From positions 1-37,999 of the forward strand of contig JADFMT010000004.1 in the NCBI GenBank assembly GCA_022563755.1: DNA of 37,999 nucleotides, given 5' to 3'. The notes under the pieces are model-generated. The model saw only the letters and a program-made list of their open reading frames with translations, searched no databases and was not told the origin of the DNA. Each line of letters opens with the position of its first letter. Positions within the stretch are counted from its first letter, which is position 1. The translations under genes and the position numbers were made by a program. The DNA comes from Patescibacteria group bacterium (GTDB taxonomy: Bacteria > Patescibacteriota > Minisyncoccia > HO2-45-28). Positions 1 to 37,999 of this stretch are shown here, in pieces.

Positions 1-283
1 GTTAATATCAACCATGAGTCGAAGAAGTTTGTCTGTTACCGGGATTTTTTCTGCAGAAACAATTGTCCCAATTTTATACCATTTCTAAAAAAGGCTGTCT
101 TTCTATTCTTCGAAATCACCGCCGAGACAAAACAAAAAATACGAAGAATATCTAGATATTTTGAAAATTTTTTGTGAAGTCGTAGGCGAGATTTCGGTGA
201 ATAGTAGGACAAGATTTTTTAGAAAGGGTGTTAATATCAAGTTTTGAAAAATCCTCAAAGTTAATTATTGGTTTTTGGTTCAT
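1..283 (-). pseudogene. tRNA-binding-domain protein (MetG C-terminal / CsaA-like), interrupted by a palindromic insertion and truncated by the window edge
   Basis: Minus-strand ATG at 283 overlaps the ruvX stop (TAATG). Reads MNQKPIINFEDFSKLDI, then an insertion, then KIGTIVSAEKIPVTDKLLRLMVDIN, which matches the tRNA-binding domain pattern (ITFDDFAKxDLRVGxIxxAExVxGxDKLLxLxVD). Confidence 0.8.
77..230. mobile_element. MITE-like 154-bp imperfect palindrome
   Basis: Terminal inverted repeats TACCATTTCTAAAAAA (77-92) and CACCCTTTCTAAAAAA (revcomp of 215-230), 14/16 identical; flanked by TTA at 74-76 and 231-233; palindromic centre aaaatatctagatatttt. Confidence 0.75.
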
Positions 284-666
284 TATTTTTTATTTCTATT
301 GATATAACTCTGTAAAATTAATGCCGCTGCAGACGCGTCAGTCATCGAATGATTCCCCTGGAAACGCCTCGCTTCTACCGTCGTCAAGAATTCTGATTCA
401 AAATAAACTGGCACACGTATTTCTTTTTGGAGCATGTTTTTCAGCGTACGAACTGCACCCATGATCGGATTGTCCTTTTGTTTATAATCGAGTGATTTTC
501 CTATTATAATCGTATCTACATTTTCTTTGTTGCAAATTTCCCTAATTTTTAGAGCAAGGTCTTTATCGTTCGGGAGCACACAATGAGGAAATGCAAACTC
601 TCTCTCAGGATCAGAGAGAGCAAATCCAACTCGTTTTGTCCCATAATCAATTCCAAGAAGTCTCAT
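283..666 (-). CDS. ruvX: Putative Holliday junction resolvase RuvX/YqgF
   Basis: LLGIDYGTKRVGFALSD N-terminus and TDASAAALILQSY C-terminus typical of YqgF. Confidence 0.92.
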   Translation of the reverse strand: MRLLGIDYGTKRVGFALSDPEREFAFPHCVLPNDKDLALKIREICNKENVDTIIIGKSLDYKQKDNPIMGAVRTLKNMLQKEIRVPVYFESEFLTTVEARRFQGNHSMTDASAAALILQSYINRNKK

Positions 667-711
667 GTTTTAAGTATATCGTATCTTGTATTCTGTATAC
701 ATACACGAAAC

Positions 712-740
712 TTGATACATACTACCTGATACATTATACT
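712..740 (+). promoter_or_regulatory. Promoter TTGATA-17-TATACT for the DUF5652-like gene
   Basis: -35 at 712-717, -10 at 735-740, 7 nt before the ATG at 748. Confidence 0.6.
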
Positions 741-747
741 AGTGCAT

Positions 748-996
748 ATGGAAGTATTTTTTGAACAAAATCTTTGGATATTGATGGTTCTCATGCTCTG
801 GGTACTGCCATGGAAAGGATACGCACTTTGGAGCGCGGCAACGTTGCGCCACAAGTGGTGGTTTATTATCCTTCTTGTTGTAAATACACTTGCGATTCTC
901 GATATTATCTACATCTTTGCTGTCGCAAAAAAGGGCGGTGATTTATCCAACCTCCTGCGTAGCAAAAACAAAGAAACCGAACAGTCCGCTGAGTAG
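748..996 (+). CDS. Small membrane protein, DUF5652-like
   Basis: Two hydrophobic segments (LWILMVLMLWVLPWKGYALW; WWFIILLVVNTLAILDIIYIF). ATG at 748 preferred over GTG at 742 because TATACT ends at 740. Confidence 0.75.
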   Translation: MEVFFEQNLWILMVLMLWVLPWKGYALWSAATLRHKWWFIILLVVNTLAILDIIYIFAVAKKGGDLSNLLRSKNKETEQSAE

Positions 997-1065
997 GTAA
1001 TTCGATCTTGCGTATCTCCTTATTTTTATTTAACCTGTAAAAGACAGGGTTTGTTTTGTTTATAA

Positions 1066-1153
1066 GGAGAGGTGGCTGAGTTGGTCTAAGGCGTTGGTCT
1101 TGAAAACCAAAGTCCGTTCACACGGACCGTGGGTTCGAATCCCACCCTCTCCG
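1066..1153 (+). tRNA. tRNA-Ser(UGA)
   Basis: Acceptor GGAGAGG/CCTCTCC, anticodon context ttggtcTTGAaaaccaa, long variable arm, T-arm GGGTTCGAATCCC. Confidence 0.93.
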
Positions 1154-1249
1154 AATCGATATTTTTAAATACGCGCAGTGCGTGTATTTAAATAATGACG
1201 ACTTTCGGAAATAAGTTGCGGAGTTCGAACCGAAGGCGCACGTCAGCAA

Positions 1250-1316
1250 GGAGCATAGCGACTATGCTGATGTAGCGTCTCGACCAAAGGGAGGGGCGAA
1301 TCCCGCACCCTCCGCC
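1250..1316 (+). repeat. Structured post-tRNA element with a displaced tRNA-Ser-like 3' tail
   Basis: Motif GGAGCATAGCGAC (1250-1262) with hairpin AGCATAG-CGA-CTATGCT, followed by GGGGCGAATCCCGCACCCTCCGCCA resembling a T-arm, acceptor 3' strand and CCA. Confidence 0.55.
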
Positions 1317-1349
1317 ACGACAATTTAGTATCGAGAGACCCACATGCCT
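1293..1349 (+). repeat. Copy A of the tRNA-Ser(GCU) 3' tail plus downstream sequence, inverted relative to copy B
   Basis: CGAATCCCGCACCCTCCGCCACGACAATTTAGTATCGAGAGACCCACATGCCT matches revcomp of 3772-3828 except for a few positions. Confidence 0.85.
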
Positions 1350-1469
1350 ATGACTTGCAAGGGTTTCTGGAGAGCTAATTTAACCAAAAAAGTTCGAACC
1401 CCGTATGGGTCGAACTTTTTTGATTAAATTAGTTTTCCAGAAACCCTTTCAAATATAGGCATGTGGGTC
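1337..1469. repeat. Long imperfect palindrome (arms ~60-65 bp)
   Basis: GACCCACATGCCTAT...AAGGGTTTCTGG...CTAATTTAAcCAAAAAAGTTCGA pairs with TCGAACTTTTTTGATTAAATTAG...CCAGAAACCCTTTC...ATAGGCATGTGGGTC. Confidence 0.85.
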
Positions 1470-1769
1470 GGGGTCAAAAATGAGACAGAGAGGACAGGCT
1501 GCGATAAGTTTTAAAGAAAAAGAGTTATTGGCTTTATTATCTGGAATGTTGTATTGCGAGAAGACCTTCGGGTTTGGTTTGTCCGATTATTGGATATTCC
1601 AGAATGGTATCTTGCAAGCGCCGTCGTATTTACCCTCATATTTGTTGGCGTCATCTTCTTCTACAAACACTTGTCGTGTCTCAAAGTACCTGAGAAATAA
1701 AATGCTGGTTTTGCTTCTTTGCTGATGCACATGGGTTTAGAAAAGTAATGAAATATCAAGTAAAATATG

Positions 1770-1985
1770 GAGCATGTCGAATTCGGTTGCAAAATAGTAG
1801 CACCGTAGTATTATAGAAATACAACTTAGCGGTATATCTGTGGAAATGAGGTGGAATTCCTCTACTGTGCCGCAACGGTAATGCTCTGACTCCGCCAGTT
1901 GACGGACATCAGAGACGAGTCCGATCTTCAAATATATCGAGTTATTGTTTCCGAGCAGGAAAATAAAGGGCGGGTACTCTTTATC
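1770..1985 (+). ncRNA. Cobalamin riboswitch (AdoCbl-like aptamer; boundaries approximate)
   Basis: TGGAAATGAGGTGGAATTCCTCTACTGTGCCGCAACGGTAA fits the cobalamin core GGAAnnnnGGUGnnAnnCCnnnnCUGnnCCGCAACnGU. Downstream GAGTCCG fits the start of a B12 box (rAGYCMG); the rest of the box is divergent. Confidence 0.85.
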
Positions 1986-1988
1986 ATC

Positions 1989-2020
1989 ATCTTTCTTCTT
2001 CGGGAAAGATTTTTGTTTTT
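1989..2020 (+). terminator. Intrinsic terminator between riboswitch and first gene
   Basis: ATCTTTC-ttcttcgg-GAAAGAT followed by TTTTTGTTTTT, ending 9 nt before the ATG at 2030. Confidence 0.7.
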
Positions 2021-2029
2021 ATAACATCT

Positions 2030-2713
2030 ATGAACAAGATGCCGAAAAATGCAAGCGTTTTGTGGACTGGTGGCAAGGATTCTGCTTTAGCTCTTTATGA
2101 GGCAGAATTGTTGGGTTACAAAATTTCAAACCTAGTTACTTTCGCACCCAGTGAACCAGAATTTCTTGCTCACCCTCTTAGTTTTATGAAACATCAAGCA
2201 GAAGCTTTGGGTCTCCCCCATTACATACTAGAAATTAAAGAGCCATTTAAAGAAAGTTATGAGAAATCTATTCATTCTTTAAGAGAGAAATATGGGATAG
2301 ATACATTAATAACTGGAGACATTGCAGAAGTTGATTGCCATCCCAATTGGATAAGAGAATGCGCTAAATATTCTGGTATGGGTGTCCTAACTCCATTGTG
2401 GGGATTTAATAGGCAAGAACTTATTAATAGACTTCTTTCATGCGAATTTAAAGTAATTTTTTCCTGTGTAAAGAAACCATGGTTTATGGATGACTGGCTT
2501 GGGATGGAACTTAATAAGGATTCTTTAGAAAAATTGTGCATGCTAAATACTGAAACTGGGCTTGATATTTGCGGGGAGCAGGGAGAGTATCATTCTTTAG
2601 TTGTAGATGGTCCGCCATTCAAGAAAAGCATTCATATAAGTTCTTATTCAAAGCATGCAAGTGATTCCCTGATGTATATCAGAATACAAAAAGTAGTCTT
2701 AAAAGAAAAATAA
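2030..2713 (+). CDS. PP-loop ATPase, Dph6/diphthine-ammonia-ligase-like (COG2102 type)
   Basis: SVLWTGGKDSALALYEA PP-loop and GEQGEYHSLVVDGPPFKK signature. Confidence 0.88.
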   Translation: MNKMPKNASVLWTGGKDSALALYEAELLGYKISNLVTFAPSEPEFLAHPLSFMKHQAEALGLPHYILEIKEPFKESYEKSIHSLREKYGIDTLITGDIAEVDCHPNWIRECAKYSGMGVLTPLWGFNRQELINRLLSCEFKVIFSCVKKPWFMDDWLGMELNKDSLEKLCMLNTETGLDICGEQGEYHSLVVDGPPFKKSIHISSYSKHASDSLMYIRIQKVVLKEK

Positions 2714-2714
2714 T

Positions 2715-3152
2715 ATGAAAACTATCGCTAAAATTATTATAATTCTTGCTGTATTTTTTGTTGGGTTTTATTTTGGGCAACAACAAGCTTCTAGTCCAGT
2801 TGAGCAAGAAACCGTAAGTACCCAAGAAGCTATTCAGAGAGTAAGTTTAATGCTTGATTTTGGCAATGGCACCATTAAAACGTTTCGGGATATTGAGTGG
2901 AAGCAAGGAATGAACGTTTTTGATCTGCTTAAATCTGTTGCTGGAAAAAATAATCTAGAATTTTCTTACAAAGATTATGAGGGAGACCTTGGAGTATTTA
3001 TTAAATCAATCGATAATCTCGAAAATAGTGCGGAGGGGAATTTTTGGTGGCAGTATTGGGTAAATAACAAGTATGGAAAGGTTGGTTCAAGTAATTATAT
3101 TTTAAAGCCAGGTGACGTAATTGAATGGAAATTAGTTAGGGGCCAACTCTAA
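2715..3152 (+). CDS. Membrane-anchored DUF4430 (transcobalamin-like C-terminal domain) protein
   Basis: N-terminal TM anchor, then FWWQYWVNNKYGKVGSSNYILKPGDVIEWKL typical of DUF4430. Confidence 0.85.
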   Translation: MKTIAKIIIILAVFFVGFYFGQQQASSPVEQETVSTQEAIQRVSLMLDFGNGTIKTFRDIEWKQGMNVFDLLKSVAGKNNLEFSYKDYEGDLGVFIKSIDNLENSAEGNFWWQYWVNNKYGKVGSSNYILKPGDVIEWKLVRGQL

Positions 3153-3703
3153 TGACTCATAAAACTAAAATTATTATCTCACTAGCACTCATTGCCATTG
3201 GAATAGGTGGTAGGTTATTGCCCCACGTCTGGAATTTTACACCTGTTGCTGCAATCGCATTGTTTGCTGGCGTTTATTTGGGTCGTCCCTATGCTTTGGT
3301 CCTTCCGATTATAACAATGTTTGCAAGTGATATTTTTATAGGTTTTTATGAATGGAAGCTTATGCTTGCAGTCTATATTAGCTTTGTTCTTGCAGGGATT
3401 CTTGGCATCTTGATTAAGAAATATAAAAGCTTTGAGACAGTCCTTGCAGGAAGCATTACTGTATCGGTTTTATTTTTCTTAATTGCCAATTGGGCAGTTT
3501 GGCAGTTTACTTCGTGGTACCCAAGCTCTTTTGAGGGACTTATCCAATCTTATATAATGGCCTTGCCATTTTTCCGCAATACTTTAGCTGGAAATATATT
3601 TTATACCCTTGCTATCTTTGGCGCTTATGAAGGGGCTTTTATATGGGTAAGATACAGAAAAGCCCCGTGCGTCAGCAAAAACAAGTCGTTGGGGGTGGGG
3701 TAA
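3152..3703 (+). CDS. DUF6580-like / ECF S-component-like membrane protein
   Basis: Multiple TM helices; RLLPHVWNFTPVAAIALFAGVYLGR...LPFFRNTLAGNIFYTLAIFGAYE pattern; start overlaps the preceding stop. Confidence 0.75.
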   Translation: MTHKTKIIISLALIAIGIGGRLLPHVWNFTPVAAIALFAGVYLGRPYALVLPIITMFASDIFIGFYEWKLMLAVYISFVLAGILGILIKKYKSFETVLAGSITVSVLFFLIANWAVWQFTSWYPSSFEGLIQSYIMALPFFRNTLAGNIFYTLAIFGAYEGAFIWVRYRKAPCVSKNKSLGVG

Positions 3704-3722
3704 TATACGGTGGGATATTTAT

Positions 3723-3758
3723 AAAAACAACGGCGCAGATTTCTGCGCCGTTGTTTTT
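3723..3758. terminator. Perfect hairpin, likely bidirectional terminator
   Basis: AAAAACAACGGCGCAG-attt-CTGCGCCGTTGTTTTT. Confidence 0.85.
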
Positions 3759-3771
3759 ACCACTCGTATCG

Positions 3772-3828
3772 AGGCATGTGGGTCTCTCGATACTAAGTTG
3801 TCGTGGCGGAGGAGGTGGGATTCGAACC
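3772..3828 (-). repeat. Copy B of the tRNA-Ser(GCU) tail repeat
   Basis: See copy A at 1293-1349; overlaps the tRNA-Ser(GCU) 3' end. Confidence 0.85.
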
Positions 3829-3892
3829 CACGGACGACTTTCATCGTCACGGCTTAGCAAGCCGCTGCCTTGAACCGCTCGGCCACTCCTCC
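3804..3892 (-). tRNA. tRNA-Ser(GCU), CCA encoded
   Basis: GGAGGAGTGGCCGAGCGGTTCAAGGCAGCGGCTTGCTAAGCCG...GTGGGTTCGAATCCCACCTCCTCCGCCA on the minus strand; anticodon GCT. Confidence 0.94.
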
Positions 3893-3917
3893 AGTAAGAC
3901 GTATTCTATAAGAATAT

Positions 3918-4568
3918 TTATCCTTTCGCAATGACTACGCCGATAATTTTTTGAGCACCTGCATTTTTAAGAACCCGGGCGGCTTCATTTAACGTGGCGC
4001 CGGTTGTGGAGATGTCATCAACGATCATAATAGTGTTAGGTGGAGTATAACCGGGCATAATTGCAAAAGCTCCTTTTATGTTTTCCAAGCGCTCTTTACG
4101 ATTCTTGATCTCGGTTTGTGGTCTGGTTTCGCGTATTTTTAAAAGTCCGTGAGAAAAAGGCAGATTTAATTTTTTGGAAAGTTCCCAGGCGAGCAATTCT
4201 GATTGATTGAAACCGCGCCACCTTCTCCTTTTTTCAGTAATCGGAATAGCTAGAATTTTAGTTTGTGGAGGTAATGTATCGAGATGTTGGTTTATTGCTC
4301 CATACATTAACTCTACTAATTCTTTTTTGAGGTCTTGACTGTGATGATATTTTAATTGCCTTACTGCTTTTTTAATGCTTGGCTTATGATAAGAACTTAC
4401 GGCAATAACTTTGTCTACATTTTCGAGCTCAAACGGTGGTGGTACCTGAATCCGGTTAAGACACGCCAAACAGAAATACTTTCCTGGCTTGCCGCATTCT
4501 AGGCACATGCGAGGAAAGATGAACTGGACGCACATAGATCCGGCTTTGTGGATAAGTTTTAATATCAT
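3918..4568 (-). CDS. comF: ComF family phosphoribosyltransferase
   Basis: N-terminal CLECGKPGKYFCLACL zinc motif; C-terminal IMIVDDISTTGATLNEAARVLKNAGA PRTase motif. Confidence 0.9.
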   Translation of the reverse strand: MILKLIHKAGSMCVQFIFPRMCLECGKPGKYFCLACLNRIQVPPPFELENVDKVIAVSSYHKPSIKKAVRQLKYHHSQDLKKELVELMYGAINQHLDTLPPQTKILAIPITEKRRRWRGFNQSELLAWELSKKLNLPFSHGLLKIRETRPQTEIKNRKERLENIKGAFAIMPGYTPPNTIMIVDDISTTGATLNEAARVLKNAGAQKIIGVVIAKG

Positions 4569-4603
4569 AGAATACTATATTATAGTATAATTAAAGTAGA
4601 TGT

Positions 4604-5737
4604 ATGCCCGAGATTTCATTTTTCAAGAACTTGTCGTTACCGTCCAGCTTTTTGCAATTGCGAAGGAAAAGCGGAAGTGTTTTGGGGATTGACATCGGTT
4701 CTTCTTCCATAAAAATCGTCCAGCTTCGCCAGGAGAAAGAACGAGCCGTTCTTGAAACCTATGGAGAGCTTGCAACGGGTCCTTACGGTGGAACATCGGT
4801 TGGCAAGGCCGCAAAACTGACAGAAGAAAAAACCAAAGAAGCACTGACGGATTTGATCAGAGAAGCAGGAGCGAAGGCGAAAAATGCAGTAGTAGCCATT
4901 CCACTTAAATCCAGCTTTGTAACCGTCATTGAAATGCCCGTGATGTCAGAGCGGGAACTGAAAGAGGCAATAGAATTTGAAGCTCGGCGCCACATTCCCG
5001 TACCGCTTTCGGAAGTAGTCTTGGATTGGTGGGTGATTCCGGAAGGATTTTCGGGTAAAAAAGAAGATACAACCGAGGAGGGCGTAGGCAAGAAGAAGAA
5101 ATTTATGTCCGTGCTCTTGGCAGCCATCCATAAAGAAGTTATGGATGCGCACCGTTCTTTTATTACCGCAACCGGGCTTTCTGTTAGAGCATTTGAGATT
5201 GAAATATTCAGCGCCTTTCGAGCTTTGATGGAAAATGATCTCTCCCCGCTTTTGTTCCTAGATTTTGGTGCTGCGGCAACAAAAGTGACCGTAATCGATT
5301 ATGGAATTGTCCGGATGTCGTATGCCTACGGCCGCGGCTCACAAGATTTAAGTGATGTTTTGTCGCGTTCTCTTGGGATTGACTTTGCTCGGGCTGAGGA
5401 GATCAAACGGTCCATCGGACTTTCCGACCGACCCGAACACCAAGAGATTAAAAGCACGATTGATCCGATTTTAGATAACATCATTTCGGAGATCGGGCGA
5501 GTACTGATGGATTATCGGCGTAAGTCCGGACGTTCCATCACCCGAATCATTATTTACGGAGGAGGGGGGATGCTGAAGGGGCTAGTGGAGAAACTTGCCG
5601 CACATTTTGGCATAGAGGTCAATTTAGCTCAGCCTTTTAACCGTTTAACCTATCCTCCCTTGATCCAGCCGGTCATAAGTGAAATTGGTCCACCTTTTGT
5701 GACCGCAATTGGATTGGCATTGCGAGGATTAAAATAA
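4604..5737 (+). CDS. pilM: Type IV pilus assembly ATPase-like PilM
   Basis: SVLGIDIGSSSIKIVQL; IIYGGGGMLKGLVEKLAAHFGIEV. Confidence 0.92.
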   Translation: MPEISFFKNLSLPSSFLQLRRKSGSVLGIDIGSSSIKIVQLRQEKERAVLETYGELATGPYGGTSVGKAAKLTEEKTKEALTDLIREAGAKAKNAVVAIPLKSSFVTVIEMPVMSERELKEAIEFEARRHIPVPLSEVVLDWWVIPEGFSGKKEDTTEEGVGKKKKFMSVLLAAIHKEVMDAHRSFITATGLSVRAFEIEIFSAFRALMENDLSPLLFLDFGAAATKVTVIDYGIVRMSYAYGRGSQDLSDVLSRSLGIDFARAEEIKRSIGLSDRPEHQEIKSTIDPILDNIISEIGRVLMDYRRKSGRSITRIIIYGGGGMLKGLVEKLAAHFGIEVNLAQPFNRLTYPPLIQPVISEIGPPFVTAIGLALRGLK

Positions 5738-5761
5738 TTTAAAAACAAGAAGTAAAAATAT

Positions 5762-6316
5762 ATGCCGGAGGGACAACAAACTTTGATTCCTAAAACTACG
5801 ATGGCAAGAGTTTCTTACCGTTCGCGCGGCCTCGGTTTATTTTTGGCAGGATCCGGACTTTTTTTTGCAATTACCCTTCTGGTATCCCTCGGTCTTTTTT
5901 TCTACAAAGGGTTACTGGCGAATCAGATGGATGAGTTTAAAAATGTGCTGAGTAGAGTAGAGAGCGAATTTGAACCCGCGCTGATTGTTGAGCTGCGACA
6001 AACCGCAGAAGGCATTGATATCGTAAAAGGATTATTAAGGAATCATGTTGCACCTTCACGTCTTTTTAAATTTCTAGAGGAAAACACATTACCGGATACC
6101 CGGTTTTCTCGGTTTTCCTACACTTCAGAAGGGGTGGTGATGAGTGGTACGACCCGTTCATACACTACCTTTGCCCAGCAATCGCGGGTTTTTGAAAAAC
6201 ATCCTTTAGTAAAAGACGTCCGATTTTCTGGTTTTTCACTGGGTAGAGCAGGTTTTGTAAATTATAATGTTGAGCTGATGATGGACCCATCATTGCTCCT
6301 GTATCAAGGACCATAA
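5762..6316 (+). CDS. PilN-like type IV pilus assembly protein
   Basis: Position after pilM; N-terminal TM helix; periplasmic domain. Confidence 0.7.
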   Translation: MPEGQQTLIPKTTMARVSYRSRGLGLFLAGSGLFFAITLLVSLGLFFYKGLLANQMDEFKNVLSRVESEFEPALIVELRQTAEGIDIVKGLLRNHVAPSRLFKFLEENTLPDTRFSRFSYTSEGVVMSGTTRSYTTFAQQSRVFEKHPLVKDVRFSGFSLGRAGFVNYNVELMMDPSLLLYQGP

Positions 6317-6318
6317 AC

Positions 6319-6395
6319 CCCGTTAGAAATATGTTTATAAACCTTCTAGAAAAATTATTACTTTATCGGTCTATGAAATTTAGATTTCTAACGGG
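6319..6395. repeat. 77-bp segment with 12-bp perfect inverted repeats
   Basis: CCCGTTAGAAAT (6319-6330) and ATTTCTAACGGG (6384-6395), filling the gap between the pilN-like and pilO-like genes. Confidence 0.85.
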
Positions 6396-6403
6396 ATAAA
6401 TTC

Positions 6404-6928
6404 ATGCGATACATTTTTTCACTTATTTTACTCGGCGCGGCCTTTGCAATGATATTTTTTTGGGCTCGTTTTCTGTGGCAGGACATTCAAATCCTACAGC
6501 AGAAAAAAGCAGCTTTTGTATCAGTTATTACTCGCATTACTGAACTTCGTAAGGCAAGAAACGAACTGCTCCAAACGTATAATGCCATTTCCCAAACGGA
6601 TGTTGAAAGAATAAAAAAATCATTACCGGATACGATTAGTGCAGGTTCCTTAATTGTAGAGATGTCTAATCTTGCAAGAGTAAATGGCTTACTTTTAAAG
6701 AGCATTGATGTGCTGCCCGATGGAGAAGAGAGGGGTGTTATTCGTGGTCCCTACGAGAGCATTGATCTATCTCTCAGAGTCTCCGGCCCTTATCGATCAT
6801 TTCGTAGTTTTTTAGAGAACCTGGAGAAGAGCTTACGATTGGTCGATGTAACGGCGATTTCTTTTGTGGCGAGCGAGAGCGATTCATATGAATTTTCTTT
6901 AAAGGCTAAAACCTATAGGCAAAAATAA
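6404..6928 (+). CDS. pilO: PilO-like type IV pilus assembly protein
   Basis: TM helix, coiled coil, GPYRSFRSFLENLEKSLRLVDVTAISF PilO-like C-terminus. Confidence 0.8.
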   Translation: MRYIFSLILLGAAFAMIFFWARFLWQDIQILQQKKAAFVSVITRITELRKARNELLQTYNAISQTDVERIKKSLPDTISAGSLIVEMSNLARVNGLLLKSIDVLPDGEERGVIRGPYESIDLSLRVSGPYRSFRSFLENLEKSLRLVDVTAISFVASESDSYEFSLKAKTYRQK

Positions 6929-6929
6929 T

Positions 6930-7229
6930 ATGTTTGCGAAATTGAGATCATTTTTTTCTATTGTGTTGATTGTTGCGTTTTTGTTGGGGGTCGCCTTTTT
7001 TTGGTTTCGCTACCTTGCATCCCGGCCCGCTTCTCCGGTTACAAAAGTATCTGAAGGTGCAGAGGTGGTCGGGCCGCAAACCCTACTTTCTTTATTGGGG
7101 TCTCTAGAAGGACTCACCTTGGACGTATCCTTTTTTGATGATCCTGTCTACCGAAGCTTACAAGATTTTACGCCCGATATTCCAATCCCTGCAGTAAAAG
7201 GAAAAACCAATCCGTTTGCCCCCTTATAA
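6930..7229 (+). CDS. Small pilus-locus membrane protein (position of PilP)
   Basis: TM helix plus KGKTNPFAPL C-terminus, between pilO and pilB. Confidence 0.6.
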   Translation: MFAKLRSFFSIVLIVAFLLGVAFFWFRYLASRPASPVTKVSEGAEVVGPQTLLSLLGSLEGLTLDVSFFDDPVYRSLQDFTPDIPIPAVKGKTNPFAPL

Positions 7230-7234
7230 AGTGC

Positions 7235-8953
7235 ATGGTTACGTCCAGTACCCCATTGGTTAATCGGTTAGTTGAGAAAGGGTTAATCAGTCAGTCTGAG
7301 GGCGCAAGACTTACAAAAGAATCCTCAGAACGCGGATTCTCAGTGGAGAGTTTGCTTGTTGCACGCGGATTTCAGAAAAAAGACCTACTTGACGCGAAAA
7401 GTGAAATTTACCGGGCGCCGCCTTACCAGCTTGAAGGCCACAAAGTAACGGTTGAACTGTTGCGCTATATTCCAGAGGAGTCTGCTCGTCTTTACAAAGC
7501 CGTGCCACTTAGGATTAAAGACGGAGTACTGGAGGTTGGGATGCTTGATCCCTCTAATATTGAGGCTCGCGAGGCATTAAAATTTATTACCTCAAAGACC
7601 AATGTGCCCTTTAAAATCTATGTTATCTCTGAATCTGACCTTAATTTGGTTCTGGAAGAATACAAAAGCTTGGGAGGAGAAGCGACCAAAACGCTTTCGG
7701 AATTTGAATTGGCCTTGGAAGGAGAAAAATTGGAGCTCCCGACTACTGAGGCAGTAGGCGATGTATTGGTAGAAGAAGCACCGGTGATTAAAATGGTTGC
7801 GGTTATTATTCGCCACGCCACCGAAGGCAAAGCTTCCGACATCCATATTGAGCCTTCTAAAAACAAGTTGACGGTTCGGTTTCGAATGGACGGCGTTTTG
7901 CATACCAGTCTTTTGTTGCCGATCAATATTCATGAGGGGATTGTTTCGCGCTTCAAAATTCTTACCAAGATGAAGCTAGATGAAAAAAGAAAGCCGCAAG
8001 ACGGAAGATTTTCGGCCCAGATTGCAGGACGAGAAATCGATTTTCGAGTTTCAACCCTCCCTACGCAATTTGGCGAAAAAGTTGCCATTCGTATTCTGGA
8101 TCCTGAGCAAGCAAAGCTGGATTTAAAAAGTTTGGGACTAGAAGGCCGGAATCTAAAAGAAATAGAGCGTGCGCTCAAGCGTCCGTACGGTCTTATTTTG
8201 GTCACCGGACCTACCGGATCAGGGAAAACCACCACGCTCTATTCAATGCTCCAGACCCTGGATCGAGAGCGATTTAATATAGTGAGTTTGGAAGATCCCA
8301 TTGAATATAATATTGAGGGTGTAAGTCAGTCACAGGTTCGTCCAGAGATCGGATATGATTTTGCAAGCGGTCTTCGCTCGATCGTACGGCAAGACCCTGA
8401 TATCATATTAATAGGTGAGATTCGTGACAAAGAAACCGCGGCATTAGCTATCCATGCTGCTCTTACCGGTCATCTGGTTCTCGCTACGCTCCATACTAAT
8501 AATGCGATTGGTGCTATCACCCGACTCATGGACATGGAAGTTGATCAATTCTTGATTCCACCGACCGTGGTGGCCGTGGTTGCTCAACGGTTAGTACAAA
8601 CGTTGTGTCCAGATTCTCGAAAATCCCTAAAGATTGAAGGAGCAGTAAAAGAAAAGTTGGAGGCCGAGCTTAAAAATATCCCCGAGGTTGCGCACAAGAT
8701 GATCAAATGGCCCAACGAGATTTACGAAGCATTGTCATCTGCAACATGTCCAAAAGGGACACGGGGCAGAATTGGAGTTTTTGAAGTGCTAAGCACAACC
8801 AAGGAGTTAGAGGAGATCATCCTATCCGAGCCTACGCACACAGCATTGGAAAAGGAGGCCCGTAGACAGGGAATGGTGATGATGAGAGAGGACGGAATCA
8901 TGAAGGTACTGGATGGCCGGGTTGGGTTGGAACAGCTTATGCAAATCATATGA
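7235..8953 (+). CDS. pilB: Type IV pilus assembly ATPase PilB/GspE
   Basis: GPTGSGKTTTLYSML Walker A, IGEIRDKETAALAIHAALTGHLVLATLHTN. Confidence 0.95.
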   Translation: MVTSSTPLVNRLVEKGLISQSEGARLTKESSERGFSVESLLVARGFQKKDLLDAKSEIYRAPPYQLEGHKVTVELLRYIPEESARLYKAVPLRIKDGVLEVGMLDPSNIEAREALKFITSKTNVPFKIYVISESDLNLVLEEYKSLGGEATKTLSEFELALEGEKLELPTTEAVGDVLVEEAPVIKMVAVIIRHATEGKASDIHIEPSKNKLTVRFRMDGVLHTSLLLPINIHEGIVSRFKILTKMKLDEKRKPQDGRFSAQIAGREIDFRVSTLPTQFGEKVAIRILDPEQAKLDLKSLGLEGRNLKEIERALKRPYGLILVTGPTGSGKTTTLYSMLQTLDRERFNIVSLEDPIEYNIEGVSQSQVRPEIGYDFASGLRSIVRQDPDIILIGEIRDKETAALAIHAALTGHLVLATLHTNNAIGAITRLMDMEVDQFLIPPTVVAVVAQRLVQTLCPDSRKSLKIEGAVKEKLEAELKNIPEVAHKMIKWPNEIYEALSSATCPKGTRGRIGVFEVLSTTKELEEIILSEPTHTALEKEARRQGMVMMREDGIMKVLDGRVGLEQLMQII

Positions 8954-9393
8954 ATGTTCGCAGCACCACTTTTTCCAGAAAAAGATTTTCGGTTTTCGAA
9001 TTATTCGTCGCCGTTGTCGTGGGAGCATTTATTCTTTCGATTTTTTTTATCTTTGTCGAAAGCGTAAGAACCCGGAGCCGCGATACCCGCAGGGAACAAG
9101 ATATCAAACAACTGCAGACAGCGCTAAATCTCTATCAGGCGAATCATCGCCGGTTCCCCATTTGTGATCCAGTAAATCTTATTGATCGATGTTTAATTCC
9201 GTTAGTTACAGAAGGAGCTATGCCGACATTACCTACAGATCCGCTTCACGAATCTGTTGGCATATGCGAAGCGGAGGGTTCCCATGTCTATTGTTATAAA
9301 TCTGCCCGTGGCTCGAGCTACGATTTATATTATAATTTAGAGACAGATACGATTTCAGGAAAATCGGCCGGTTGGCAAAGAGTCAGTTCATAA
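8950..9393 (+). CDS. Pseudopilin/GspG-like protein with atypical N-terminus
   Basis: RKRFSVFELFVAVVVGAFILSIFFIF helix; RREQDIKQLQTALNLYQANHRRFP typical of GspG-like proteins. Confidence 0.75.
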   Translation: MNVRSTTFSRKRFSVFELFVAVVVGAFILSIFFIFVESVRTRSRDTRREQDIKQLQTALNLYQANHRRFPICDPVNLIDRCLIPLVTEGAMPTLPTDPLHESVGICEAEGSHVYCYKSARGSSYDLYYNLETDTISGKSAGWQRVSS

Positions 9394-9405
9394 TTAGTGT
9401 AAAAA

Positions 9406-9789
9406 ATGATTGCACGCAATAAAAAGAAAATTTTTATCGTCGATGATGATGAATTTCTGCTCGATATGTACTCGGTTAAATTTCGGGAAAACGATTTTGA
9501 GGTTGAGACCGCATCAAACAGCTCTGAGGCACTCGATAAAATAAATGCCGGTTTAACCCCGGACGTCATTTTGCTGGATTTGGTTATGCCCGGTCTGGAT
9601 GGTTTTGAGTTTATGAAGAAGATAAAGGAGAAAAAATTAATTCCTCGCTCGCTTATCATTATTCTTACAAACTTAGGGGAGAAAGAGGACGTGGATAAAG
9701 GAATGAAGATGGGAGCAAACGACTATATTATTAAAGCCCACTATACTCCAAGTGAGGTTGTTAAAAAAGTAAAGGAATTACTCCAATGA
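9406..9789 (+). CDS. Single-domain response regulator (CheY/PilG-like)
   Basis: IFIVDDDEFLLDMY, ILLDLVMPGLDG, ILTNLGE, DYIIKAHY. Confidence 0.92.
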   Translation: MIARNKKKIFIVDDDEFLLDMYSVKFRENDFEVETASNSSEALDKINAGLTPDVILLDLVMPGLDGFEFMKKIKEKKLIPRSLIIILTNLGEKEDVDKGMKMGANDYIIKAHYTPSEVVKKVKELLQ

Positions 9790-9796
9790 ATTTTAT

Positions 9797-10864
9797 ATGA
9801 ACGACGTGAAAAAAATATTTGACGATCTGATTTTACAGATTACTAAAGAAAAGGCCTCGGACTTGCATCTTTCGGTTGGTCGGCACCCCACGTTACGCAT
9901 GGGTGGAGAGTTAACGCCGCTTGTAAAAAAGCCCGTCCTTACGCCAAAAGATACGGAGGAGATGGTTTTCTCTATTCTTTCAGAAGATCAAAGAACCCGG
10001 TTTCTTGAAAAAAAATCGATTGACTTTTCGTACGTATTTGAGGACAAGGCGCGCTTTCGCGTGAATGTTTTTTTTCAGCGCGGTTTTATCTCGGCTGCAT
10101 TTCGCCTGATTCCTGCAGAAATCCAAAAACTTGAAGAATTAAATTTGCCGTCCATTCTTTCTGAATTTACTCGTAGGGAACAAGGTTTTTTCCTGGTCGT
10201 AGGACCGACCGGGCACGGAAAATCAACGACCCTTGCCTCCCTGATCGACATTATCAATCATGAGCGGGCCGAACATATTCTTACGATCGAAGATCCCATT
10301 GAATACCAATTCATACAAGACAAATCGATTATTGATCAGCGTGAGGTGTATCACGATACTCCGGATTTTCACGCAGCACTTCGTACCATGTTTCGACAAG
10401 ATGTGAATGTGGCCATGATTGGTGAGATGCGAGATCCTGAAACAATCTCAACGGCAGTAACCGCAGGTGAGACCGGACATCTGATCTTCTCCTCGCTCCA
10501 TACCAATAGCGCCTCACAAACGATTCACCGCATCATTGATGCATTTGCGTCCACCCAGCAAGATCAGATCCGCTCTCAGCTTGCAAGTACACTTCTTGGT
10601 GTTTTTTCCCAACGGTTGGTACCACGCATCTCGGGCGGACGGATTCCGGCCTACGAGCTTTTAATTGCAAATACGGCCGTTCGTAATCTGATTCGTGAAA
10701 ACAAAGTTCATGAAATTGATTTATTTATTGAAACAAGTTCTCAGGCCGGAATGATAAGCTTGAACCAATCGTTAATCGACTTGATTCGTAATGGCCAGAT
10801 TTCCATGGAGTCCGCCAAGTCCTACTCCTTAAATGCAAAAGGTCTGGAACAGCTAATGAAGTGA
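9797..10864 (+). CDS. pilT: Pilus retraction ATPase PilT
   Basis: KASDLHLSVGRHPTLRMGGEL, GPTGHGKSTTLASL, GEMRDPETISTAVTAGETGHLIFSSLHTN. Confidence 0.95.
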   Translation: MNDVKKIFDDLILQITKEKASDLHLSVGRHPTLRMGGELTPLVKKPVLTPKDTEEMVFSILSEDQRTRFLEKKSIDFSYVFEDKARFRVNVFFQRGFISAAFRLIPAEIQKLEELNLPSILSEFTRREQGFFLVVGPTGHGKSTTLASLIDIINHERAEHILTIEDPIEYQFIQDKSIIDQREVYHDTPDFHAALRTMFRQDVNVAMIGEMRDPETISTAVTAGETGHLIFSSLHTNSASQTIHRIIDAFASTQQDQIRSQLASTLLGVFSQRLVPRISGGRIPAYELLIANTAVRNLIRENKVHEIDLFIETSSQAGMISLNQSLIDLIRNGQISMESAKSYSLNAKGLEQLMK

Positions 10865-10881
10865 GTTGGCTCGCAATGATT

Positions 10882-10916
10882 AAATTTATTTATTCACTAG
10901 CGTTCATATAAATTTG
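10882..10916 (+). repeat. 35-bp repeat, copy 1 (upstream of pilC)
   Basis: AAATTTATTTATTCACTAGCGTTCATATAAATTTG, identical to 25035-25069. Confidence 0.97.
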
Positions 10917-10920
10917 ACAC

Positions 10921-12129
10921 ATGCGTTTTATCTATAAAGCAAAAACTCCAGAAGGGGATACAAAAAGTGGAACGATTGAGACTGCAAGCCAGGATTTGGC
11001 GATTGCAGCTCTGCAGCGTCGGGGACTGATTATTGTTTCTCTGAAGTCAGAAGAAGAGGCTAAGCCGTTTTATAAGAGAGGGTTTACCATGTTCGAGCGC
11101 GTTCGAGACCGGGATATTGTTATTTTTTCCCGGCAGATGGCGACCCTGTTTTCTGCAAAAGTTCCCGTAGTGGATGCGCTTCGCATTCTTGTTACGGAGG
11201 CTTCAAGTGATCTTTTTCGCAGGCACTTAGCAGAAGTGACGGATGATATTCAGGGAGGGCTGCCCATTTCTCAGGCCTTTGCGCGCCATCCACAAATATT
11301 TTCAAACTTTTATGTTCAAATGGTGCATTCGGGCGAGGAAGCCGGAAAGCTCGAAGACGTGCTCAATTATTTGGCTGATTATTTAGAGCGTAGTTACGAT
11401 TTAGCCTCAAAAGCGCGCAATGCCCTGATCTATCCTGCTTTTGTGTTGAGTTCTTTTATGGTGGTGCTTGCGATTATGCTCGTTGTGGTGGTGCCTCGGC
11501 TTTCTGAAATCATTTTGGAGTCCGGGCAGGCAATCCCCTTATACACTCAGATCATTATTGGGCTTTCCAATTTTGTACGCGGCTTCGGAGTATTCTTTTT
11601 GGTCCTGGCCGCGTTGGGGCTTGTTTTTCTCTGGCGGTATCGGCGTACGGCACCGGGCCGGCTGGCGGTTGCCAGATTCCAATTGTCTATTCCTGTCATC
11701 CGCGACCTGTATCGACAGGTGTATTTAGCGCGGTTTGCCGATAATCTTCAAACGCTTCTTTCAGGTGGTGTTACTGTTGTCCGGGCCCTTGAGATTGCCG
11801 CTAGCGTGGTGGGCAATGAAGTTTACGAAACCATTATCCGCGAGGCGCGCGATTCGGTCCGTGCCGGTTCCTCGATCTCTGATGCGCTGGCGCGCTACGA
11901 AGATATCCCGCCTCTGGTAAGCCAGATGATTCGGGTTGGCGAGGAAACCGGACAGCTCAATAATATTCTCTCAACGCTTGCCCGGTTCTATACTCGCGAG
12001 GTCAATAATACGCTTGATCGAATCGTCAGTTTGATTGAGCCCATCCTGATTATTGTTTTGGGTCTGGGAGTGGGGCTTATTGTGGCCGCGATCTTAGTTC
12101 CTATTTACAACATCAGTGTTGGATTTTAA
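10921..12129 (+). CDS. pilC: Type IV pilus inner membrane platform protein PilC/GspF
   Basis: FSRQMATLFSAKVPVVDALRIL; MIRVGEETGQLNNILSTLARFY; C-terminal TM. Confidence 0.94.
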   Translation: MRFIYKAKTPEGDTKSGTIETASQDLAIAALQRRGLIIVSLKSEEEAKPFYKRGFTMFERVRDRDIVIFSRQMATLFSAKVPVVDALRILVTEASSDLFRRHLAEVTDDIQGGLPISQAFARHPQIFSNFYVQMVHSGEEAGKLEDVLNYLADYLERSYDLASKARNALIYPAFVLSSFMVVLAIMLVVVVPRLSEIILESGQAIPLYTQIIIGLSNFVRGFGVFFLVLAALGLVFLWRYRRTAPGRLAVARFQLSIPVIRDLYRQVYLARFADNLQTLLSGGVTVVRALEIAASVVGNEVYETIIREARDSVRAGSSISDALARYEDIPPLVSQMIRVGEETGQLNNILSTLARFYTREVNNTLDRIVSLIEPILIIVLGLGVGLIVAAILVPIYNISVGF

Positions 12130-12211
12130 GCTGTGGATAAGTTTTCGTGATTTCTTGAAAGAATCGCGTATAATAAAATAGATTATCATTTAGCATATAG
12201 CATCTATAATT

Positions 12212-12706
12212 ATGGTTAACTTTAGACGACGCTCGGATACTAAAAAAGGATTCACGCTCATCGAGCTTTTAGTGGTAATTGCAATTATCGGGATTTTGGC
12301 ATCAGTGGTTTTGGCATCTCTTAATAGCGCGCGCAGGAAAGCTCGGGATGCGCGGCGAATTGCAGATGTTAAACAGCTTCAGTTAGCACTTGAGCTTTAT
12401 TTTGATTCCAATAGTGCATATCCGAATGCCTTATCTTTTTTGGCTCCGGATAATATCCCACTGATTCCGGATGACCCGTTGGGAGGCACAGGAACCTGCA
12501 GACCCGGTTACTGTTATGCGGGCATTCTGGTGGGTACTAATTGCACTTCCTATCATATAGGGGCAAACCTTGAGGAGGATGGGAACCCTGCTCTTCCTGG
12601 TGTAAACTTTGATAGTTCAGTTGTGGGCGTGGCAAAATGTGGTGGCACTACGGGTTTTAATGGAAACGGGGCTGTCGGGAATACCATCTATGATTTAAGG
12701 CCGTAG
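12212..12706 (+). CDS. pilA: Major type IV prepilin
   Basis: KKGFTLIELLVVIAIIGILASVVLASLNSARRKARDARR. Confidence 0.93.
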   Translation: MVNFRRRSDTKKGFTLIELLVVIAIIGILASVVLASLNSARRKARDARRIADVKQLQLALELYFDSNSAYPNALSFLAPDNIPLIPDDPLGGTGTCRPGYCYAGILVGTNCTSYHIGANLEEDGNPALPGVNFDSSVVGVAKCGGTTGFNGNGAVGNTIYDLRP

Positions 12707-12714
12707 GATTTGAT

Positions 12715-13461
12715 GTGGCAATCGTTATTTTCTTTCTCGGGCTGATTTTTGGCAGCTTTGCAAATGTAATTATTTTACGACTAAATACCGGCGAGTCTTT
12801 GATTTTCAAGGACTCGCGGTGTTTTTTTTGTAGCCAGAAACTTCAATGGTTTGAGCTGATTCCCGTTGCCTCGTTTTTGGTTTTACGAGGACGCTGTCGA
12901 AGCTGCAAAAGCAGAATTTCTTGGCAATACCCTGCAGTTGAGTTTGCAAGCGGCTTTTTATTTTTGCTGATATACGTATCAACTACAACACCCATCAATA
13001 TATGGTCTTTGGGGCTCGCCACTGCATTTTTCTGGCTTTTGTTGGTTATCTCAGTCTATGATATCCGGCATAAGATCATACCGAACAGCTTAGTTTATTT
13101 AGTAGTTGCTATTGCATTTTTATCATTGATCGTTGGACAACAATTGGCGCAAAATTTGATCTCAGGCATTGCTCTTTTCTCTTTTTTTGCTTTTTTGTGG
13201 TGGGTCTCAAAAGGCCAATGGATGGGCTTTGGGGATGCGAAATTGGCCTTAGCAATCGGGATATTTTTGGGCTGGCCCCTATCACTTGTAGGTGTTTTGG
13301 TATCTTTTTGGGTGGGCGCCCTTTTTGGTTTGGTTTTGATTTTTTTGCGCCGGCTTCATCTTAAAACCCATGTTCCTTTCGGCCCCTTTTTGTCTATAGG
13401 GGCGCTTACGGCGTTTTTGTGGGGCGAGCGTATTATCGAATGGTACCTGTCTCTGTTATAA
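12715..13461 (+). CDS. pilD: Prepilin peptidase/N-methyltransferase PilD
   Basis: CFFCSQKLQWFELIPVASFLVLRGRCRSC; GFGDAKLALAIGIFLGW aspartyl protease motif. Confidence 0.92.
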   Translation: MAIVIFFLGLIFGSFANVIILRLNTGESLIFKDSRCFFCSQKLQWFELIPVASFLVLRGRCRSCKSRISWQYPAVEFASGFLFLLIYVSTTTPINIWSLGLATAFFWLLLVISVYDIRHKIIPNSLVYLVVAIAFLSLIVGQQLAQNLISGIALFSFFAFLWWVSKGQWMGFGDAKLALAIGIFLGWPLSLVGVLVSFWVGALFGLVLIFLRRLHLKTHVPFGPFLSIGALTAFLWGERIIEWYLSLL

Positions 13462-13469
13462 TATAGAGG

Positions 13470-13994
13470 ATGAATAAGGGATTTACGTTATTTGAGTTAA
13501 TCATCACAATTGGCGTCACCGTTATTATCTCCTCCTTAGTGCTTACCAATTTTCCTCGTTTTTCGCGCACTTTAGGGCTTTCAAGAACCGCACAGGCCAT
13601 TGCCCTTTCTTTTCGCGAAGCCGAGGGCGCGGCCTTGGGGGTACGGGAGTTCGGCAGTGGGATATTCCCGGGCTATGGACTGCATTTTGACCTCAATGAA
13701 CCAAAATCTTACATACTCTTTGCCGATATCAACGATGATCGCGTCTATGATCCGGCATTGGAGAAAGTTGATACATTTATAATTACTGGTTCTCCTAGCA
13801 TTGTTGATTTGTGCGCTGATGTGTGTGGATACAGTTCACTCGATATTGTTTTTGTAAGGCCGGCTCCGGATGTGATCATCCGGATCGGTGGTATAGATTT
13901 CTCTAGTGCCAAGATCATCATTGAACTACCCACAGGCGAAAGAAAGCACGTCGTTATTCGCTCAACCGGTCAATTGTCCATTGAAACCCCTTAA
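13470..13994 (+). CDS. Minor pseudopilin
   Basis: MNKGFTLFELIITIGVTVIISSLVL class III prepilin N-terminus. Confidence 0.85.
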   Translation: MNKGFTLFELIITIGVTVIISSLVLTNFPRFSRTLGLSRTAQAIALSFREAEGAALGVREFGSGIFPGYGLHFDLNEPKSYILFADINDDRVYDPALEKVDTFIITGSPSIVDLCADVCGYSSLDIVFVRPAPDVIIRIGGIDFSSAKIIIELPTGERKHVVIRSTGQLSIETP

Positions 13995-14005
13995 TTTCAA
14001 TAACT

Positions 14006-14494
14006 ATGCTAAAAAAAGGTTTTACATTACTTGAGACAATTGTGGCAATCGGCATTTTATCTTTAGCTATGACCGGTGTTTTCTCTTTAGCTTCATTGAG
14101 TATTCGATCTGCGTCGGTCTCATCAAATCAGACTATTGCTTTTTTCTTAGCTTCCGAAGCCATTGAATACATTAGAAATATTCGCGACAGCAACATTCTT
14201 GCAGGTAGCGGCTGGCTTACGGGTCTGGTTGCATGTCAAAGTGCGAATGGATGTTATGTGGATGTTATAAATGACATGATCATGGGGTGTGGCGCTGAAT
14301 GTCCTAAAATAAAATTTGATCCTATGGAGAAGTTTTACAATCATAGCATTGGCGGCGATACGTTGTTTACTCGCCAGATTCTTATCAGTAATGTTGCGCT
14401 TGACATTGAGGTGAAAGTAATCGTTGTCATGTCTTGGCAGCAGCGCACGCTTACCAGGACGTTCACGTTAGAAAATCATCTTTTTAACCGGTAG
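14006..14494 (+). CDS. Minor pseudopilin (PilV-like)
   Basis: MLKKGFTLLETIVAIGILSLAMTGVFSLA. Confidence 0.85.
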   Translation: MLKKGFTLLETIVAIGILSLAMTGVFSLASLSIRSASVSSNQTIAFFLASEAIEYIRNIRDSNILAGSGWLTGLVACQSANGCYVDVINDMIMGCGAECPKIKFDPMEKFYNHSIGGDTLFTRQILISNVALDIEVKVIVVMSWQQRTLTRTFTLENHLFNR

Positions 14495-14499
14495 ACTTT

Positions 14500-14991
14500 A
14501 TGGGACCCGCGAACAAAGGATTTACCTTGCTCGAGATGATTGTATCGCTTTGGGTATTTAGCACTGTTATGTTGATATCTACTTCAGCGTTTTTGAGCCT
14601 GATTAGTGTGGAGCGCAGAGCTGCCGCGTTAGTAAATATACAGGATAATCTTCGTTTTGCCTTAGAAGTGATGGCAAAAGAGATTCGAACAGGAACCAAT
14701 TATAGTTCTCTTTCTCCGTTTACCTCTTTTTCTTTTACGAACGCAAAAGGAGAGAATGTTACTTATCAGCTGGATACTGTGAATAATCTTATAGAAAAAT
14801 CCACCGGAGGCGGCGCATTTTTGCCGTTAACTTCAAGCCAGATTGCAGTAAACCATCTTAGATTTGACGTCACAACGACCGGTCAGCCGTGGGTAACCAT
14901 AACGATGAAGGCAACGGCACAATTGCAAACTACTATCTTAGAGTTTAATTTACAAACTACGGTTTCGCAAAGAAAAATTGCAGCTCCATGA
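14500..14991 (+). CDS. Minor pseudopilin (PilW/GspJ-like)
   Basis: NKGFTLLEMIVSLWVFSTVMLIS. Confidence 0.85.
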   Translation: MGPANKGFTLLEMIVSLWVFSTVMLISTSAFLSLISVERRAAALVNIQDNLRFALEVMAKEIRTGTNYSSLSPFTSFSFTNAKGENVTYQLDTVNNLIEKSTGGGAFLPLTSSQIAVNHLRFDVTTTGQPWVTITMKATAQLQTTILEFNLQTTVSQRKIAAP

Positions 14992-15467
14992 AAACAGGTT
15001 TTACACTTTTATTAACGCTTTTATTTGTATCCCTTACTTTGTCTATTGGACTGGGGGTTGCTACGCTGATTATTGGCGAGATTGGCTTGTCCGGAAGCGC
15101 TAGAGAATCACAACTTGCTTTTTATGCTGCGGATTCCGGTGTTGAGTGTGCGCTCTATTGGGACAAACCGCTCATCAATGAAAAATTTGCTACTTCTACG
15201 GGCCCTGGTTCAAATACCATCACGTGCGCGGGCAACAGTGTTAACGTTGGTGGATGGGATTCGTGTGTGCCGACGCCGTGCATCTCAGATGGAGAATCGA
15301 AGGGGGGCAGAAGTTCTTTTTTCTTGTCTTTTGGTTCAGGAAAACCCTGTGTTGATGTTACGGTTAAGAAAAATATCGATGCGACGACCGTTATTACTTC
15401 TTTAGGTCATAATACCTGTGTGAGTGGAGCCCGGCGGGTAGAGCGGGGACTTGAGGTGAGCTATTAA
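14988..15467 (+). CDS. PilX-like minor pilus protein
   Basis: N-terminal TM and ESQLAFYAADSGVECALYWD motif; overlaps its neighbours by a few nt. Confidence 0.75.
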   Translation: MKTGFTLLLTLLFVSLTLSIGLGVATLIIGEIGLSGSARESQLAFYAADSGVECALYWDKPLINEKFATSTGPGSNTITCAGNSVNVGGWDSCVPTPCISDGESKGGRSSFFLSFGSGKPCVDVTVKKNIDATTVITSLGHNTCVSGARRVERGLEVSY

Positions 15468-17488
15468 TGGACAAGAAAGAAGCAAAAAAAAGAATATCCA
15501 AACTGAAGAAGGTGATTCATTATCACCGTTATTTATATCATGTCCGTGACCGGCAAGAGATTTCCGATGCAGTTCTGGACTCATTAAAGCACGAGCTAAA
15601 AAAACTTGAGGATCAATTTCCAGAATTGATTACTCCGGATTCTCCTACCCAGCGGGTGGGCGGTAAGGCACTGAGGGCATTTAAAAAAGTAAAGCATCGA
15701 GTCCCCATGCTTTCTTTGGAGGATGCATTCTCATCTGAAGAGATGCAGGATTGGTTGAGCCGTGGTGCCAAGATTGAATCTGCCACGAGCCGAGCCGAGC
15801 TTTTCTCAGAACTTAAATTTGACGGTCTGGCTTTGAGCTTGATTTACAAAAATGGAATTTTAGAGCGAGCCGCAACGCGAGGGAATGGTAATACTGGAGA
15901 AAACGTAACGCAGAACGTAAAAACCATTGAAGCGATTCCCTTGAAACTCGAGATCCACGCTCCGCTTTCGGAAGGAATGAAAAGTAAAGTAGGACATTTG
16001 CTTGAGCGCGGCCTCATCGAAATCAGGGGAGAGGTTATGATTACCAAAAAAGATTTTGAAAAAATTAATCGTAATCAAAAAAAAGAAGGCAAGCAAATCT
16101 ATGCGAATCCTCGAAACCTTGCCGCAGGCTCCGTTCGGCAACTGAACCCGGCGATTACCCGTTCGCGCCATCTTGATTTTTACGCGTATGGCATCTGGAC
16201 CGATGTAGGTCAAAAAAAACATTCCCAGGAACACGAAGTGTTAAGCACGTTAGGATTTAAAACCGATGCTCGGGCTCGTGTAATCGGCAGTCTTAAAGAA
16301 CTTTTTTCATTTCAAAAGAAAATCGCACGTGAGCGTTCTCGTTTTGATTACGAAGTAGATGGTATTGTGGTTGTTATCAATGATAATGCGCTTTTCAAAA
16401 AACTCGGCATAGTAGGAAAAGCTCCCCGGGGTTCTATTGCGTTTAAATTTACACCTAAAGAGGCAACGACCATTATTGAAGATATTATCCTGCAAGTGGG
16501 TCGTACCGGTGCTCTCACGCCGGTTGCAAAATTACGTTCCGTCAAGATCGGCGGTGTTGCCGTAAGTCGGGCGACGCTTCATAATGAGGATGAGATTCGG
16601 AGATTGGACGCGCGAATTGGTGATACCGTAGTGGTCGGTCGAGCGGGCGACGTGATTCCAGACATTCGAAAAGTGATTAAAGAGTTGAGGCCGCCCAGGG
16701 CTAAAATTTTTCATATGCCCAGAAGATGCCCGGTCTGCAATTCCATTTTAGTCCAGGGAGGCGTGATTTTACGATGCAAAAATCGCGAGTGTCCTGCTAG
16801 GCATCGCGAAGCCCTGTGTCACTTTGTTTCAAAAAAAACGTTTGATATTGATGGGCTCGGCCCAAAAATTATTGACGCACTTTTAGATAATGGTCTCATC
16901 CAAGACGCGGCCGATCTTTTTGAGCTTAAAGAAGGTGACTTAGCTCCTCTTGAGCGTTTTGGTGAAAAATCAGCAAAAAATTTAGTCAGGTCCATTCAAT
17001 CCCGACGATCCATTTCGCTCGCGAAATTTATCTTTAGTTTAGGTATTTTGCATGCGGGAGAGGAGACAACGATTGATTTAGCCGAACATTTTGGATCTCT
17101 GCAGTCCCTCGGGCGCGCTACGAAAGAAGAGTTGGAGAACGTTCTCAATATCGGGGAGGTTGTTGCTAAAAGTATTGTCGAATGGTTTGAAAGTGAGCAG
17201 AATCAAAAGTTTTTAAAAAAACTTTTGAAATATGTTACGGTTAAATCTCCCAAAAAAATAAAAGGTAAACTCGTAGGGAGGACATTTGTATTGACCGGTG
17301 GACTCGAATCTCTGACGCGCGACGAGGCAAAAGATCGTATTCGTGAGGCGGGTGGCGATGTTTCCGAGACGGTTTCAAAAAACACGGATTTTGTTGTGAT
17401 TGGCTCGGAGCCGGGCTCAAAATTGGACGACGCAAAGAGGTTGGGCGTAAAAATTATTGATAAAAAAACATTTCTAAAAATGGTATGA
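15467..17488 (+). CDS. ligA: NAD-dependent DNA ligase
   Basis: SELKFDGLALSLIY active site, Cys4 zinc finger CPVC...CKNREC, C-terminal BRCT domain. Confidence 0.97.
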   Translation: MDKKEAKKRISKLKKVIHYHRYLYHVRDRQEISDAVLDSLKHELKKLEDQFPELITPDSPTQRVGGKALRAFKKVKHRVPMLSLEDAFSSEEMQDWLSRGAKIESATSRAELFSELKFDGLALSLIYKNGILERAATRGNGNTGENVTQNVKTIEAIPLKLEIHAPLSEGMKSKVGHLLERGLIEIRGEVMITKKDFEKINRNQKKEGKQIYANPRNLAAGSVRQLNPAITRSRHLDFYAYGIWTDVGQKKHSQEHEVLSTLGFKTDARARVIGSLKELFSFQKKIARERSRFDYEVDGIVVVINDNALFKKLGIVGKAPRGSIAFKFTPKEATTIIEDIILQVGRTGALTPVAKLRSVKIGGVAVSRATLHNEDEIRRLDARIGDTVVVGRAGDVIPDIRKVIKELRPPRAKIFHMPRRCPVCNSILVQGGVILRCKNRECPARHREALCHFVSKKTFDIDGLGPKIIDALLDNGLIQDAADLFELKEGDLAPLERFGEKSAKNLVRSIQSRRSISLAKFIFSLGILHAGEETTIDLAEHFGSLQSLGRATKEELENVLNIGEVVAKSIVEWFESEQNQKFLKKLLKYVTVKSPKKIKGKLVGRTFVLTGGLESLTRDEAKDRIREAGGDVSETVSKNTDFVVIGSEPGSKLDDAKRLGVKIIDKKTFLKMV

Positions 17489-17769
17489 TTTCTCCAAAAG
17501 AGGTTCAAAAAATAGCCCAACTCGCCCGGATTGAGCTTGCACCCGGCGAGGAAGAAAAACTTTCGAAAGACCTCGAGAGTATTTTACGTTATATGGATAG
17601 TATAGCAGAAGTCGCAGTTGAGGATATTGAAGAATCAATGCATACCGTCCAAGTCAATGTTTTTCGAAGCGATCGCAAAGTAGAGAAGTTTGATGACGCA
17701 GCGCCTTTGGTAGCACCTGCTCCTCGCAAAGAAAAAGGATTTATTAAAGTGAAAAAGATCATCGGATGA
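17485..17769 (+). CDS. gatC: Asp/Glu-tRNA amidotransferase subunit C
   Basis: ISPKEVQKIAQLARIELAPGEEEKLSKDLESIL. Confidence 0.93.
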   Translation: MISPKEVQKIAQLARIELAPGEEEKLSKDLESILRYMDSIAEVAVEDIEESMHTVQVNVFRSDRKVEKFDDAAPLVAPAPRKEKGFIKVKKIIG

Positions 17770-19211
17770 CCATCATCAATCTAGGAGATTTAACCATTGA
17801 ATCTGCGCGCAGCCTTTTGCATGAAGGAAAGATTTCGGCGCGGGAACTTACGAGTATTTATCAGGAAGAAATTAACACAAAAAACCCGGAGCTTAATGCC
17901 TATCTTGAAGTTTTTGATGACACGTTCGCAGAGGCAAAAGAAATAGACGAACGCTTACGAAGCGGGGAGGCGCCCAGAGCACTTGAGGGAATCCCGTTTG
18001 CCATTAAAGATAACATTTTGATCAAAGACCGAATATGTTCCGCTGCTTCTCGTATCCTTGAGAATTATCAGGCATCATACGATGCTTTTGTGATAAAAAA
18101 ACTTCGTGAGGCAGGTGCGCTTTTTTTGGGCCGCACGAATATGGACGAATTTGCGATGGGTTCCTCAACTGAGAATTCTGCATTTGGCGCGACTAAAAAT
18201 CCATATGACCCGTCACGCGTTCCTGGAGGTTCGTCCGGCGGGTCAGCCGTTTCGGTTGCATCAAACTTGGCGCTTGCGGCTTTGGGTTCAGACACGGGCG
18301 GCTCAATTCGACAACCCGCTGGATTTTGCGGTGTCGTTGGGCTCAAGCCAACCTATGGCGCTGTTTCTCGAAGTGGACTTATTGCAATGGCTTCTTCTTT
18401 GGATCAAATTGGGCCGATTGCAAAGACTGTGCGGGACGCTGAGCTGATCTTTGATGTGATTAAGGGCAAAGACCTGCTGGATTCTACTTCGGTCCAATAC
18501 CAACCTCAAATCCCAAATCTAAAATCTAAAAAATTAAGAGTCGGGGTTCCTAAGGAATATTTTTCCGTCAAAGGCGGAGAAGGAATCGATAAAGATGTTT
18601 TAGGAGTGATCAATAAAGCAATCGAAACTCTTCGTGGCCTCGGGCACGAAATAAAAGAAGTATCGTTACCGCACACGCCGTACGCGCTTAGCTGTTACTA
18701 TATTATTGCACCGGCTGAAATCTCGGCTAATTTAGCGCGCTATGACGGCGTTCGGTACGGTCTTTATAAAGAGGGTAAAAATGTCATTGAGGAGTATTTT
18801 AAAACGCGGGCGGCCGGTTTGGGCGAGGAAGTAAGGCGACGCATTATTCTAGGCACCTATGTGCTATCGGCCGGATATTATGAGGCGTATTATGGGCGCG
18901 CAAGCAAGGTTCGGAGCTTGATTAAAAAAGATTTTGAAAATGTTTTTCGCGAAGTTGATCTTTTAATAACGCCCATATCTCCAAAGCCCGCCTTTAAGAT
19001 TGGTGAGAAAATTGATGATCCTTTGTCTATGTATTTGGAGGATATTTTTCTGGTAACCGCAAATTTAGCAGGCGTACCCGCCCTCTCGCTACCTTTTGGA
19101 CAGGTAGATAGGGGTGGCGTGTCTTTACCCGTCGGCATTCAGTTGATCGCCTCCTGGTTTAGCGAATCTATACTTTTTGAAGCCGGAAAAATCTTAGAAT
19201 CTCATCGTTAA
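17766..19211 (+). CDS. gatA: Asp/Glu-tRNA amidotransferase subunit A
   Basis: Amidase signature GGSSGGSAVSVASNLALAALGSDTGGSIRQPAGFCG. Confidence 0.96.
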   Translation: MTIINLGDLTIESARSLLHEGKISARELTSIYQEEINTKNPELNAYLEVFDDTFAEAKEIDERLRSGEAPRALEGIPFAIKDNILIKDRICSAASRILENYQASYDAFVIKKLREAGALFLGRTNMDEFAMGSSTENSAFGATKNPYDPSRVPGGSSGGSAVSVASNLALAALGSDTGGSIRQPAGFCGVVGLKPTYGAVSRSGLIAMASSLDQIGPIAKTVRDAELIFDVIKGKDLLDSTSVQYQPQIPNLKSKKLRVGVPKEYFSVKGGEGIDKDVLGVINKAIETLRGLGHEIKEVSLPHTPYALSCYYIIAPAEISANLARYDGVRYGLYKEGKNVIEEYFKTRAAGLGEEVRRRIILGTYVLSAGYYEAYYGRASKVRSLIKKDFENVFREVDLLITPISPKPAFKIGEKIDDPLSMYLEDIFLVTANLAGVPALSLPFGQVDRGGVSLPVGIQLIASWFSESILFEAGKILESHR

Positions 19212-19212
19212 C

Positions 19213-20121
19213 TCAGAGATTCTTTTCAAAAAATTCTTGAATTCGTTTTTGGTATGTTTCACCAAATTGGCCGTGTACAAGTTCTTCCCCGAACCAAAAT
19301 TCTGCTTTTGGGTTATCCTTCAGCGCCTCTTGTAAGAGGAGCGCGTGCGAGAACGGTATCAACTCATCGGTTTTTGAGTGGATGATAAGAACCGGAATCT
19401 GAAGGTTTTTTGCGCCCTTGACTGGCGAGACGTCTTTGGGATCAAACCCAAAAAATAGCCATGCCCAGAGGCGCGTGAGAGAACCGAGCGGTTCTCTGAG
19501 AAACGGTACTCGGTAAAGCTCTCTTCCCATCAAATCCAGTCGCGCATAGCTGGATTCAGAGACGATTGCTTTAATCTCTGGCGCCTGAGGAGCGGTCATG
19601 AGAGCAACAGCTCCTCCCATAGAAAATCCCCATACTCCTACTTCGTGGACTCTGCGCGACCTCAAAAATCGAAGGGCTGCAAGTAAATCTTCAGTTTCTT
19701 TTGCGCCCGCCGTGCTGTAGCGGCCGCCTGACTCGCCCAAATAGCGAAAATCAAACAGAAACAGGTTGTAGGTTTTTACCAGGTGGATGAATCCCGGTAA
19801 AATATTTCCTTTGTCTGCCGGATATCCATGCAGCAAAATGATTGTTTTGATATCTTTATTTTGGCGAAGGACCTGTTCCGCACCAAGCTTGCTTTGGTGC
19901 GGGATAAACCATCCTTTAATCAAAATGTCATCTGTGGTTGTGAAGGAAACGGCCTCATACTCGAGACCTAAATCCTTTGGGGTGAGGTTGGAGATGAATC
20001 GTGGTGGTTTGATGGCAATATAAAAACCCCAGACTGAACTGAAGAGAAAGAAAAATAGGATCGAAAAAAGAATAACCAGAAAGATATTCATAATGGTTTT
20101 TGACGATTTTTCTATTGGCAT
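19213..20121 (-). CDS. Alpha/beta hydrolase (membrane-anchored)
   Basis: N-terminal TM; LLHGYPADKG; GVWGFSMGGAVAL nucleophile elbow. Confidence 0.85.
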   Translation of the reverse strand: MPIEKSSKTIMNIFLVILFSILFFFLFSSVWGFYIAIKPPRFISNLTPKDLGLEYEAVSFTTTDDILIKGWFIPHQSKLGAEQVLRQNKDIKTIILLHGYPADKGNILPGFIHLVKTYNLFLFDFRYLGESGGRYSTAGAKETEDLLAALRFLRSRRVHEVGVWGFSMGGAVALMTAPQAPEIKAIVSESSYARLDLMGRELYRVPFLREPLGSLTRLWAWLFFGFDPKDVSPVKGAKNLQIPVLIIHSKTDELIPFSHALLLQEALKDNPKAEFWFGEELVHGQFGETYQKRIQEFFEKNL

Positions 20122-20275
20122 TTATAAGTATATAATAAATGAGATTTGATGTTTTGTATATACATTATATTTTCAAGTGATTCCAGGTTATTGAAGTATA
20201 ATAAAATATTGACGCAGAAGAACCCGTTATGTTACCTTTTAGATAGATTCGTAGCATTTTGAAAACCAGCATCTT

Positions 20276-20899
20276 TTGGAGGCGTATATGGATACTCTCA
20301 TATTCATATTCTTAGGGTTTCTTTTACCCGTTTTTGGCCCCATCGTTATTTTTATGGTAGTACTCTTTTCGATAATGGCGACCATTTCTAGATATCAGAA
20401 ACGTGCCTTGCGGAAAAAAACCCAAAAAGAGTTGACAGAAGAATTAGAGCTTGCGTTTTCAGAGGAACGTCCAGAACTGGATAAGGAACGTGGAGTTCGT
20501 GCAGTAAAGAAAGCTTTAAGTGACCTAAATGACCGTATGATCTATGTCATGTTCAGTCGTTCAGACCAAGGCGGTGGCCGAGTAATGGCATATTCGCTTG
20601 AACAACTTCTTTCAGTGCCTGATAATCGCTGCTGGAGTTGGTTTTTTAGCATTGACCTTGAAAAAGGTATTTGGAGCTGGAAAGATCAGACGTTCCAGAT
20701 CGGTCAGTGTTTGACCTGGGTTCAAGTTGAAGATGATTGGGGAGTGTGGGGCGTTTATGACCTTTCTGATGCTCGAGATGTGAACGCGCTTTTGCAGGAT
20801 GCTCAAACCCTGATGCAACCTCAACTGCCGCATATTTTTAACCATTGCTTGCCAAAGATTTCTTCCAGATTTCATTCCCGAGCAGTTTTAGGAGGATAA
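20276..20899 (+). CDS. Hypothetical membrane-anchored protein
   Basis: SD GGAGG before the ATG, N-terminal TM, no recognised domain. Confidence 0.75.
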   Translation: MEAYMDTLIFIFLGFLLPVFGPIVIFMVVLFSIMATISRYQKRALRKKTQKELTEELELAFSEERPELDKERGVRAVKKALSDLNDRMIYVMFSRSDQGGGRVMAYSLEQLLSVPDNRCWSWFFSIDLEKGIWSWKDQTFQIGQCLTWVQVEDDWGVWGVYDLSDARDVNALLQDAQTLMQPQLPHIFNHCLPKISSRFHSRAVLGG

Positions 20900-20931
20900 T
20901 AGTTTAGTCCTTACGCACGAGGTCAAATGAT

Positions 20932-20963
20932 TGACTCACGCATAATGTGTGAGTCATTTTTTT
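20932..20963 (+). terminator. Intrinsic terminator
   Basis: TGACTCAC-gcataatgt-GTGAGTCA followed by TTTTTTT. Confidence 0.85.
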
Positions 20964-20985
20964 AACTAGACCCAAATGTATATTA

Positions 20986-21519
20986 TTAATTTAATTCTGA
21001 ACCCTGAGAAAGGTTAATGGCATTATTGATTGAGCCGTTTTGGAAGTAATAGGTTTTTCCTTCGTCGTCTCGCAAAATCGTTGAGCGTATGGTAATTTTC
21101 ACAACCGTTCCTTCAGCCCCTCCGATTTTTACCCTATCTCCAATCCCATATTGATTTTCGATCAAGATATAAAGACCCGAGACAAAGTCCTTTACTAAGG
21201 ATTGCGTACCAAAGCCGATCGCAAGACCAATAATTCCTGCGCCCGCAAGAATGGGTCGGATATCTATCCCGAAAAGAGATAGAATCATGAGGAAGATAAT
21301 AATGTAGATAACAACGTTACCGGTCGCGATAATAATATGACCAAGGGTTTCTGCCCGCTTTTTAATTTTTTCATCTTCTTTATGATCGGTAAGCTTGATC
21401 AAGTGTTTAACCACTCTTTTCAAAATCCCCTTACCCAGAAAAAACAAAACAGCAATCCAGATAACATCCTTACCATACGTTTTGACCATCGTGAGTACGA
21501 ATGATTGCAAGTTTTCCAT
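20986..21519 (-). CDS. MscS family mechanosensitive ion channel
   Basis: AGAGIIGLAIGFGTQSLVKDFVSGLYILIENQYGIGDRVKIGGAEGTV. Confidence 0.92.
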   Translation of the reverse strand: MENLQSFVLTMVKTYGKDVIWIAVLFFLGKGILKRVVKHLIKLTDHKEDEKIKKRAETLGHIIIATGNVVIYIIIFLMILSLFGIDIRPILAGAGIIGLAIGFGTQSLVKDFVSGLYILIENQYGIGDRVKIGGAEGTVVKITIRSTILRDDEGKTYYFQNGSINNAINLSQGSELN

Positions 21520-21527
21520 ATGTTGGC

Positions 21528-21555
21528 ACTATATCATTTTACATCTTTATGGCAA
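21528..21555 (-). promoter_or_regulatory. Promoter TTGCCA-16-TATAGT for the mscS-like gene
   Basis: -10 ends 8 nt before the ATG. Confidence 0.6.
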
Positions 21556-21622
21556 GTTCACTATATTTATCCAAACAAAAAAACCAGATCAAACTGGGAT
21601 AATTGAGATTTATTTTTTTGAG

Positions 21623-21696
21623 TAGCGGGGGCGGGATTTGAACCCACGACCTCAAGGTTATGAGCCTTGCGAGCTACCAGACTGCTCCACCCCGCA
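21623..21696 (-). tRNA. Initiator tRNA-fMet(CAU)
   Basis: TGCGGGGTGGAGCAGTCTGGTAGCTCGCAAGGCTCATAACCTT...CCCGCTA; 1:72 mismatch as in initiators. Confidence 0.9.
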
Positions 21697-21770
21697 ATAA
21701 TCGAAATTCAGATATTATTATAATTCAAATTATTGATTTTTGCAAATATTCGTTTAAAATAATATCATTA

Positions 21771-21842
21771 GCCAGTGTAGTTCAATGGTTAGAACGAGGG
21801 AATCATAACCCCTAGACAGAGGTTCAATTCCTCTCACTGGCA
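21771..21842 (+). tRNA. tRNA(CAU): elongator Met or Ile2
   Basis: GCCAGTG/CACTGGC acceptor, anticodon CAT, T-arm AGAGGTTCAATTCCTCT. Confidence 0.88.
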
Positions 21843-22044
21843 CAGGGAGAGGAATTGAACCTTCGAAAGGGGGTGCCAGACGCGAGGCTCTTTCGCAAAG
21901 CGAAAAGCCCCGTCTCCGGGGAAAACTGTAGTTTTCCCCGCGGCGGAAAACAGTGAGCGAAGCGAGCGCTAGAAACCGAGGGGTTTCTAGGGAGCGGTAG
22001 CGACAGGGTCTAGGAGCAAAGCGACGAATTCCTCTCACTGGCAC
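21826..22044 (+). mobile_element. 201-bp structured mini-element bounded by an 18-bp tRNA-tail duplication
   Basis: AATTCCTCTCACTGGCAC at 21826-21843 and 22027-22044; inverted T-arm copy at 21848-21862; hairpins GGGGAAAACT-gt-AGTTTTCCCC and CTAGAAACC-gag-GGGTTTCTAG. Confidence 0.65.
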
Positions 22045-22058
22045 TGAAAATTAAATAC

Positions 22059-22133
22059 GCGGGTGTAGTGTAGCCTGGTTAACATGCCTCCCTGTCACGG
22101 AGGAGATCGCCGGTTCAAATCCGGTCGCCCGCG
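22059..22133 (+). tRNA. tRNA-Asp(GUC)
   Basis: GCGGGTG/CGCCCGC acceptor, anticodon GTC, T-arm GCCGGTTCAAATCCGGT. Confidence 0.94.
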
Positions 22134-22151
22134 CTTTGTAAAATTCGGTAC
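22104..22151 (+). repeat. attL-like 48-bp direct repeat (tRNA-Asp 3' end plus 18 nt)
   Basis: AGATCGCCGGTTCAAATCCGGTCGCCCGCGCTTTGTAAAATTCGGTAC, identical to 23270-23317. Confidence 0.97.
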
Positions 22152-22595
22152 ATGAAAGAAACAAAACTTATAATCGAACCCACGTGCTCTTCTATTATAG
22201 ATAGTTTTGCCAGAGAAATTTCAGAGAACAGCGAAGTCCACACTATTATTGGAACAGAAGAAAATCTCAATAATATACTAGAACAAGACAAATTCTGCGA
22301 TTCCTATACCAATAATAGAACAATTGCATTAGGAGACAGTGAGAAATTTAATACTTCAGCATCAGGTATTACTGATATAAATCTTACAACAAGTGAAATT
22401 ATTTGTTTAAGAGAAAAAGCTGGAATTTACACATTCCAAGAAGCTTCAAAATTATTCTATGATAACGTAAGCCAAACTATAGACTACAAAAGCTTTAAAA
22501 ATAAAAAAACTCGAGATGCAGTAGAAAAAATTAAAAAAATAATTAAATTCTGTCCAGGAATTTTAAATGTTTTCCAATCTAAAAAACAAAATTAA
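22152..22595 (+). CDS. Unknown cassette protein
   Basis: ATG immediately abuts the 48-bp repeat; overlaps the downstream ORF by 29 nt; no recognised domain. Confidence 0.7.
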   Translation: MKETKLIIEPTCSSIIDSFAREISENSEVHTIIGTEENLNNILEQDKFCDSYTNNRTIALGDSEKFNTSASGITDINLTTSEIICLREKAGIYTFQEASKLFYDNVSQTIDYKSFKNKKTRDAVEKIKKIIKFCPGILNVFQSKKQN

Positions 22596-23259
22596 AAAAG
22601 TTAAGAAATCAATTATTGCAGTTGGTTTTCGTTCAAACCAAGATAAGGTAACAATTATTGGCAGTGGATTTGCTGTGGGTAATGACGGAAGAATTTTAAG
22701 CTCCGCACATTTATATAATCAACTCAAACCGGAACAGGCAGAAAATCTTATAGGTATGATTATGACTGAGGAAGGAACGGATAATTTGGAGCGCTATGTT
22801 TGGCTGCCTTTAAAACTAATAAAAAAAGAAGACAAAGATGATCTAGCGCTATTCCAAGTCGAAGATTATGAAAAAACATTTTTGAAGCCCTTAGATCTTG
22901 GTGACTCCGAAAATATTGAGATCGGCCAAGACACATATTTTATCGGTTTTCCTTACGCAGCACAGCTTATAAATGATGGTTTTGGCGTTACACTCATTGT
23001 CAATAAGGCAATCGTTAGTAATATAAAACGCGATGGAGTAGATCCCTCACACAAGCGGAATTGGATAATTTTAGATGCGGTAAGCAATCCGGGAAATAGC
23101 GGCTGTCCATTGATAGACATAGAGACAAATAAAGTAATTGGCGTGATGGCCATTTCTTTTCGCATGAAATCTAAGACTGTTGAAAATCTTGATATCAGGG
23201 AGCCGATGCACATTTGTGCCGCAAAACCAATTAACTTGGCTAAGGGTTTGTTAAGTTAA
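22567..23259 (+). CDS. Trypsin-like (S1/Trypsin_2 type) serine protease
   Basis: Catalytic His in LSSAHLY, Asp in KDDLALFQV, Ser in NPGNSGCPLID. Confidence 0.88.
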   Translation: MFSNLKNKIKKVKKSIIAVGFRSNQDKVTIIGSGFAVGNDGRILSSAHLYNQLKPEQAENLIGMIMTEEGTDNLERYVWLPLKLIKKEDKDDLALFQVEDYEKTFLKPLDLGDSENIEIGQDTYFIGFPYAAQLINDGFGVTLIVNKAIVSNIKRDGVDPSHKRNWIILDAVSNPGNSGCPLIDIETNKVIGVMAISFRMKSKTVENLDIREPMHICAAKPINLAKGLLS

Positions 23260-23269
23260 GATAATCTGA

Positions 23270-23317
23270 AGATCGCCGGTTCAAATCCGGTCGCCCGCGC
23301 TTTGTAAAATTCGGTAC
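23270..23317 (+). repeat. attR-like 48-bp direct repeat
   Basis: Identical to 22104-22151. Confidence 0.97.
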
Positions 23318-23392
23318 CATTTTGGTTTGATTTCTTTTTCACGTTGACTATACTGCAACAAGAGTTCCTAATCTTTCTGAAAGGAGAAGCAA

Positions 23393-23890
23393 ATGAAAAA
23401 ATGGGAGGTGGAGGTTTATGAACCCAATGCGGACTATCCAGATAGATTCCCGCTAAATTCCTCGGAATTGATTGATATTGAACGGCTCCTTATGCAATTG
23501 TCTGGCTGTTCGTCTCTCTCGCGTTCTGTTGGGGATGCTCATTTACAAATGCGTCTTTGTTGGGGAGACAATGTCTATCTCTTTTTTGTGCGAGATCTAG
23601 GCCTGGGAAAAGACACCCACATTATAGGGATGGCATCTCTCATGATTCAGCCAACGTGGCTTTTGAATATTGGCGTGGTCAATGATATTGTTGTGGGCGA
23701 AAACCATCTGGGCCAAGGCATTGAAGAAGCTCTTATGGATGCCGTGATTCGGGAAGCTAAGACCATGAAGAAGTTGCTCCTTGATGTCTTGATCCGAACC
23801 TGCCACTCAAACAGAAAAACCGAAATTTCTTTGTATCAAGAGCTCGGCTTTAAGAAAGATGAAACGAACGTGTTTCGTTTGAATTTGTGA
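23393..23890 (+). CDS. GNAT family N-acetyltransferase
   Basis: VVNDIVVGENHLGQGIEEALMDAVIREAK and C-terminal LYQELGFKKDETNVFRLNL; SD AAGGAG. Confidence 0.85.
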   Translation: MKKWEVEVYEPNADYPDRFPLNSSELIDIERLLMQLSGCSSLSRSVGDAHLQMRLCWGDNVYLFFVRDLGLGKDTHIIGMASLMIQPTWLLNIGVVNDIVVGENHLGQGIEEALMDAVIREAKTMKKLLLDVLIRTCHSNRKTEISLYQELGFKKDETNVFRLNL

Positions 23891-23897
23891 GCATTAT

Positions 23898-23924
23898 AAA
23901 GGACCTTAAAAGGGTCCTTTTTCT
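23898..23924 (+). terminator. Intrinsic terminator
   Basis: AAAGGACC-ttaaaag-GGTCCTTT followed by a T tract. Confidence 0.85.
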
Positions 23925-23952
23925 TGTTTTCCGCCTCTATTTTTGCTATAAT
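23924..23952 (+). promoter_or_regulatory. pheS promoter TTGTTT-17-TATAAT
   Basis: -10 ends 8 nt before the GTG start at 23961. Confidence 0.65.
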
Positions 23953-23960
23953 AAGAGTCT

Positions 23961-25022
23961 GTGGAAGATCTAAATAGGCTCGAAAAAGAGGCAAAAGGCG
24001 AGATTGCGAAAACCGCGTCTGACGCGGTTTTGACTAATATCAGAACCAAATGGTTAGGCAGGAAAGGTCGCTTAACCATGGTACTGCGAGGTCTTAAAGA
24101 TCTGCCGGAAGAGGATCGGCGCAGGGTAGGACAGGAAGCGAATCGCCTAAAAAAGACCCTTGAGGATTTATTTGAGGAGCGTCGGGTAGAGTTTAGAGAA
24201 AAAGAGAGGGTCGCGAAAGAAAAACGGGTGGATGTAACGTTGCCGGGTAGAAAAATGCCGATTGGTCACCTTCACCCTCTGACACGCGCACTGAGGGAGA
24301 TTAATTCCATTTTTCAAAGCCTGGGGTTTAGTGTTGTAGGTGGGCCCGAAATTGAGACTGAATGGTACAATTTTGATGCCTTAAATATTCCCGCCGATCA
24401 CCCTGCGCGCGATATGTGGGATACGTTTTGGCTCAAGACAAAGGATCGGAAGCAAAAATTACTTTTGCGAACCCATACCTCGCCGGTACAGATTCGCTAT
24501 ATGAAAAAGCATCAACCACCCTTTCGGATTGTGATACCTGGTAAAGTGTTTCGCCACGAAGCCACCGATGCCACTCACGAGATGGAATTCCATCAGCTCG
24601 AGGGGTTGATGGTAGACAAGGGAATTTCAATAGCTCATTTTAAGCATGTCATCGGACACTTTTTTGAAAAATTCTTTGAAACGAAAGCCAAAAAAATTGA
24701 GGTAAGCTTAAGGCCTAGTTTTTTCCCATTTACCGAGCCTTCATTTGAAGTCTGGATCAGTTGCATCTTCTGCGCTCCTAGGGCGACGGCGCGTCGGACT
24801 AGCCGTAAAGGATGCTCGGTATGCAAATATTCTGGGGGGCTTGAGGTTGCCGGTGCAGGAATGGTTCATCCGACCGTGTTTCATAATGCCGGACTCAACC
24901 CGAAAGATGTACAGGGGTTTGCGTTTGGGTTTGGGGTCGAGCGTCTCGTCATGATGAAGTATAACATTCCGGATATACGGCTGTTTCATTCAAGCGACCC
25001 GCGTTTTCTTAGGCAATTTTGA
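23961..25022 (+). CDS. pheS: Phenylalanyl-tRNA synthetase alpha subunit
   Basis: HPLTRALREINSIFQSLGF; FRHEATDATHEMEFHQLEG; GFGVERLVMMKY. Confidence 0.96.
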   Translation: MEDLNRLEKEAKGEIAKTASDAVLTNIRTKWLGRKGRLTMVLRGLKDLPEEDRRRVGQEANRLKKTLEDLFEERRVEFREKERVAKEKRVDVTLPGRKMPIGHLHPLTRALREINSIFQSLGFSVVGGPEIETEWYNFDALNIPADHPARDMWDTFWLKTKDRKQKLLLRTHTSPVQIRYMKKHQPPFRIVIPGKVFRHEATDATHEMEFHQLEGLMVDKGISIAHFKHVIGHFFEKFFETKAKKIEVSLRPSFFPFTEPSFEVWISCIFCAPRATARRTSRKGCSVCKYSGGLEVAGAGMVHPTVFHNAGLNPKDVQGFAFGFGVERLVMMKYNIPDIRLFHSSDPRFLRQF

Positions 25023-25034
25023 AGGAATTTGCTC

Positions 25035-25069
25035 AAATTTATTTATTCACTAGCGTTCATATAAATTTG
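25035..25069 (+). repeat. 35-bp repeat, copy 2 (upstream of pheT)
   Basis: Identical to 10882-10916. Confidence 0.97.
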
Positions 25070-25071
25070 GC

Positions 25072-29120
<4,049 letters not shown>

Positions 29121-29242
29121 TTAAAAAAAGGCGGCTCGGTCGGCGTTTATTTGATCATCTGTTGAATATACGCTATCGTAGGTGATTGCGTCGTCATGAA
29201 CCTTAACACCGGCTTTCTTGTTTAGTCGGTAAGGAGGCAGAG

Positions 29243-30130
29243 ATGGAAAAGAAGGTACTTGCCAAACCGTTGAAAAAGGTTAGCACGCTCGATTGGAGAC
29301 CCGCCGGAGCCATCGGGAATGTGGTGTTTTTCCACGGGTATCGCTCCCGTATGGGAATGATATTGCCGTTTCTGGATACGCTTGCAAACGCGGGGTTTAA
29401 TGTGTTTGCCTGTGACCTGCCCAATCATGGCACCAGCGTTGAGGTTGAACGTGAACGAGGCAGCATTAAGAGTTTTTGTGATCTTCTGGATACGGCAAGA
29501 GCCATGGTTTTGACCGTCCTTGTCTCGTCATCAAGAAGGCGCATGCCGACCTTTATTATTGGCCATAGCCTGGGAGCGTTAATCACGGTTCGTCTTCTTC
29601 AGTCTCGGCCGCGTATAAAGAGACACGTCCAAGGGGTTGTGTGTGTGAGTATGCCTTTTAGTGTGGATCACAATGTAACGAAAACCGTAAAGCGCTTTCG
29701 TTGGTTATTAAATCCCCTTGCTCCGTTCCTGAGAAGACTTTTCCCGAATCTCCCGGTTGATAAACCGGCGTTCGCATCAGACGGTCGCTCGATCATTGAA
29801 GAGGATGTGAGGGCCATGAGGGATGACCTTTACTACAAAGGTCCCCTAAGGCTTTCTACGGCTTTGGAGATTCGCGGCGGCGTGGATAAGGCGCGAGAGG
29901 AGATCGGGAAGCTTGATATTCCTTTGCTCTTTGTGCATGGGGAACACGATGAAGTCGCTCCCTTGGGCGCACTAGAGGAAATCTACCCGCATATTCCTTC
30001 TTCTGAAAAAGAACTTATGCGGTGCCATGTAATGGGGCACGACATTTTAAATGAATCTAATGAAGCCGTGGCCCACATCGTCTATTGGCTTAAAGAACGG
30101 TTGATGGGAACCCCAAGGAGAGTTTTGTAA
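29243..30130 (+). CDS. Alpha/beta hydrolase, monoacylglycerol-lipase-like
   Basis: FFHGYRSRMG; IIGHSLGALITVRLL; SD AAGGAGG before the ATG. Confidence 0.85.
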   Translation: MEKKVLAKPLKKVSTLDWRPAGAIGNVVFFHGYRSRMGMILPFLDTLANAGFNVFACDLPNHGTSVEVERERGSIKSFCDLLDTARAMVLTVLVSSSRRRMPTFIIGHSLGALITVRLLQSRPRIKRHVQGVVCVSMPFSVDHNVTKTVKRFRWLLNPLAPFLRRLFPNLPVDKPAFASDGRSIIEEDVRAMRDDLYYKGPLRLSTALEIRGGVDKAREEIGKLDIPLLFVHGEHDEVAPLGALEEIYPHIPSSEKELMRCHVMGHDILNESNEAVAHIVYWLKERLMGTPRRVL

Positions 30131-30148
30131 AAACTCTCCTTTCTTTTG
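30117..30148 (+). terminator. Intrinsic terminator
   Basis: GGAGAGTTTT-gta-AAAACTCTCC followed by TTTCTTTT. Confidence 0.85.
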
Positions 30149-30155
30149 CAATCTC

Positions 30156-30183
30156 TTGACCACGAGACGATATCTGTTATCTT
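30156..30183 (+). promoter_or_regulatory. secE promoter TTGACC-16-TATCTT
   Basis: -10 ends 6 nt before the ATG at 30190. Confidence 0.55.
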
Positions 30184-30189
30184 AAGCCC

Positions 30190-30411
30190 ATGGAGCCCCG
30201 GGAGGGGTTTTTAAGTAACATGAAATATTTAAGACGTTTGATTGATTATTTAAAATCTACTCGCCTGGAGGCCAAAAACGTTAACTGGCCAACTCGCAAA
30301 GAAACACTCCGTTTTACCCTTTTGGTGATCGGCATTTCGCTAGCGGTTGCAGCCTATTTAGGGTTTTTAGATTTTATTTTCATCAACCTTTTAGAAAGAC
30401 TAGTGTTATAG
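30190..30411 (+). CDS. secE: Preprotein translocase subunit SecE
   Basis: LEAKNVNWPTRKETLRFTLLVIGISLAVAAYLGFLDFIF. Confidence 0.92.
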   Translation: MEPREGFLSNMKYLRRLIDYLKSTRLEAKNVNWPTRKETLRFTLLVIGISLAVAAYLGFLDFIFINLLERLVL

Positions 30412-30412
30412 T

Positions 30413-30958
30413 ATGGCAAAACAGACCGGGGAATTTGGGCGAAACTGGTATGCGGTGCACACCTATTCGGGATATGAAGATGCAGTCGCGCGCAACCTAA
30501 AGCAACGCGTGGAATCGCTTGGCTATGAGGACAGAATTTTCAATATTCTCGTTCCGAAAGAGAAGAAAATCAAAATCAAGGCAGGTAAGCGACGCGTGGA
30601 GGAGGAGAAAATTTACCCGGGCTATGTCTTGGTAGAGATGATTGTGACGGACGATTCGTGGTACGTGGTACGAAATACGCCGCGCGTAACCGGCTTTGTG
30701 GGCTCGGGTATTACCCCAACTCCGCTTTCTCGCGATGAAGTGGATGTTCTCTTTATTCGAATGAAGGAAAAAGAGCCGAAGCATACGATTGATGTTAATA
30801 TTGGAGATACGGTGCGAATTACCGACGGGCCCTTTAAGGAATACGAAGGAAAGATAAGCGAGGTGGATGAGGCGAGAGGTAAAGTAAAGGTTTTGGTTTC
30901 TATTTTCGGGCGAGAGACGCCGGTTGAGCTCGATTTTCTACAAATGAAGAAATTGTAA
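30413..30958 (+). CDS. nusG: Transcription termination/antitermination factor NusG
   Basis: [50 protein letters not shown] motif. Confidence 0.97.
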
Positions 30959-30960
30959 TT

Positions 30961-31389
30961 ATGGCATCTAAACCTGTTAAAACAATCATTAAATTACAGA
31001 TTCCCGCAGGTAAAGCAAATCCTGCCCCACCTATTGGGCCGGCGTTAGGTCAGCACGGGCTCAATATCGGTGAGTTTTGTAGTAAATTTAATGAGGCAAC
31101 GAAAGAGAAAGGAGATAACATCATTCCGGTTGAGGTTACCGTCTATGAGGATCGCAGTTACGATTTTAAGTTAAAAACCCCACCGGCCTCTGATTTGTTA
31201 CGCAAAGCCGCAGGTATTGAGAAAGGGTCTGGGAATCCTTTGACGCAAAAAGTTGGAAAAGTGAGCAAAGCCAAAGTCAAAAAAATTGCCGAGCAAAAAT
31301 TAGAAGACCTGAATGCAAACACCATTGAAGGAGCAATAAAGATCATCGAGGGTACAGCCCGAAGCATGGGTATCGAGGTGGTTGAATAA
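30961..31389 (+). CDS. rplK: Ribosomal protein uL11
   Basis: [40 protein letters not shown]. Confidence 0.98.
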
Positions 31390-31413
31390 AAAGTCCCGTA
31401 AGGGACTTTATAG
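31388..31413 (+). terminator. rplK terminator
   Basis: AAAGTCCC-gtaa-GGGACTTTA. Confidence 0.7.
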
Positions 31414-31415
31414 AA

Positions 31416-32111
31416 TTAGACATAAGGGCACTTACAGACTGCGTTTGCGCAAACATTGCACTCTCCGTGGTACGTGTGCCAAACAATTTCATCGAGATCT
31501 ACGTCTATTCGTATACAGAAAGCAATGAGCCACGCGAGAACATCGGCGCTCTCTTCTTTTAATTGTTGCTTATCTTTGTGACGTAGTTCATAGCTCATCT
31601 CAGCGAGCTCTTCCATGAAATGATTCCAAATTTGCTGGCGCATTGTGATGTCATTGACTCTGCCGTAAATTTCTTTAAAAAGTTTTTGCCATTCAGAAAG
31701 ACTACGGGGTATCCTTTCTGTGTCTCTACGGAAATGGTTGAGGTTCACTTCGTCAGGATCGTACTTGTGCTCGTCTGATATGCACAAACAATTTTTCTCT
31801 ACAAAACAGTATGGGCAGATGCCAGGGTATTTAAACCAAAGCGCATCTTCCATATCGATCTCAAGATAATTTAGCACGGCCACCAGCCATCCGAATATGG
31901 TCGCTAAGCGCTCGGTCATTTCTCGAGTATCCGTTTCCTTTCTTAACGATTGCGCAATACCGCGTGTTTCTTCCAGGATATGCAGCAAGCATTCGGCAGG
32001 AGTATAAAGCTTTTTGTTGCGTTCCCCAAAGATTCTTTTAAGCATCGCCTGCCACTCTTTCAAGGACTCCGGGCGAGTATTGACCTCTATTGTTGGCGTT
32101 TTCATTACCAC
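31416..32111 (-). CDS. Internally duplicated MazG-like protein with two Cys clusters
   Basis: Repeat units SLKEWQAMLKRIFG... and SLSEWQKLFKEIYG...; second unit has EELAE...EESADVLAWL; CPYCFVEKNCLC and CNVCANAVCKC. Confidence 0.75.
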   Translation of the reverse strand: MVMKTPTIEVNTRPESLKEWQAMLKRIFGERNKKLYTPAECLLHILEETRGIAQSLRKETDTREMTERLATIFGWLVAVLNYLEIDMEDALWFKYPGICPYCFVEKNCLCISDEHKYDPDEVNLNHFRRDTERIPRSLSEWQKLFKEIYGRVNDITMRQQIWNHFMEELAEMSYELRHKDKQQLKEESADVLAWLIAFCIRIDVDLDEIVWHTYHGECNVCANAVCKCPYV

Positions 32112-32204
32112 GCTCCATGTAAAAGTTCTAGATATATGTTTAGAGAATGCTAGTATTTTTTGACATGGATGTCAATCTTTATAATGACTGTATATAATAT
32201 GCGT

Positions 32205-32831
32205 ATGAAAGGTGTTTTTATTGTTTTTGAAGGCGGAGAATTTAGCGGGAAAACAACACAAGCAAAGCGATTTGCACAATATCTCAAAGAAAAAGGATTT
32301 GATGCCATTTTAACTAGAGAGCCGGGCGGGACACCAGAAGGACAAAAAATTCGAGAACGCCTTTTACATGAAAAACTAACTGCATGGGAGGAACTCGATC
32401 TATTTTTTGAAGATCGCAGAATACATGTTGCAAAAATCATAAAACCATCCCTAAGGGAAGGCAAAATTGTCATTTCAGACCGATTTTCACCCTCAACGAT
32501 TGCTTATCAGGGCGGAGGTCGTGGTCTAGATCAAGAATTGATTTCTGAGAAAGATTATGCAGCAAGGAACGGCATTTGGCCCGACAAAATTATTCTTTTG
32601 GATGGTGACCCGGAAAAGTTAAGAGAGCGCGCCGCAGGTCGGGGTGAGAAGCTCGCTAATTTCGAAAATCTTGGGTTTGATTTTCATAGTCGTGTACGCG
32701 AATCATTTCTTAAACAAGCCCGGGAAAATCCCAATACGTGGTGCGTGATAAATGCCTTGCGAAGCATAGAGCACGTATTTCAGGAAGTGAAGGCGTGCGT
32801 GGCCGTTTTAGAGAGCGTTAATCTAGGTTGA
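32205..32831 (+). CDS. tmk: Thymidylate kinase
   Basis: FIVFEGGEFSGKTTQAKRFAQYL, TREPGGTPEGQKIR, ISDRFSPSTIAYQGGGRGLD. ATG 32205 preferred over 32160 because TATAAT lies at 32193-32198. Confidence 0.92.
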   Translation: MKGVFIVFEGGEFSGKTTQAKRFAQYLKEKGFDAILTREPGGTPEGQKIRERLLHEKLTAWEELDLFFEDRRIHVAKIIKPSLREGKIVISDRFSPSTIAYQGGGRGLDQELISEKDYAARNGIWPDKIILLDGDPEKLRERAAGRGEKLANFENLGFDFHSRVRESFLKQARENPNTWCVINALRSIEHVFQEVKACVAVLESVNLG

Positions 32832-32841
32832 GGAGGCAGGC

Positions 32842-32910
32842 GTGAACGATCGTAATCTAAAACTTGATTCCGTCTGGGAATATATTTTCCGTAGGCTCAA
32901 AATAATTTAA
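32842..32910 (+). CDS. Candidate 22-aa small ORF
   Basis: GAGGAGGC SD, then GTG: VNDRNLKLDSVWEYIFRRLKII*, stop adjoining a terminator stem. Confidence 0.4.
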   Translation: MNDRNLKLDSVWEYIFRRLKII

Positions 32911-32937
32911 GGACAACCGTTGGTTGTCCTTTTTTAT
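32909..32937 (+). terminator. Intrinsic terminator
   Basis: AAGGACAACC-gtt-GGTTGTCCTT followed by TTTT. Confidence 0.9.
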
Positions 32938-32959
32938 TAGCGAATGATACAATGACAGG

Positions 32960-33418
32960 ATGAGATCGGTTGTATTTTGTACTAGCCAGCGATTCAGGCC
33001 AGAGATGGAGAAATTTGTTTATGAGCTCAAAAAAGAGGCCGAGAAAAAAGAAGTCCACATCATGATTTTTACTCCGAATTTTGAGGGGGACGATCCGTCA
33101 CTGGGCCCGCTTCCTGAAAAAGAACGTCTAAAAAATGAAAAATACCGAGTAGAGGTTGCCGGAAAAGTGTATGATCATCTTTTTCGCAAAGTGATGGTGG
33201 CAGATGTTTGTTTTGTGTTTAATAAAGAGGGTTATGTCGGCGCAAATACCAATGGAGAGCTGTTTGCTGCCGCAGCGCTGGGCAAAACGATCTATGCGCT
33301 CGAGGAAAAGATACTCATGGGAACCTACCCGCACGATCTATATGAGGAACCCTCGAGCCGTAAATTCATCCACGCCGTTGTCTCTACTCCCAAAGAACTC
33401 TTGCGCCATTTACATTAA
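32960..33418 (+). CDS. Nucleoside 2-deoxyribosyltransferase-like protein
   Basis: SVVFCTSQRFRPEMEKFVYEL; VADVCFVFNKEGYVGANTNGELFAAAALGKTIYAL. Confidence 0.65.
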   Translation: MRSVVFCTSQRFRPEMEKFVYELKKEAEKKEVHIMIFTPNFEGDDPSLGPLPEKERLKNEKYRVEVAGKVYDHLFRKVMVADVCFVFNKEGYVGANTNGELFAAAALGKTIYALEEKILMGTYPHDLYEEPSSRKFIHAVVSTPKELLRHLH

Positions 33419-33437
33419 CCCTTTAAGCTTTTAAGTC

Positions 33438-34706
33438 ATGCTTCGCACCCGCCTAACGGCTTTACTGATTTTTATTGTAGGTGCCGCACTTGCGTATTTT
33501 GTAGGTGCATCGGCGATTAATCCTGACTGGTTTTTGGCAGGTGTTCCGTTTCGCTTAGGGCTTGATCTTCAAGGCGGCACCCATTTGGTGTATCGGGCTG
33601 ATGTCTCGGCTCTCCCTAAAAATGAGGTGAAAGAGTCCATGGAAGGACTTCGAGACGTGATTGAGCGCCGGGTAAATCTTTTTGGGGTTACAGAACCATT
33701 GGTGCAGGTAGAGCGCGCAGGGGATGATTACCGTCTTATTGTAGAGCTCGCAGGGGTGTTTAATATCTCAGATGCGATCGGACTCATTGGGCAAACACCA
33801 TTTTTGGAATTCAGGACTGAGGGACCTGTGGGCGAGGATCCCCCTTTTGTGCCCACACCGCTTACCGGGCGATTCTTAAAGCGCTCCATTCTTGATTTTA
33901 ATTCTTCCACAGGCGAGCCCATTGTGCTTTTGGAATTTGACGACGAAGGTACTCGAATTTTTGCAGCACTTACAAAAGAATTCATTGGCAAGCGAATTGC
34001 AATTTATCTAGACGGAGTGCCGATTAGTATTCCTGTTGTTCAGCAAGAAATTACGGGAGGCAGTGCGCAAATCAGCGGGCAGTTTACCCTTTCCGAGGCG
34101 CGGGCGTTGGTTCGACGCCTGAATTCTGGCGCGCTTCCGGTGCCGATTCAGCTTATTAGCCAGCAAAGTATCGGCGCCTCTTTGGGAGAGGAAGCGTTTG
34201 GGAAGGGACTTGTGGCAGGCCTCTACGGTATTTTAGCGGTCATCCTCTTTCTGGTGCTTCGTTATCGCCTGCCCGGTCTTGTTGCGGTTTTGAGTTTAAC
34301 GTTTTATGCAGCACTCGTCCTTACGATCTTTAAGCTTTTGCCGGTTACGTTGTCGGCGGCCGGTATTGCAGGATTTTTGCTCTCGGTAGGAATGGCTGTG
34401 GACGCGAATATTCTCATTTTTGAACGCATGCGTGAGGAAACGCGCTGGGGAAAGGAAGCGAATGAGGCACTAACCGAGGGCTTTCGGCGAGCCTGGCCCT
34501 CGATTCGCGACTCGAACATCTCAAGCTTTATTACCGCTATTATCCTCTATTGGTTCGGAACCAGTATTATCCGCGGATTTGCGTTAACCTTAGGCATTGG
34601 AATTATCTCAAGCATATTCGCAGCTCTGGTTGTCTCACGTACCTTTTTAGTGGCCGCAGGGCTTCGGCAAAACCGATTTACTCGTTTTCTTTATGGAACA
34701 AAATGA
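33438..34706 (+). CDS. secD: Protein translocase subunit SecD
   Basis: RLGLDLQGGTHLVYRAD; LSVGMAVDANILIFERMREE. Confidence 0.96.
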   Translation: MLRTRLTALLIFIVGAALAYFVGASAINPDWFLAGVPFRLGLDLQGGTHLVYRADVSALPKNEVKESMEGLRDVIERRVNLFGVTEPLVQVERAGDDYRLIVELAGVFNISDAIGLIGQTPFLEFRTEGPVGEDPPFVPTPLTGRFLKRSILDFNSSTGEPIVLLEFDDEGTRIFAALTKEFIGKRIAIYLDGVPISIPVVQQEITGGSAQISGQFTLSEARALVRRLNSGALPVPIQLISQQSIGASLGEEAFGKGLVAGLYGILAVILFLVLRYRLPGLVAVLSLTFYAALVLTIFKLLPVTLSAAGIAGFLLSVGMAVDANILIFERMREETRWGKEANEALTEGFRRAWPSIRDSNISSFITAIILYWFGTSIIRGFALTLGIGIISSIFAALVVSRTFLVAAGLRQNRFTRFLYGTK

Positions 34707-35620
34707 TCATTATTAAGCACCGACATCTTTTTTATATTTTCTCTGGCTTTTTAATTCTTGTAAGCATTGGAGCCTTGGTGTTTTATGGTCTGCCGCTAGG
34801 CATTGATTTTACCGGCGGCACTATTCTTGAAGTTGAATTTGTAGGCCAGCGTCCTAGCATTGACGTGCTTCGCGAACGACTTGGTGGTGCGGGTTTTTCA
34901 GAAGCGCGTCTGCAGCCATCGGGCGAGAAATCCCTGATTCTTCGGCTGCCCGATATCACTGAGGAAGAACACCAGGCATTACTGGTTGGGCTTGCGAATT
35001 CCGGAGTAATCTCAGAGATTTTTAAAGAAAAACGGTTTGATTCCATTGGTCCGGTTATTGGTAAGGAGCTTTTGCGTAAAGCCGTAATTGCAATCGGGCT
35101 TGTGATTTTGCTTATTCTGGTTTTTATAAGTTGGATTTTTCGGAAAGTGTCGAAGCCGGTATCGAGCTGGAAATATGCGGTGATCGCCATCTTAGCCTTG
35201 ATTCATGATGTGATGATTCCCGTGGGTCTTTTTGCAGTTTTGGGCCGATTTTTTGGAGCGGAGGTAGACGCACTTTTTGTAACGGCTCTTCTTACGATTT
35301 TGGGATTCTCGGTTCACGATACGATTGTGGTTTTTGATCGGATTCGCGAAAATCTTTCCAAAGCCAGCGCGTCCGATGATTTTGCCTTCACGGTTGGTAA
35401 AAGTCTTAAAGAGACCCTTGGGCGATCGCTCGCAACGTCTTTTGCGCTCTTTTTAATGTTGGCATCTCTTTTTTGGTTTGGGGCCGAGACAACCAAGTAT
35501 TTTGCCCTTACTCTTTTGGTAGGCGTGATCACCGGAACGTATTCCTCGATTTGTCTTGCAAGTCCTCTTATTGTTACCTGGAATGATTTTGAGCAAAGAC
35601 GAAGGAAGGCCTTGACTTGA
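34703..35620 (+). CDS. secF: Protein translocase subunit SecF
   Basis: GIDFTGGTILEVEF; GFSVHDTIVVFDRIREN. ATG 34703 overlaps the secD stop; the longer ORF start at 34550 overlaps secD. Confidence 0.95.
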   Translation: MIIIKHRHLFYIFSGFLILVSIGALVFYGLPLGIDFTGGTILEVEFVGQRPSIDVLRERLGGAGFSEARLQPSGEKSLILRLPDITEEEHQALLVGLANSGVISEIFKEKRFDSIGPVIGKELLRKAVIAIGLVILLILVFISWIFRKVSKPVSSWKYAVIAILALIHDVMIPVGLFAVLGRFFGAEVDALFVTALLTILGFSVHDTIVVFDRIRENLSKASASDDFAFTVGKSLKETLGRSLATSFALFLMLASLFWFGAETTKYFALTLLVGVITGTYSSICLASPLIVTWNDFEQRRRKALT

Positions 35621-35630
35621 TCTGTCTCTG

Positions 35631-35651
35631 ATGTTAAGCTAGACTTAACAT
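35631..35651. promoter_or_regulatory. Perfect inverted repeat (operator-like) overlapping a putative -10
   Basis: ATGTTAAG-ctaga-CTTAACAT; TTGACT at 35612 gives 17-bp spacing to 35635. Confidence 0.5.
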
Positions 35652-35658
35652 TGAATCT

Positions 35659-36684
35659 ATGGTCAAGTCCACAAAAGATTTTCAAAACGTTACACGAGAG
35701 TTGCTTAAACAACTTTCAGGGCGCAGCCGAGAAATCATTGAGCGGCGTTTTGGCATTGGTGTGAGATCAAAAAAGCAGACCCTGGAGTCTATTGGCCAGC
35801 TTCATAAAATTACGCGCGAACGGGTGCGCCAAATTGAGGCTGTTTCTTTAAATAAAATGCGTATAAGCACCGTATTTGCAAATGCATCTTCCCTTTTCAA
35901 TTTACTGGAAAAAGAAATCGATCGTAGGGGGCAGCTTTGTCGCGAAGAGCGTCTGCTTTCTGAATTTTCGGATCACCCCCGAGAAGGGTCCTATATTCAA
36001 TTTTTATTGACACTCGGAGAATCATTCGAGCGTAGCGGAGGGGACGTCCTATTTTACCATCATTGGACCACGGACCCCGAGACGTCGCTAGAGGCCCGCC
36101 GGGCAATCACCAGTTTTGCGAGCAGTCTTGATGAGGATGTGACGAGCGAGGAAGAAATACTTCGTCGGTTTTCCCAGCATGTTGAGAACGCTTGTGGGCG
36201 TAGCCTTGAACGCGAAGGCGTTATTTCATGGCTTGGTATTTCAAAAGCAATTGATCGGAATCATTTTGGCGAGTGGGGACTTTCTCGCTCGCACTTGGTC
36301 CGTCCCCGCGGAATGAGAGATTTTGCCTATTTAGTACTAAAAAAACATGGCTCGCCGCTTCATTTTCGCGAAGTGGCTCGAGCCATTGAGGATACCATTA
36401 GCCGTCGGGCCCATGTTCAGACCGTGCACAATGAACTTATTAAAGATGATCGCTTTGTACTGGTGGGGCGGGGGCTTTACGCGCTTGCCAGCTGGGGATA
36501 TCAGCCCGGTATTGTAAAGGATATTATGATCTCATTATTTAAAAATCATGGCCCGCTTTCAAAAGAGGATCTTGTAAAAAGAGTTCAAAATGAGCGCCAT
36601 GTAAAAGAAAATACGGTTCTCATAAATCTGCAAAATAAGTCGCATTTTAAAAAGCTTCCTGATGGCCGCTATCATGTGGCATAA
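35659..36684 (+). CDS. Sigma-70 region-4-like plus HARE-HTH-like DNA-binding protein
   Basis: REIIERRFGIG...TLESIGQLHKITRERVRQIEAVSLNKMR; HGSPLHFREVARAIE...FVLVGRGLYALASWGY; second HTH HGPLSKEDLVKRV. Confidence 0.85.
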   Translation: MVKSTKDFQNVTRELLKQLSGRSREIIERRFGIGVRSKKQTLESIGQLHKITRERVRQIEAVSLNKMRISTVFANASSLFNLLEKEIDRRGQLCREERLLSEFSDHPREGSYIQFLLTLGESFERSGGDVLFYHHWTTDPETSLEARRAITSFASSLDEDVTSEEEILRRFSQHVENACGRSLEREGVISWLGISKAIDRNHFGEWGLSRSHLVRPRGMRDFAYLVLKKHGSPLHFREVARAIEDTISRRAHVQTVHNELIKDDRFVLVGRGLYALASWGYQPGIVKDIMISLFKNHGPLSKEDLVKRVQNERHVKENTVLINLQNKSHFKKLPDGRYHVA

Positions 36685-36692
36685 TAAAAGTA

Positions 36693-37999
36693 ATGTCTAC
36701 ATTTCCGGAAGTATTAGGGGAACTCTTTGCAACCTTCTATCCTATTCTCATAAAACCGGCGATTGATTTTGTTGAGCGTCTTTGGTGGTTGTGGCTTTTT
36801 ATCGCCTCATTTTTCTTAATTAAAAATCTGTGGCTTCATTATCGTCGGGCTCTTTACAAAAAAGCGATCCGATGGACGCTTCTTGAGATTCAAATTCCGA
36901 GTGAAGTTCGAAAGTCGCCTAAAGCCATGGAGCAGGTTTTTGCGCAAATCCACAGCCTAAGAAATACCCCGAATAACTGGCAGGATAAATATATCGCGGG
37001 CGAGGTGACTTTATGGTTTAGTTTGGAAGTTGTCGCATTTGGCGGGGAGGAAATTCATTTTTATATTCGAACACCCGCGCGTTTTCGTAATATTATTGAG
37101 GCGCATATTTATGCAAGCTATAAAGATGTAGAGGTTGTTGAGGTAGCCGATTATGTAGACCGCCTGCCGGCAAAAACCAATGATCTGTACCGTATGGGTC
37201 TTGAGATGATGGGGCTTGAGCTTGCCTTACGTAGAGACGATGCCTATCCTATCCGGACCTATATGGAGTATGAATCAATGGAGGAAGAAAAGTCACTGGA
37301 TCCCTTGTCGGGTTTAATTGAGATCCTTTCTAAATTTAAAAAAGGAGAGCAGTTGTGGCTTCAGATTTTAGTTAAACCCGTAGGTTCTGAATGGAAAGAA
37401 GCGGGCGATAAACTTGTCCGTGAGCTTAAAGAGAAGTCTATCTCAAGGGTCAAGATCGGCAAGGACGAGGAAACCGTGACCATTTCCCGCTCGCCCGGCG
37501 AGACAGCCGTGATTGAGGCAATTGAGAAAAATATTGCCAAATCTGGGTTCGAAACTATTATTCGCTATGTCTATATTTCACCGCGCTCTATCTTTAATTG
37601 GGATCTTGCTTTTCGTGGGGTGCGAGGTGCCTTTACGCAGTATTCTACGCAGAATCTTAATTCATTTCGGCTCATTTTAAAGACTCTTACTGCGGTATGG
37701 TGGGGAAAGTTCCCCTATTTTTTCCCCAAAAAACGGCGAGAGGCGCGCAAGCAGGCAATTTTACGAAACTATCGTATGCGGCGCATGCCTGAAGAGATGG
37801 GGATTGGTAAGGCGGTAAATTCTCAATTTTTTTATTGGGACACCAAATCAAAATCATTTATATTCAATACCGAAGAGCTTGCTACGATTTTTCACCCGCC
37901 CTCTTATCTTGTTCTTACCGCGCCCTTTATTAAGCGCGTGGAAGCAAAGCGTCTTGGGCCCCCTGCCGGACTTGAGATTTTCGGTGAGGAAGAGGAAGT
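36693..37999 (+). CDS. Large conserved membrane-anchored protein, truncated at the window edge
   Basis: ATG at 36693 gives MSTFPEVLGELFATFYPILIKPAIDFVERLWWLWLFIASFFLIKNLWLHYRRALYKKA...; appears open to the edge (not in the ORF track because it lacks a stop in the window). Confidence 0.85.
   Translation, partial: MSTFPEVLGELFATFYPILIKPAIDFVERLWWLWLFIASFFLIKNLWLHYRRALYKKAIRWTLLEIQIPSEVRKSPKAMEQVFAQIHSLRNTPNNWQDKYIAGEVTLWFSLEVVAFGGEEIHFYIRTPARFRNIIEAHIYASYKDVEVVEVADYVDRLPAKTNDLYRMGLEMMGLELALRRDDAYPIRTYMEYESMEEEKSLDPLSGLIEILSKFKKGEQLWLQILVKPVGSEWKEAGDKLVRELKEKSISRVKIGKDEETVTISRSPGETAVIEAIEKNIAKSGFETIIRYVYISPRSIFNWDLAFRGVRGAFTQYSTQNLNSFRLILKTLTAVWWGKFPYFFPKKRREARKQAILRNYRMRRMPEEMGIGKAVNSQFFYWDTKSKSFIFNTEELATIFHPPSYLVLTAPFIKRVEAKRLGPPAGLEIFGEEEE

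Follow-up and report, generated by a model that had tools for sequence, protein, structure and literature searches.

A predicted AdoCbl-repressed corrinoid-scavenging operon with a CbrT-like DUF6580 protein in a Patescibacteria genome

Introduction

Several described systems for the capture, import and salvage of vitamin B12 share components with the locus reported here. CbrT is the S component of a vitamin B12 ECF transporter (6FNP), is encoded in the L. delbrueckii cluster nrdJ-cbrS-cbrT-pduO, and also takes up cobinamide (PMC5997447). BtuM is a solitary B12 transporter (PMC6072759). In Lacticaseibacillus (L. rhamnosus), a DUF4430 protein is encoded beside rtpR, and the same report lists an "additional lipoprotein component of putative cobalamin ECF transporter", which is possibly another protein than the DUF4430 one (PMC9963975). 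The COG2102/PF01902 family is divided into Dph6 and DUF71-B12; in the latter, ENGE[F/Y]H replaces EGGE-x-E of Dph6, the genes are linked to BtuCDF genes, and a prediction from 2012 gives them a part in B12 salvage, with DUF71-B12 proposed for the role of CbiZ in pseudo-B12 salvage (PMC3541065).

Here, we describe an operon of a CPR bacterium that combines relatives of these components. The question it bears on is how streamlined, largely episymbiotic CPR bacteria obtain the cofactor of an AdoCbl-dependent ribonucleotide reductase (RNR), which in this genome is the only recognised route to DNA precursors; the operon suggests a testable answer.

Results

Organization of the operon

The window, the whole 37,999-nt stretch analysed, is contig C10 of a genome of 781 kb in 47 contigs, which is estimated to be 100% complete. 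An aptamer and a hairpin are followed, in this order, by genes of the PF01902, DUF4430 and DUF6580 families, and the whole is enclosed by an inverted repeat:

1297–1349 (no strand): left arm of a 53-nt inverted repeat, tRNA-Ser 3′-end-like; repeat search, 92% complementary to 3772–3824
1815–1965 (+): AdoCbl (cobalamin) riboswitch aptamer; RF01482 below the gathering score, shared core, covariation
1989–2020 (+): terminator-like hairpin and T-run between aptamer and first gene, inferred expression platform; folding
2030–2713 (+): Dph6-like PP-loop ATPase of the DUF71-B12 type (PF01902); Pfam, motifs WTGGKDS and GEQGEYH
2715–3152 (+): membrane-anchored DUF4430 protein, predicted corrinoid capture; PF14478, profile matches to transcobalamin-2 (TC2), intrinsic factor (IF) and transcobalamin-1 (TC1)
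3152–3703 (+): DUF6580 membrane protein, CbrT-like S component, predicted corrinoid importer; PF20221, 6fnp, AF2 model
3723–3758 (no strand): perfect 17-bp inverted repeat with flanking T-run, intrinsic terminator of the operon; sequence
3772–3824 (no strand): right arm of the 53-nt inverted repeat, overlapping the 3′ end of tRNA-Ser(GCT) at 3804–3892 (−)

The three genes are as tightly packed as initially annotated, with a 1-bp gap between the first and the second and a 1-bp overlap between the second and the third, and all three families are recognised by Pfam (PF01902, E 2.6e-37; DUF4430, E 4.2e-15; DUF6580, E 1.6e-45). The perfect 17-bp hairpin and T-run at 3723–3758 close the operon as an intrinsic terminator.

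An AdoCbl-type riboswitch precedes the genes

The initial annotation had placed a cobalamin aptamer core upstream of the operon and pointed to RF00174. An RF00174 search of the genome gave no match, and that identity was dropped in favour of RF01482, the sister family of the same clan. Specifically, in a permissive Rfam scan of 1700–2100 (401 bases), RF01482 (AdoCbl) matches 1815–1965 (+) with 43.2 bits and an E value of 8.4e-7, and the match spans all 149 model positions. With default settings, Rfam reports no riboswitch in the window, because this score lies below the curated gathering score of 50.

Across 80 related CPR loci, this core sequence was found 25 times, versus 0–1 times in shuffled sequence, and four CPR loci pass the RF00174 gathering score. 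Among 22 cores, 94.9% of the helix cells are paired (71.2% when shuffled), and the covariation score is 0.572 versus 0.117 (0 of 500 shuffles). Furthermore, the gene directly after the core encodes DUF4430 in 24 of 25 cases among the CPR DUF6580 loci. Given the core counts, the identity of the next gene and the covariation, riboswitch, DUF4430 and DUF6580 form a recurrent CPR arrangement, of which the window is one case. With a conserved core and covarying helices upstream of B12 genes, 1815–1965 is assigned by homology as an AdoCbl riboswitch, with AdoCbl as its predicted ligand; the aptamer first noted is thus real, but it is not an RF00174 member and it scores below threshold.

The intrinsic terminator proposed ahead of the genes is represented by a hairpin at 1989–2010 (9 bp, −7.0 kcal/mol, z −2.38; 2 of 200 shuffles equally stable) and, 3′ of it, TTTTTGTTTTT, which ends just 5′ of the ATG at 2030. 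The hairpin and T-run stand as proposed, with the reservation that the consensus terminator scan does not list the hairpin because its stem is AU-rich, with 2 GC and 2 GU pairs. We infer that 1989–2020 is the expression platform of an OFF switch, in which plentiful AdoCbl would occupy the aptamer and the downstream hairpin would then terminate transcription.

The DUF4430 protein is related to transcobalamin and intrinsic factor

The DUF4430 domain of the window protein lies above the Pfam cut-off, and a profile of 41 CPR DUF4430 sequences matches transcobalamin-2, intrinsic factor and transcobalamin-1 (E about 1e-5), which bears out the domain relationship recognised at the outset. The proposed membrane anchor is likewise supported by a hydrophobic N-terminal membrane helix; the window copy has no lipobox Cys.

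About 11 CPR loci encode, near DUF6580, a long protein with an alpha/alpha-toroid-like domain (for example L070:5600-7963, L057:2831-5038, L080:5513-7468 and L099:2820-5003), and some of these proteins also contain DUF4430. The combination of toroid and DUF4430 resembles the pair of domains in transcobalamin, although here the beta domain precedes the toroid, and the domain matches are weak.

DUF6580 resembles ECF S components in a genome devoid of recognisable EcfT

A profile of 44 CPR DUF6580 sequences gives a single match in the PDB, 6fnp (E 3.3e-5), which is CbrT. An AF2 model of the window protein, computed from an alignment with 37 phage relatives, has a pLDDT of 92 and was used in place of a single-sequence structure, which was discarded (pLDDT 56). 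Each of the nine best PDB folds for the model is an ECF S component or an ECF complex that holds one; the top folds (RibU, ThiT, PanT and FolT) have TM scores of 0.48–0.58, with Foldseek E values above 0.001. Both the sequence match and the folds agree with the S-component resemblance noted initially. A fold search of the model against viral structures gave nothing credible. A search of one literature library found no paper on DUF6580, and the proposed importer family lies outside every named transporter family.

His25 of DUF6580 is invariant in the phage set and present in 39 of 44 CPR sequences (alignments A2 and A4). Position 133 is an almost invariant Cys in phages and a mix of Cys and Ser in CPR, with Ser in the window. 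Judged from these alignments, His25 and Cys133 are candidate cobalt ligands.

A search of the genome for EcfT had been suggested at the outset. The search for EcfT (PF02361; CbiQ) gave no hit in the genome, and EcfT exceeds the cut-off in only 3 of 389 CPR genomes, versus 111 of 389 for DUF6580; among control genomes, it was found in 10 of 14. The absence of EcfT here and its near absence in CPR make a solitary, BtuM-like mode the likelier one, and, like BtuM, DUF6580 can probably do without an ECF motor.

DUF6580 loci of CPR are rich in B12 markers

DUF6580 is present in about a quarter of the sampled genomes of the same phylum (111 of 389). We collected 80 CPR DUF6580 loci, of which 77, those with the DUF6580 gene recovered, form the analysed set; neighbourhoods of ~5 kb were inspected, and the family names of neighbour clusters were verified by Pfam. 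Within this distance, DUF4430 occurs in 58 loci, NrdJ in 50, a BtuR or PduO adenosyltransferase in 46, NrdR in 25, the riboswitch core in 23 and thioredoxin in 22. At least one B12 marker is found in 65 of the 77, consistent with the co-occurrence with B12 riboswitches that had been set as a check, and holding for DUF4430 and DUF6580. The other 12 loci have no B12 marker within ~5 kb. Two genomes of the same class, G285 (locus L037) and G362 (locus L108), combine DUF6580 with a class III RNR, and no class II RNR was found in either. In view of the 12 loci and these two genomes, it is possible that part of the DUF6580 family serves other clients or binds other ligands.

Phage contigs pair DUF6580 with a BtuB-like receptor

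Searched with the DUF6580 profile, IMG/VR yielded 59 viral contigs, in 15 of which DUF6580 directly adjoins a TonB-dependent receptor (L156:4950-7293, L195:3217-5426, L158:4998-7387 and 12 further IMG/VR loci). In three receptors examined, the best family is the BtuB model (E 7e-59, 1.5e-38 and 4e-63), and for one of the three the best PDB matches are also BtuB. Genes around phage DUF6580 encode terminase, a virion protein, SSB, UvsX and DnaB helicase, which identifies at least these contigs as phage DNA. No ECF motor was recognised beside phage DUF6580, three DUF6580 queries found no match among isolated phages, and a literature search found no report of a phage BtuB-DUF6580 pair. The pair is possibly a phage-borne B12 uptake cassette and provides independent support for a B12 role of DUF6580.

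A B12-dependent ribonucleotide reductase is the predicted client

Searches of the genome with PF02867, NRDD and PF02310 gave nothing. The reading that the operon has no client (no RNR and no B12-binding domain) was nevertheless rejected, since an RTPR model found a 768-aa class II RNR on contig C26. This full-length match scores 295 bits with TIGR02505, below the cut-off of 340, contains a B12 insertion domain (PF21995), and has L. leichmannii RTPR (1l1l, E 6.7e-45) as its closest solved relative. The BtuR gene starts 3 bp after the RNR gene, and no riboswitch core was seen at this locus. The AdoCbl-dependent RNR that had been suspected elsewhere in the genome is therefore present, is of the RTPR type, and is the predicted client of the operon. 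The other four genomes of the host family all have RTPR and none has DUF6580, indicating that the RNR can do without the operon.

The same four genomes leave two origins for the operon, which is either an acquisition or a remnant. Its low GC content (35–39% versus 44%) and the tRNA-Ser inverted repeat fit, without proving, acquisition at a tRNA locus.

The left repeat arm (1297–1349) looks like what is left of a tRNA gene; outside the inverted repeat lie two tRNA-Ser genes (TGA and GCT). Between the left arm and the riboswitch, 1355–1452 forms a very long hairpin with 46-nt arms that are 89% complementary and a 6-nt loop.

The first gene resembles the DUF71-B12 subgroup

The first protein is a PF01902 member with the PP-loop WTGGKDS and the motif GEQGEYH. 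Compared with ENGE[F/Y]H, GEQGEYH has the His and has Q for N; the ENGEYH motif also occurs in DUF71 copies outside B12 context. A diphthamide role was rejected, given His in place of the Dph6 Glu in the motif and the position of the gene in a bacterial B12 operon. The initial annotation was right to see no obvious role of this kind, but the gene is no puzzle, given its similarity to the DUF71-B12 subgroup already described (PMC3541065).

PF01902 proteins exceed the cut-off in only 3 of 389 CPR genomes. One is an AsnB fusion with the Dph6 motif type; the other two, in the window and in L119, are 31% identical and are both encoded downstream of AdoCbl riboswitches, which gives them a chromosomal link to B12 genes. 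The order in L119 is NrdR-NrdJ-PduO-riboswitch-unknown ORF-DUF71. Most CPR DUF4430-DUF6580 loci have no DUF71, so uptake as such does not depend on it. Among plasmid DUF71 relatives with the ENGEYH motif, no B12 genes were found in the neighbourhoods examined, and the motif by itself is accordingly weak evidence. A DUF71 gene 76% identical to the window copy lies on a contig of a Deltaproteobacteria MAG (L120:1881-2597), between gltX and a biotin carboxylase gene and with no B12 genes nearby; its GC content of 35% in surroundings of 52% points to recent horizontal movement.

Discussion

We consider it highly probable that the operon is an AdoCbl-repressed corrinoid (B12) scavenging operon. In the proposed pathway, the membrane-tethered DUF4430 protein would capture cobalamin or cobinamide outside the cell and pass it to DUF6580, a CbrT-like S component of six to seven helices, which would import it with no EcfT motor involved. 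In the cytoplasm, the PP-loop enzyme of the DUF71-B12 type would use ATP to act upon the incoming corrinoid, and its likeliest target in salvage is an amide or carboxylate of a side chain or of the nucleotide loop. Adenosylation of the corrinoid would be the task of BtuR, whose gene adjoins that of the RNR on another contig, and the RTPR-type class II RNR would use the product. Capture, import and modification of a corrinoid, as first suggested, are thus supported, with corrections, by the riboswitch, the protein families, the CPR neighbourhoods and the RNR-BtuR pair.

Import without EcfT is not assured, because solitary CbrT failed to transport in E. coli, where it requires its module (PMC5997447). 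The same operon could instead contain a true ECF S component served by a diverged, unrecognised ECF module or by another ABC ATPase. CPR proteins diverge strongly from Pfam models, and profile searches do miss members, since PF02867 missed the genome's own RTPR in a whole-genome search. We nevertheless regard a hidden motor as unlikely, in view of the disparity between EcfT and DUF6580 across the 389 CPR genomes, the success of the EcfT search in control genomes, and the phage DUF6580 genes, which adjoin a BtuB-like receptor with no recognised motor beside them. To our knowledge, the mechanism of motor-free import is still unexplained for BtuM and BioY.

The identity of the cargo leaves more room. 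The operon might be corrinoid-regulated with an incomplete corrinoid or pseudo-B12 as cargo, which the DUF71 enzyme would remodel; the CbiZ role proposed for DUF71-B12 (PMC3541065) and the uptake of cobinamide by CbrT speak for this, but most CPR DUF4430-DUF6580 loci manage without DUF71, and we rate it as possible rather than probable. It is very improbable that DUF6580 and DUF4430 handle another ligand and are tied to B12 only by coincidence. In favour of this are the generic nature of DUF4430 as a ligand-binding beta domain and the 12 of 77 loci in which no B12 marker was seen; against it stand the markers in the other 65, the position of DUF4430 directly after 24 of 25 riboswitch cores, CbrT and transcobalamin as the nearest solved relatives, and the phage pairing with the BtuB family.

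Beyond the B12-scavenging operon of the window, the balance tilts slightly towards a wider reading, in which DUF6580 proteins are widespread EcfT-independent B12 importers, accompanied by a tethered transcobalamin-like capture protein in about a quarter of Patescibacteria and by a BtuB-type outer-membrane receptor of their own in marine phages, which would feed B12 to infected cells. This would give a probable function to a domain found in 111 of the 389 sampled CPR genomes and would add a second group to the S-component-like importers of B12 that lack an ECF motor.

Comparison with known systems

The window aptamer shares with RF01482 a full-length match and the conserved core, and differs in scoring below the gathering threshold. 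DUF4430 belongs to the same domain family as the beta domain of transcobalamin and intrinsic factor, with profile matches to TC2, IF and TC1, whereas the window protein is a stand-alone membrane-anchored domain that lacks the alpha6/alpha6 barrel; a toroid-like domain is present in some CPR relatives. The first gene product shares with DUF71-B12 the PP-loop motif, the B12-linked context and a His where Dph6 has the catalytic Glu188, but it has Q for N in the motif, and its CPR context is riboswitch, DUF4430 and DUF6580 instead of BtuCDF.

Like BtuM, a solitary S-component-like B12 transporter, DUF6580 is predicted to act without an ECF module. However, it gives no sequence match to BtuM, and in place of the invariant Cys ligand of BtuM it has Cys/Ser133 and a well conserved His25. 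The Lactobacillus cluster nrdJ-cbrS-cbrT-pduO (ECF-CbrT, 6FNP) is mirrored in relatives, where a CbrT-like gene lies beside RNR and adenosyltransferase genes, and a DUF4430 protein is encoded beside rtpR in Lacticaseibacillus. The window genome differs in having no EcfT, in its additional DUF71 gene, in carrying RNR and BtuR on another contig, and in a DUF6580 only remotely related to CbrT (E 3e-5). Each part is thus related to known B12 families; new are the combination, the EcfT-free CPR setting, the role assigned to DUF6580 and its pairing with BtuB in phages.

Follow-up and report, generated by a model that had tools for sequence, protein, structure and literature searches.

The window, the whole 37,999-nucleotide stretch of DNA analyzed here, contains a complete tRNA(CAU) gene at positions 21771-21843, which is detected by both ARAGORN and the Rfam tRNA model and is read as a non-initiator tRNA. 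Behind this gene lies a compact element that spans 21826-22026. The genome to which the window belongs (781 kb in 47 contigs) is designated G000, and other G and L codes denote other genomes and loci. The parts of the locus are as follows.

21771-21825, plus strand: host part of tRNA(CAU), up to the GGTTC of the T-loop (ARAGORN, Rfam tRNA).
Between 21825 and 21826: left junction, placed where the homology of the carried and displaced tails starts.
21826-21843, plus strand: carried tRNA tail, made up of the 3' strand of the T-arm and the acceptor strand; with it the functional tRNA is complete (18-bp direct repeat with 22027-22044).
21843-21862, plus strand: arm, the reverse complement of the target across the junction GGTTC/AATTCCTCTC (inverted repeat).
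21863-21917, plus strand: junction strand GAAAGGGGGTG... and an extra hairpin at 21884-21911 (eight-copy alignment).
21918-21939, plus strand: P2 hairpin GGGGAAAACTGTAGTTTTCCCC (covariation in 113 sequences, 94% of cells paired).
21940-21953, plus strand: conserved strand like GTGnnGGAAAACAG, here GCGGCGGAAAACAG (column conservation).
21952-21970, plus strand: P3 hairpin with a hypervariable tip (eight-copy and 113-sequence alignments).
21969-21990, plus strand: P4 hairpin CTAGAAACC..GGTTTCTAG (covariation, 96% of cells paired).
21991-22026, plus strand: P5 (GGAGC..GCGAC) with the right-end extension AGGGTCTAGGAGCAAAGCGACG (right end fixed across targets).
Between 22026 and 22027: right junction, placed by the ...GCGAC(G) end, which is constant whatever the target.
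22027-22044, plus strand: displaced native tRNA tail (direct repeat).

A sequence-only reading had described this region as a hairpin-rich, non-coding mini-element on a tRNA gene with a duplicated tail. That description holds for a largely non-coding element, and its scope had been underestimated. The 18-bp tail AATTCCTCTCACTGGCAC occurs at 21826-21843 and again at 22027-22044, an offset of exactly 201 bp; the chance expectation for such a repeat in 275 bp is about 5e-7. The inverted copy of the T-arm is perfect over 16 nt (21847-21862), or 95% identical over 20 nt (21843-21862), and in tRNA(CAU) the target junction that it crosses is GGTTC/AATTCC. Three hairpins are borne out, GGCTCTTTCGC at 21884-21911, GGGGAAAAC at 21918-21939 and CTAGAAACC at 21969-21990; the first of these, the extra hairpin, is found only in some copies of G000. 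The repeated motifs are also present, as GGAGC..AGCGAC at 21991-22004 and 22013-22025. The folding z-score is -7.9 for 21771-22045 and -2.65 for the inside alone (21844-22027).

The element had also been likened to an empty version of the adjacent tRNA-Asp cassette (22104-23317, within the neighborhood 22059-23317), and this likeness does not stand. A 48-bp direct repeat, identical in both copies (22104-22151 and 23270-23317), bounds the neighbor and begins upstream of GGTTC. Because both the arm and the core are missing there, the tRNA-Asp cassette is not a fuller version of the element; either it is an insertion of another kind or it has lost its core. It contains a 147-aa open reading frame without assignment and a trypsin-like protein (PF13365), the latter with a weak match to candidate defense proteins. 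Cargo-bearing relatives of the element were found at other loci.

A covariance-model search, which had been proposed as a check, recovered many copies. A model built from eight copies finds 10 full copies in the 781-kb G000 genome and relatives in 11 of 27 related genomes, and a DNA search of G000 yields further copies, most of them directly behind tRNA genes (Val, Lys, Phe, Tyr). The structure is thus present well beyond the window, with relatives in many independent assemblies. A second model, built from 27 sequences, was used for two wider surveys. It detects the core in 116 of 384 genomes sampled from the class, the named ones being almost all Patescibacteria, and in 21 of 287 genomes from the phylum, 12 of these outside the class. 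An exact pattern recovers at least 119 stretches in a named genome collection, and their labels are mostly Patescibacteria groups or unnamed bacteria. One of these matches (L193) lies on a contig labeled as a Bacteriovorax sp. MAG, a label that is likely a binning error. Virus-borne spread was considered and rejected, as the single strict pattern used has 0 exact matches in 2.9 million viral contigs. When the window is searched against Rfam (4227 families, gathering score), the matches are tRNAs only, and a permissive Rfam search of seven loci places no plausible family over the cores. No earlier description of the cassette was found in the openly accessible journal literature. The cassette is apparently a mobile DNA family without earlier description.

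The fold of the core is supported by covariation. Across 113 distinct sequences, in an alignment fitted to the covariance model, the model structure is paired in 91.7% of cells and 42 of 43 pairs show changes on both sides. None of 500 shuffles reaches any of these measures, and slid structures collapse. The eight-copy alignment, which was not fitted to the model, already contains 17 double-change pairs. Conserved strands in the 113 sequences are GGGGTC before P2, GTGnnGGAAA after P2, AAACCG in P4, GGAG after P4 and GCGAC at the right end. At the 3' end of rpsG (L020:2522-2705), the core reads as circularly permuted, with target arms that extend P2 and not P1. A copy resembling this permuted core (L035:2297-2442) seems to be nested inside another core.

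The copies share one layout. On the 5' side, the unit begins with a carried copy of the target-gene end, followed by an optional spacer, terminator or cargo; terminator-like hairpins lie between the gene and the arm in many copies. On the 3' side are the arm, which is the reverse complement of the carried target, the core of covarying hairpins ending in ...GCGAC(G), and then the displaced native end. The attachment to tRNA genes that had been described is therefore correct, but the restriction to tRNAs is not, as the targets comprise tRNA T-loops, tmRNA and the ends of protein genes (fusA, rpmG, dnaX, hppA, trxB). From reading translated gene ends, the protein targets are recognized as putative 5' ends of fusA and dnaX and 3' ends of rpmG, trxB, hppA, rpsG and a pilC-like gene. 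Upstream sequence was sufficient for 107 elements. A tRNA or tmRNA on the same strand lies no more than 250 bp upstream in 46 of these, versus 3 of 262 random positions, and 70 are flanked by a direct repeat, versus 12 of the 262. One or the other feature is present in 74 of the 107; for the remaining 33 (about 31%), a target repeat or nearby tRNA was not detected. The carried and displaced tails become homologous directly after ...GCGAC(G) in most elements, independent of the target, and in tRNA targets their homology mostly starts after GGTTC.

Where the carried and displaced tails diverge within the arm, the arm mostly agrees with the carried one, which indicates that carried tail, arm and core are inherited together. 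The arm can also form a stem with the displaced tail. After a change in this stem, G-U and A-C appositions are nearly equal (14:12), and the stem is probably a secondary consequence of the match between the arm and the carried tail. Selection for RNA pairing between the arm and the displaced tail was rejected on the same count. At L046:1411-1560, the reading frame of a trxB-like carried tail stays open across the arm and into the core, where it ends at the conserved GTGTAG; the trxB-like protein thereby gains a C-terminal extension.

A key question is whether the carried tail is a duplicate of the native gene end or was imported. The hppA gene of G376 is the clearest case. Over 30 codons, comparison of its carried with its displaced tail gives 23 synonymous differences and no nonsynonymous ones. 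GC3 of the displaced tail (0.69) is close to that of the gene body (0.70), whereas the carried tail has a GC3 of 0.38. In two relatives from the same family, hppA is uninterrupted and without a core. The carried and displaced tails of rpmG differ by 9 synonymous and 1 nonsynonymous changes in G001 and by 8 and 3 in G003. When G001 and G003 are compared with each other, the carried rpmG tail shows 6 synonymous differences and 1 nonsynonymous difference, and the displaced tail 4 and 3. Because the carried tail appears to be constrained at least as much as the displaced one, it seems, over these few codons, to be the one that is used. In fusA of G001 the two tails are identical; a foreign origin is therefore not visible in every case. 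The hppA GC3 values and synonymous pattern, together with the rpmG differences, indicate that the unit brought its own version of the gene end and that the carried tail is foreign in several cases, from which it would follow that such units arrive horizontally. The GC3 and synonymous pattern of hppA and the position of the junction show an element-borne tail that completes the gene and a native tail displaced at a fixed junction. Simple target-site duplication is contradicted by the synonymous divergence in hppA and rpmG and by hppA GC3.

Within a genome, cores at unrelated targets are 93-100% identical. The values are 100% for tRNA-Arg and tRNA-Glu in G005, 98% for rpmG and tRNA-Trp in G003, 95% for rpmG and another gene in G001, 95% for tRNA-Val and tRNA-Tyr in G000, and 93% for tRNA-Met and a glycosyltransferase-like gene in G026. 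For the same target in sister genomes, core identity is 94% (dnaX) and 96% (tRNA-Arg). Near-identical cores at unrelated targets, with target-specific arms and tails, suggest that the core has been either retargeted to new sites or homogenized by gene conversion. Units also occur in tandem and with cargo. At tRNA-Arg of G005, two complete, identical units are followed by a third, truncated one. On contig C31 of G000, a 6.9-kb stretch between two cores that share a tRNA-Gln target encodes two TIR proteins resembling ThsB, together with a partner of a candidate defense system. In G054, a tRNA and its own core enclose 7.7 kb of cargo encoding a cytosine methylase, a restriction-enzyme-like protein, an AriA/Old-like ATPase and a large serine recombinase.

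Candidate mobility enzymes were examined by family. Large serine recombinases (PF07508) are common in the class (384 genomes) and lie inside two units. However, they show no association with the core (69 of 116 core-positive versus 153 of 268 core-negative genomes, p = 0.74) and are absent from G000, and they were rejected as partners. At L139:9059-10768, the C-terminal codons of a large serine recombinase overlap tRNA T' sequence on the opposite strand, and a similar overlap with tRNA-Met is seen at L077:1624-3036. Reverse transcriptase (PF00078) and the Y1 transposase (PF01797) are absent from G000 and most core-rich genomes, and the IS110 transposase (PF01548) is absent from G000 and found in 1 of 18 core-rich genomes tested; all three were rejected as partners. 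The absence of these enzymes argues against membership in the IS110/IS1111, IS200/IS605 or REP/RAYT, and retroelement or group II intron families. Exactly one tyrosine recombinase (PF00589) is encoded in G000 and in most core-rich genomes, and core-free genomes are alike in this respect. The G000 protein reads, by its sequence, as an ordinary Xer, and neither G000 nor most core-rich genomes contain a dedicated tyrosine integrase beyond the chromosomal Xer. The enzyme may therefore be the host Xer, an unrecognized protein or a product of a helper element since lost.

Whether the core acts as DNA or RNA was addressed through its mismatches. An excess of G-U pairs like that of tRNA stems is the product of RNA selection. 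The P2 and P4 helices contain 16 G-U versus 8 A-C cells, a count of 24 non-Watson-Crick cells that omits the loop-closing pair of P4 and comes from an alignment fitted to the model. For comparison, 324 tRNAs taken from the same loci have 169 versus 6 in their acceptor and T stems, and the contrast is significant (Fisher p = 3e-5). Because the G-U excess is weak relative to the tRNA stems, this small count leans toward a core that functions as folded or double-stranded DNA rather than RNA.

Our analysis allows a mechanism to be proposed. Sequence comparison gives good support to the family, its layout, the junction and the import of tails, and we infer mobility from the comparison between loci and genomes. 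We judge it slightly more probable than the contrary that these are tail-replacing cassettes that integrate site-specifically through a folded attachment site, formed by arm and core, with the help of a putative recombinase acting in trans. The unit would probably be a DNA circle with the joint GCGAC(G)/tail, and it would integrate at a matching sequence. The carried tail would then complete the target gene, and the original tail would be pushed to the right of the core. The arm, paired to target sequence, and the hairpin core would together constitute the folded site used by the recombinase. Repeated integration at the restored target could generate tandem arrays able to hold cargo, including defense genes. 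A more far-reaching version, which we hold only tentatively, is a programmable system in which a constant folded core and an interchangeable arm insert cargo into almost any conserved gene end. As part of the same tentative version, the gene would be repaired in the same step, and the enzyme would be an unrecognized recombinase or the host's single Xer.

Several other explanations were weighed. The arm might be a guide and the core the scaffold of a guide RNA that steers a recombinase to both the target and the carried copy, by analogy with the bridge or seek RNA of IS110. Arm and target are complementary across the junction, and the arm varies with the target while the core stays constant, a single guide would suffice because donor and target sequences are the same, and the permuted core at rpsG suggests that fold outweighs order. 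However, the IS110 transposase distribution and the little RNA-like G-U bias of the core helices make this reading rather unlikely. Strong covariation, a location behind genes and the terminator-like hairpins would also suit a resident structured RNA gene or a 3' regulatory element of tRNA and mRNA genes that is not itself mobile. Such a residence is improbable given displaced tails, foreign carried tails, tandem copies and cargo, the use of both 5' and 3' gene ends, and a patchy distribution. A further candidate, a self-splicing ribozyme of intron type with a 5' part that duplicates the 3' exon, is hardly credible: the core is only about 100 nt, Rfam searches yield no intron family, and the carried rpmG tail rather than the displaced one seems, over few codons, to be in use. 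Its appeal lies in an arm geometry like that of an internal guide sequence and a unit that ends in G, as judged from the anatomy.

Natural transformation followed by homologous recombination through the shared gene tail, with the core as a passenger or recombination hot spot, would account for a foreign tail set as a mosaic beside native gene sequence, and it fits with the lack of a recombinase among the families searched. The tails do supply homology to the host gene, but tRNA tails offer only about 17-18 bp, and the junction is base-exact beside the conserved core end; we regard this route as quite doubtful. Flanking direct repeats around arm and core, and tail pairs that are in some cases identical, recall a MITE-like transposon with a long target-site duplication and an inverted arm derived from hairpin copying. 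Tail divergence and GC3 exclude simple duplication for hppA and speak against it for rpmG, making this origin very improbable for the family, although duplication could still hold for copies with identical tails.

The tail-replacing cassettes share features with known systems. IS110/IS1111 bridge or seek RNA elements contain a short structured non-coding part with target complementarity. The present units are similar in this respect but differ in that G000 has no IS110 transposase and in that the carried tail repairs the target gene. Casposons can target the 3' ends of tRNA genes with a target repeat. This targeting is shared, whereas the cassettes read here contain no Cas1/PolB cargo and the tail, in clear cases, has been brought in and is not a duplicate. 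Integron gene cassettes with attC sites (e.g., PMC2727003, PMC3053210) resemble the units in having cargo cassettes, a folded hairpin site at the end, a fixed junction and arrays. In contrast to integrons, no integron integrase is seen here and there is no attI platform; many conserved genes serve as targets, a replacement gene end and a complementary arm are carried, and the core is a conserved multi-hairpin structure. tRNA-targeted tyrosine-recombinase elements, such as the tycheposons (a Methylophilaceae case is given in PMC10872708), share tRNA-gene insertion, tail repeats and cargo. Those elements contain, or rely on, a tyrosine recombinase that has been identified, and a target-matching arm with a core is not known to be common to them; here, the same core is used at tRNAs and at unrelated protein genes alike.

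A cassette system present in a large fraction of these tiny genomes is described by no family library searched. Patescibacteria have reduced genomes and few transposases, and the system could explain how they take up defense genes without harm to essential genes. If the arm sets the target, target choice by base pairing would occur here naturally. Foreign carried tails are, in addition, a direct marker of gene transfer between lineages.

Parts of the core also vary or occur alone. Solitary hairpins of the 21884-21911 type, without the rest of the core, are found at G000:C24:26138-26179 and G011:C14:109-150 (L019, L045). The tips of P3 and P5 (e.g., L004, L005, L002) hold differing palindromes, GTCCGCCAGCTGGCGGAC, CTGAGCTTGTCGAAG and CCTGCCGGCAGG, which look like swapped-in repeats.
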